Part shown: piece by piece, positions 1 through 51,940 of the stretch
Position numbering within the stretch: position 1 is the first letter of the stretch
How the letters are laid out: the number at the start of each line of letters is the position of its first letter
Assembly: GCA_026398135.1 (NCBI GenBank)
Contig: JAPLTN010000089.1
Span: forward strand, 1 to 51,940
DNA length: 51,940 bases
From: Verrucomicrobiota bacterium
Lineage (GTDB): Bacteria > Verrucomicrobiota > Verrucomicrobiia > Opitutales > Opitutaceae
Reading direction: 5' to 3'
Program-made: the position numbers and the translations under genes
Notes under the pieces: generated by a model
What the model saw: only the letters and a program-made list of their open reading frames with translations
Told to the model about the DNA's origin: nothing
Database searches by the model: none

Positions 1-324
1 CTCTGCGCTTCGCCTGACATGGGCGACGTGATCGGGGCCTTTTGGGCTGCTTGGGAAGTTTCCATCCCAAGCCTATGTCTGCTATCGCATATAAAGTACA
101 GTAAAAGAATGCCTTAACGGCATTGAGCCTAGCCGCCGAAGTGACCCAGATGTTCCTGTCTGTGCTCAGGCTGCCGGGCTCCGCGACAAACCCACAGGCA
201 AGAACCACAGGCAAGAATGCCTGTGTCACCACCGGAGCTGACATCCGTTTGGGTTACACCCCTCCGCCCACCCCGTGCGACTTCCCGCTCGCCCATGCCC
301 GATATGCCGTTTGCATCGGCCCGC
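1..324. other. Leading intergenic stretch without a convincing gene
   Basis: I see no supported gene in the first 324 bases. An open frame runs from base 1 to a TAA near 118, but the translation matches nothing I know; it could be the tail of an upstream gene. The stretch holds the short repeat/hairpin at 193-225, annotated separately. The ORF that could begin near 217 is the dedA frame, and its first 36 codons do not resemble DedA. Confidence 0.5.
193..225. repeat. Short direct repeat plus perfect 8-bp hairpin
   Basis: The 12-mer CACAGGCAAGAA occurs twice, at 193-204 and 206-217. The second copy is followed at once by TGCCTGTG (218-225), the exact reverse complement of CACAGGCA. This gives an 8-bp stem with an AGAA loop. 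It looks like a dispersed palindromic repeat or a transcriptional hairpin ahead of dedA. Copy number elsewhere in the genome cannot be judged from here. Confidence 0.6.
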
Positions 325-1014
325 ATGCTTCAAGCCATCCGCTACCTGATCGACTTCGTCCTGCACATTGACACCCACCTGGCCGAGATCATAGCCCAAT
401 ACGGGGCGTGGACCTACGCCGTGCTCTTCGGCATCATCTTTGTGGAAACCGGCCTGGTCATCATGCCCTTCCTGCCCGGCGACTCCCTGCTATTCGCCGC
501 CGGTGCCTTCGCCGCCCGCCCCGACACCGGGCTCAATGTCCACCTGCTGGCCGTCCTGCTCTGGGTCGCCGCCGTGCTGGGCGACTCGCTCAACTACGCC
601 ATCGGCGCGCGTCTAGGCCCCGCTGTGTTTAACCGCGCCGACTCCCGCTTCCTCCGCCAGGCCCACCTGCGCCGCGCGCACGGGTTTTTTGAACGCTACG
701 GCGGCCGCGCCATCGTGCTCGCCCGCTTCGTGCCCATCGTGCGCACCTTCGTGCCTTTTGTTGCCGGCGTCGGCCAGATGGATTACCGCCGTTTCCTCGC
801 CTTCAATGTCGTCGGCGGCTTTATCTGGATCTACGCCTTCGCCTACCTCGGCTTCGCCTTCGGCAACCAGCCCATCGTGCAAAGCAACTTCAAGTTCGTC
901 ATCCTCGGCATCATGGTCGTCTCCGTCCTGCCCATCCTCATCGAAGTCCTCCGCGCCCGCCTCGCGCCCGCCTCGCCGACCGCTCCCAAGCCCCCCGGCT
1001 GCTCCGCCGCCTGA
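325..1014 (+). CDS. dedA: DedA family inner-membrane protein
   Basis: This is a 229-residue polytopic membrane protein of the DedA/SNARE-associated family. The start at ATG 325 was chosen because the protein then begins LIDFVLHIDTHLAEI, which aligns with the N-terminus of E. coli DedA (LIDFILHIDVHLAEL); earlier ATGs at 217, 295 and 304 add unrelated sequence. The family hallmark ETGLVIMPFLPGDSLLF is at about residues 38-54, and ARFVPIVRTFVPFVAG lies in the middle. DedA proteins are linked to membrane homeostasis, lipid-carrier recycling and proton-motive-force-dependent transport; the substrate here is unknown. The helicase gene begins 14 bp downstream in the same direction. Confidence 0.9.
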   Translation: MLQAIRYLIDFVLHIDTHLAEIIAQYGAWTYAVLFGIIFVETGLVIMPFLPGDSLLFAAGAFAARPDTGLNVHLLAVLLWVAAVLGDSLNYAIGARLGPAVFNRADSRFLRQAHLRRAHGFFERYGGRAIVLARFVPIVRTFVPFVAGVGQMDYRRFLAFNVVGGFIWIYAFAYLGFAFGNQPIVQSNFKFVILGIMVVSVLPILIEVLRARLAPASPTAPKPPGCSAA

Positions 1015-1028
1015 CGCGCCCTCATTCC

Positions 1029-3047
1029 ATGGATTTTCCCCTCGATAGCCGCCACGCCCAGCCCTCCGAATCGTCCGTTCCCTCGATTGATTTCCGCGCC
1101 GAGCTCAACGACGAGCAATTCGCCGCCGTCACCGCCGAGCCCGGCCCGCTCCTCGTCCTTGCCGGCGCCGGTTCCGGCAAGACCCGCACCCTCACCTACC
1201 GCGTCGCCTACCTGCTCTCCATGGGCGTGCGCCCGGGCGAAATCCTCCTCCTCACCTTCACCAACAAGGCCTCCAAGGAAATGCTCGCCCGCGTCGAGCA
1301 ACTCACCGGCGTCGAGCCCCGCCGCTTCTGGGGCGGCACCTTCCACTCCCTCGGCAGCCGCGTCCTGCGCATCTACGGCGACGCCCTCGGCCTCCCGAAA
1401 AACTTCACCATCCTCGACGCCGACGAAGCCGAATCCCTGCTGAAAACCGCCGTCGAGTCCGAGGACAAACTCTTCTTCAAGGACAAGACCCACCCCAAAA
1501 CCGGCCCCCCCCACAACGTCATCTCCCTCTCGCGCAACACCCGCCTCGACCTGCTCGAAACCGTCAAACGCAACTTCCCCCAATACGACGAGATTGCCCA
1601 CCGCCTGCCCGCCTTCGCCGCCGCCTACGCCGCCCGCAAACGCGAGCAAAACGTGCTCGACTACGATGATCTGCTCGAACTCTGGCTCGAACTCCTGATC
1701 AAGGCCCCCGACATCGCCACCTACTTCGCCAACCGCTTCCGCCACGTCCTGGTGGACGAGTATCAGGATACCAACACCCTCCAGTCCGAGATCGTGGACC
1801 GCATGGCCGCCCACCACTGCGTCATGGCCGTGGGCGACGACGCCCAGTGCATCTACTCCTGGCGCGGCGCGAACTTTGAAAACATCATGACCTTCCCCGA
1901 CCGCCACCCGGGCACCGTCATCCACCGCATCGAGACCAACTACCGCTCCACCCCCCAGATCCTCGCCCTCGCCAACGGCGTGCTCGAAGCCCAGCCCAAG
2001 GGCCGCCATTTCGAGAAGAAACTCATCGCCGCCCGCGCCAACTCCACCAAGCCCTACGTCGTCCAGGCCATGGACGACCGCGAACAGGCCGACTTCGTGC
2101 TCAAACGCATCCGCAGCCTCATCGAGGACGACGGCGTCTCCCCCTCCGAAATCGCCATCCTCTACCGCTCCCACTTCGTCGCCTTGGAGATCCAGCTCAC
2201 CCTCTCCCGCGCCGCCATTCCCTACACCATCACCAGCGGGGTTAAATTCTTTGAACGCCAGCACGTCCGCGACCTCGTCGGCCTGATCAACTTCGTTTAC
2301 AATCCCGCCAACACCCTCGCCTGGGAACGCATCGCCATCCTCCTTCCCAAGGTCGGCGAGAAAGGCGCGGCCAAGATCCACGCCGCCGCCCTCGACCACG
2401 CCCGTTTCCTCCAGCAGGACTTCATCGACGCCCTCGCCTCCGACGAAGTCAAAGCCAAGGTCCCCGCCGCCGCCAAGGACGACTGGTCCCAATTCTGCGC
2501 CTCCCTGCGCGAGGTCGCCCACGCCATGCGCGACGAGAAGCCCGCCCGCGCCATCGAGCTCGCCATCGAGGGCTGGTATGGCGACCACATGAAGGGTGCC
2601 TACGCCGACTACGTGGACCGCTACGAAGAGCTCAAAGCCCTCGTCGGCTTCGCCGCCCGTTTCGACGAGATGCAGGAAATGCTCGCCCAGATCGTGCTGC
2701 TCAACGGCGAAACCAGCGACAAGGAGGTCGCCCCCAGCCAGGACGCGATCAAACTCACCACCGTCCACCAGTCCAAGGGTCTTGAATACGACGCCGTCTT
2801 CGTCATCGGCCTGGCCGACGGCATGTTCCCCGGCCGCCGCTCCATCGAGGACGGCGACGTGGAGGAAGAGCGCCGCCTCTTCTACGTGGCCGTCACCCGG
2901 GCCAAAAACGAGCTCTACCTCTGTTACCCGAAAATCGCCTCCCGTGCCGGCCCCGGCGGCATGATGCTCAACCCCAGCCGCTTCCTCACCGAACTCTCGC
3001 CCAGCCTCTACGAACCCCTCCGCATCAAGCGCCAGTTCGGTTGGTAA
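1029..3047 (+). CDS. UvrD/Rep/PcrA family ATP-dependent DNA helicase (superfamily 1)
   Basis: The product is a 672-residue SF1A helicase that should unwind DNA 3'-to-5' in repair or replication restart. Visible motifs are the Q-motif region ELNDEQ (25-30), Walker A AGAGSGKT (45-52), DEXX motif VDEYQDTN (about 242-249), the GDDAQCIYSWRGA motif III, QSKGLEYDAVF and the C-terminal VAVTRAKNELYL. At 672 residues it is a little shorter than PcrA/UvrD (about 720) and ends soon after the last motif, so the Tudor-like C-terminal extension seems absent. No RecB-type nuclease domain is present. Which of UvrD, Rep or PcrA it matches cannot be settled by eye, so no symbol is given. Confidence 0.93.
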   Translation: MDFPLDSRHAQPSESSVPSIDFRAELNDEQFAAVTAEPGPLLVLAGAGSGKTRTLTYRVAYLLSMGVRPGEILLLTFTNKASKEMLARVEQLTGVEPRRFWGGTFHSLGSRVLRIYGDALGLPKNFTILDADEAESLLKTAVESEDKLFFKDKTHPKTGPPHNVISLSRNTRLDLLETVKRNFPQYDEIAHRLPAFAAAYAARKREQNVLDYDDLLELWLELLIKAPDIATYFANRFRHVLVDEYQDTNTLQSEIVDRMAAHHCVMAVGDDAQCIYSWRGANFENIMTFPDRHPGTVIHRIETNYRSTPQILALANGVLEAQPKGRHFEKKLIAARANSTKPYVVQAMDDREQADFVLKRIRSLIEDDGVSPSEIAILYRSHFVALEIQLTLSRAAIPYTITSGVKFFERQHVRDLVGLINFVYNPANTLAWERIAILLPKVGEKGAAKIHAAALDHARFLQQDFIDALASDEVKAKVPAAAKDDWSQFCASLREVAHAMRDEKPARAIELAIEGWYGDHMKGAYADYVDRYEELKALVGFAARFDEMQEMLAQIVLLNGETSDKEVAPSQDAIKLTTVHQSKGLEYDAVFVIGLADGMFPGRRSIEDGDVEEERRLFYVAVTRAKNELYLCYPKIASRAGPGGMMLNPSRFLTELSPSLYEPLRIKRQFGW

Positions 3048-3088
3048 ACACGCTCTCCTCCCGCGCACCGCCGCCCGCACCGCTGCTT

Positions 3089-3682
3089 ATGCTCAACCGC
3101 CAAGCCTACTTCATCCGCGAACACGTAGGACTCCTGAAACTCACCGACGCCTACGACATCCTCGACCCGGTCTCGAAAACCAAACTCGGCGAGGCCCGCG
3201 AAGAAATCAGCGGCCTGGTAAAATTCTTCCGCCTCCTGCTCGGCAAAGCACTCCTGCCCACCCGCGTGGCGGTTTACGAAGGCGGCGAACCCGCTGCCGC
3301 CGACCGCCGCGTGCTCTTTTCCCTCCGGCGCGGCGTCGCCCTTTTCCGCCCTCGCGTAGAAATCCTCGACGCCCACGGGGCCTCGCTCGGCTACCTGCAA
3401 GCCATGGCCTTTTCCCTCGGCGGAGCCTTTCGGGTTTTTACCGCCGACAACCAGGAAGTCGCCCTCGTGCAAGGTGACTGGAAGGGCTGGAACTTCCGCT
3501 TCCTCAGCGGCCAGACCGAACTCGGCGTGATCACCAAAAAATGGGCCGGCCTGGGCAAGGAGCTCTTCACCACCGCCGACAGCTATATGATCAGCATAAA
3601 CGGTACCCCCGCCCCCGAGATCAACCTGCTCCTCCTCGCCGCCGGCCTCGCCATCGACACCGTGCTCAAGGAGAAAGACTAG
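3089..3682 (+). CDS. LURP-one-related / phospholipid scramblase-like protein
   Basis: This protein has 197 residues from ATG 3089; an earlier TTG at 3041 overlaps the helicase stop and adds a Pro-rich leader. The sequence beginning MLNRQAYFIREHVG, the run of short beta strands (YDILDP, ILDAHG, FRVFTADNQEVALVQGDWKGWNF) and the hydrophobic C-terminal helix LLLLAAGLAIDTVL fit the Tubby-like/LURP-one/scramblase fold. In that fold a 12-stranded barrel wraps a C-terminal helix. The bacterial function is not established; lipid or membrane association is a reasonable guess. No catalytic motif is visible. It follows the helicase by about 40 bp and may be cotranscribed. Confidence 0.65.
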   Translation: MLNRQAYFIREHVGLLKLTDAYDILDPVSKTKLGEAREEISGLVKFFRLLLGKALLPTRVAVYEGGEPAAADRRVLFSLRRGVALFRPRVEILDAHGASLGYLQAMAFSLGGAFRVFTADNQEVALVQGDWKGWNFRFLSGQTELGVITKKWAGLGKELFTTADSYMISINGTPAPEINLLLLAAGLAIDTVLKEKD

Positions 3683-3751
3683 CCCAAACGCCCGCCGCGA
3701 GCCGCCATTCATCGTTGGACAAGCGCCCGGCATCGTTTCCATCCTGCCATC

Positions 3752-6604
3752 GTGTCTCCCGCCAACGCCACGCTCGCCCGCCGCCTTTTATCGGCACTCG
3801 GCAACGGGCTCCTCTTTGGCCTTTGGCTGCTGCTCCTCACCGCCCTTGCGCTGCAACTCCGCATCGTCGCCGACGGCGGCCTGCGCCTGCCGGATTTCGT
3901 CGTCGAACGCCTGACCGCCAGCCTGCGCGCTCGCGGCCTCGCCCTCCAAGCCGAGGCCATCTGGCTCGACCCGCAAGGACGCGTCCTGGTGCGAGCACCC
4001 ACCGTCTCCCTCGCCGTCGCCTCCGGTGAAACTCCCGCTCCCTTCGCCAGCGCCGCCGCCATCTACCTGCAACTCGACCGCGCCGCCCTGCGCTCCGGCA
4101 AAGTCGAAATCAACCGCGCCGAAATCACCGGCCTCGCACTCACTCTGCCCGCACTGCACTCCCCCACCGGCGCACCGCAAAGTCTCCTCAACGCCGGTGA
4201 ATTTCGTCTCACCCACGCCACCGGCGCCGCCCTCTGGCAACTCGACCAAGCCAGCGCCCGCGTGCTCGACGTGCCCACCGCCTTCTTCGGTGCCTTGCCC
4301 TCCCGTCCCGCCGCCAATTCGACCGCACCCGCCACCGATCTCACTCCCCTGATCAGCCGCACCCTAATCCAAGCCGGTGCCCTCTACCGCCAGCTCGCCA
4401 CCCTGCCGCTTGCCTCGGTCAAAATCCTTCGCCTCGACCTCGCGCCCGACCGCTTTATCGCCTCCGCCGAAATCGCCTCCCTCCTCGTCCCCGCCCACCC
4501 CGCGCTCCCTCCCGCCCTAGCCGGAGCCACCCTCACCACCGCCCGCCTCTCGGCCAGCCTCCCCTTCGATGACCCCGCCGGCGAGGAGCTGCGCATCGAC
4601 GCCGCCCACTTCTCGGCCCCGCCACCTCTGGCATTGGAAGTGGATCAACTGGCCGCCCGCCTGCGCCATCCGTCGGGCGGTCCCCTGCTCGCCGATCTCG
4701 CCCTTGGCCGCGTCCATAAAACCGATACCGCCGTCCCTGCCGCCCCCTTGGTCGCCACCCTGCGCTACGAACCCGCCTCCGGTAATCTCGCCGGTTCCCT
4801 CTCCACCCGTCTGGTCGATGCTCCTTGGTCCATCACCTTCGACGGCCAGACCTCCACGCGCGCCGGAGACCTCTCCGCCGAGGGTGAACTCACCCCCGCC
4901 CTGCTCCCTGTGGTCGCCTCCTATCTTCCGGAGAAAACCCGCCGCATCCTTGAGCTCACCGATCCCGTGCAACTCTCTCTGGCGGCCGACTTCGGCCCCA
5001 ACCTGGAGCTACGCTCCGCCCGCGCCCTCGTCTCCGGCGGACGCGCCGTGGCCGGCCAGGTCGTCTTCCGCGGAGCCACCGCCGAGCTCCTCTACGAACC
5101 GCTTGCCCACCGCTTTACCGCAGCGCCCGTTCTGCTCCACCTGCCCGAATCTTCCGCCTCCGGCAGTTACGAGATGGATACCCAGACCCTCGCCTTCCGC
5201 TTCCTCCTCGGCGGCGGCCTGCGCCCCATGGCCATCGAGGGCTGGTTCTCCGAATGGTGGGACCGCCTTTGGGAAGACTTCCACTTCGGACCCGTCCCGC
5301 CCGCCGCCGAGGTGGACATTCAAGGGACTTGGGGAGAGCCGGACGAAACCACCGTGTTTGTCGGTGCGGCTTCCGGTCCCATGGCCCTGCGCGAACTCGC
5401 CCTCGATACCGTGGCCACCCGCGTGATGGTACAGCACAACCATATCGACATCCTCGGCTTTCGCATCACCCAAGGCCCCCGCGCCGCCGCCGGCAACCTC
5501 TCGCGCCGCCTCGCGCCCGGCGGCGCCGCCTGGGAACGCCTCGATTTCGACCTGCGCTCCGACCTTCCTCTCACCGCTCTCACCGACCTGTTTCGCAATG
5601 ACGGCCAGGAAATCGTCGCCCCCTTCGCCCTCACCGTCCCGCCCCGCCTGCGCTTGGTCGGCCAGGCCTTCGGACCCGACGCCGGCACCTTGGCCGGCGC
5701 GCAACGCTACAGCCTCGATCTCGAAGTGCCCGGTGCTCTGCGTTACCACAATTTCCCCTTGGACAACCTGGCCGTTCGCATCCTCCGCCAAGATTCCGCT
5801 ATCCGTTTGGAAAGCATCCGCGCCGGCTTCGCTTCGGGTGTCGTCTCCGGCACCGCCACCCTTGACGGTCCCGCCGACGCCCGTCTCCTCGCCTTCGATG
5901 CCGTGGCCACCGACGCCAGCCTCGACCTCACCCTCGCCAAATGGCGCGAGTTCCAAGCCGCCCGCACGCCCCCGCCTGCCCTCCCCGACTCCCCCACGCC
6001 CGCCACCCCGACCAAACCCGAATCGCGCGAAAAACCCCTGGGCGGCACCCTCCAACTCCGCCTCGCCGCCAAAGGTCCCGCCGACGACCCGCTCGGCTTC
6101 ACCGGCCAGGGCTCCGCGATTGTCACCGGGGCCGACCTCGCCCGCATTCGCCTCTTCGGGCTTTTTTCCCAATTGCTCAGCGAACTCGGCATCGGCCTCA
6201 CCACCCTCAAACTCACCGACGCCGACGCCCGTTTCACGCTCGACCGGCAACGCCTCGCCTTCTCGGAGCTCAACCTCAAGGGCGCGTCCACCCTGGTCGA
6301 AACCCACGGCGACTACTCCTTGGCCGACGGCAAACTCGCCTTCACCGCCAAAGTCCGCCCCTTCGAACGCAGCGGCAACCTCCTCGGCTCAACCGTAAAC
6401 CTCGTGCTCAGCCCGCTCTCGACCGTGTTGGAAGTGGAGCTTGGCGGCACCCTGGATCAACCCGACTGGACCTTCGCCCTGGGCCCCACCCGCCTGCTGC
6501 GCCGCATCACCGGCTTCGGGCCCAAAGCCGCCGAGCCACCCTCGCCAGTGCCTGCCCCCGCACCCGCGCCGCTTTCCCCTCGCTTGGAAGCCCCGACCCC
6601 CTAA
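3752..6604 (+). CDS. AsmA-like / DUF3971-type envelope protein
   Basis: This is a 950-residue protein from a GTG start at 3752. One N-terminal transmembrane helix (GLLFGLWLLLLTALALQL, about 18-35) is followed by a very long beta-rich, Leu/Ala-rich region with repeated LRLVG, LDLEVPG and FTAKVRPFERSG-like strands, then a Pro/Ala-rich tail. This matches periplasmic AsmA/TamB-like proteins, which are anchored in the inner membrane and carry hydrophobic grooves for phospholipid transport or outer-membrane assembly. The C-terminal part (GSTVNLVLSPLSTVLEVELGG) resembles the AsmA C-terminal region. The sensor kinase gene starts 16 bp after its stop, so the two are probably cotranscribed. Confidence 0.75.
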   Translation: MSPANATLARRLLSALGNGLLFGLWLLLLTALALQLRIVADGGLRLPDFVVERLTASLRARGLALQAEAIWLDPQGRVLVRAPTVSLAVASGETPAPFASAAAIYLQLDRAALRSGKVEINRAEITGLALTLPALHSPTGAPQSLLNAGEFRLTHATGAALWQLDQASARVLDVPTAFFGALPSRPAANSTAPATDLTPLISRTLIQAGALYRQLATLPLASVKILRLDLAPDRFIASAEIASLLVPAHPALPPALAGATLTTARLSASLPFDDPAGEELRIDAAHFSAPPPLALEVDQLAARLRHPSGGPLLADLALGRVHKTDTAVPAAPLVATLRYEPASGNLAGSLSTRLVDAPWSITFDGQTSTRAGDLSAEGELTPALLPVVASYLPEKTRRILELTDPVQLSLAADFGPNLELRSARALVSGGRAVAGQVVFRGATAELLYEPLAHRFTAAPVLLHLPESSASGSYEMDTQTLAFRFLLGGGLRPMAIEGWFSEWWDRLWEDFHFGPVPPAAEVDIQGTWGEPDETTVFVGAASGPMALRELALDTVATRVMVQHNHIDILGFRITQGPRAAAGNLSRRLAPGGAAWERLDFDLRSDLPLTALTDLFRNDGQEIVAPFALTVPPRLRLVGQAFGPDAGTLAGAQRYSLDLEVPGALRYHNFPLDNLAVRILRQDSAIRLESIRAGFASGVVSGTATLDGPADARLLAFDAVATDASLDLTLAKWREFQAARTPPPALPDSPTPATPTKPESREKPLGGTLQLRLAAKGPADDPLGFTGQGSAIVTGADLARIRLFGLFSQLLSELGIGLTTLKLTDADARFTLDRQRLAFSELNLKGASTLVETHGDYSLADGKLAFTAKVRPFERSGNLLGSTVNLVLSPLSTVLEVELGGTLDQPDWTFALGPTRLLRRITGFGPKAAEPPSPVPAPAPAPLSPRLEAPTP

Positions 6605-6620
6605 CGGCTATCTCACTGCC

Positions 6621-10149
<3,529 letters not shown>

Positions 10150-10175
<26 letters not shown>

Positions 10176-12462
10176 ACGCCCGCAGCTTCACCGGCGTGCC
10201 GAGCGCCAGCAACTCGTCCCCGGTCCGCAACAACTCGTCCCCGCCCGGGTTCAAAATCCGCCGCCCCCCTCGCTTCACCCCCGCGATCTGCACCCCGTGC
10301 GTCGCCGAAGGCGCGAGCGTTGCCAAGGTCACCTCCGCCGCCCGGCTGCCCTCCGGTACCATCACCGTCTCCAAACCCACCACGTCAAAGTCCGAGCTAT
10401 CCCCCGCCGCCACCGCGCCCAAGGCCGCCTTCGCCGCCGCCCACTGCCCCGGCGCACCCAGCAACAGCACCTTGTCCCGGGGGAACAAGGCCTCCCCCGG
10501 CCCCGGCAGCGTGATCATGCAGCCCTGCCGCTCGATCCCCACCACCGTGCACCCGAAACGCGAACGCAGCTCCAGCTGCGCCAGCGTGCGCCCGGAACAC
10601 GCCGCCAGATCCGGCAGCACGCAATCCGTCACCCCCATCGCCCACTCCTCGTGCTTGGTGCCGGCCCACGGCACCGAGGTCGCGCTCATGCGCTGCCCCG
10701 TGCTCTCGCTCAGCACATCCTGCAAACCCACCTCCAGTTCGCTGTGCCAGTAAATCAGCCGCCGCCGCAGCAAACCCAACACCGCCACCACCACCAGCAC
10801 GCTGCCCAGCAAGGTCCACCGCGCCGAACCCGTCGGCGCGAACGAGGCCACCCACACCACCAGCGCCACCGTCGCCACCAGTCGGATACCGTTGGCGATC
10901 AGCCCGCGCAGCCGTTCCTGCCGGCTCGCCGCCTGCCCTTGGGTGGAAAACTCCGCCACGATCAAGGCCAGCGCGCCCACATTCCGCCACACCGCAAACA
11001 GCGGCACCAGCGCCACCCCCACCAAACCCAGCCAGAACAGCAGCCTCGGCCCGCCCGTGATCAACCAGTTCGCGCCCAGCCAGCCCGTCAACGCCGCCTC
11101 CATCGGCTCGGCAAACACCAGCAAGCCCGCCACGAACAGCAGCTCCACCCCGATCTGGATCACCCGCTTGCGCGTCAGCTTCCACAGCATGCTGCCCGCC
11201 TGCCGCTCCCTCAACCGCTCCAAACCCTCCTGATACGAGGTCAGCACCGTCACCAGCCACTGCGGCCGCCGCCGCAGGATCGCATCCGCGATAGGCTCGG
11301 CCCGCCGGGTCAAAAACGGCGCGGTCAACGAGGTCATCAACGAGAGCCCCACCGCCAGCGGATAATACACCGCCGGCACCACCGCCGCCGCCACCCCCAG
11401 CTGCGCGATGATAAACGAAAACTCCCCGATCGGCGTCGTCACCAGCCCCGTGCGCAACGCATCCCGGTGCGGCGTGCCGATCAGGGTCAACCCGGTCGAA
11501 ATCGCCCCCACCCGCACCACCAGCGTAAACACCGTCAGCCCCAGGATCAGCCACCACGCCTCGCCCAGCGCCTGCACATCGATTTGCAAACCTATCGCCA
11601 CGAAAAACACCGCGCTAAACACATCCCGCATACCTTCGAAAATCCGCTCCACCTGATGCCGGTGCGGCGTCTCCGCCACGATGCATCCCAGCAAAAACGC
11701 CCCCAGCGCCAGCGAGTAACCCGCCCGATACGCCACGATCGCCAGCCCGAACAACAACGCCGCCGTCGCCAGCGTCTGCAACTCCTCGTCCGCATTGATG
11801 CTCAAAACCCGCAGCAACCACGGCACGATCAGCAAGCCCATCACCCCCGCAAACACCACAAACGCCCCGAACCCGCCCAGCGTCGCCCCCAAGCCCGCCC
11901 CCGCCGCCGTCGCGCCTTCCACCCCTCCCGTTCCCAAGACCACAAAAGAGTTCAGCACCGTCAGCATCACCACCGCCACCACGTCCTCCAACACCGTCAC
12001 CCCCATCGCCAGTTGCGAAGACCGCTCATGCCCCGCCCCCGTCTCGTGCAACACCTTGCCGATGATCGCCGACGACGACACCATCAGCATCGCGGCCAAA
12101 AACAGCGTCTCCGTCCCGTCCAGCCCCACCGCCACCCCCAGCCCGCGCGTAGCGTAGTAAGTCATCACCGCCCCCAGCCCCACCGCCAGCAGCAAGCCCG
12201 CCCCCAGCCGCTGCAAACGCCGCAGGCTCAACCGCAGCCCGATTGAAAACATCAGGAAAACCAGCCCCACCTGCGCCGCCGTCGCGATGCTCGCGTCATC
12301 CGTCACCAACGAAAACGGCGGCGTGTACGGCCCCACCACCATGCCCGCCACCAAGTAACCCACCACCGCCGACAAACCCGCCCGCTGACACAGCCAGCCC
12401 AGCGCCGCCGCCGCCGCGAGGATGATCGCCAAATCCTGAATGAAGATAACGCCGGTTTCCAT
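10150..12462 (-). CDS. CPA2-family cation:proton antiporter with C-terminal RCK_C (TrkA_C) domains
   Basis: The 770-residue protein starts with the Na_H_Exchanger fold (QDLAIILAAAAALGWLCQRAGLSAVVGYLVAG split over the first helices; SSSAIIGKVL; LEDVVAVVML). It has about 12 helices to residue 390, like KefB/YbaL transporters. A second hydrophobic block (about 410-560) with four or five helices follows. Then come two regulatory RCK_C-like domains: LAQLELRSRFGCTVVGIERQG and the last 70 residues (GVQIAGVKRGGRRILNPGGDELL). No Rossmann TrkA_N domain with GxGxxG is obvious. The likely role is K+/H+ or Na+/H+ exchange. It lies tail-to-tail with the sensor kinase and downstream of the small membrane protein at 12648-13004. 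Confidence 0.88.
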
Positions 12463-12570
12463 AGATCAGCCAAGTTAAGGACCTTTCCCCGCCCACTCCA
12501 ATCCGCGATACAAAATCCACCCAAGAGCCAAATCCCCCGCCTCCGCGTGTAGCGTTGGGCGTCCCCGGCC

Positions 12571-12645
12571 AAAACTCAGCCCCTTCCTTTTCCGTCCGTC
12601 CTTCCGTCCCTTCGCGCCCCTTCGGTTCGTCTTCGTGGTTAAAAA
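12571..12645. repeat. Low-complexity pyrimidine-rich intergenic repeat
   Basis: The spacer between the two reverse genes contains several copies of CCGTCC/TTCCGTC/CTTCG and ends TTCGTGGTTAA. The same kind of sequence (CCTCCGTG units ending TCCGTGGTTAA) occurs at 48741-48773. The two share the GTGGTTAA end and a 9-10 bp rhythm, so I regard them as members of one dispersed family. Confidence 0.4.
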
Positions 12646-12647
12646 AA

Positions 12648-13004
12648 TCAGCCGAGCCGCCAATGCAGCGGAATCAAGGATTCGATCCCATGGTTCACCA
12701 ACCGGTAATACATCCAGAACACCAGGGCACCCAGCCCGATCAAAAACCACGCCTCGCCCGCCCCGCCCGCCTGCGAACGGCTCACCCGCTGCAACCACCG
12801 CACAAACCCCTCCAAAGCCGGCGACACCACAAACGCCACCAACGAGGACCCGCCCAGCACCAGTCCCATCACCGCCAACGTGCGCAACCAGGGATCGTCA
12901 ATCCGCTCGGCTTGATACCCCACGAACGCATTCACCAGATTCAAAAGCAGCAGGCAGCACGGCAACACATAGTAAACCCGCAGATTGATCAAAGGCTTGG
13001 CCAT
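12648..13004 (-). CDS. Small membrane protein of unknown function
   Basis: ATG 13004 gives 118 residues. The further upstream start at 13040 adds only a weak leader, and the Met here directly precedes KPLINLRVYYVLPCC. Three hydrophobic segments are visible: YVLPCCLLLLNLVNAFVG, LAVMGLVLGGSSLVAFVV and WFLIGLGALVFWMYY. A short basic loop (RWLQRVSRSQ) separates the last two. I recognise no family. It lies upstream of the antiporter on the same strand with a 185-bp repeat-bearing spacer, so cotranscription is possible but unproven. Confidence 0.65.
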   Translation of the reverse strand: MAKPLINLRVYYVLPCCLLLLNLVNAFVGYQAERIDDPWLRTLAVMGLVLGGSSLVAFVVSPALEGFVRWLQRVSRSQAGGAGEAWFLIGLGALVFWMYYRLVNHGIESLIPLHWRLG

Positions 13005-13450
13005 AAGCCCCCAACCCAACGCGCCCCAAGCAGATTTCAACCCCGCCGATACCTGTTTTACGTTTTTAATACCCGCCCCGCAGCATTTAAAAAACCCGCG
13101 GCATCGACGTGATCAACGCCAGCTCCAGCCAGCTCGACCAAGTTACCCAGGACACCGCCGCCCACGCCCAGGAAAGCGCCCGCGCGACCGAAGAACTCCA
13201 AGCTCAGGCCGGGCAACTCCGCGCCGTATCCACCCAACTCGCCCGTCTCATAGGCCTCCGCCTGACTTGATCGTCACCAATCGAGCCGGATAAACGGACA
13301 CTACATCAGGCTCAAAGCCCGCAGTCACATACTTTACCTTTCAAAGCCAGCAGGTAGCTGTTTGGCAATTCGCACCCGGGCAGGCTCTTTCTCCTTACTG
13401 TTTCGCCTCCAGACTCGCGAACTGGAATAATTAAGTTTTCATGCCGGTAA
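13005..13450. other. Intergenic stretch with decayed gene material
   Basis: No intact gene is visible. The centre (13091-13267) carries a methyl-accepting chemotaxis protein C-terminal fragment, annotated separately. Around 13281-13300 a sequence reading CCGGATAAACGGACAC resembles the ends of some IS3-family elements, but no partner end is seen. The last 60 bp lead into the metallopeptidase gene. Confidence 0.5.
13091..13267 (+). pseudogene. Methyl-accepting chemotaxis protein C-terminal remnant
   Basis: The forward frame from 13091 reads IDVINASSSQLDQVTQDTA, then AHAQESARATEELQAQAGQL, then RAVSTQLARLIGLRA and a TGA. This is the classic distal end of the MCP signalling domain (typically INxANxAxxQMDxVTQxNA followed by AEESAAAAEELxxQAxxL). 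A TAA stands directly upstream in frame (13088-13090), and nothing of the receptor remains before it, so it is a truncated relic rather than a gene. The reading frame inside the fragment is still open, so the decay may be fairly recent. A second, shorter tail-like match lies at 16263-16319. Confidence 0.7.
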
Positions 13451-16258
13451 ATGATCAGGAGCCCGCGCTCACGTCTCCTTGGCACTCTGGTAATTTTAAC
13501 CTTTGGACTCGGCCTCGCGCTGGGCGTGGCCACACGCCAAAAAAGCGGAATAGACATTACATCGGCACCCGCCCTGTCGCCATCTGCCCTATCAAAGCCC
13601 GGCCGGCCGGCCCCGGTGTCCGCCTGGCAAGAACGCGTGCCGGCCCTCGCCGTGGCCGAAGCGCGGCATCCGAACGTGCCAGACCCCGGTTTTTCCAAGC
13701 GCCTTCGGCACGCAAGCCGGGTGCGTGCGGTCTCCGTCGCACCCAACCTGAAATTAGAAAAAGGCGTGGCCGTCACCCTGCCGCTCTTTGAAGGACGAGT
13801 ATTGGAGGGCACGATCACCCTGCTTCGCGATCAATCCGGCGGACGTCGGCTGGCTGGCGGCACCTTGACGGGTGGCGGTCACTTCGTGCTCGCCCACGGA
13901 CCGGCAGGCTTGTCTGCCATGCTATACCCCGCAGGCGATGAAAACGTATATCAGCTCACCACCGACGACTACGGCGGCGGAGTTTTGGCCGCTATCCCGC
14001 GCGGTTACGTCCTGTGCGCCAGCCTCCCGACCTCCCCCCGATCGCGGACTTACCCAAACTCGGTTCGCACCGCCGCTGCCGGTTCTGCGTTGCAAGCCTT
14101 GCCGGTGGTCGTGCCCGTTCTCGAGAGCCGCCCGGACGCGGAGCCGGTTTACTTTCTGGATTTCGACGGAGCCACCATAGTCGATCCCACTTGGAGCGCA
14201 CAACCCATCGAGGCGGCCGAAAGCGGACTCAGCGCAGAGCAAATCACCCGCGTCTGGCGACGCGTAGCGGAGGATTTCCGCCCCTTCCGTATCAACGTTA
14301 CGACAGATCCGGCACGTTACGCCGCCGCCCGTCCCATGCAGCGTATGCGCTGTATCATCACGACTACGAGTGCTTGGTATGGCGATTACGGCGGCGTGGC
14401 GAAGCTCTTCTCCTGGCGCGAGGCGGGAGTCGAAACCCTTGCCGATGACATCCCCTGTTGGGCCTTTTCCGATCAAAATACCCTCCCCGAAGAAATCGCC
14501 CTGGCGGTCACCCATGAGGCGGGGCACACCCTGGGCCTTTCCCACGATGGGTCGAAAAACGCCTTTGGAGAAAAAACCGCCGAGTATTACGCGGGCCACG
14601 GAAGCGGCGATTCGACATGGGGGCCGATCATGGGTGCGCCCTATGGCCGGAAAATCATTCAGTGGAACGCAGGTGACTATCGGCACGGCTCAGACTTTGC
14701 CGACAACACCGAGGACGACGTCGCCGAGATCGCAAGTGTGGCCAACCACACCGGCTTTTCCGCCGACCGCAGCTCTTCCACACTGGCTGAAGCGGGCAGA
14801 CTGGCAATCGCGGCTGACGGCGTGACCGTGGATCATCGCGGCGTGATCACCAGCGGCGGCACCGAGTCATGGCTACTCCTGGCGACAGGAGCCGGTCCGC
14901 TCAGTTTGGCGCTCGCGGCGGATGACCCCGGCGACCCTGACACGAGTAACTTCGATGGTTCGCTTACCTTGGCGACGACATCCGGCGAGACGCTGGCCAG
15001 CGTCGACACCAGCGGCACACGGTTCCCACAGCTAAACACCACGGTAGCTGGAGGCGTGTATGTGTTACGCGTGCGTTCGGTCGGGGAAGGCAGTCCGACC
15101 GAGGGTGGTTACTCGGCTTACGGCAGCATTGGTCGTTTCCGGGTGACGGGAACGGTAAGCTCTTCGACCGGCATCGCTCCTTGGGTAGGCGGCGCAATCC
15201 GGGTTGAAGGTCGTGCGGGAGAACTCATCTCCTATTCCATCGAAGCTGCGGGTTCGAACCTCGCCTACTCGGCCGTAAACCTGCCGGAAGGCTTGGCGGT
15301 CACGGCCGATGGCCGCGTCACCGGCACGCCCACGCAAGGCGGCGTTTTCACCGCGACGGTATCGGCAACAAATGCGTCCGGCTCCAGTAACCGCGATGTG
15401 ATTTTCGCTATCGCAGCCGCTAATTATGCAGCCGCGCTGGATGCGCCGACGCTGACATTTACCAGCGGCGGTGAACGCCCATGGCTTACCGTCGCCGAGG
15501 CGGATGCGCCAAGCGGCGGATCGGCGGCCCGCAGCGGAGAAATCCTCGACGATTACCAGACTAGCTGGATTCAGACTTCGGTTACCGGCCCTGGACGCCT
15601 GAAATGGCGATGGAAAGTCTCTTCGGAACTCGACTACGACTTTTTCCATGCGCGAGTGGACGACACTTCCGTGGCTACGATATCAGGTGCAACCGCCTGG
15701 GCTGAACGAACCCTCAACCTCGCAGCAGGACCGCATACCGTACGCTGGAGTTTTGAAAAAGATCCCTACCTGGCGGTGGGCACCGATTCCGCTTGGTTGG
15801 ACGATGTTCGGTGGGCGCGCGGCTTCGAACTGTGGTCCGAAGCCTCCGCGCTTGCCGGCCCTGCCGCGGAGTCCGGCGCCGACAACGATGGCGATGGTCT
15901 GCCAAATCTAATCGAATACGGCTTTGATCGTAACCCAGCGCTCCCTGACGGCCTGGACGGTGTAGTGATTAGCACGCTCTCCACCACACCAGGTGAGGAG
16001 GCTTCACTAGAACTTGTTTTCGACCGACCTGCGGGACGCGAGGATCTGCTCTATACCGTGGAAGTATCGGGGGATTTAATCACCTGGACGCAAGGCCACG
16101 CCTACGGCGCGGGGATTGTGAACGGGGTCGGGCTGCCGACGCAGGAAGTGTCGCGCACCCCGACCGCGGGCGGGGGAGAACGTATCTGCGTGCGGGATGC
16201 CTACGGCCAGGGAGCATCCCGCCGGTTCATGCGCATACGCCTGCAACGCGTGGACTAG
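13451..16258 (+). CDS. Secreted zinc metallopeptidase with Ig-like and Verrucomicrobia-type C-terminal region
   Basis: The protein has 935 residues. The N-terminus MIRSPRSRLLGTLVILTFGLGLALG is a signal peptide or membrane anchor. The catalytic region has the metzincin zinc motif HEAGHTLGLSH (His355, Glu356, His359, His365), preceded by YFLDFDGATI and DFRPFRINVTTD, as in reprolysin-like peptidases. A prepeptidase-type beta domain follows (about 440-560), then a putative Ig domain (ISYSIEAAGSNL, GLAVTADGRVTGTP), a jelly-roll segment, and the tail DNDGDGLPNLIEYGFDRNP with YTVEVSGDLITW. Its codon use is less C-biased than its neighbours, and MCP-like tails lie on both sides, suggesting acquisition. 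Substrate unknown. Confidence 0.82.
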   Translation: MIRSPRSRLLGTLVILTFGLGLALGVATRQKSGIDITSAPALSPSALSKPGRPAPVSAWQERVPALAVAEARHPNVPDPGFSKRLRHASRVRAVSVAPNLKLEKGVAVTLPLFEGRVLEGTITLLRDQSGGRRLAGGTLTGGGHFVLAHGPAGLSAMLYPAGDENVYQLTTDDYGGGVLAAIPRGYVLCASLPTSPRSRTYPNSVRTAAAGSALQALPVVVPVLESRPDAEPVYFLDFDGATIVDPTWSAQPIEAAESGLSAEQITRVWRRVAEDFRPFRINVTTDPARYAAARPMQRMRCIITTTSAWYGDYGGVAKLFSWREAGVETLADDIPCWAFSDQNTLPEEIALAVTHEAGHTLGLSHDGSKNAFGEKTAEYYAGHGSGDSTWGPIMGAPYGRKIIQWNAGDYRHGSDFADNTEDDVAEIASVANHTGFSADRSSSTLAEAGRLAIAADGVTVDHRGVITSGGTESWLLLATGAGPLSLALAADDPGDPDTSNFDGSLTLATTSGETLASVDTSGTRFPQLNTTVAGGVYVLRVRSVGEGSPTEGGYSAYGSIGRFRVTGTVSSSTGIAPWVGGAIRVEGRAGELISYSIEAAGSNLAYSAVNLPEGLAVTADGRVTGTPTQGGVFTATVSATNASGSSNRDVIFAIAAANYAAALDAPTLTFTSGGERPWLTVAEADAPSGGSAARSGEILDDYQTSWIQTSVTGPGRLKWRWKVSSELDYDFFHARVDDTSVATISGATAWAERTLNLAAGPHTVRWSFEKDPYLAVGTDSAWLDDVRWARGFELWSEASALAGPAAESGADNDGDGLPNLIEYGFDRNPALPDGLDGVVISTLSTTPGEEASLELVFDRPAGREDLLYTVEVSGDLITWTQGHAYGAGIVNGVGLPTQEVSRTPTAGGGERICVRDAYGQGASRRFMRIRLQRVD

Positions 16259-16262
16259 GGTG

Positions 16263-16319
16263 CATTTCAAGCTTACCTCCACCCCACTCGCCCGCATCGT
16301 CGACCTCCGCCTGGCCTGA
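16263..16319 (+). pseudogene. Possible second chemoreceptor tail remnant
   Basis: This frame reads LTSTPLARIVDLRLA and stops. It matches the end of the relic at 13091-13267 (AVSTQLARLIGLRA) in the order ST-x-LAR-xx-x-LR-A-stop, and at DNA level TCCACC-CTCGCC-CTCCGC-GCCTGA are shared. At about 19 codons it could be chance in C-rich DNA, so this is tentative. Confidence 0.3.
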
Positions 16320-16363
16320 ACCGCCCTGACTCAGCCGGAGTCGGTATCTTCGGTTTTTACCTT

Positions 16364-16392
16364 TTGACACCTCTGGGAGCGGCACTTGCAGT
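16364..16392 (+). promoter_or_regulatory. Candidate sigma-70-type promoter for the mre operon
   Basis: A perfect TTGACA (16364-16369) is followed after 17 bp by TGCAGT (16387-16392), a weak -10 match of three in six. It lies 59 bp before the mreB ATG in the only non-coding gap ahead of the operon. The -35 box is convincing; the -10 is not. Confidence 0.4.
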
Positions 16393-16394
16393 AA

Positions 16395-17465
<1,071 letters not shown>

Positions 17466-17516
17466 CCGCCGACGCGCCCGCCCGCGCCGCGATCCGCTCC
17501 CCTCCTCCCGTAGCCC

Positions 17517-18371
17517 GTGCCCCGTCGCTTCGATCAGGCCCGCCCCTTCCTCACGCTCGGGATCGTGCTACTCGCCTGGCTGCTCCTGCCCGCCCTCTTC
17601 AAACGCTTCGCCCGCCTAAGCCTCTACGAACTCCAGGCCCCGGTCGAAGTCAGCGCCTCCTACGTGCGCGACCTGCAGGAATTCTGGTCCGAAAAAACCC
17701 GCTCCAAAAACGAGCTTATCGAGGCCGCCCGCGACCTCTCCCGCCTCAACTCCGCCTACGAACTTCGCCTCGCCGAGGATGACCGCCTGCGCGCCGAGAT
17801 CGACCGCCTCGAAGCCCTCCTCCGCCTCCCCTCCTACGGCGAATTCCGCGCCGAACCCGCCCGCGTGGTCCGGCGCGATTTCACCGCCTGGTGGCAACGC
17901 CTCGTCATTCGCAAGGGCGGCAACCACGGCCTCATCGTCGGCTCGCCGGTCATTTACTCCGGCGGCCTCGCCGGACGCATCTCCGAGGTCCACGCCACCA
18001 CCGCCGTCGTCGAACTCATCAGCAGCCCCGGCCTGCGCCTCGCCGCCGTGTTCGAGGGCGACGACCGCCCGGTCAGCTTCCAAGGCGGCGTCAATCCCCC
18101 GCTTCGCCCGGCCGAGGGCCTGCTCGAATTCGTCCCCCTCGATATCTTCGCCACCCCGTCCTCACCCCGCCGCCTGGTGACCTCCGGACTCGGCGGCGTT
18201 TACCCGCCCGGCCTGGCCGTGGCAGAGGTCTTCCAATTGGAACCCAGCACCGACGGCCTCTTTAAAAGCGGGCGCGCCCGGCTCGACCCCCGCCTCAGCC
18301 GCCTCAGCGAGGTGACGGTTCTCGTCCCGCTCGACGGCGACTTCGACCCGCCCGCCGCCCGCAAGCCATGA
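17517..18371 (+). CDS. mreC: Rod shape-determining protein MreC
   Basis: MreC has 284 residues here and begins at GTG 17517. One transmembrane helix (LTLGIVLLAWLLLPALF, about 12-28) is followed by a periplasmic coiled coil (LIEAARDLSRLNSAYELRL, continuing to about 105). The MreC beta domain follows, with RRDFTAWWQRLVIRKGGNHGL split around 120-140 and GLAGRISEV. MreC bridges MreB/MreD in the membrane to PBP2 in the periplasm. It starts 51 bp after mreB, and its stop overlaps the mreD start by 4 bp (ATGA), implying translational coupling. Confidence 0.94.
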   Translation: MPRRFDQARPFLTLGIVLLAWLLLPALFKRFARLSLYELQAPVEVSASYVRDLQEFWSEKTRSKNELIEAARDLSRLNSAYELRLAEDDRLRAEIDRLEALLRLPSYGEFRAEPARVVRRDFTAWWQRLVIRKGGNHGLIVGSPVIYSGGLAGRISEVHATTAVVELISSPGLRLAAVFEGDDRPVSFQGGVNPPLRPAEGLLEFVPLDIFATPSSPRRLVTSGLGGVYPPGLAVAEVFQLEPSTDGLFKSGRARLDPRLSRLSEVTVLVPLDGDFDPPAARKP

Positions 18372-18913
18372 GCGCTGCCGCACTCCGCCAAATCCTCGTC
18401 CTGCTCGCCTGCGCCGGGGGTCTCATCGCCCTGCTCGGCCAGGCCAACCACGAACTCTCCCCCTTCGCCCTCACCCTCGCCACTCCGGGCCTGCTGGTGG
18501 TTTACGCCGCCCTGCGCCTGCCTCTGACGCGCGGCCTCGCCGTCGCCGGCCTCACCGGACTTCTCCTCGACGCCGCCGCCCCCGTGCCCTTCGGCAGCCA
18601 CGCCCTCCTGCTCGGTCTCGGCTTCTGCGCCCTCCACGGCGTGCGCGCCCGCCTGCCCCGCGAGGAGACAATGGTCGGCGTCGTCGCCGCGCTCTTTATC
18701 AACCTCGCCCTCTTCGTCGTGCTCGCCTTCGTCCGCCTGGGCGATCTGCCCGACCCCGGCTCCGCCGCCCTTCGCCTGCTGACCGATTTGCTCGTCTCGC
18801 AACTCGCCACCGCCCTGCTCGGCCCCTGGTTTCTGGCCCTGCAAAGCCGCGCCCTCGAACTGGCTGGCGTCGCGCCTTCCGCCGTTCCCGCCTGGTCGCG
18901 CCGCTTCGGTTAA
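18368..18913 (+). CDS. mreD: Rod shape-determining protein MreD
   Basis: The protein has 181 residues and about five hydrophobic helices, for example LVLLACAGGLIALLG, PGLLVVYAALRLPL, GLLLDAAAPVPFG and MVGVVAALFINLALFVVLAF. The length, the GLLLDAAAP-FG signature near residue 60 and the position between mreC and mrdA identify MreD despite low conservation in this family. It is an inner-membrane part of the elongasome. Its ATG overlaps the mreC stop, and mrdA starts 23 bp later. Confidence 0.88.
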   Translation: MSAAALRQILVLLACAGGLIALLGQANHELSPFALTLATPGLLVVYAALRLPLTRGLAVAGLTGLLLDAAAPVPFGSHALLLGLGFCALHGVRARLPREETMVGVVAALFINLALFVVLAFVRLGDLPDPGSAALRLLTDLLVSQLATALLGPWFLALQSRALELAGVAPSAVPAWSRRFG

Positions 18914-18936
18914 CTCCACCCGCCGCGCTCCCCGCC

Positions 18937-20937
<2,001 letters not shown>

Positions 20938-21084
20938 GTTACTTTGTGTTGGAGGCAAAAGCCGAGAGAGTGAAATCGCGAGAAAGGACGGCCAAAATTC
21001 GAAACGCGCGAAAATCCGGGCGGCATCAAAATCGCCCTTGATTCGTAAGATCGAGGACGACAGGTTCCGCCCTCCCCGATAGCC

Positions 21085-21161
21085 GGACGCCTAGCTCAGT
21101 TGGTTAGAGCACATCCTTCACACGGATGGGGTCACAGGTTCGAGTCCTGTGGCGTCCACCA
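21085..21161 (+). tRNA. tRNA-Val (anticodon CAC)
   Basis: The acceptor arm GGACGCC pairs with GGCGTCC. The D arm GCTC...GAGC, anticodon stem CATCC/GGATG with loop TTCACAC, and T arm ACAGG-TTCGAGT-CCTGT all fold. The anticodon CAC reads valine GTG. The CCA end is encoded (21159-21161). A strong terminator follows immediately. The lower-GC ATPase/Toprim cassette begins 410 bp downstream, so this tRNA may be an integration site; I found no duplicated 3' end. Confidence 0.95.
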
Positions 21162-21165
21162 TTTT

Positions 21166-21200
21166 AAAAAACCTAAGTCAACGAGAGACTTAGGTTTTTT
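21166..21200 (+). terminator. Rho-independent terminator after tRNA-Val
   Basis: A perfect 14-bp stem (21166-21179 with 21187-21200) encloses the 7-base loop AACGAGA. The right arm ends in six T. It starts four bases after the encoded CCA end. Confidence 0.88.
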
Positions 21201-21571
21201 GCTTTTCTGGGTTTCCACCAAACTGACAACGCTAACTGACAACGCGCACGTTGAAATCCGATAATGTCGCCAAATCCTTAAATAGCATAAAACCAAACAT
21301 TCAAATGTCGCAGAGGTGCTAAAATGCCCGTGTGGCATCAAAACATAATTCACCCAACGCCACCGTAATCGATCCGGCTGAAGCCGCTACAGCATCGATT
21401 GCGTTCAATCGGCTATCGACGGACAGCCTAGGTTGTGTGTCCCTTCCATTTTATGTGTCTCATGCACCAATTCAGCTCGTCCAACTCGGTGCCGAGTCAG
21501 GCACACCATGACGAACCGTATTCCGCCCTGAACCGCTGCGTTGGATAATTCCCCCATAATCAACTCCGCCC
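21201..21571. other. AT-richer gap ahead of the ATPase/Toprim cassette
   Basis: This gap of about 370 bp has visibly lower GC than the rest of the window and no supported gene on either strand. A direct repeat AACTGACAACGC lies near 21221-21245. I see no integrase fragment and no copy of the tRNA 3' end. It probably contains the promoter of the cassette and marks the edge of imported DNA. Confidence 0.5.
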
Positions 21572-22852
21572 ATGTCACTAATTGAAGGCATTAAAATCCG
21601 CAATTACCGCGCTTTGCGCGAGGTCAGTCTCGGTCACTTCTGGAATGATAAATCTGGCAAGCCGCTTAGCTCCATGACTGTGGTCATCGGTAAAAACGGC
21701 GTCGGTAAATCCAGTTTATTCGATGCTTTCGGTTTCCTCGCCGACTGCTTGCGCACCGGTGTGGAGGAAGCTTGCGATTCGCGCGGACGGGGTGGCTTTC
21801 ACCGCATCCGCTCGCGTGGGCAGTCGGGCCCCATCGAGTTTGAAGTTTATTACCGTGGTGAAGGCTTCGCTTCACCTATCACTTACGAGCTGTCCATAGA
21901 CCTTGACCGTCAGGGCAGGCCCTACATCGCCCGAGAACGGCTACGCCAACGCAGGCGCGGCCAAACCACCGGACGGCCGCTATCTTTTCTCTGGCTGCAA
22001 AACGGCAAAGGTCTCGTCTGGAAAGGGGCCACCGCAACTGCCAGTAAATCAATCGACACCGACGCAGCCGAGTTTGACTTCGAGTCCCTCATTCAGGGAG
22101 CTGTAGAAAGCGCCGACACCGAATCTGTGGAACTGGAGGACAAACGCCGCCTCGGTATCGCCACCCTCGGCGCACTAAAGCAGCACCCGCGCATCGCCGC
22201 TTTTCGCCGCTTCATCGAGGGTTGGTATCTGAGTTACTTCACCCCGGACGCAGCCCGCAGCTTACCCTTGGCTGGCCCGCAAAAACAACTCAACGCCAAG
22301 GGAGACAATCTCGGGAATGTCGTGCAATTCATGGAGCGCGAGCACCGAGCGAAATTCCAACGCATTCTCGACCGCATCGCCACCAAGATACCTGGCATAA
22401 CCAAGATCGATACCCACAAGAGTGACGACGGTCGCCTGCTTCTACGCTTTAACAATCAGGGTTTCACCGACCCCTTCTATGCGCAGGAGATGTCAGATGG
22501 CACCCTCAAGATATTCGCTTACCTGCTCCTTTTGGAGGACCCCACCCCGCCTCCCTTCATCGGCATAGAAGAACCGGAGAACGGACTCTATCACAAGTTA
22601 CTCGAATCTCTCGCCGTGGAATTTCGCACCTTTGCCAAGGCCCGAAGAAATAACTCCCAAGTGTTCGTAACTACCCACCAACCTTACTTTGTAAACGCCC
22701 TGCTTCCTGAGGAAGTTTGGATTTTGGAAAAAGGGAATGATGGATTTTCCACTATTCGCCGAGCTAGTGAACACCCGCTGGTAAACGCCATGGTCGAACA
22801 AGGTCTTCCTCTAGGTGGCCTATGGTATAGCGATTACCTCGAATCGAAGTAA
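21572..22852 (+). CDS. OLD-like AAA/ABC-type ATPase (AAA_15/AAA_21 group), putative defence protein
   Basis: The product is a 426-residue SMC/RecF-like ATPase. The N-terminus IEGIKIRNYRALREVSL is the usual strand-helix opening of OLD/RecF ATPases. Walker A is GKNGVGKSS (about 40-48). An ABC-signature-like EMSDGTLKIFAYLLLL precedes Walker B FIGIEEPENGL (about 330-340), and a switch histidine follows in FVTTHQPYFV. No Toprim nuclease domain is fused at its C-terminus; that activity seems to be supplied by the next gene, 3 bp downstream. Split ATPase plus Toprim pairs are known in anti-phage systems such as PARIS, and fused versions in Gabija/OLD. Composition and tRNA-proximal position suggest horizontal transfer. 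Confidence 0.85.
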   Translation: MSLIEGIKIRNYRALREVSLGHFWNDKSGKPLSSMTVVIGKNGVGKSSLFDAFGFLADCLRTGVEEACDSRGRGGFHRIRSRGQSGPIEFEVYYRGEGFASPITYELSIDLDRQGRPYIARERLRQRRRGQTTGRPLSFLWLQNGKGLVWKGATATASKSIDTDAAEFDFESLIQGAVESADTESVELEDKRRLGIATLGALKQHPRIAAFRRFIEGWYLSYFTPDAARSLPLAGPQKQLNAKGDNLGNVVQFMEREHRAKFQRILDRIATKIPGITKIDTHKSDDGRLLLRFNNQGFTDPFYAQEMSDGTLKIFAYLLLLEDPTPPPFIGIEEPENGLYHKLLESLAVEFRTFAKARRNNSQVFVTTHQPYFVNALLPEEVWILEKGNDGFSTIRRASEHPLVNAMVEQGLPLGGLWYSDYLESK

Positions 22853-22855
22853 GCT

Positions 22856-23515
22856 ATGCACTTTGCGATACTCGTCGAAGACGCCTCGGGCAAGGTGATG
22901 CTTGAAACCCTGGTGCCGAAAATCCTCGGCCCAGACACCCCGCACAGCTTTGAAATCAAAGCCTACAAAGGCATAGGCCACATCCCAAAAAACCTCGCCT
23001 ACAAATCAGATCCTGCGAAACGCTTGCTCCTCGCCGAACTGCCGCGAGTCATAGCGGGCTACGGACGCTGGTTTTCCGAACTCCCGGCGGATTGTCCGGG
23101 CGCGGTCATAGTGGTCTGCGACCTCGACGACAGGAACCGGAAAAAATTCACCGAGGAACTGCGTGCGTTGCTGAAACCCATGCACCCCGCGCCCAACACT
23201 ACCTTCTGTCTGGCCATCGAGGAAGGCGAAGCCTGGTTGCTCGGAGATCTGACGGCGGTATTTACGGCCTACCCCAAGGCAAAACGACAGGTTTTTGCGG
23301 ATTATGAGAACGACGCAATTTGCGGCACGTGGGAGCTCTTGGCCGATGCAGTTTATCCCGGCGGCAATAAAAAGCTTAACCCTCAAGGCTACCGAGTAAT
23401 CGGCGCAGAAAAGGCGCGTTGGGCGCGTGAAATCAGTCCGCACATCAATGTAGAGCGCAACCAGTCACCGAGCTTTGGCGAGTTCGTAATGGCCTTAAAA
23501 ACAACGGCCGAATAA
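22856..23515 (+). CDS. DUF4276 family Toprim-like protein paired with the ATPase
   Basis: The protein has 219 residues. It opens FAILVEDASGKVMLE, with a Toprim-style acidic residue Glu8, followed by VIVVCDLDDRN, an acidic DxDD cluster at the expected second metal site. AIEEGEAWLLGD and the C-terminal EISPHINVERNQSPSFGEF are hallmarks I associate with DUF4276. The fold would be a metal-dependent nuclease or RNA-cleaving effector, but catalysis is inferred. The ATG lies 3 bp after the ATPase stop, a tight two-gene operon. Working model: the ATPase senses a trigger and controls this effector. Confidence 0.8.
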   Translation: MHFAILVEDASGKVMLETLVPKILGPDTPHSFEIKAYKGIGHIPKNLAYKSDPAKRLLLAELPRVIAGYGRWFSELPADCPGAVIVVCDLDDRNRKKFTEELRALLKPMHPAPNTTFCLAIEEGEAWLLGDLTAVFTAYPKAKRQVFADYENDAICGTWELLADAVYPGGNKKLNPQGYRVIGAEKARWAREISPHINVERNQSPSFGEFVMALKTTAE

Positions 23516-23527
23516 ATCCCTCCCCCA

Positions 23528-23680
23528 AATCTGTTCGAATCTCACATCAGCCGGATCCCGGCGGTTCAGCTATTCCAGCAATTGGGCTTTGTGTATCTCT
23601 CGCCCGAGGAAGCGTTGCACCATGCTTACGTTGGGCTACCCCCGATAAAACAGACACGAGATGAGCGTGTTATTGGTTAA
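23528..23680 (+). pseudogene. hsdR: Type I restriction endonuclease HsdR N-terminal remnant
   Basis: Right after the DUF4276 stop, and in the same frame, the sequence reads NLFESHISRIPAVQLFQQL then GFVYLSPEEALHHAYVG before a TAA at 23678. This resembles the N-terminus of HsdR subunits (ESHISxIPAxxLLxxLGYxYLxPEEA). It has no ATG and none of the nuclease or helicase domains. I read it as a relic of a type I restriction system that once occupied this island. The match is from memory of the family and short, so moderately sure. Confidence 0.55.
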
Positions 23681-23741
23681 TTAGTTTAGGTTGGATTCGC
23701 AGTCGAGAGGGCTTTTGAGAGCCGAGGGAAGCGCAGGTCGC

Positions 23742-24506
23742 TTAGCGCCCGAAGGTAAACGAAGCCGCCGTGGTTTGAAACTCGGACCCGGCCACGCCCA
23801 GGCTGGCGCTCGGCGACGCCCCATAACGCGCCACCGTAGTCGCATCGACGCTCCAAGCCGGCCGGTTTTCGCCCCGCGCCCATGCGGCGGCACGTTCGGC
23901 TTCCTGAACTGTCGCCTCATCCAAAACGTAACTCCAGCGCGACACCGCCCCGACTTCGTGGCTCTCATTGGCGATGCCCACCGCCGCCAAGGTCAGACGC
24001 GGGGCCAGCCCTCGCTCGGGCACGAGTGAACTCATGCCCGACGGGCGGGCGGCGGGAAACTCCGCCACCTTGGCCAAAATCACCGGCTCCGGCTCAGCCT
24101 GCGCCACGGAGGCCAGCGTGGTCTCCGGCGCATCCGCCGTGACACTCATCACCGGGGGACTGACGCGCACCATCAGCACCGTAAACAACGCGGCCGCCCC
24201 GGCCAGACCACCTCCCGCCGCCCAGTTCCAGTTCCAAGCCCAGCCGCGTGAACGCTCGGGCGCGTTCACCTTGCGATCCGCCTCGCGCAGCGCGCGGAGC
24301 ATGCGCTGCGAGGCCGGAGCCCCTGCAACGGAACGCCGGAACAGTTCTTCGCAGCCTCCCTGCATGGCCCGGTACATCGCCAGCTCGCGCCGACGCGCGG
24401 GTTCGGCCTGCAAGAGCATCTCCAACTCCAAGGCCTCGCCCGGGTTCAGCCGGTGGTCGAGGTAGAGGTTAACCAGTTCCTTAAACCTGGGGTCCGTGTT
24501 TCTCAT
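23742..24506 (-). CDS. Putative anti-sigma factor (single-pass membrane protein)
   Basis: The protein has 254 residues. A cytoplasmic helical part (DPRFKELVNLYLDHRLNPGEALEL then MLLQAEPARRREL) is followed by a single membrane helix (about 92-112, AGGGLAGAAALFTVLMVRV). An Ala-rich periplasmic region with no recognised domain comes next. The zinc HxxxCxxC motif of ZAS anti-sigma factors is absent, but size and topology fit. Its start overlaps the sigma factor stop by 4 bp (ATGA), so the pair is translationally coupled. The function rests mainly on that pairing. Confidence 0.72.
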   Translation of the reverse strand: MRNTDPRFKELVNLYLDHRLNPGEALELEMLLQAEPARRRELAMYRAMQGGCEELFRRSVAGAPASQRMLRALREADRKVNAPERSRGWAWNWNWAAGGGLAGAAALFTVLMVRVSPPVMSVTADAPETTLASVAQAEPEPVILAKVAEFPAARPSGMSSLVPERGLAPRLTLAAVGIANESHEVGAVSRWSYVLDEATVQEAERAAAWARGENRPAWSVDATTVARYGASPSASLGVAGSEFQTTAASFTFGR

Positions 24507-25234
24507 TGATCATCCTTTCCGATTAGCTCCCGGAGGCTGTCGCGCGCGCGGGCGATCCGACTTTTGACCGTTCCCACCGAGATGCCCAAAATCACGGCGA
24601 TCTCTTCGTAGGAGAGGTTTTTAACGTTTCTTAAAATCAAAATCTCCCGATGGCGGGCGCTGAGCTTTTCCATACCCACCGCGATGCGGTCCACCAGTTC
24701 CTGCGTGACCGTGAGGTCTCCCGGCGACTCGGCGTCACCGGCAAACACCTCGGCGAACGTCGTGGTATTGTCCTCCCCCACCGGCTGATCGAAGGAGACG
24801 GTGTGGTCGCGTTTGCGCCGCCACCAATACCAGTAGCGATTCCGCGCCAGATTGGTCGCGATCTGGTAAAGCCAGGTGGAAAACGCCGAATCGCCGCGAA
24901 AATTGGCCAGGCCGCGATGCGCGCGGATAAAGGCGTCCTGCGTCACTTCCTCGGCGTCCTGCGGATTGCGCAGCAGCTGGTGCACCATCGCATAGATGCG
25001 GTCCCAGTGCCGGTTAACCATTTCCTCGAAGGCGGCGGCGTCGCCATTGCGAAAGCGATCCACCAGAATTCGGTCGAGAGCTACTTCTTGGGCGCGGGCA
25101 GACATAGTTTGGTCTGCACTCTGACGCGCCTCCTCGGCGAATGTTCCCTCGGTTTTTTTCGGTGCCGGAACCGACGCCGAAACCGCCGGCACAGAAGCGG
25201 CCGCCAGAGGTAACGTTTGCGGCAAGGTGCTCAT
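24503..25234 (-). CDS. RNA polymerase ECF sigma factor (RpoE-like)
   Basis: The product has 243 residues. After a low-complexity leader of about 50 residues come sigma region 2 (DAAAFEEMVNRHWDRIY, DAEEVTQDAFIRAHRGL, FSTWLYQIATNLARNRY) and region 4 (LSARHREILILRN, YEEIAVILGISVGTVKSRI). It lacks regions 1 and 3, as ECF factors do. The Ala/Pro leader makes the start uncertain; a shorter form from Met43 (residue 43) would still contain both regions. A TTGACA lies 35 bp upstream on this strand without a clear -10. Together with the downstream membrane protein it should form an envelope-stress regulatory switch. Confidence 0.93.
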   Translation of the reverse strand: MSTLPQTLPLAAASVPAVSASVPAPKKTEGTFAEEARQSADQTMSARAQEVALDRILVDRFRNGDAAAFEEMVNRHWDRIYAMVHQLLRNPQDAEEVTQDAFIRAHRGLANFRGDSAFSTWLYQIATNLARNRYWYWWRRKRDHTVSFDQPVGEDNTTTFAEVFAGDAESPGDLTVTQELVDRIAVGMEKLSARHREILILRNVKNLSYEEIAVILGISVGTVKSRIARARDSLRELIGKDDQ

Positions 25235-25354
25235 CGAAGGGGCCTAAAAGCCGCTTTTTGCCCCCCCCTGTCAACCGGCTTGTCCCCGCCTCCGGCAAAA
25301 AACCCTTGCCAACGTCCGCCGTGAAATCATCCAAAGCACCCTCACAGCGCACGG

Positions 25355-25429
25355 GGGTCGATAGCTCAATGGTAGAGCAGCATCCTTTTAAGTTGTTGGT
25401 TCCGGGTTCGAATCCCGGTCGACCCACCA
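25355..25429 (+). tRNA. tRNA-Lys (anticodon TTT)
   Basis: The acceptor GGGTCGA pairs with TCGACCC, the D arm GCTC/GAGC and the T arm CCGGG-TTCGAAT-CCCGG are intact, and CCA is encoded. The anticodon loop CTTTTAA gives TTT, lysine. The anticodon stem GCATC/GTTGT has one T-T mismatch and one G-T pair, which is unusual, but loop and context support the call. Confidence 0.88.
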
Positions 25430-25451
25430 AGCGCTGGCTCCGGCCGGGAGC

Positions 25452-26816
25452 TCAAAAATCCTGCAAGCGCTGCTCTCCCGCCCCTCGGTCCGGCTCCAGC
25501 CGGGCCACCACTTCGCCGAGCAGATAAATCGATCCGGTCACCACCAGCACATCCCCCGGCCCGCCCGCCGCGCACACGCCCGGCCCCGGAAAAAGCCCTT
25601 CCACCGTCGCCCGGTGGATTTGCCCGCCGCCCGTCGCCGCGCGCGAAAAAAACTCCGCCGGCACCAGGGCCTCCAATTCCTCAAAGGTGCTCGCCCTCGC
25701 CTGCTGGGGTCGCGCGAGGTGGATTTCCCTCGCGTGCCGCCCCACCACCGCCAGCAAGGGCGCGGCGCGGCTCACCCCCAGCACACCGGTGATCACCACC
25801 GGGCGGCGGCCGGTCTCGGTCACCAGTTTGCCCAGCAAATCATCCAGCACCGCCGCCCCCTCGGGGTTGTGCGAGGCGTCGAGCACCAGCAAACGGCCAT
25901 CGGCCAGCCGCGTGCGTTGCCAGCGCCCCGGCCAGCTCACGTTGGTCAGACCGGCTTGCAGGTGCGATTCCGTCAGCCCGAAACGCCCGGCCAGCAGCCG
26001 CGCCACCAGAGTCGCGGTGGCGGCGTTGAGGCGTTGATAATCCCCCTCCAGCCCGGCCTGAGGATACGCCGCTATGTCCTCGCCAAATACCTCGCGCACA
26101 CTGGTCAGCGGCGCGCCGCGTTCGGCCGCGATGGCCCGCACCACCGCCTCGGCCTCCAGCGGCAAGCGCCCCATGACCACGGGCACGCCCGGCTTGATGA
26201 TCCCGGCTTTTTCCGCCGCGATTTTTTCCAGCGTGTCGCCCAGCAATTCGCAGTGGTCCAGCCCGATGCTGGTGATCACGCTCACCTCCGGGAGGATGAT
26301 GTTGGTGGCATCCAGCCGCCCGCCCAGCCCGACTTCGATAATCGCCACGTCGCAAGCCCGGCGGGCAAACTGCAAAAACGCCATCGCGGTCATTAACTCG
26401 AAGAAACTCGGCGCCTCCCCCGGTGCGCCGCGCTCCAAACCCGCGACCACCGGCGCCAACTCGCCGTAATAAGCCACGATCTCCGGCTCCGAGAGCGCCA
26501 CGCCGTCCACCTGCACGCGTTCCCCCAGGCGCACGAGGTGCGGCGAGGTGTAAAGCCCGGTGCGCCGCCCGGCCGCGCGCAGGATGCTCGCCAGCATGGC
26601 GGAGACCGACCCTTTGCCGTTGGTGCCCGCGACGTGGATCAGCGGCACCGCCCGCTCCGGCTGACCCAGCAGCCGGGTAAACGCCCGCATGCGATCAATC
26701 CCGAACGACACCCCGCGCGCCTTCAGCGCATAAAGCCGCTCGCAGACGGCGGCGTATTCGGCCGGGGAAACTGGGTAAGCGCTGCTCAAAAACGGTAAAG
26801 CCTGGTTCGCGTTCAA
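25452..26816 (-). CDS. folC: Bifunctional folylpolyglutamate synthase / dihydrofolate synthase
   Basis: FolC ligates glutamate to dihydropteroate and folates. The 454-residue protein shows the Mur-ligase-type ATP loop HVAGTNGKGSVSAML (about 60-74), TSPHLVRLGERVQ, the family box IIEVGLGGRLDATN, and SIGLDHCELLGDTLEKIAAEK. The C-terminal Mur_ligase_C part includes LVLDASHNPEGA. Length is typical (420-450). It is transcribed in reverse toward tRNA-Lys; the next reverse gene, accD, lies 190 bp upstream across the cloverleaf repeat. Confidence 0.95.
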   Translation of the reverse strand: MNANQALPFLSSAYPVSPAEYAAVCERLYALKARGVSFGIDRMRAFTRLLGQPERAVPLIHVAGTNGKGSVSAMLASILRAAGRRTGLYTSPHLVRLGERVQVDGVALSEPEIVAYYGELAPVVAGLERGAPGEAPSFFELMTAMAFLQFARRACDVAIIEVGLGGRLDATNIILPEVSVITSIGLDHCELLGDTLEKIAAEKAGIIKPGVPVVMGRLPLEAEAVVRAIAAERGAPLTSVREVFGEDIAAYPQAGLEGDYQRLNAATATLVARLLAGRFGLTESHLQAGLTNVSWPGRWQRTRLADGRLLVLDASHNPEGAAVLDDLLGKLVTETGRRPVVITGVLGVSRAAPLLAVVGRHAREIHLARPQQARASTFEELEALVPAEFFSRAATGGGQIHRATVEGLFPGPGVCAAGGPGDVLVVTGSIYLLGEVVARLEPDRGAGEQRLQDF

Positions 26817-26842
26817 CGTAGCTTAATTCCGAAGCTCGAAAC

Positions 26843-26953
26843 GGTCCGGGGAGCGCACCCGTCCCGGGTGCTTAGCCGGGCGTCCCGCCCGGCGATCCGA
26901 GTTTCCGGCGGGACGCCGGAAACAGCCTGCGAGACGCAGGCGCTCCCCGGACC
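26843..26953. repeat. Five-stem cloverleaf repeat element
   Basis: A perfect 12-bp outer stem (26843-26854 with 26942-26953) encloses four perfect hairpins in series: 26855-26871 (6 bp), 26875-26893 (7 bp), 26902-26922 (8 bp) and 26925-26941 (6 bp). Every loop is five bases: GTCCC, GTCCC, GGGAC, GAGAC. Loops 1 and 2 are exact reverse complements of loop 3, so loop-loop kissing is possible. Hairpins 1 and 4 abut the outer stem with no spare base. It fills most of the folC-accD gap and codes for nothing I can see. Nature unknown: REP-type mobile palindrome or structured RNA. Confidence 0.85.
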
Positions 26954-27005
26954 CGTTAAACCAAGCTTGAACGCACATTGGAATAAGCCCCGAACCCGCC
27001 CGCCC

Positions 27006-27866
27006 TCAGGCCGCCGCCGGGGCCTTGCGCGTGTGCAGCGCGCACAGGACGCCGCGCAGGGTGTCGCGCATTTCCAGACGGGGCACGATCAGATCGATCA
27101 AGCCCTTCTTTTGCAGGAATTCAGCGGTTTGAAACCCGGCCGGCAGGGTCTGCTTGACCGTGTCCTTGATCACGCGCGCCCCGGCAAAGCCGATCAAGGC
27201 ACCGGGCTCGGCTATGTTCACATCGCCCAAAACCGCGAAACTGGCGGTCACGCCACCCATGGTCGGATGGGTCAACACCGAGATGTAGGGCAGCTTGGCC
27301 TCGGCCAGACGCCCCAGCGCCGCGCTCGTTTTGGCCATTTGCATAAGCGAGAAAATGCCTTCCTGCATGCGCGCGCCGCCCGAAGCGGAGAAGATGATGC
27401 AGGGGATTTTCTCCGCCATCGCGCGCTCGATCGCACGGGTGATCTTTTCCCCGGCGGCCGAACCCATGGCCCCGCCGCAAAACCGGAAATCCATCACCGC
27501 GACCGACACCGTGATGCCGTGGATGGCCCCGACGCCGCAAATCACCGCCTCGGGCAAACCGCTGTCCCGTTCGTATTTCTTTATCCGCTCGGGATAGGGC
27601 GCGGAATCCACGAACTTCAGCGGATCGGCCGAACGTACCGAGGCATCGTGCTCGACGAAGGTATCGGCATCGAACAGCGCCTCGATCCGGGCCGGGGCCC
27701 CGATGGGAAAATGGTAGCCGCTCTTGGCCACGACCATCTGGTTGGCCGCGAGTTCCTGATTGAAAACGACTTCGCCCGAGATCGGGCACTTCGTGTAAAG
27801 GCCCTTGGGAATGTCCTTCTTTTTGACCACTACGGTGGAATACTTGGGCGTACTGAAGAGCGACAT
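27006..27866 (-). CDS. accD: Acetyl-CoA carboxylase carboxyltransferase subunit beta
   Basis: AccD (286 residues from ATG 27866) pairs with AccA to transfer carboxyl from biotin to acetyl-CoA, making malonyl-CoA. The start was chosen because [12 protein letters not shown] suits the family; 21 upstream codons overlap the promoter gap. Crotonase-fold motifs are visible: [53 protein letters not shown]. The N-terminal zinc ribbon, normally four cysteines, keeps only one (KCPISGE...VVAKSGYHF), so zinc binding is probably lost. accA is not in the window. Confidence 0.95.
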
Positions 27867-27903
27867 AGTCACGTAAGAGGATGAATGGATGAAAGAAATG
27901 CGT

Positions 27904-28695
27904 TTAGCCGTGGCCGAAAGTGCAGACATCCACCTTCAGCGCGCCCGCCCGCCGCAGCACGGCCGCGCAGGCATTGAGGGTGGAACCCGTGGTGAAGACA
28001 TCGTCGATGAGCACATACCGAAGCTCGGGGTTAATGCCGACCCCGGGGGCGAGGGCAAACGCGTTTTTGAGGTTCGCCTGCCGCTGCGCGCGATCGAGGC
28101 TGGTTTGCGTTTGGGTGTCGATGACCCGCGCCAGCACCGCCGCGCAACGCGTCGCGCCGCCGAGCGCGCTCACCAAGGCCTGCACATACTCGCTCGCCTG
28201 GTTGTAACCGCGTTCGCGCTCCTTGCGCCCATGCAACGGCACCGGGACCAGCACCGCCCCGCGCAGGAAATCCGCCACGTGGGGATTGGCCGCGACGATC
28301 TTCGCCATGTCGCCCAGCACGTGCAGGCCCTGCCGGTATTTTAAGGTGTGCACCAGCGACCGCGCCGGGCCGCGAAACAGCACCGCCGTGCGCCCTTCGC
28401 CAAACTCCGGCCGCAAACCCTCGCAGTGCACGCAAAGCCGCTCCCCCGAGGCCTCGCCGAAAAACGGATGCCCGCAACACGGGCAACACGGCGGCTCCAC
28501 CCGCACCAACAACGGCACGCATGCCACGCACACCATCCGCAACGGACTCGCTTCGACCAGGTCGCCGCAATGCACGCACGACGGCGGAAACACCAAGTCC
28601 GCCGCCACCCGCGCCCATCCCCTCCAGCCGCCCGTCGCCGCCGCGTCCGCCGAATCCGCCGGGGCCGCTGTGCCTGTGTCTTCTAACGGTTCCAT
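27904..28695 (-). CDS. comF: ComF family phosphoribosyltransferase-like protein
   Basis: The protein has 263 residues. After a variable leader, a Cys-rich zinc region shows repeated CxxC pairs (SCVHCG, VCVAC, CCPCCG, LCVHC). A PRTase domain follows with [19 protein letters not shown] and the PRPP-binding loop [12 protein letters not shown]. ComF relatives act in DNA uptake for transformation, though many are housekeeping proteins of unsettled role. Its 5' end overlaps the truA stop by 13 bp, so truA-comF-accD may form one reverse transcript. Confidence 0.9.
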
Positions 28696-29459
28696 GGCGC
28701 CGGATAGTGTACTCGCTCCAAAAACAGCCCCTGCGGCGGCGCGGTCTCCACCTCGGCCGTGCGTTCCCGGCTGGCCAGCAGCGCCGCGATGCGCTCCGGC
28801 GAGAGTTTACCCATGCCCGCATAAACCAGCGCACCGACCAGGCTGCGCACCATTTTGTAAAGAAAGCCTTCCGCCTCCGCCTCGATCCGCAGCCGATTGC
28901 CGTCCTCGATCAAATCCAGCCGCGCCAGGGTGCGAACGGTGTTTTCCCGCTCCTCGCCGCCGAAGGCCGAAAACGCCCGGAAATCATGCCGCCCGCGCAA
29001 GACCGCCGCCGCCGCGCGCATCGCCGCCACGTCGAGCGGCCTCGGCACCGACCACGCATAGGCCTGCGTAAACGGATCCGCCCACCCGCCATGCACGAGG
29101 TGGTAATGGTAGGTTTTGCCCGCGGCGGAAAACCGGGCGTGAAACTCCGGCCCCACCGGCTCGGCCGCCCGCACTTGAATCGCCGTCGGCAGGCCGCCCC
29201 GCAAAGCCGCCAAAAGCCGCTCCGGCCCGTGCCGCCAGCCGCCGTCGAAGTGAAAAACCTGCCCGCGCGCATGCACCCCCGCATCGGTGCGACCGCTGCC
29301 GTGGATGCGCAGATCCGGCGTTTGCAAAAGCTCGCCCAGCCGCCGCTCCAAATGGTCCTGCACCGCGTTCTTGTCCGGCTGGCTCTGCCACCCCGAAAAT
29401 GCCGTGCCATCGTAGGCCACCAGACACTTCCACCGCGAAATGGTCGCCTCGTCCGCCAT
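28683..29459 (-). CDS. truA: tRNA pseudouridine(38-40) synthase TruA
   Basis: TruA modifies uridines 38-40 in the anticodon arm of many tRNAs. The 258-residue protein has the N-terminal VAYDGTAFSGWQSQP, the catalytic loop GSGRTDAGVHARGQ with Asp59, YHYHLV-type strands and the C-terminal FLYKMVRSLVGALV. Length and motifs are standard. ruvX lies 8 bp upstream on the same strand and comF overlaps downstream. Confidence 0.96.
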   Translation of the reverse strand: MADEATISRWKCLVAYDGTAFSGWQSQPDKNAVQDHLERRLGELLQTPDLRIHGSGRTDAGVHARGQVFHFDGGWRHGPERLLAALRGGLPTAIQVRAAEPVGPEFHARFSAAGKTYHYHLVHGGWADPFTQAYAWSVPRPLDVAAMRAAAAVLRGRHDFRAFSAFGGEERENTVRTLARLDLIEDGNRLRIEAEAEGFLYKMVRSLVGALVYAGMGKLSPERIAALLASRERTAEVETAPPQGLFLERVHYPAPWNR

Positions 29460-29467
29460 GGGAAAAC

Positions 29468-29914
29468 TTAGGCACCCTCCCGGTCGTCGGCGGCGGGCAG
29501 CCCCTGCGGGAAGCGTTGATCCAGATAATCCTGCAAAATCACCGCCGCCGCCCGCGAATCCACGATGCCCTTCGCCCGGATTTCCCGGAGCTGTTTCTGG
29601 TTCATCCCCTGCTCGGCCATGTGCGAGGTCAGCCGCTCGTCCAGCAGATGCACCGGCAGCCCAAACTCGGCGCGCAGCTCCGCCGCCAAAGCCTCCATTT
29701 CCTTCGCCTTGAACCCGGCCGAACCATCCATGTTCAACGGATAACCCAGCACGATCTCGTCGATGCGCCGCTGCCGGATAACTTCCGCCAAGGCCCGCCG
29801 CCGTCCCGCCAAATCCGCCACCACCAAGGCCGGCAAGGGCGTGGCAATGCCCAGTTCGTCTCCCCCGGCCAACCCGATCCGCCGGGTGCCGTAATCGATG
29901 CCGAGGAAACGCAT
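29468..29914 (-). CDS. ruvX: Putative pre-16S rRNA nuclease / Holliday junction resolvase RuvX (YqgF)
   Basis: From ATG 29914 the protein has 148 residues and begins MRFLGIDYGTRRIGLA, the YqgF hallmark with Asp7; a longer upstream frame is Arg/Pro-rich and not part of the gene. Further motifs are VLGYPLNMDGSAG, LLDERLTS and the C-terminal DSRAAAVILQDYL. YqgF enzymes are RNase-H-fold nucleases that finish the 16S rRNA 5' end in E. coli. The gene lies between manC and truA. Confidence 0.93.
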   Translation of the reverse strand: MRFLGIDYGTRRIGLAGGDELGIATPLPALVVADLAGRRRALAEVIRQRRIDEIVLGYPLNMDGSAGFKAKEMEALAAELRAEFGLPVHLLDERLTSHMAEQGMNQKQLREIRAKGIVDSRAAAVILQDYLDQRFPQGLPAADDREGA

Positions 29915-29990
29915 GGGAGGAGAAGAAGCGCGGAGCGGAGAGCAGGAAGCGGAAAAAAAACGGAACGCGTTCGCGTGCGGGCCGGCCGCC

Positions 29991-31118
29991 TCAGAGCCGT
30001 TTCGCCGCGTCCTTGCGCAGGCCGACCTTGGCGAGCAGGGCCTTGATGTCCTGCGCCCGCGCCTTGGGCATGACGAGGGTGGCGTCGGCCGTGTGCACCA
30101 CGACCAGATCATCGACCCCGAGCAGGGTCACCAGATGGCCGCCCTCGCCAAAAACCAGATTCCCCCGCCCCTGCTCCACGATCACCTCGCCGCGGGCCAC
30201 GTTGCCGGCCGCGTCGGCCTTGAAATGCTTCGCCACCGCCGGCCACGCCCCGACATCGTCCCAATCAAAGGACGCCGGCACCATCACCACGTTGGTCGAT
30301 TTCTCCAGCAACGCGTAGTCCACCGAGATGCGCACCAGAGTGGGGTAAACCCGCTTCAACACCGCCGCCAGCGGCGACTTTTTCCGCAGCGCCACGCGGA
30401 TTTTCTTCAAGCCTACGTCGAGCTCCGGCGCATAGGCCGCGAAGGCCGCCTCCACCACCGGCACGCTCCAGACAAACATGCCCGCATTCCACACGTAGTC
30501 GCCGGATTTGAGATACGCCTCGGCCAGCTCGAGTTTCGGTTTCTCCACGAAACGCTTCACCGCAAAGACCGTGCGCGCAGTCTTGCCCGCGCCCACCCGG
30601 CCCCACTCCTCGCCGCGCTGGATATAGCCAAACCCCGTCGCAGGCTCGTTCGGAGGAATGCCGATCGTCACCATCACCTCCGCCGCCCCCGCCGCCGCAA
30701 ACGCCGCGCGCAGGTCGATTTGATACGCCTGGATGTCGTGGATGACATGGTCGGCCGGCAACACCGCGAACACCCCCTGGGGATCGCGCGCCCCGACCAA
30801 GGCCGCCGCCAATCCAACCGCCGCCGCCGTGTCGCGCCCCACCGGCTCGGCCACGATATTCGCCGCCGGAATCAGCCCCCGGCAGACCTTCGCCACCTCG
30901 CGGGCCTGCACCGCGCTGGTGATGACGAAGGTGTTTTTCGCCGGCACGATGCCCTTCACCCGCTCCAGTGTCTGCGCCAGCAGCGGAGTCTCCCCGACCA
31001 CCGGCAGCAAGTGCTTGGGCCGGGCGCTCCGGCTCTGCGGCCAGAACCGCTCCCCCTTGCCTCCGGCAATGATCACAACATACGGTGCGGACGAATCAGA
31101 CGCGGTAGTTTTGGCCAT
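29991..31118 (-). CDS. manC: Mannose-1-phosphate guanylyltransferase
   Basis: This enzyme makes GDP-mannose from mannose-1-phosphate and GTP for polysaccharide synthesis. The 375-residue protein has the nucleotidyltransferase loop IAGGKGERFWPQSR and SARPKHLLPVVG (about 17-42), AVLPADHVIHD with the metal-binding Asp, VEKPKLELA and WNAGMFVW. It is the short form without the C-terminal isomerase domain of bifunctional ManC/AlgA. No glycan biosynthesis genes are adjacent. Confidence 0.93.
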   Translation of the reverse strand: MAKTTASDSSAPYVVIIAGGKGERFWPQSRSARPKHLLPVVGETPLLAQTLERVKGIVPAKNTFVITSAVQAREVAKVCRGLIPAANIVAEPVGRDTAAAVGLAAALVGARDPQGVFAVLPADHVIHDIQAYQIDLRAAFAAAGAAEVMVTIGIPPNEPATGFGYIQRGEEWGRVGAGKTARTVFAVKRFVEKPKLELAEAYLKSGDYVWNAGMFVWSVPVVEAAFAAYAPELDVGLKKIRVALRKKSPLAAVLKRVYPTLVRISVDYALLEKSTNVVMVPASFDWDDVGAWPAVAKHFKADAAGNVARGEVIVEQGRGNLVFGEGGHLVTLLGVDDLVVVHTADATLVMPKARAQDIKALLAKVGLRKDAAKRL

Positions 31119-31201
31119 AAATCAGGCAAAATACGCCGCGCCCGCCCGGACGATGCAACGCCGGAGTTGCCCGTCGGAATTTTCCCCGCTCAGCTCAAAA
31201 C

Positions 31202-31546
31202 ATGTCCACCCCCGCCGCCGAATTCCCGCTCGAGATCACCGTCGAACACGCCCGCGACCTGCTCGCCCAGCCCGGTGACCAAGTCGTGCTCATCGACGTG
31301 CGCGAACCCTCCGAATACGAAACCGCGCGCATCGCCGGAGCGAAGCTCATACCCATGGGCAAGATCCCCGAAAATCTGCCCCATCTGCCCGCCGACAAAC
31401 ACCTGCTCATCCACTGCCACCACGGTGGCCGCAGCCTGCGCGTCACCCAATTCCTGCGCGCCCAAGGCCTCACCCGGGTAACGAATGTCGCCGGCGGCAT
31501 CCACGCCTGGAGCCAGCGCATCGACCCCGGAATACCGACGTATTAA
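31202..31546 (+). CDS. Rhodanese-like domain protein
   Basis: The protein is a 114-residue single rhodanese domain. VVLIDVREPSEYE is the CH2A-type motif and the active-site loop is CHHGGRS with Cys72; the C-terminus has NVAGGIHAWSQRID. Such small proteins move sulfane sulfur or act as accessory factors. It is divergent from manC (83 bp apart) and is followed by the IS element after 97 bp, so it is monocistronic here. Confidence 0.92.
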   Translation: MSTPAAEFPLEITVEHARDLLAQPGDQVVLIDVREPSEYETARIAGAKLIPMGKIPENLPHLPADKHLLIHCHHGGRSLRVTQFLRAQGLTRVTNVAGGIHAWSQRIDPGIPTY

Positions 31547-31635
31547 AAACCACAGGCGGACGCGCCGCCGCGCTCCGACTGGTCGCGCAGACGAATAAGC
31601 GTGCCTTGCCCCGGCCCGCACCGGCTCAAGGGGCC

Positions 31636-31643
31636 AATTAGAA
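31636..31643. repeat. Target-site duplication, left copy (AATTAGAA)
   Basis: The same 8 bases occur right after the opposite end of the IS at 33694-33701, in direct orientation. Confidence 0.75.
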
Positions 31644-33693
31644 GGTTCCTCGCTGTTTTCAGTGGGTAGCTTTGGTTTGACCGCTAATGCCGCGGCTCAA
31701 TGAGCGCGGCAGAGAGCGAGTGGCTTCGCGTTGCGAAACGGCCGTGTTCGACGTTACGGCCAATGGCCTCGACATAGAGTAAAGACTTTTTGAATAAGAA
31801 ATTATCCATTTTCCCAGCGAGGCCATTGGCCGAGGAATCGACCGCGTCGGCCGACTTGGTCGGCAGGTGAAATCTCGGCGGCGGACTTTGGCTCGCCGCA
31901 TTAGCCTAAAAACGGCGATGGAAACGTGCAAAAAATGGCGCAGATGATTGAATGGCTGGAATATGCCGCCGCCAAATGAAGCACCAGCACCCAACCCTGA
32001 GGGTGAGGTAAAAACGCCCGCTACTTCCGAAGCCCCGGCGCAGCCCCCGCCAGCGCCAGCCGAGCCCCTGATCGTCGATACTCCCGGCGGTCGGTTTCGT
32101 GCCGGGTTTTCGTCCGATCTGCCGATAAGCTCCTCGGGGGCGCTGGTGTTCTTCGCGCAATTTCTGGCCGCCACCGGTGCCTTTGACGCGTTCGTGGCCG
32201 ACGCGCCCCTGAGCTACGCAAGCAACCGTGCGCACCAGCCCCGCGATATCCTCGGCACCCTGGTGCTGGGCATGATTGGCGGCCACTTCCGCTACGCACA
32301 TCTCTCGGCCCTGCGCGGTGACGAGGTCTCGCACCGCCTGCTCGGCCTGGACCGGATCGTGAGCGAAGACTGCGTGCGCCGGGCGCTGCGCCGCATCGAG
32401 CCGCAGGCCGGTGCCGAATGGCTGCGCCGTCACCTCAGCCAGACCTGTCACCAGTTCATGGATTCCAAGTGGATCCTCGACATCGACACCACCATCAAAC
32501 CCATCTACGGACGCCAGGAAGGTGCGAGCCTCGGCCACAATCCCCGGAAGCCCGGACGCCCCGGCCACGCCTGCCATACCTACTGGATCGCCACCCTCCG
32601 ACTCTGCCTCGACGTGGAGGTTCACCCCGGCGACCAGTCCGCCGCCGGCCACGGCTTCGCCGGCCTGTGGTCGCTCATCGACCAGCTGCCAGCGCCCCGC
32701 CGGCCACACCTCTTGCGCGGCGATTGCGCTTACGGCCAGGAAGCCCTGCTATGCGCCGCCGAGGCCCGCAGCCTGCACTACCTCTGAAAACTCCGCCGCA
32801 CGACCAAGGCCCGCGACCTGATCGGCTGGCTCGAACGCGACACCACCACCCGCTGGATCGACGCCGGCCAAGGCTGGCAAGGCGTGGCCGGCCAGCTCCG
32901 CCTCCATGGCTGGAGTCGTTCCCGCCGCGTGATCGTGTTACGCCGCCGCCTTGAGGAAAAAACCCACCCCCGCGCCCGCCGCCGCCTGGAAAAGGCCTGC
33001 GAAACCGGCCTTTTCCTTAAAACTCCAGACGCCGCCGCCTGCGAGCCACTGGTTTATGAACACCAGGTGCTCGTGACCGACCTGCCCTACGAGATCCTCA
33101 CCCTGGCCACCCTGTATCGGGAACGTGGCGATGCGGAAAACCCCTTCGACGAGTTGAAAAAACAGTGGGGCTGGGCCGGCTTCACCACCCAGGCGCTCGC
33201 CCCCTGCCAGCACGCCGCCCGCCTCGGTGCCCTGATCTACAACTGGTGGACGCTCTACCACCGGCTCCTGCGCCCCGGCCAGCACCACGAAGCAGTGAGC
33301 ACCCGCCCCCGGATGCTCGCCGGTGCGGCCCGCCAGACCGCGCACGCCGGCCAGCGCCGCCTGGAAGTGCGCCTGAGCCACGCCGAAGCACCCCGCCTGC
33401 AGCAAATCATCCTGGTGCTGGCCAAGTGGTTGCAGGAACTCATGCAAGCTGCGGAGCAATGGAAATCCGCCCAACGCTGGCATAAGATCACCGCCCGGAT
33501 TTTGCGCGAAAACTTCCCCGCGCCCGGTCCAGAGCCCCCGCTCAACGCAGCACCTGCGTAACTTCCTCGCAAGGCATAGCCCCTGCCTTCGTCAAACCGC
33601 CGCGCCCCGCGCGCCGGTCACACTTCCTATCGCCGTTTTTAGGATTAGCGGTTCTTTCCCGGTCTTTGCACCCACTCAAAACAGCGAAGAACC
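31644..33693 (+). mobile_element. IS1380-like insertion sequence, 2050 bp
   Basis: Terminal inverted repeats of 24 bp with two mismatches lie at 31644-31667 (GGTTCCTCGCTGTTTTCAGT...) and 33670-33693. Both flanks carry AATTAGAA as an 8-bp direct repeat. Known IS1380 members usually duplicate 4-5 bp, so 8 is longer than expected. Between the left end and the transposase is about 320 bp of leader with no gene. The single transposase frame is interrupted by TGA. The element sits between the rhodanese gene and the Ton operon, about 300 bp ahead of exbB. Confidence 0.88.
31963..33561 (+). pseudogene. IS1380 family DDE transposase interrupted by an in-frame TGA
   Basis: From ATG 31963 the frame runs 274 codons to TGA at 32785-32787, then continues in the same frame to 33561, 532 residues in total. 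Before the stop are ILDIDTTIKPIYGRQEGA (first catalytic Asp), HNPRKPGRPGHACHTYW and LRGDCAYGQE (second Asp). After it comes LYRERGDAENPFDELKKQW, the YREK-type box with the catalytic Glu. The stop falls in YL-stop-KLRRT, where relatives have an aromatic residue; a G-to-A change in TGG would explain it. All three acidic residues would be present in a read-through product, but as written the protein is split. Confidence 0.88.
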
Positions 33694-33701
33694 AATTAGA
33701 A
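33694..33701. repeat. Target-site duplication, right copy (AATTAGAA)
   Basis: This is identical to 31636-31643 and flanks the IS on its other side. It also forms the first part of the AATTAGAAAA motif shared with the TonB-dependent receptor leader at 39065. Confidence 0.75.
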
Positions 33702-34001
33702 AAATGTAATGCCCTGCAAATCAGGGCTTTGATTGCACCATTTTAAATCCCTATTGACTTGGTCTGATTTAAATTCTTTTAACTCCGGCCTCATTTAAGC
33801 GACCAGCCTACTGGAGCCGAAAAGATCCGCGCTCGGCTGGTGCCCTTCTTCCCCGAGGTCCTGCCGCCGATTGCGGTGCCCGTCCGCAATCCTGCCCTGC
33901 CGCGCAGCGGTCCCACCACGACCGACCGCCTGCCCCGGCGCACGACTGCGCCTCCGTCCGCCATGTTCACCAACCCTCGTCCCGTTCGTCCCTAAACTCG
34001 T
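33702..34001. other. Leader region of the Ton operon
   Basis: This is 300 bp of non-coding DNA, AT-rich in its first third. It contains the hairpin GCCCTG-CAAAT-CAGGGC followed by TTT (about 33713-33732) and a TTGACT at 33754 with TTTTAA 17 bp later, a weak promoter. The rest up to the exbB ATG is GC-rich with no gene. The IS landed just upstream, so regulatory sequence beyond it has been displaced. Confidence 0.5.
33754..33782 (+). promoter_or_regulatory. Weak candidate promoter for the exbB-exbD-tonB operon
   Basis: TTGACT (five of six to the -35 consensus) and TTTTAA (three of six to the -10) are separated by 17 bp in an AT-rich patch. They lie about 220 bp ahead of exbB. Confidence 0.33.
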
Positions 34002-34658
34002 ATGAACCTCTCCCTCCCTCTCGCCTTCGTCATGGGCCAATCTCCGATGCAGCTGTTTATCCACGGCGGCTGGATCATGTGGCCCATTCTGCTCGTCTCC
34101 TTCGTCGCCGTCACCGCCGTCTTCGAGCGCACCATTTTCCTCGTCCGCGAAACCACCCGCCGCCAACCCGTCGTGGTCGAAAACATCCTCGAACGCGTGG
34201 AACGCGGCGACGCCGAGGGCGCCATCTCCATCGGCGACAAGAGCCCCGACTACGTCGCCCGCGTGCTCGTTTACGCCCTCACCCATCGCGCCCACTCGCT
34301 CTCCAACGCCTTCACCCGCGCCGCCAACCAGGAGCTCAACCGCTTCCAGCGCGGTATCGCCGTCCTCGATACCTGCATCACCATCTCCCCCCTGCTCGGC
34401 CTGCTCGGTACCGTGCTCGGCATGATGAACACCTTCGGCGCCCTCGGCGACGGCGACATCGCCGCCAACGCCGGCAAGATCACCGGCGGCGTGGGCGAGG
34501 CCCTCATCGCCACCGCCACCGGCCTGCTCATCGCCATCATCGGCCTCCTGCCCTACAACATCCTCAACGCCCGCGTCGAAGAAGCCCGCCACAACATCAC
34601 CGACGCCGCCAACGCCCTCGAGTTGACCATCAAGAAAGAGGCCGCCGAACGCGTCTGA
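34002..34658 (+). CDS. exbB: MotA/TolQ/ExbB proton channel family protein
   Basis: The protein has 218 residues and three membrane helices: GGWIMWPILLVSFVAVTAVFE near the N-terminus, and two after a cytoplasmic loop, SPLLGLLGTVLGMMNTFGAL and EALIATATGLLIAIIGLLPYN. The conserved TLGTVxGM-type and GIxEALIxTAxGL boxes identify ExbB/TolQ. It forms the proton channel that powers TonB. Two ExbD genes, a TonB gene, a TPR gene and two coiled-coil genes follow with gaps of 21-54 bp, all forward. Confidence 0.93.
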   Translation: MNLSLPLAFVMGQSPMQLFIHGGWIMWPILLVSFVAVTAVFERTIFLVRETTRRQPVVVENILERVERGDAEGAISIGDKSPDYVARVLVYALTHRAHSLSNAFTRAANQELNRFQRGIAVLDTCITISPLLGLLGTVLGMMNTFGALGDGDIAANAGKITGGVGEALIATATGLLIAIIGLLPYNILNARVEEARHNITDAANALELTIKKEAAERV

Positions 34659-34712
34659 CCCGCCCGTCGCCCCGCCCGCTTCCTCCTTCGCCCACTCAAC
34701 CCTCCCCCCACC

Positions 34713-35141
34713 ATGGCCGGCTCCTCCGGGGGCCGAAGCGCCGGCGGCACCAAGAAGGCCCGCGTCGAGATCATCCCCCTCATCGACGTCATCTTCTTCC
34801 TGCTCGCCACCTTCGTCCTCTTCACCCTCTCGCTCAACCAGAGCGGCGGCTTCGCCGTCTCCCTGCCCTCCACCCGTTCCAGCAAAGCCCGCGACGCCGG
34901 CGACGCCGTCACCCTCTCCATCCGCGACGACGGCACCCTCGGCTGGGACAAGGAACCCATCACCCTCGACCAGTTCCTCATCCGCCTCCAGGCCTACAAA
35001 CAAACCCGCGCCGACCCGCGCATCCTCATCAACGGCGACGAAAACGCCCTCTTCCAACAGGTGCGCTACGTCGTGGACGAGGTCCGCAAGGCCGGCATCC
35101 GCCAGGTCCTGATCGAGACCCGCATCCGCCCCGCCGGTTAA
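34713..35141 (+). CDS. exbD: ExbD/TolR family biopolymer transport protein (first copy)
   Basis: ExbD has 142 residues here: a short Gly/Ser-rich cytoplasmic start, then KKARVEIIPLIDVIFFLLATFVLFTL with the proton-accepting Asp in LIDVIFFLL, and a periplasmic domain ending AGIRQVLIETRI. It works with ExbB to couple proton flow to TonB. The membrane segment is nearly identical at DNA level to that of the next gene, whereas the periplasmic halves differ, suggesting duplication with conserved or converted anchors. Confidence 0.92.
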   Translation: MAGSSGGRSAGGTKKARVEIIPLIDVIFFLLATFVLFTLSLNQSGGFAVSLPSTRSSKARDAGDAVTLSIRDDGTLGWDKEPITLDQFLIRLQAYKQTRADPRILINGDENALFQQVRYVVDEVRKAGIRQVLIETRIRPAG

Positions 35142-35189
35142 CTCGCGCCCAATCGGCCTCCCGCCGCCCTCCGCAACCGCCCTCCCGCC

Positions 35190-35630
35190 ATGTCCTCCTC
35201 CGTTTTCGTCCAGCCCATCAGCGTGTCCGCCCCGAAAAAGGCCCGCGTCGAGATCATCCCCCTCATCGACGTCATCTTCTTCCTGCTCGCGACCTTCGTC
35301 TTGTTCACCCTCTCCCTGAACAAAATCCAGTCCGTGCCGGTGGACCTGCCCCAGGCCAGCGCCCAGGCCCCGAAAGACCAGGAAGACACCTCCGTCATCA
35401 TCCAGGTTTCCGAGGGCGAATCCGCCTTCTGGAACAAGGAGCCCATCGCCTTAGCCGAGATCGCCCCCCGCCTCGCCAACTACAAGGCCAACACCCCCAA
35501 CGCCCGCGTGCTCGTCACCGGCGACGACCGCGCCCGCTACGGCGCCATCGTGCGCGTGCTCGACGAGGTCCGCCTCGTCGGCATCGCCGCCGTCACCATC
35601 GAAACCGCCTACCGCGCCTCCGGCCGCTAA
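35190..35630 (+). CDS. exbD: ExbD/TolR family biopolymer transport protein (second copy)
   Basis: The second ExbD has 146 residues. It has the same anchor (KARVEIIPLIDVIFFLLATF), and its periplasmic part reads VSEGESAFWNKEPIALAEIA and YGAIVRVLDEVRLVGIAAVTIET. Two ExbD genes after one ExbB are common in bacteria with specialised Ton systems and may form mixed ExbD dimers. The gap to tonB is 36 bp. Confidence 0.92.
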   Translation: MSSSVFVQPISVSAPKKARVEIIPLIDVIFFLLATFVLFTLSLNKIQSVPVDLPQASAQAPKDQEDTSVIIQVSEGESAFWNKEPIALAEIAPRLANYKANTPNARVLVTGDDRARYGAIVRVLDEVRLVGIAAVTIETAYRASGR

Positions 35631-35666
35631 ACGGCCCTTGCACCCGACCGCCACCTTCCATCGCCC

Positions 35667-36329
35667 ATGAACCGCGACACCGTCATCGCCCTCATCGCCG
35701 CCGCCCTCGTCCACGGCGGCCTGGCCGCCAGCGGCTACTTCACCTCGGATCCCGCCCCCGAAATCCTCCCCGTCGAAACCCCCACCATCGCCCTCGACCT
35801 TCCGCCGCCTCCCCCGCCCGACGAACCCGAGGTCGTCGAAGCCAGCACCGAGGCCCCGGCCGAACACGTCGAACTCGCCCCGCCCACCCAGGCCGACGTC
35901 CCCAGCGCTGTCATCGACTCCGTCTTTGTCCAACAGGTCCAGGCCCCGCCGCCCCCCCAGATCAACCGCGGTGCCGGCATCGTCATCCCCACCGCCACCC
36001 GCCCCGGCTCCGGCGACGCCGGCCTGAAAAACATCTTCAGCCTCGCCGAGCTCGACCAGCGCCTCGAAGTCCGCGTCCGCACCAAGCCCAACATCCCCTA
36101 CGAGCTCAAACGCACCGGCCTCACCCGCGCCGAGGTCGTGGTCGGCTTCATCGTCGATACCAATGGCGACGTCCGCGAAGCCTACATCGTCCGCTCCAAC
36201 CACTCCGCCCTCGAAGAACCCGTCCTCCAGGCCGTGGCCCGCTGGAAATTCAAACCCGGCCGCCGCGCCGGCGTGCCCGTAAACACCCGCGTCGAACAGC
36301 TACTCGAATTCAACCTTCAGGACGCCTGA
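35667..36329 (+). CDS. tonB: TonB family energy transducer
   Basis: The protein has 220 residues: one N-terminal helix (VIALIAAALVHGGLAASGYF), a Pro/Glu-rich spacer (DLPPPPPPDEPEVVEAS) and a C-terminal TonB domain. That domain reads YELKRTGLTRAEVVVGFIVD, TNGDVREAYIVRSNHSALEEPV and AVARWKFKPGRRAGVPV. The domain contacts the TonB box of outer-membrane receptors. The spacer is short compared with E. coli TonB, so reach across the periplasm may depend on partners such as the coiled-coil proteins downstream. Confidence 0.92.
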   Translation: MNRDTVIALIAAALVHGGLAASGYFTSDPAPEILPVETPTIALDLPPPPPPDEPEVVEASTEAPAEHVELAPPTQADVPSAVIDSVFVQQVQAPPPPQINRGAGIVIPTATRPGSGDAGLKNIFSLAELDQRLEVRVRTKPNIPYELKRTGLTRAEVVVGFIVDTNGDVREAYIVRSNHSALEEPVLQAVARWKFKPGRRAGVPVNTRVEQLLEFNLQDA

Positions 36330-36358
36330 TTCCCGCCCGCCGCCCGCCGACCCACGCC

Positions 36359-37738
36359 ATGAAACCCGCGCCCAAGCTTCCCGCCCGCCTCCTCCTCGCC
36401 GCCCTGCTCACCCTCGCCGCCGCGCCCGCCACCCTTCGCGCCCAGCCCGCCCCCGAACCCGCTAAAAAGGAGTTTCTGCCCAAAACCACCGCCGCCCTCG
36501 CCCAGCTCCAAAAACTCTCCGAAGCCAAAAACTACTCCGCCGCCCTCGCCCTTATCCAACCCCTCGCCGCCGAGGCCCCGCCCGGCTCCTACGACGCCTA
36601 CGTCCTCAACCAGATCCAGACCCAGCTCCTGCTCGCCGCCAACCGCCTCGCCGACGCCATCCCCACCGCCGAGCGAGCCCTCGGCGTTTCCGACGCCAAC
36701 CCCAACTTCGGCACCCGGGAAAACAAACTCGAACTCATCCACCTCCTCGGCCAGCTCCACTACCAGCAGGCCTTGGAGAAAAAGCTGCCCGCCGAACAAG
36801 TCCCCGGCCTCACCCAGGCCCTCGCCTACGCCGAACGCTGGCTCACCGAAGCCCCCCGCGCCACCGCCGACGCCCAGCTCTTCGCCGCCTCCCTCCTCTA
36901 CCAACTCGGCACCCTCGACCCCGCCCGCCCCGACTCCGCCCGCCTCCGCGACACCATCGCCCAGGCCGGCGAGGGCCTCCTGCTCTCCGGGGCCAAAATC
37001 CACACCCAGCTCCGCCTGCTCCAGGTAGCCGCCCACCTCGCCCTCGGCGAGACCGCCCCCGCCACCGAACTGCTGGAACTCGTCGCCGAAGCCGACCCCG
37101 TCTCCACCTCCACCTGGAGCCAGCTCGTCTCCCTCTACCTCGCCCGCGCCGCCGAGGTCAAAAACCCCGCCGAAAGCGAACGCCTCCACCTCCGCGCCCT
37201 CCACGCCCTCGACCGCGCCCAGGCCGCCGGCCAGCTCAAATCCCCCCGCGACCACTACACCCGCGTCGCCGTCTTCTTTAACCTCCACCAATACTCCCGC
37301 GCCGCCGCCCTGCTCGAAAAAGGCCTCGCCGACGCCACTCTGGAAAACACCCGCCGCAACTGGGAACTGCTCGCCAGCGCCTACCAGCAGACCGACCGCG
37401 AAAAACTCGCCCTCGACGCCCTCGACCGCGCCGTCGCCCGCTTCCCCGCCGACGCCAACCTCGAATTCACCCTCGCCCAGTCCCTCTACCAGGCCGGCCA
37501 GGTGGAAGCCGCCTACGCCCGCGGCCAGTCCGCCGCCGCCAAGGGCACACTCGAAAAACCCGGCTCCGCCAGCCTCTACCTCGCCTACCTCGCCTACGAA
37601 CTCCAGCGCTACGACGAAGCCGCCAAATGGGCCGAGCTCGCCCGCGCCGACGGCGGCGTGCCCGCCGCCACCCTCGACCCCCTCATCCGCGCGGTGGACA
37701 CCGCCCGCCGCGAACGCGCCGCCAACCTGCGCGGCTAA
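36359..37738 (+). CDS. Periplasmic tetratricopeptide-repeat protein
   Basis: ATG 36359 gives 459 residues; a much longer frame starting inside exbB is an Arg/Pro-rich artefact. A signal peptide (LLLAALLTLAAAPATLRAQ) is followed by helical repeats: ALAQLQKLSEAKNYSAALALI, AAHLALGETAPATELLELV, YSRAAALLEKGLADATLENT, ASAYQQTDREKLALDALDRA and LAYELQRYDEAAKWAELARA. These are degenerate TPR units. A TPR protein after exbB-exbD-exbD-tonB recurs in other Ton operons and probably acts as a periplasmic scaffold. No catalytic domain is seen. Confidence 0.85.
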   Translation: MKPAPKLPARLLLAALLTLAAAPATLRAQPAPEPAKKEFLPKTTAALAQLQKLSEAKNYSAALALIQPLAAEAPPGSYDAYVLNQIQTQLLLAANRLADAIPTAERALGVSDANPNFGTRENKLELIHLLGQLHYQQALEKKLPAEQVPGLTQALAYAERWLTEAPRATADAQLFAASLLYQLGTLDPARPDSARLRDTIAQAGEGLLLSGAKIHTQLRLLQVAAHLALGETAPATELLELVAEADPVSTSTWSQLVSLYLARAAEVKNPAESERLHLRALHALDRAQAAGQLKSPRDHYTRVAVFFNLHQYSRAAALLEKGLADATLENTRRNWELLASAYQQTDREKLALDALDRAVARFPADANLEFTLAQSLYQAGQVEAAYARGQSAAAKGTLEKPGSASLYLAYLAYELQRYDEAAKWAELARADGGVPAATLDPLIRAVDTARRERAANLRG

Positions 37739-37768
37739 ACCTCCCGCCCCCCGCTCCTTTTACTCATC

Positions 37769-38281
37769 ATGAAACGCATCTACTTCATCGGCCCGCTCGT
37801 CCTCCTCCTCGTCTTTGTCGCCGTGTATCTGAATTTCCGCCACGACTACAACCAGGAGGAGGCCGCCCGCGTCGCCCAGGCCGCCGCAGAGCTGAAAACC
37901 CGCAACGAAAACGACGCCGCCGCCCGCAAGGCCGCCCTGCTCGAAGCCATCGCCGCCGCCGAAACCCGCAAAAAGGAACGCGACGCCAAAAACGCCCGGG
38001 AAAAAGCCGACCGCGAAGCCCGCCAGCTCGCCATCGACGCCCGCGACCGCGCCTTCCGCGAACAGGAGAAAATCACCCGCCAGGTCGAACGCGTCAAAAA
38101 AGACCTCGAAGCCGAGGAGGCCGCCGTCGCCAAGCTCCTCGCCGTCCGCAAGGAAGCCGATGCCGAGCGCGAGTTCCTGCTCTCCTACGTCACCAAGTCC
38201 CGCGCCAACCAGGGCTCCCTCCAGACTGTCATCGCCCGCCTCGACGCCCCCCGCCCCGCCGCGCCCGCCGCCGCCAACTGA
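37769..38281 (+). CDS. Membrane-anchored coiled-coil protein (first of two)
   Basis: The protein has 170 residues. A single N-terminal membrane helix (IYFIGPLVLLLVFVAVYL) is followed by about 110 residues of charged, Ala-rich helix (RVAQAAAELKTRNENDAAA, REQEKITRQVERVKKDLEA) and an Ala/Pro tail. This resembles the TolA helical domain in style, but no TolA C-terminal domain is present. I recognise no named family. It starts 30 bp after the TPR gene and is clearly part of the Ton operon; a stretched spacer or periplasmic organiser role is a guess. Confidence 0.8.
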   Translation: MKRIYFIGPLVLLLVFVAVYLNFRHDYNQEEAARVAQAAAELKTRNENDAAARKAALLEAIAAAETRKKERDAKNAREKADREARQLAIDARDRAFREQEKITRQVERVKKDLEAEEAAVAKLLAVRKEADAEREFLLSYVTKSRANQGSLQTVIARLDAPRPAAPAAAN

Positions 38282-38302
38282 TAACGCCCCACCGCGACCA
38301 CC

Positions 38303-38818
38303 ATGAACAAACTCTACGCCCTCATCCCCCTCGTCCTCACCCTCGCCTTCGCCGGCGTTTACCACTCCCACGTCAAAACCGAGGACGCCCGCGCCGAGAT
38401 CACCCGCGCCGAAACCGCCCGCACCGAAGCCGAGGCCGCCGCCAAAAAGACCGAGGCCGAACGCCAGGCCCGCGCCGACTCCGACCGCCGCACCGCCGAA
38501 CGCCTCGCCGAGGAAAAACGCAAGGAGGAGGAGAAAATCGCCAAATGGGAATCCACCGGCCGCCAGATCGCCGAGGACACCGCCACCTATCAGAACCAGA
38601 TCGAAAAAGCCTCCGCCGAACTCAAAACCCTCGAAACCCGCCTCACCGCCGCCCGCGCCGCCCGCGAACAAGCCGCCCAGGCCAACTTCGACCAAGCCTT
38701 CGAAATCGAAAAAGCCCGCGTTCAAAAACGAAACGCCGAACTCGAAATCCAGCGCCTGGTCGAAATCGTCGCCCGCAAGAGCGGAGCCTCCCTTGGCCCC
38801 GTCGGTGCCCTGCCCTGA
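38303..38818 (+). CDS. Membrane-anchored coiled-coil protein (second of two)
   Basis: The protein has 171 residues and the same plan as its upstream neighbour: an N-terminal helix (LYALIPLVLTLAFAGVY), then a long charged coiled coil (AEITRAETARTEAEAAAKK, ERLAEEKRKEEEKIAKWE, LKTLETRLTAARAAREQA). It ends VARKSGASLGPVGALP, compared with VTKSRANQGSLQTV in the first copy. Sequence identity is modest, so they may be old paralogues that pair as a heteromeric coil. It is the last gene of the operon; 640 bp without a gene follow. Confidence 0.8.
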   Translation: MNKLYALIPLVLTLAFAGVYHSHVKTEDARAEITRAETARTEAEAAAKKTEAERQARADSDRRTAERLAEEKRKEEEKIAKWESTGRQIAEDTATYQNQIEKASAELKTLETRLTAARAAREQAAQANFDQAFEIEKARVQKRNAELEIQRLVEIVARKSGASLGPVGALP

Positions 38819-39456
38819 TCGAACTGCGCAGCGCCCTGCGCCCTTCCATCGCCGCCCCGCTAGGGCGGGGACGCCGCTCCCCGCCAGTCCCCGCCGACGT
38901 CTTGTGCAGGCATAGCGCGACCGCGCCTACTTATCAGCACCCGCAGCCCGCTCCCCCGCGTGCCCGCACCACGCGAAAACCGCCCGGCCCGCCCTCCCAA
39001 AAAACCGCCCCGCCGCATGCCGACACAACGCATTGCTTGCTCTATTCCACATAAATTTTGTCCGAATTAGAAAATAGCCCTTGCAATACCACACCTAAAA
39101 GGTCTGTTTTAAAAAACTTCGTTTCCGACCAGACCTTTGGAGGAGGCTCGTTCGCACCATTAACCGCTGATAGTCAGCGCACTTGGTAAATAACCAAGCC
39201 GCCCGGTCTCGGTTTCAGGTGTCGATGGCATCGCGACCACGCGGCCCATCCCGACCCGACGCGAAGCACCACCTCCGAAGCCCGAATGGCTACGCGTCCA
39301 CTGCCCGGCCGCCAAAATCCCTACCGCATCTGCGGAGTGATTTCCACCTTCGGATTCCCTTCGGGCCACCTGCTCAAACTCCCGGGAAAACCCGCGCGCC
39401 CGTTCGCGCCGGCCGTACTCCTTGGTCCGACAAACACCCACCAACCCAACTCAATC
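38819..39456. other. Long intergenic region between the Ton operon and the receptor gene
   Basis: I find no supported gene here. The start is GC-rich with a hairpin CCGCCC-CGCTA-GGGCGG (38852-38868). The middle is AT-rich: AATTAGAAAA motif (39065), a 9-bp inverted repeat (39098-39138), and two small hairpins, CGCTGA-TAG-TCAGCG (39165-39179) and CTTGGT-AAATA-ACCAAG (39182-39198). The last 250 bp are GC-rich untranslated leader. No riboswitch class that I know is recognisable; a SAM or other sulfur riboswitch was looked for and not seen. Confidence 0.55.
39065..39138. promoter_or_regulatory. Candidate control region of the TonB-dependent receptor operon
   Basis: AATTAGAAAATAGCCCTTGCAA (39065-39086) resembles the sequence at the IS/Ton-operon junction (33694: AATTAGAAAA then GCCCTGCAAA). 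Just downstream AAAGGTCTG (39098-39106) and CAGACCTTT (39130-39138) form a perfect 9-bp inverted repeat with a 23-base spacing, suitable as an operator or RNA stem. Function is inferred from position only. Confidence 0.4.
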
Positions 39457-41811
39457 ATGACACCATCCTCCCTGCTGCATTCCCGCTACCACCGCGCCAC
39501 CCTCGTTCTCCTCACCGCCCTGCTCGCCCTGCCCGCCGTCCAGGCTCAAACCGCCCCGGCCAACCGCGCCTCCGGTGCCAGCGGCGAAACCGTCGTCCTC
39601 GATAAACTCGAGATCACCGAAAAAACCGCCGCCCCCCTTTCCACCCTCAGTTCCACCGCCGCCGCCGCCCAGATCGCCTCGGTGGCCGGAGGTGCCTACT
39701 TCATCGACCAATCCCTGGTCGGTCGCGGCCGTGTCAGCACCTCCGCCGACGTACTCGCCTTCACCCCCGGCGTATTCGCCGCTCCCCCCGCCGGCAACGG
39801 CGACGGCATCAAAATCTCCGCCCGCGGCTCCGGTATCGCCCGCAGCGCCGGCAACTTCTTCCGCAACGGCCTCCTCTTCACCTTCGACGGACTCCCCGTC
39901 ACCGGCCCCGGCGGCACCCCCTACGAACTCTTCGAGACCTACGGTCTGCGCGACACCCAGGTCTGGCTCGGCGGCAACGCCTTCGACAACGGCTCCCTCG
40001 CCCTCGGCGGCCACATCAACTACATCACCAAGACCGGCTACGACGCCAAGCCCTTCGAGGCTCGCATCGACGTCGGCAGCTTCGGCTACCGCAAATACCA
40101 GGCCTCCACCGGCCAGGTAGTCGGTAAATTCGATTACTACGCCAGCATCACCTCCGCCCAGGCCGATGGTTATCAAAACTGGGCCCGTGGCAGCTCGGAA
40201 GGCTTCGCCGGCAATCTCGGTTACCGCGTCTCCGACACCACCAGCACTCGCTTCTACCTGCGCTACCGCACCACCGAAAACCAAAACCCCGGCAACATCT
40301 CGCTCAAGGAGCTGGACCGCGACACCTCCAACAGCCCCATCAACCGCCTCCAAAAATCCAATCGCATCCAGCCCGGCTCCACCTGGCTGGGCAACACCAC
40401 CGTTTTCCAAATCACCCCCGACTCCAAACTGGAGCTCGGCTTCGTGCATCATAACGCCCCCATCGACATCCAGCCCAACCCCTCGCCAGGCAATGCCGCC
40501 GGCACCCACGACAACCCCACCATCAATACCGCCGGCGCCGGACTGGACCGCAGCCTCTGGAACTTCCGCGACGTATCCACCGAGGCCAAATACACCCGCC
40601 AGGACACCCTCTTCGGGCTCGATAGCGACAGCACCGTCGCCCTCAACATCTCCTACGAATACGATGGCGACGTAAACATCTACGCCAACAACCCGAACAT
40701 CACCACCGGTGTCCGCAAGTTCCAGAACCTGCTCAAGACCGCCAACTACGACGGCTCCAGCGACAGCAGCCTGCGCTTCGGCAACAAGCTGAGCCTCACC
40801 GAAAAACTCCGTTTCGATACCGGCCTGTCCGTGGTCAACATCCGTCGCCAGGGCGAATACACCTACTACAACCCGCTCCTGCCCGCCGTGGTTAAACCCG
40901 CCGGCAACACCGGCTCCACCATCGACCAGGATGACTACTACCTGGCCCCGCGCGTCGGCCTGCTCTACACCTTCAGCCCCGGCAACACCGCATTCGCCAA
41001 CGTCACCCGTTCGCTCGAGGCGCCCAACTCCTGGCAGCTGAGCGGCGGCTCCAACGCCGCCTGGAACTACCACCTGCCCATCGATAATCAGGACGCCATC
41101 GCCTACGAGATCGGCACCCGCCTCACCCGCGGCGCCTTCAACGGCGGCATCACCCTCTTCCACAGTGATGTGAAGAACGAGCTGCTCACCGTCCTCATCG
41201 ACCCCGCCAACCCCGGCCTCGGCTCCACCACCTTCAACGGACCCGACACCTACAAGCAGGGCGTCGAACTCTCGCTCAACACCACCCTCTGGAGCGAAAA
41301 CGGCTTCCTCTCCGCCGCCCCCTCCGGCCAGACCACCAAGGTCACCTTCGCCCAGTCCCTCACCGCCAACCGCTTCGGCTACAAGAACGAGAACGTCTTC
41401 GCCATCGCCCCCACCGATCCCAACGGCTTCAAAAAATCGGCTGACGAACTCCCCGGTGTTCCTGATCTGAACTACCAGGCCCGCCTCACCCTCGACCATC
41501 GCAGCGGCTTTTACGTCAACGGCTCGCTCTTCCACGCCTCCTCCTACTACGCCGATTTCTCCAACGTCCTCGAAGTGCCCGATTACACGCTCTTCGACGT
41601 CGGCTTCGGCTACAAAGCCCCCTCCGGCTACTGGGAAGCCTTCATCGACCTGCGCAACGTGACCGACGAAGCCTACGCCTCCAGCGCCGGCCCGATCTAC
41701 ACCCCGACCCTCGTCGGCGGTCTGGTCAACGCCAACGCCACCCGCGAGACCCGCACCATCCAGGCCGGCGACGGTCGCGCCATCTACGGCGGTCTCACCG
41801 TCCGCTTCTAA
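39457..41811 (+). CDS. TonB-dependent outer-membrane receptor
   Basis: The protein has 784 residues from ATG 39457, directly followed by a signal peptide (ATLVLLTALLALPAVQAQ). VVLDKLEITEK is a plausible TonB-box/early plug region. The plug domain reads STSADVLAFTPGVFA, ISARGSGIARS and GGHINYITKTGYDAKPFEAR. The long beta barrel ends with YGGLTVRF, the expected C-terminal aromatic. It should import a compound too large or scarce for porins. Its position ahead of an ABC transporter fusion and flavin monooxygenases suggests an organosulfur ligand; neither haem nor siderophore context is visible. A strong hairpin follows the stop. Confidence 0.92.
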   Translation: MTPSSLLHSRYHRATLVLLTALLALPAVQAQTAPANRASGASGETVVLDKLEITEKTAAPLSTLSSTAAAAQIASVAGGAYFIDQSLVGRGRVSTSADVLAFTPGVFAAPPAGNGDGIKISARGSGIARSAGNFFRNGLLFTFDGLPVTGPGGTPYELFETYGLRDTQVWLGGNAFDNGSLALGGHINYITKTGYDAKPFEARIDVGSFGYRKYQASTGQVVGKFDYYASITSAQADGYQNWARGSSEGFAGNLGYRVSDTTSTRFYLRYRTTENQNPGNISLKELDRDTSNSPINRLQKSNRIQPGSTWLGNTTVFQITPDSKLELGFVHHNAPIDIQPNPSPGNAAGTHDNPTINTAGAGLDRSLWNFRDVSTEAKYTRQDTLFGLDSDSTVALNISYEYDGDVNIYANNPNITTGVRKFQNLLKTANYDGSSDSSLRFGNKLSLTEKLRFDTGLSVVNIRRQGEYTYYNPLLPAVVKPAGNTGSTIDQDDYYLAPRVGLLYTFSPGNTAFANVTRSLEAPNSWQLSGGSNAAWNYHLPIDNQDAIAYEIGTRLTRGAFNGGITLFHSDVKNELLTVLIDPANPGLGSTTFNGPDTYKQGVELSLNTTLWSENGFLSAAPSGQTTKVTFAQSLTANRFGYKNENVFAIAPTDPNGFKKSADELPGVPDLNYQARLTLDHRSGFYVNGSLFHASSYYADFSNVLEVPDYTLFDVGFGYKAPSGYWEAFIDLRNVTDEAYASSAGPIYTPTLVGGLVNANATRETRTIQAGDGRAIYGGLTVRF

Positions 41812-41843
41812 TCCGCCCCGCCTGTAAACTGCAGGCGTCATCC

Positions 41844-41872
41844 ACGCCGGCGAGCCTTGCGCTCGCCGGCGT
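41844..41872 (+). terminator. Strong hairpin between receptor and transporter genes
   Basis: A perfect 11-bp GC-rich stem (ACGCCGGCGAG at 41844-41854 with CTCGCCGGCGT at 41862-41872) has a 7-base loop. Only ATTTC follows, so it may be a partial terminator or an RNA-stability element that lowers expression of metQI relative to the receptor. Confidence 0.6.
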
Positions 41873-41894
41873 ATTTCGCCCTCCGCTCCCCGTT

Positions 41895-43484
41895 ATGACT
41901 TACGCCCTCCGTCTCGTGTCGCACCTCTTGATCATGGTTGCGTTGCTCGGTTGCTCGCTCGCGGCCCTGGCGGAGGGCGTTTCCCCTTCCAAAAACCCAG
42001 ACGAGAAAACCATCTCGCTCATCATGAGCGACGCCGGCTTTAACGCCGAACTCGTTCCCCTCATCAAGGCCGAGGTTGAAAAACAGGGCTTCGTCCTGCG
42101 CTGGGTCGTCATCAACGACATCATCCAGCCCAACAAACTCGTCGATGACCTCCAGGCCGAGGCGAACTCCTTCCAGCACGAACCCTACTTCGACCAGTTC
42201 GTCCACGACCACGGTCTTCACAACATCGTCCGCGGCTTCTACACCACCTTCACCCCCTCCGGCCTCTACTCGCGCAAATACAAGTCCCTCGCCGACCTGC
42301 CCGACGGCGCCACCATCGGCATCCCCGTCGATCCCGCCAACAACGGCCGCGCCCTCTTCATGCTGCGCGACAAGGGCCTCCTCCAGCTCCGCCCCGGCGT
42401 CCCCGTCACCCACGCCAGCACCCGCGACATCACCGCCAACCACCGCCGCTTCAAATTCCGCGAGGTCGATCAGCTCATGCTACTGCGCACCCTCGACGAC
42501 GTGGACGTCGGCTTCCTCTTCGCCGGCAACGCCGTCCTCGCCGGCATCAACCCCCGCAAAGACGCCCTCGCCCTCGAAGACGTCGCCGATTCCCCCTACA
42601 AGGGCGTCGTCGCCGTCCACCGCTCCGTCCTCGGCACCGCCCGCCTCGAAGCCCTGCGCCGCGCCTACCACAGCGAAGCGGTCCGCGCCTATTTCAAAAA
42701 ACGCTACGGCGACGCCATCATCTTCCTCGACTACCTCAACCAATCCGCCGGCTCCCCCTCTCCCGCCGCCGCCGTCGCGTCCACCCCGCCCACCCCGCGC
42801 CAGAAAACCTGGGCCGACCGCCTCGCCGTGCTCCGCGCCGCCGGCCCCGAATTCCTCAAGGCCACCGGCGAAACGCTCTTCATGCTGGTGGTTACCATCC
42901 CCCTCGCCGTCCTCCTCGGCGCGCCCCTCGGCACCGTGCTTTTTCTCACCCGCCCCGGCTCCTTCGTCCACGCCCCCCGCCTCTACGTCGCGCTCAACAC
43001 CGTGGTGAATTTCGTCCGCTCCTTCCCCTTCCTCATCCTCCTCATCGCCATGATCCCGATCACCAAGCTGATCGTCGGCTCCGCCCTCGGCACCCTCGGG
43101 GCGGTTGTTCCCATGGTGGTCAACTCCATCCCCTACTTCGCCCGCTTCGTGGAGCAAAACCTCCTGGAGGTTAACCGCGGCGTGGTCGAGGCCGCCGAAT
43201 CCATGGGGGCCACCCGCGCCCAGATCATCTGGAAAGTCCTCTACGCCGAGGCCCGCTCCGGCCTGGCCGGCTCCGTCACCATCCTCACCGTCAGTTTCCT
43301 CTCCTACTCCACCGTGGCCGGCCTGGTCGGCGGCGGCGGCATCGGCGACTTCGCCATCCGCTACGGCTACTACCGCTACCAGACCGAGATCATGGTCGTC
43401 ACCATCGCGATCATCATCGTCTTCGTCCAGCTCCTCCAGTTCGGCGGCAACGCCCTCGTGCGCAAGCTCGACAAACGCATCTAG
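41895..43484 (+). CDS. MetQ-MetI fusion: substrate-binding lipoprotein plus ABC permease
   Basis: One 529-residue frame joins two normally separate transporter parts. Residues 1-275 are an NlpA/MetQ-type binding protein with a lipobox-like LLGC near residue 20, ISLIMSDAGFNAELVPLIK, and AEANSFQHEPYFDQFV. A Pro-rich linker (ASTPPTPRQ) leads to a MetI-type permease (about 305-529) with ETLFMLVVTIPLAVLLG, VRSFPFLILLIAMIP and the EAA loop VVEAAESMGATRAQIIWKV that docks an ATPase. No MetN-like ATPase lies nearby. Methionine or another sulfur compound is the likely cargo. Confidence 0.9.
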   Translation: MTYALRLVSHLLIMVALLGCSLAALAEGVSPSKNPDEKTISLIMSDAGFNAELVPLIKAEVEKQGFVLRWVVINDIIQPNKLVDDLQAEANSFQHEPYFDQFVHDHGLHNIVRGFYTTFTPSGLYSRKYKSLADLPDGATIGIPVDPANNGRALFMLRDKGLLQLRPGVPVTHASTRDITANHRRFKFREVDQLMLLRTLDDVDVGFLFAGNAVLAGINPRKDALALEDVADSPYKGVVAVHRSVLGTARLEALRRAYHSEAVRAYFKKRYGDAIIFLDYLNQSAGSPSPAAAVASTPPTPRQKTWADRLAVLRAAGPEFLKATGETLFMLVVTIPLAVLLGAPLGTVLFLTRPGSFVHAPRLYVALNTVVNFVRSFPFLILLIAMIPITKLIVGSALGTLGAVVPMVVNSIPYFARFVEQNLLEVNRGVVEAAESMGATRAQIIWKVLYAEARSGLAGSVTILTVSFLSYSTVAGLVGGGGIGDFAIRYGYYRYQTEIMVVTIAIIIVFVQLLQFGGNALVRKLDKRI

Positions 43485-43598
43485 TCCCATGTCCGCCCGC
43501 GTCTCCCCTACCCCGTCCCCGGCCTTCCCCCGCGCCGCCACCCTCCTGGAAATGTCCGGCCGCGCCGCATCCTCCTTTCGCCCATCCGCCTGAATCCC

Positions 43599-45026
43599 AT
43601 GAGCTCGTCCTTACTCGAAACCATCTCCACCCAGCCGTCGCACGCGGGCCCCGCCACGATGTCTTCCCCTCCCGCCGCGACCGCCCCCGTCCCGCTCCGC
43701 GAAGTCAACCCCGACGCCGCCATCTCCGCCGCCACCGCCCCTGATTACGAAACTCTCGCCGTCCGCTTCCGCCCGCTTTTCGCCCGCTTCGCCGAAGGTG
43801 CCATCGCCCGCGAACAATCCCGCACCCTCGCCTTCGCCGAGGTCGCCGAACTGCGCGCCGCCGGCTTCCACACCCTGCGCATCCCCATCGCCTACGGCGG
43901 CCTCGGGGCCACCCTGCCCCAGCTCTTCCGCCTCCTGCTCGAACTCGCCGAGGCCGACTCCAACCTCTCCCACCTTTTCCGCGGCCACTTCGCCTTCCTC
44001 GAAGGCCGCCTCAACCTCGCCGACAAACCCGCCCAGGAAACCTGGTTCCGCCGCGTCGTCGGCGGGGCCATCATCGGTTACGCCATGGCCGAGCGCACCG
44101 CCCACACCGGCGGCGATTGCAAACTCCTCAAAGAGGGCGACGCCCACTTCATCGACGGCACCAAATACTACAGCACCGGCACCATCTACGCCGACTGGAT
44201 CGTCGCCTCCGTCAAAGACGGCGAGGAACGCATCTCCGTCGCCGTTCCCGTGGACGCCCCCGGCGTCGAGCGCATCGACGACTGGGACGGCTTCGGCCAG
44301 CGCCTCACCGGCTCCGGCACCACCCACTTCCGGCGCGTCCCCGTGCCGCCCGGGAACATCATCCGCCGCTTCTCCGCCTCCGAGCTCTTCACCCACTCCT
44401 ACCAGAAGTCCTTCCTCCAGCTCATCCTCCTCACCAGCGCCGCCGGCGCCGCCCGCGCCGCCCTCCGCGAGGGCATCGGCTTCGTCAAACCCCGCACCCG
44501 CGCCTTCGGCATCCCCGGCCTCTCCAGCCCCAAGGACGACCCCCTCGTCCACCGCGTCATCGGCCGCGTTTCCAGCCAGGTTTTCACCGTCCAGTCCCTC
44601 GTCGAAACCATCGCCCGCGAACTCGAAGACCTCTACCAAAAAGCCGTCGCCGGCACCGCCGCCGAGGCCGACTACGTCAGCACCGAGATCAAGACCTTCC
44701 AGGCCCAGCAGATCGTCTTCCCCATCGCCCTCGAAGCCGTCACCCAAATCTTCGAGGTCGGCGGTGCCTCCGCCACCAGCGAGACCCGCCGCCTCGACCG
44801 CCACTGGCGCAACATCCGCACCGCCGCCTCGCACAATCCCCTCATCCACCGCGAATCCGCCATCGGGGCCTACCTCCTCAACGGCACCGTCCCCGACAAC
44901 GCCTGGCGCAAGGAATTCGAAAAACGCAACCAGCCCGCCCCCGTCTCTCCCGACGGCGAAAACCCCGTCGCCTCCTCCGTCACCGCGCCCCCACCGCCTG
45001 CTGCGTCTGCCTCCGCCCAATCTTAA
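43599..45026 (+). CDS. Acyl-CoA dehydrogenase-fold flavin monooxygenase, DszC/SfnB-like
   Basis: The protein has 475 residues. Its acyl-CoA dehydrogenase fold includes LRIPIAYGGLGATLPQLFRLL, GYAMAERTAHTGG, INGTKYY-like IDGTKYYSTG, and the C-terminal RLDRHWRNIRTAASHNPL followed by YLLNG. That last region is characteristic of DszC/SfnB sulfur-acquisition oxygenases rather than true acyl-CoA dehydrogenases. It probably uses reduced FMN from the nearby SsuE-like reductase to oxidise or cleave a sulfur compound. A low-complexity Ser/Pro/Ala leader of about 45 residues makes the exact start uncertain. Heptad repeats overlap its stop codon. Confidence 0.83.
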   Translation: MSSSLLETISTQPSHAGPATMSSPPAATAPVPLREVNPDAAISAATAPDYETLAVRFRPLFARFAEGAIAREQSRTLAFAEVAELRAAGFHTLRIPIAYGGLGATLPQLFRLLLELAEADSNLSHLFRGHFAFLEGRLNLADKPAQETWFRRVVGGAIIGYAMAERTAHTGGDCKLLKEGDAHFIDGTKYYSTGTIYADWIVASVKDGEERISVAVPVDAPGVERIDDWDGFGQRLTGSGTTHFRRVPVPPGNIIRRFSASELFTHSYQKSFLQLILLTSAAGAARAALREGIGFVKPRTRAFGIPGLSSPKDDPLVHRVIGRVSSQVFTVQSLVETIARELEDLYQKAVAGTAAEADYVSTEIKTFQAQQIVFPIALEAVTQIFEVGGASATSETRRLDRHWRNIRTAASHNPLIHRESAIGAYLLNGTVPDNAWRKEFEKRNQPAPVSPDGENPVASSVTAPPPPAASASAQS

Positions 45027-45053
45027 ATCATAAATCTTAAATCATAAATTTTC
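45019..45053. repeat. Heptanucleotide tandem repeat AATC(T/A)TA, first array
   Basis: Four consecutive 7-bp units (AATCTTA, AATCATA, AATCTTA, AATCATA) and a degenerate fifth span the stop of the upstream gene and end 3 bp before the next ATG (45057). Confidence 0.85.
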
Positions 45054-45056
45054 CCC

Positions 45057-46412
45057 ATGAGCTCCACCCAACGCAGCGGCCAGATGAGCATCGGCATGAA
45101 CATCCTCGGCCTCGGCGGCCACTCCGCCGCCTGGCGCATCGGCGAGGCCCCCTGGAGCGCCCTCCAGGATGTTAAATACTTCCAAAACATCGCCCGCATC
45201 TCCGAGCGCGGCACCCTCGACGCCATTTTTCTCGCCGACGGCCCCGCCCTCCAGGCCGACGTCGCCCGCCAGCCCGCCGGCCGCCTCGAACCCATGGTGC
45301 TCCTCACCGCCGTCGCCCTCGCCACCAAACACATCGGCGTCATCGCCACCGCCTCCACCACCTACAACTCCCCCTACAACCTCGCCCGCCGCGTCGCCTC
45401 CATGGACTTTATCTCCAACGGACGCGCCGCCTGGAACGCCGTCACCAACGCCGGCGACGCCGCCGCCCAAAACTTCGGCCTCGGCGAAGCCCCCCTCCAC
45501 GTCGATCGCTACGAACGCGCCGCCGAATTCGTCGAAGTCGTCCGCAAGCTCTGGGACAGCTGGGAGGACGACGCCATCATCGGCGACCACGCCTCCGGTC
45601 GATTCGCCCACCCCGAAAAAGTCCACGCCATCGACCACGTCGGAAAACACTTCTCCGTCAAAGGCCCGCTCAACGTCCCCCGCTCCCCCCAGGGCCGCCC
45701 CGTCGTCGTCCAGGCCGGCGGCTCCGAAGGCGGCAAAGCCCTCGGCTCCCGCTACGCCGACGCCATCTTCTGCACCCAGACCACCCTCGAGGACGGCATC
45801 GCCTTCTACGACGAGATGAAGGCCCGCGCCGCCGCCTGGGGCCGCAACCCCGACCACCTCAAAATCATGCCCGGCCTCTCCACAACCATCGGCGGCACCG
45901 ACGAGGAGGCCGAACGCCGCGCCGATCAACTCGATGAATACGCCGGCCCCGAGGGCGCCCTCGCCCAGGTCGCCCAACGCATCGGTTTACCCGCCAAGGA
46001 GCTCGACCTCGACGCCCCCCTGCCCTGGCACCGCCTCGGCGACCTCACCCCGCCCGAAAAAGGCTCCCACGGTTTCTTCGAGGCCCAGATCAAACTCGCC
46101 AAACGCGAAAACCTCACCGTCCGCCAGCTCTCCCGCCGCATCCGCACCGGGCACCGCCTCGTCGTCGGCGGCCCCGAGAAAATCGCCGACACCCTCTCCG
46201 AGTGGTTCCTGGCCGGGGCCGGCGACGGCTTCAACCTCATGCCCGACTACTTCCCCTCCGGCGCCGAAGCCTTCGTCGATCACGTCGTCCCCATCCTCCG
46301 CAAACGCGGGCTCTTCCGCCACGAATACACCGGCTCCACCCTCCGCGAACACCTCGGCCTCCCCCGCCCCGCCAGCCAATTCGCCCGCTCCACCACCTCC
46401 GCCCAATCGTAA
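45057..46412 (+). CDS. NtaA/SnaA/DszA family FMN-dependent monooxygenase
   Basis: The protein has 451 residues, a luciferase-like monooxygenase of the NtaA/DszA class. MSIGMNILGLGGHSAAWR, FLADGPALQ, SMDFISNGRAAWNAVTNAG, VVVQAGGSEGGKALG and DGFNLMPDYFPSGAEAFV are family landmarks. Members oxidise nitrilotriacetate, dibenzothiophene sulfone, alkanesulfonates or dimethyl sulfide with reduced FMN and O2. The SsuE-like gene 27 bp downstream would supply the flavin. Substrate unknown; neighbours favour organosulfur. Confidence 0.92.
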   Translation: MSSTQRSGQMSIGMNILGLGGHSAAWRIGEAPWSALQDVKYFQNIARISERGTLDAIFLADGPALQADVARQPAGRLEPMVLLTAVALATKHIGVIATASTTYNSPYNLARRVASMDFISNGRAAWNAVTNAGDAAAQNFGLGEAPLHVDRYERAAEFVEVVRKLWDSWEDDAIIGDHASGRFAHPEKVHAIDHVGKHFSVKGPLNVPRSPQGRPVVVQAGGSEGGKALGSRYADAIFCTQTTLEDGIAFYDEMKARAAAWGRNPDHLKIMPGLSTTIGGTDEEAERRADQLDEYAGPEGALAQVAQRIGLPAKELDLDAPLPWHRLGDLTPPEKGSHGFFEAQIKLAKRENLTVRQLSRRIRTGHRLVVGGPEKIADTLSEWFLAGAGDGFNLMPDYFPSGAEAFVDHVVPILRKRGLFRHEYTGSTLREHLGLPRPASQFARSTTSAQS

Positions 46413-46439
46413 ATCCCAAATCATAGATCATAAATCACC
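46405..46439. repeat. Heptanucleotide tandem repeat, second array
   Basis: Five 7-bp units (AATCGTA, AATCCCA, AATCATA, GATCATA, AATCACC) fill the gap exactly from the stop of the monooxygenase to the ATG at 46440. Confidence 0.8.
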
Positions 46440-46991
46440 ATGCCCTCCATCCTCCTCATCTCCGGCTCCCCCTCCGCCTCCTCGCGCTCCGCCGCCCTCC
46501 TCAACCAGGCCCGCGCCCGCTTCGCTGGTGCCGGCCTCGACACCCACCTCTTCACTCTCCGGGATTTCCCCGCCGAAGACCTCATCCTCGGCCGCTACGA
46601 CAGCCCCGCCTTCGACTCCCTGAAAAAACACCTCGAAGCCGCTTCCGCCGTCGTCGTCGCCACCCCGGTTTACAAGGCCGCCTACGCCGGCGGTCTCAAG
46701 GCCCTGCTCGACATCCTGCCCCAGACTGCTCTGCGCGGAAAAACTATTCTCCCCCTCGTCACCGGCGGCTCCCCCGCCCACCAGCTCGTCATCGACTACG
46801 CCCTCAAGCCCGTGCTCGCCGCCCTGGGCGCCACCGACCTCCACCAGGGCGTTTACGTCGTGGATAAACAGGTCTCGGTCGGCCCCGACGGCACGCCCCA
46901 GTTTTCCGACTCCGAACTCGCCTTCCGCGTTGAGACCGCCTTCTCCGCCCTCGCCGCGGCCGCCCTGTCCCGCCAGCCGGCCCACGCTTGA
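46440..46991 (+). CDS. ssuE: NAD(P)H-dependent FMN reductase, SsuE-like
   Basis: The 183-residue flavodoxin-fold reductase begins LLISGSPSASSRSAALL (phosphate-binding loop). It then shows VVVATPVYKAAYAGGLKALLD, LRGKTILPLVTGGSPAHQ, DYALKPVLAALGA and GVYVVDKQ, as in SsuE/MsuE. It should reduce FMN with NADPH and pass it to the two monooxygenases encoded just upstream. The start codon directly follows the heptad array with no purine-rich ribosome site. Confidence 0.9.
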   Translation: MPSILLISGSPSASSRSAALLNQARARFAGAGLDTHLFTLRDFPAEDLILGRYDSPAFDSLKKHLEAASAVVVATPVYKAAYAGGLKALLDILPQTALRGKTILPLVTGGSPAHQLVIDYALKPVLAALGATDLHQGVYVVDKQVSVGPDGTPQFSDSELAFRVETAFSALAAAALSRQPAHA

Positions 46992-47092
46992 ACTCACCTT
47001 TCCGCAATCTCCACCCAATCACCCAACCTCCACGTCCCCAAACCAACTCCGACCTCATTGGTCCTTGAACATTGGTCATTCCCCTACCTCCC

Positions 47093-47566
47093 ATGCCCTC
47101 ACTCCCTCCCACCGCTCCCGGCTACACCTATCCCGACCTCACCGTCCGCCCCCCGCGCTCCCCCCGCGTGCGCCTCGGCGGCTTCGTCATCCTGCCCCGC
47201 CTGCTCGACAAGGCCCGCGCACATCTTGCCGGAAAACAGGGCGAATACATCTTCAACTCCGGCCTCGATAAACGCTTCTTCAGCTTCGTGAAAATCACCC
47301 CCGACGCCTTCCTCGAACAAGTCGCCACCGGCGCGGGCGACGGCGCCCTCCTCGCCTGGATCGCGGCCAACTCCGAACACCAGCCCTCCGATTGGGAAAT
47401 CGCCCAATGGTCCGCCTTCCAGGGAGAAAAGACTCCCGGCACGCTCAAGGCACGCGAACACTACGCCAAGCAACACGCCGCCCTCGCCCCCGAACGCACC
47501 GACCTCGCCACCGGCTTCGATTTCCTCGACCTCGACGACCACGTCACCTTCGGCGGCAAAGCCTGA
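47093..47566 (+). CDS. DUF5069 family protein
   Basis: ATG 47093 gives 157 residues; a start 21 bp upstream is also open. The sequence YPDLTVRPPRSPRVRLGGFVILPR followed by LLDKARAHLAGKQGEYIFN and RFFSFVKITPDAFLEQVA matches the small soluble DUF5069 family as I remember it. No catalytic motif is evident and the function is unknown. It sits inside the sulfur gene run, between the reductase and the aldo/keto reductase, so a link to that pathway is possible. Confidence 0.75.
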   Translation: MPSLPPTAPGYTYPDLTVRPPRSPRVRLGGFVILPRLLDKARAHLAGKQGEYIFNSGLDKRFFSFVKITPDAFLEQVATGAGDGALLAWIAANSEHQPSDWEIAQWSAFQGEKTPGTLKAREHYAKQHAALAPERTDLATGFDFLDLDDHVTFGGKA

Positions 47567-47577
47567 ACCGCCTCCCC

Positions 47578-47605
47578 GCTACTCGCTACTCACTACTCGC
47601 TACAT
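47578..47605. repeat. Heptanucleotide tandem repeat GCTACTC, third array
   Basis: Four 7-bp units (GCTACTC, GCTACTC, ACTACTC, GCTACAT) lie between the DUF5069 stop and the aldo/keto reductase ATG (47619). The unit differs from the two AATC arrays but the period is the same. Confidence 0.8.
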
Positions 47606-47618
47606 TTGCCCGCCCCCC

Positions 47619-48665
47619 ATGCACTACCGCACTCTCGGACGCACCAATATCAAAGTCAGCCTCTACGGCCTCGGCACCATGACCTGGGGCGAGCAAAACA
47701 CCGAAGCCGAGGCCCACGCCCAGCTCGACCTCGCCCTCGCCCGCGGCGTCAACCTCATCGACGCCGCCGAGATGTATCCCGTCCCCCCGCGCCCCGAGAC
47801 CCAGGGCCGCACCGAGACCTACATCGGCACCTGGCTCAAGAAATCCGGCCGCCGCGCCGACGTCGTCCTCGCCACCAAGATCGTCGGCCGCCAGCGCCAG
47901 GCCCATCAACCCGGCCACATCCGCGGCGGCACCACCCGGCACGACGCCAAAAACATCGCCCTCGCCCTCGAAGAAAGCCTCCGCCGCCTCCAGACCGATT
48001 ACATCGACCTCTACCAGCTCCACTGGCCCGACCGCACCACCAACACCTTCGGCCGCCGCGAGTATCCGTGGCCGCCTGACGACGAGCAGCACGTCCCCGT
48101 CCTCGAAACCCTCGAAGCCCTCGCCACCCACGTCCGCTCCGGCAAGATCCGCCACATTGGCGTTTCCAATGAGACCCCTTGGGGCGTCGCCCAGTTTCTG
48201 CGCTACTCCGACCAGCTCGGCCTCCCCCGCATCGCCTCGATTCAAAACTCCTTCAGCGTGCTCAACCGCGTCTTCGAGGTCGGCCTGGCCGAGTTCGCCC
48301 ACCGCGAACAGGTCGGCCTGCTCGCCTACTCCCCTCTCGCCGCCGGCGTGCTCACCGGCAAATACCTCAACGGCGCCCGCCCCCCCGGAGCGCGCATGAC
48401 GCTGTTCGAACGCTGGAGCCACTTTAACCGCGCCAGCGTCCAGGCCGCCGTCGCCGCCTACGTCGAGCTCGCCCGCGAACACGGCCGCACCCCCGCCCAG
48501 CTCGCCCTCGGCTACGTCGCCGCCCGCCCCTTCGTGACCAGCGTGCTCGGCGGCGCCACCAGCGTGGCCCAGCTCACCGAGAATCTCTCCTCCCTCGACG
48601 CCCCCCTCAGCCCCGAAACCCTCGACGCCGTCGAAGCCATCCACGCCCGCTTCCCCAATCCCTGA
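47619..48665 (+). CDS. NADP(H)-dependent aldo/keto reductase, Tas-like
   Basis: The protein is a 348-residue TIM-barrel reductase. The opening MHYRTLGRTNIKVSLYGLGTMTWGEQNTEAE is close to E. coli Tas when read in two parts. The catalytic tetrad is visible: Asp and Tyr in NLIDAAEMYP, Lys in LATKIVG and His in LYQLHWPD. SPLAAGVLTGKYLNG is near the NADP site. It may reduce an aldehyde released by desulfonation, which would fit the preceding monooxygenases, but that is inference. Confidence 0.92.
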   Translation: MHYRTLGRTNIKVSLYGLGTMTWGEQNTEAEAHAQLDLALARGVNLIDAAEMYPVPPRPETQGRTETYIGTWLKKSGRRADVVLATKIVGRQRQAHQPGHIRGGTTRHDAKNIALALEESLRRLQTDYIDLYQLHWPDRTTNTFGRREYPWPPDDEQHVPVLETLEALATHVRSGKIRHIGVSNETPWGVAQFLRYSDQLGLPRIASIQNSFSVLNRVFEVGLAEFAHREQVGLLAYSPLAAGVLTGKYLNGARPPGARMTLFERWSHFNRASVQAAVAAYVELAREHGRTPAQLALGYVAARPFVTSVLGGATSVAQLTENLSSLDAPLSPETLDAVEAIHARFPNP

Positions 48666-48740
48666 CTCAACCGCCTCTTCCGCCATCCGTATTGTTCTCC
48701 GCTCTCTGCGACTGAGCGTCTGTTTTTCCTCCTTCTCCGG

Positions 48741-48773
48741 CCTCCGTGTCCCTCCGTGCCCTCCGTGGTTAAT
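48741..48773. repeat. CCTCCGTG repeats at the ABC transporter start
   Basis: CCTCCGTG occurs at 48741, 48751 and 48760, and the block ends GTGGTTAA. It resembles 12571-12645. The annotated GTG start of the next gene lies inside it, which makes that start doubtful. Confidence 0.6.
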
Positions 48774-50663
48774 CCTCCGTCCTCCGCCTCCGCCCGCGTC
48801 GCCACCCCGGCCCAACCCTCGCGCTCCGCCCTCCTGCGCCTCCTCGCCTACTGCTGGCGCGACCGCGCCCGCTGCGTCCAGGTCGTCGTCTGCCAGATCG
48901 GCCTGCTCGCCCTCGGCCTCGTCGGCCTCGGCTCGGCCGGGCTCGGCATCGACTACCTCCACGCCTACCTCGTTCCCGGGGCCAAGCCCGTCCACTGGCC
49001 CCTCGGCCTCGTGCCCCCCGCCCACTGGGCCCCCATGCACGTATTGGTGGTCATCTCTTCCGTCGTCGTCGTCTCCGCCCTCCTGCGCGGCGCGCTCACC
49101 TGGCTGGGCGGCATCCTCCTCGCCCGCCTCGTCCACCGCCGCGTCATCGCCGACCTCCAGACCGCCGTCTTCGCCAAACTCCAGCACCTCCACTTCCGCT
49201 TCTTCGACCAGCACTCCCGCGGCGAGATCATCAACCGCGCCACCGGCGACATCGCCTCCATCCGCGCCTTCGTGGACACCGTGCTCATCCAGGCCCTCGT
49301 CACCGTCCTCACCATCGGAGTTTACCTCATCTACATGCTCAACCTCCACGTCGGCCTCACCGCCGCGTGCCTCGCCCTCCTCCCCGTCTCCGTCGTCATC
49401 TGCATCCGCTACTCCCGCTCCGTCCACCCCCTCTACCTCCACAACCGCTCCCTCTTCGACCGCATGGTTCTCACCCTCGCCGAATCCATCGAGGGCATCG
49501 GCGTCATCAAGGGCTTCGCCCGCGAACCCGAGGTCTCCGCCCACTTCCGCTCCGACAACGCCGCCGTCAAGGACCAGCAGCGCCGCATCTTCTGGCGCAT
49601 GTCCCTCTTCACCCCGACCATCGACTTCATCACCCAGCTCAGCCTCGTGATCCTGCTCGTTTACGGCGGCTGGCTCGTCATCCAGGGCCGCCTCGCCCTC
49701 GGCACCGGCCTGGTCGTCTTCGCCGGCCTCCTCCAGCAATTCGCCAACCAGGTAACCACCATCGCCCAGATCGCCAACGGTATCCAGGAAAGTCTCACCG
49801 GCGCCCGACGCGTCTTCGACATCCTCGACTCCCCACCGGGCCTTCCCCTCCCCGCCGTCCCCCGCATCCCCGACCCCGAACGCTCCGGCTCCGTCCGCTT
49901 CGAAAGAATCTCCTTCCACCACATCGACGAGGGCCCCGTCGTCCTCCAGGGGATCGACTTCACCGTCCGCCCCGGCGAATGCATCGCCATCGTCGGCGAG
50001 ACCGGCTCCGGCAAAAGCGCCCTGCTCAACCTCATCCCCCGCTTCTACGACCCCACCATCGGCCGCGTCTCGGTGGACGGCGTGGACGTGCGCGACTGGG
50101 ACCTCCAGGCCCTGCGTCGCCGCGTCGGCGTCGTCTTCCAGGAAAACTTCCTCTTCAGCGATACCGTCGCCGCCAACATCGCCTTTGGCCGTCCCGACGC
50201 CATCCAGCAGGAAATCGAGACCGCCGCCCGCGCCGCCTGCGCCCACGACTTCGTCTCCGCCCTCCCCCTCGGCTACGAAACCATTCTCGGCGAAAGCGGC
50301 GTCGATCTCTCCGGAGGCCAGCGCCAGCGCCTCACCATCGCCCGCGCCCTCCTCGCCGCCCCCTCCATCCTCCTGCTCGACGACCCCACCGCCGCCATCG
50401 ACCCCGAGACCGAGCACGAAATCCTCGCCGCCATCGAACGCGCCCTGGCCGGCCGCACCACTTTCGTCGTCGCCCACCGCCTCTCCACCCTTCGCCGCGC
50501 CGACCGCATCCTCGTCCTCGAACGCGGCCGCATCGTGCAAACCGGCACCCACACCGAACTCCTCCACCAGGACGGCCCCTACCGCCTCGCCGCCCTCCAC
50601 CAGATGGTGGACGAGGAAAGCCGCCGCGTGCTCGCCGAGGAAAGCGGTCTCGTCCCCTCATGA
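48756..50663 (+). CDS. ABC exporter, fused membrane and ATPase subunit (degenerate Walker B)
   Basis: The product has up to 635 residues from GTG 48756. The true start may be a later codon because the first residues come from a repeat. Six membrane helices (for example VVVCQIGLLALGLVGLG) form the type-1 exporter domain. The nucleotide-binding domain has Walker A GETGSGKSA, signature LSGGQRQR, Walker B ILLLDDPTAAID and H-loop VVAHRLST. In Walker B the catalytic Glu is replaced by Asp543, typical of the impaired half of a heterodimeric exporter. It overlaps the next transporter gene by 4 bp. Cargo unknown, possibly lipid or drug. Confidence 0.92.
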   Translation: MPSVVNPPSSASARVATPAQPSRSALLRLLAYCWRDRARCVQVVVCQIGLLALGLVGLGSAGLGIDYLHAYLVPGAKPVHWPLGLVPPAHWAPMHVLVVISSVVVVSALLRGALTWLGGILLARLVHRRVIADLQTAVFAKLQHLHFRFFDQHSRGEIINRATGDIASIRAFVDTVLIQALVTVLTIGVYLIYMLNLHVGLTAACLALLPVSVVICIRYSRSVHPLYLHNRSLFDRMVLTLAESIEGIGVIKGFAREPEVSAHFRSDNAAVKDQQRRIFWRMSLFTPTIDFITQLSLVILLVYGGWLVIQGRLALGTGLVVFAGLLQQFANQVTTIAQIANGIQESLTGARRVFDILDSPPGLPLPAVPRIPDPERSGSVRFERISFHHIDEGPVVLQGIDFTVRPGECIAIVGETGSGKSALLNLIPRFYDPTIGRVSVDGVDVRDWDLQALRRRVGVVFQENFLFSDTVAANIAFGRPDAIQQEIETAARAACAHDFVSALPLGYETILGESGVDLSGGQRQRLTIARALLAAPSILLLDDPTAAIDPETEHEILAAIERALAGRTTFVVAHRLSTLRRADRILVLERGRIVQTGTHTELLHQDGPYRLAALHQMVDEESRRVLAEESGLVPS

Positions 50664-51940
50664 GCATCGCCGGAGCCGCCTTTTCCGGACCCGGCGGCGG
50701 CCACGCCGGCAAACACGTCGGCCTGCGCGCCATCGGCGAAGAGAACCCCCGCGACGCGGCCCTCAACTGGCGAATCGTCGCCCGCGTCCTCTCCTACACC
50801 CGCCCCTACGCCGCCAAACGCAATTTCGTCTTCTGCCTAACCTTCGTCCGGGCCCTGCAAAAACCCGGCCTCGCCTGGCTGCTCGCCGCCATCATCAACG
50901 GCCCCGTCACCCGCGGCGATTTCCGCCTCACTGTGCTCGAAACCCTCGGCTTCCTCGCCCTGCTCCTGTCCACCGGAATCGTTTTCCACCTCCGCCAGCG
51001 CCAACAGCTCGAACTGGGCGAATCCGTCATCCACGACCTGCGCAACGATCTCTTCGCCAACCTCCAGCGCATGCCGCTGAGCTACTTTCACAAGACCAAG
51101 CTCGGCCGCATCCTCTCCCGCGTCATCACCGACATCGAGGCCGTCCGCCGCGGCCTCCAGCAGGTGTTTTTCTTCAGCCTGCTCCTCATCGGCCAGATGG
51201 TCGGCGCCGCCGCCCTCATGCTCTACTACAACTGGGCCCTCTTCCTTATCCTCCTCCTCATCGGCCCCTTCATCTGGCTCATCAACCACCGCTTCCACCC
51301 CCGCCTCGGCCGCCTCTCCCGCGCCGCCGCCGAAAGCAGCAGCCGCCTCACCGGCAACCTCGCCGAAGCCGTCCGCGGCATGCGCATCATCCAGGGCTAC
51401 ACCCGCCAGCGCCGCGGCGAGCAAATCTTCGACGGCTACGTGCAAAAACTCGCGGGCGACAACGTAAGCCTCGCCGCCGAATCCGCCCTCTACGTCCCCC
51501 TCCTCGACCTCGGCAGCCAGCTCTTTATCGCCGCCATCCTCCTGGCCGGCGGCTACGGTGCCCTCCACGGCTTCGCCGGCATGGAGGTCGGCAGCCTCGT
51601 CGCCTTCTTCTTCCTGCCCGCCCTCTTCTTCCAATCCCTCCAGCAACTCGGCAACCTATACACCCAGACCGTCGCCTCCATGGCCGGCGCCGAACGCGTC
51701 TTCCGCCTCATCGACCTGCAACCCGAATGGCAGGACGCCGCCGAAGCCACCGACCTCCCCGCCCCGCGCTCCTCGCTCGGCGCCTCCGTCGTCTTCCGAG
51801 CCGTCACCTTCGGCTACGACCCCGCCCGCCCCGTCCTCCACGACATCACCTTCACCGCCGACCCCGGCCAGACCACCGCCCTGGTCGGCCACACCGGCTC
51901 GGGCAAAAGCTCCATCATCAACCTCGTCGCCAAATTCTAC
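50660..51940 (+). CDS. ABC exporter partner subunit, truncated by the window end
   Basis: The gene starts at ATG 50660, overlapping the preceding stop (ATGA), and stays open to the last base; 427 codons are seen. It contains a complete six-helix exporter domain (LGRILSRVITDIEAVRRGLQ and LIGQMVGAAALMLYYNWALF among its landmarks). The start of the ATPase domain follows (VVFRAVTFGYDP, Walker A GHTGSGKSSIINLV). The signature and Walker B lie beyond the window. With its neighbour it should form a heterodimer; this partner is predicted to carry the intact catalytic Glu. Confidence 0.92.
   Translation, partial: MSIAGAAFSGPGGGHAGKHVGLRAIGEENPRDAALNWRIVARVLSYTRPYAAKRNFVFCLTFVRALQKPGLAWLLAAIINGPVTRGDFRLTVLETLGFLALLLSTGIVFHLRQRQQLELGESVIHDLRNDLFANLQRMPLSYFHKTKLGRILSRVITDIEAVRRGLQQVFFFSLLLIGQMVGAAALMLYYNWALFLILLLIGPFIWLINHRFHPRLGRLSRAAAESSSRLTGNLAEAVRGMRIIQGYTRQRRGEQIFDGYVQKLAGDNVSLAAESALYVPLLDLGSQLFIAAILLAGGYGALHGFAGMEVGSLVAFFFLPALFFQSLQQLGNLYTQTVASMAGAERVFRLIDLQPEWQDAAEATDLPAPRSSLGASVVFRAVTFGYDPARPVLHDITFTADPGQTTALVGHTGSGKSSIINLVAKFY

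Follow-up and report, generated by a model that had tools for sequence, protein, structure and literature searches.

The window analysed here is the whole 51,940-nt stretch of contig JAPLTN010000089.1, from an Opitutaceae genome of 3.39 Mb in 117 contigs (hereafter G000), in which two genes of the same orientation, accD and folC, are separated by a strongly structured sequence (Table 1). The core of this structure, positions 26843-26953, reads as GGTCCGGGGAGC, four hairpins and GCTCCCCGGACC, and is the conserved part of a longer gained stretch. In agreement with the first-pass annotation of this DNA, the loops are GTCCC, GTCCC, GGGAC and GAGAC, hairpins 1 and 4 join the outer stem without a spacer, and the outer stem measures 12 bp, ViennaRNA returning the complete cloverleaf; of the stem lengths then given (6, 7, 8 and 6 bp), those of hairpins 1, 2 and 4 hold, and hairpin 3 has instead 9 bp with a 5-base loop. 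In each loop one extra G-C pair can be closed, so that the stems become 7, 8, 10 and 7 bp long and carry triloops. The stretch 26823-26973 folds at -57.4 kcal/mol with DNA parameters and at -93.6 kcal/mol with RNA parameters (z = -7.65 and -7.31, respectively), a value reached in 0 of 200 shuffles, and z ranges from -7.3 to -8.4 over all the cloverleaf folds computed. The cloverleaf is, therefore, a real fold. At the gathering score, Rfam recognizes two tRNAs only in the whole window and no family at the cloverleaf, and below threshold the best E value for 26700-27050 is 0.36; furthermore, the 111-bp core has no match in phage or plasmid collections and the exact 29-nt unit pattern none in viral contigs. 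Elsewhere in the window, at 31948-33561, a DDE transposase split over two ORFs represents a broken insertion sequence, the first ORF scoring 45.2 bits against PF13701 and the second 18.3, below the cut-off.

Table 1. Features of the cloverleaf and of its neighbourhood, in window positions.
Feature	Positions	Strand	Evidence
folC, downstream neighbour	25452..26816	-	TIGR01499, 330.5 bits (cut-off 162.65)
Whole stretch gained relative to G003	26794..26979	.	186 bp; aligned to G003, where the accD-folC site is empty
Left arm	26794..26842	.	~49 nt; fold of 26794-26981 on both strands; arm-like matches elsewhere
Left half-unit (outer strand, hairpin 1, hairpin 2, tail)	26843..26904	+	Covariance-model match, 76.7 bits, E 2.1e-13; belongs to the model's alignment
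Outer stem, 5' strand	26843..26854	+	ViennaRNA fold; 94.4% of cells paired in full-element helix 1, rows chosen partly by ends
Hairpin 1	26855..26871	+	ViennaRNA fold; 99.0% of cells paired in full-element alignment, helix 2
Hairpin 2	26875..26893	+	ViennaRNA fold; 96.0% of cells paired in full-element alignment, helix 3
Right half-unit, inverted relative of the left	26892..26953	-	Covariance-model match, 81.4 bits, E 2.0e-14; belongs to the model's alignment
Hairpin 3	26901..26923	+	ViennaRNA fold; 94.7% of cells paired in full-element alignment, helix 4
Hairpin 4	26925..26941	+	ViennaRNA fold; 96.2% of cells paired in full-element alignment, helix 5
Outer stem, 3' strand	26942..26953	+	ViennaRNA fold and full-element alignment
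Right arm	26954..26979	.	~26 nt; G003 alignment and fold on both strands
accD, upstream neighbour of the insertion	27006..27929	-	TIGR00515, 371.7 bits (cut-off 317.45)

The cloverleaf is built from a half-unit of 62 nt, in which GGTCCGGGGAGC precedes a 7-bp hairpin and, after a single base, a ~10-bp hairpin with a short tail; a second half-unit, in inverted orientation, completes the structure. The first-pass annotation had proposed to look with a covariance model for many copies elsewhere and for covarying stems, and both are found. A DNA search of G000 gave 38 matches, including full and half copies, and a covariance model of the half-unit (R1), built from 51 rows, detected at least 44 units in this genome at E<=0.01, a lower bound because 150 of 5,027 first-look candidates were scored. 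As read from the coordinates, these units form 12 pairs and 20 singles at 32 sites, and in all of the 12 pairs the outer strands face outward, that is, there is one arrangement, the cloverleaf. The single units are most simply explained as broken pairs; REPINs would predict the singles to be more decayed, and the median score is 76.15 bits in pairs versus 70.9 in singles (p=0.056). Of 100 Opitutaceae genomes, among them G000, 21 have units at E<=1e-4 and the other 79 have none at this threshold, many of the genomes compared being fragmented assemblies. The R1 scan at the same threshold revealed at least 53 units each in G061 and G077, the latter with many alike cloverleaf copies provided with arms (L224-L233, L259-L288); several copies of G077 coincide with the ends of contigs, where they may have interrupted the assembly. 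Among 84,980 species genomes the 29-nt pattern was found in 36 stretches, the titles of which name Verrucomicrobiota taxa. The cloverleaf is thus apparently one copy of a small, dispersed and mobile repeat.

Covariation of the stems is observed both in half-units and in full elements. In the 51 half-unit rows, which had been screened for stems beforehand, 99.5% of the 867 cells of 17 pairs are paired, with a covariation score of 0.556 versus 0.166 in shuffled rows and at most 0.106 with slid partners. In the 30 full-element rows, of which 29 were picked by end and apex sequence and one (L239) was added by hand, some loci having been fetched through R1 and picking by ends favouring the outer stem, 95.8% of 1,380 cells are paired, some of them as G-U; the score is 0.343 versus 0.111 in shuffled rows, and both sides have changed in 23 of 46 pairs. 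The apices are mostly versions of CGTCYCG and the right half shows the complement. The same alignment bears on the earlier idea that loops 1 and 2 could kiss loop 3, as in a recombination or replication structure: the complementarity is indeed present in the copy of the window (GTCCC/GGGAC), but it is already explained by the right half being an inverted copy of one apex, and the variable third base of the loops has no excess of matches between left and right halves over the 30 full elements. Matches were counted in 16/30 for hairpins 1 and 3, 10/30 for 1 and 4, 12/30 for 2 and 3, and 8/30 for 2 and 4 (Fisher p = 0.70, 0.14, 1.0 and 0.05, respectively, the last pointing towards mismatch). A kissing-loop structure is, on this evidence, hardly credible.

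The comparison with related species indicates how the element came to lie between accD and folC. In G003, whose AccD is 99% identical to that of G000, the site is empty, and so it is in G007. Fourteen genus members have an accD match; the gap was compared in 13 of them, G000 included, and the element is absent, as read by eye, from all of the 12 others; G012 and G013 have other small palindromes there. With the site empty in these relatives as well, the simpler reading is a gain in G000. Only GG is common to both edges of the insert, the ends of which are consequently ambiguous by 2 bp. The TTG start listed for folC at 26816 falls within the insert, and the start in common with G003 is probably the TTG at 26789-26787, as judged from the alignment, so that the insert ends 4 nt before it. 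This position between two genes of the same orientation, together with the strong fold on both strands and with stems that covary including some G-U pairs, is what a structured RNA or mRNA element (a stabiliser, an attenuator or a processing signal of the accD-folC transcript), kept for its function, would display. Such an element is nevertheless improbable, being absent from the same gap in the 12 relatives, dispersed at other genomic sites and without a matching Rfam family. The cloverleaf may secondarily affect the accD-folC transcript; as for a discrete structured RNA, nothing supports it, although it is still conceivable.

The gained stretch extends beyond the core on both sides as two arms that together lengthen the outer stem (CGTTCAA/TTGAACG). 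Querying G000 with the joined arms returned 19 arm-like rows, of which 7, at 6 sites, adjoin units and 12 lie away from any unit. Eleven of these 12 were read: nine enclose a pair of GTAG-type repeats (GGCCGGGGACGGCC), one encloses a single copy and in the last, a 15-nt match, no repeat is visible. GGCCGGGGACGGCC repeats with cloverleaf-like arms are seen in G000 at L240, L242, L244, L245, L248, L251, L252, L254, L256 and L257, and the repeat is of the kind flanking L053, one of the RAYT genes of this genome. The occurrence of similar arms around unrelated repeat pairs in the same genome means that core and arms are separable modules. In G077 the arms are quite different (TACTGAG...CTCAGTA) and recur with the core in 18 rows, 16 of which have 175-176 nt between the searched motifs, for a recurring stretch of ~184 bp; L270 and L273 have the left flank in common, and palindromic outer flanks occur at two sites, L225 and L261. 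Three of the 12 pairs of G000 show no visible arms (L009, L015, L020) and L010 has a weak right arm only. Of the features of DDE MITEs, inverted arms are thus present at some copies, and no constant target duplication is seen by eye in the 18 rows of G077 or, beyond the GG, at accD-folC.

A core lying in different palindromes, and one kind of palindrome holding different repeat pairs, points either to insertion into palindromes or to a carrier. Insertion of other REP dimers into the middle of palindromes is described in the accessible text of PMC3733652. In the second case a distinct palindromic element, of which the arms are the termini, would be moved by a DDE transposase or by another Y1 transposase (possibly the RAYT of the GTAG-type repeats), and the cloverleaf core would merely ride in its centre. 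This would account for the inclusion of the arms in the stretch gained at accD-folC, for the GTAG-type pairs inside similar arms at 9 of the 11 other sites read and for the recurrence of core plus arms, with similar palindromic ends, in 16 of the 18 rows of G077. It remains an unlikely explanation because a constant target duplication is missing by eye in G077 and at accD-folC, three of the 12 pairs of G000 are armless and a fourth has only a weak right arm, the core is conserved between G000 and G077 while the arms differ, the RAYT-bearing forms inside alaS described below have units with no arms seen, and an arm pair without core, that is, a match spanning the junction, occurs in 0 of the 19 rows of G000 and in 0 of the 59 rows of a second joined-arm query, although 12 of the former rows have no unit nearby.

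The transposase was sought among the Y1 genes, five of which are found in G000 at E<=0.001. The canonical RAYTs of this genome, L052 and L053, were rejected as direct partners since their flanks carry other repeats, namely, by eye, GTAG-bearing repeats of other sequence; L053 may have an indirect role, its type of repeat having arms in common with the cloverleaf. A long, multi-copy Y1 (L051/L055) was also set aside, no unit being present in 29 loci of its relatives elsewhere, and it is still the second candidate: a degenerate unit (19.3 bits, E 0.038) abuts the stop codon of L055, good units lie ~110-155 bp behind the copies L086 and L173, which look like one inherited cluster, and in total, of the five copies in G000 and G003 whose 3' end is visible, three (L055, L086, L173) have a unit behind the stop. 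Many relatives of the long Y1 have instead the GGGACAGG motif upstream.

Searching for Y1 genes beside units in the relatives led to a RAYT in G016 which, used as query against 200 Opitutaceae genomes, had matches in six of them. In G112, G087 and G125 units are found on both sides of the RAYT, 4-16 nt from the aligned 148 residues and oriented as in the cloverleaf, and in G061 there is a unit at 16 nt on one side and a whole pair at 36 nt on the other; the flanking units of these four genomes score 66.5-77.8 bits. In G016 a unit of 62.6 bits is present on the one visible side, the other side being the contig end. The sixth match, in G192, is weak and has other repeats. All five RAYTs pass, narrowly, the NCBIfam model NF047646 (REP_Tyr_transpos; 81.5-84.1 bits, cut-off 80). 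The HVH and the Y of FxYI, which we take to be the HUH motif and the catalytic tyrosine of these RAYTs, are invariant in the four that were aligned, so that the proteins have the features of the RAYT class. In IS200/IS605 elements, too, a Y1/HUH transposase acts on hairpin ends, but these RAYTs fall far below the cut-off of NF033573 (22.8-29.0 bits versus 55). The genomes with a unit-associated RAYT also carry units elsewhere, except G125, whose two units are both the flanking ones. The presence of units beside a RAYT in five relatives makes the cloverleaf resemble a RAYT-bearing element minus its gene. The initial suggestion of a REP-like palindrome moved by a RAYT transposase is therefore sustained by the copies, the covariation, the empty site and the RAYTs beside units, and falls short at one point: no relative of the unit-flanked RAYT occurs in G000 at E<=1e-20, and for this reason the mobiliser of the window's own copies can only be inferred.

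These RAYTs have an unusual location. In G112, G087, G125 and G061, a single open frame of 1,127-1,164 aa comprises alanyl-tRNA synthetase and the RAYT with its end units; in each of the three chains scanned, Pfam finds tRNA-synt_2c, Y1_Tnp and tRNA_SAD together, Y1_Tnp being just below the cut-off in one of them (22.2 versus 23). In G016, where the contig is broken, the RAYT is fused with the second half of alaS, and the alaS matches of this genome are two pieces on two contigs. The alaS-borne RAYTs with in-frame terminal repeats (L174-L178) come from five genomes, representing four genera, and occupy the same loop. This loop is bounded by an FGxT motif and YDTYGFP and has 21-88 aa in 20 other genomes read, the motifs not being matched in five further genomes. 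Congeners without the insert are G071 and G104 (of G125), G020 (of G087) and G084 (of G016 and G112), and four changes are required to explain the four complete carriers on a 23-row AlaRS tree, which would mean either that the insert was gained repeatedly or that it was repeatedly lost with precision. Identity among the four RAYTs is 62-78%, and dN/dS is 0.08-0.28 when all five are compared, some pairs being close to saturation at synonymous sites; purifying selection on the RAYT in alaS is thereby indicated, albeit not well measured. In-frame RAYTs are not confined to alaS. In G016 (contig C1), L158:667-2859 has a RAYT in frame inside an ORF, with a creatininase domain to the sides of the RAYT, and single-hairpin pairs (GGGAGCGCGGGCGTCCCGCCCGC), whose apex is the same, stand on either side of it; in G192 (contig C2), the ORF that holds the RAYT of L179:418-2916 in frame has a chorismate-binding domain at its end, and this RAYT has yet other repeats, encoding GMGVSPM-type peptides.

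We tentatively consider, as a possibility rather less likely than not, that the transposase of this family is made only as an internal domain of AlaRS, and that a transposon translated in frame, transposase and ends alike, has repeatedly lodged in a single tolerant loop of an essential gene, where it would be hard to lose and from which it would mobilise cloverleaf derivatives in trans. If true, this would be a homing-like element, neither intein nor intron, in which the hairpin ends double as protein linkers. A search of literature listings and openly accessible text gave no description of the cloverleaf family or of a RAYT inside alaS.

Among described systems, the nearest designs in the accessible parts of the literature are REPINs and RAYT genes with long self-complementary flanking repeats (PMC3116915, PMC2817692, PMC6006769, PMC8266576, PMC3733652). 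REPINs are REP doublets forming hairpins (PMC3116915, as far as accessible) and, like them, the cloverleaf is an inverted REP-like pair with a spacer, of similar size, linked to a RAYT and accompanied by singles thought to be remnants; the recurring inverted doublet is seen in G000 (12 of 12 pairs convergent, beside 20 singles), and the RAYT flanked by the same repeats in relatives, on both sides in four and on one visible side in the fifth. Unlike REPINs, the unit is a double hairpin without the GTAG consensus, and the 12-nt outer strand pairs across the doublet, which yields a cloverleaf instead of one long hairpin. The inverted repeats flanking a RAYT gene and dispersed in the genome recall GTAG REPs and REPtrons (accessible text of PMC2817692 and PMC3733652), but these units have two hairpins and lack the GTAG/GTRG head, GT[AG]G occurring in the first 20 nt of 1/51 units and GTAG anywhere in 1/51.

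TIRtrons or TIRYTs also have a RAYT-type gene between long, sometimes self-complementary, non-GTAG inverted repeats, some of which are dispersed as dimers and some of which have GGGGWSAS in common, according to the accessible text of PMC3733652; the unit consensus, GGGGAGCG, is one base off this motif, and the unit could still be identical with one of the TIRs of that work, of which the text was compared. A repeat pair centred in a longer palindrome is described there for GTAG-15 of A. variabilis and CGTC-1 of H. neapolitanus as well, whereas in G000 two unrelated repeat pairs have similar arms in one genome. The tetranucleotide CGTC is common to the cloverleaf and to CGTC REPs (PMC3733652, accessible text), but it lies at the hairpin apex and not in an unpaired terminal tag, and the unit has two stems, of 7 and ~10 bp, instead of a single one of 8-9 bp; no transposase gene flanked by CGTC repeats is reported in the accessible part of that article. 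Among the genomes of the same source, O. terrae is reported to have the most intragenic GTAG repeats.

On the whole, we favour, with a probability of roughly 0.7, the explanation that the cloverleaf is a non-autonomous RAYT-type mobile DNA element that operates in the manner of a REPIN. It has at its ends two REP-like units in inverted orientation, each combining a 12-nt outer strand with two hairpins of CG-TCY-CG apices, and would fold into the cloverleaf when single-stranded, for example on the lagging-strand template; a Y1/HUH transposase acting in trans would recognize the hairpins of the ends, cleave and religate the strand, and bring the element to a new site with no true target duplication, this site apparently often being the centre of a palindrome already present, which would provide the arms. 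Movement, which we infer from comparison of genomes, would in G000 have been driven by the alaS-RAYT lineage or by a related Y1 since lost or undetected. Against this explanation stand the absence of a RAYT relative from G000 at E<=1e-20 and the fact that only five of the 21 unit-bearing genomes are so far known to have the RAYT. In addition, the moved or recurring stretch exceeds the cloverleaf (186 bp at accD-folC, ~184 bp in G077) with arms that differ, and a carrier palindrome could have brought the core as a passenger, given the GTAG-type pairs in similar arms. Units follow the stop codon of the long Y1 in 3 of the 5 copies from G000 and G003, but in none of the 29 loci from other relatives, and the difference in decay between pairs and singles is borderline.

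The finding touches two open questions, how REP sequences move and why RAYT genes persist. The family provides a two-hairpin substrate without the GTAG consensus, together with a matching RAYT, making the rules of recognition testable on a new design, and the empty and filled pair of species and the many alike copies of G077 are further assets for such tests. Finally, the RAYT in frame inside alaS, with its dN/dS of 0.08-0.28, suggests an unexpected way to keep such a transposase.
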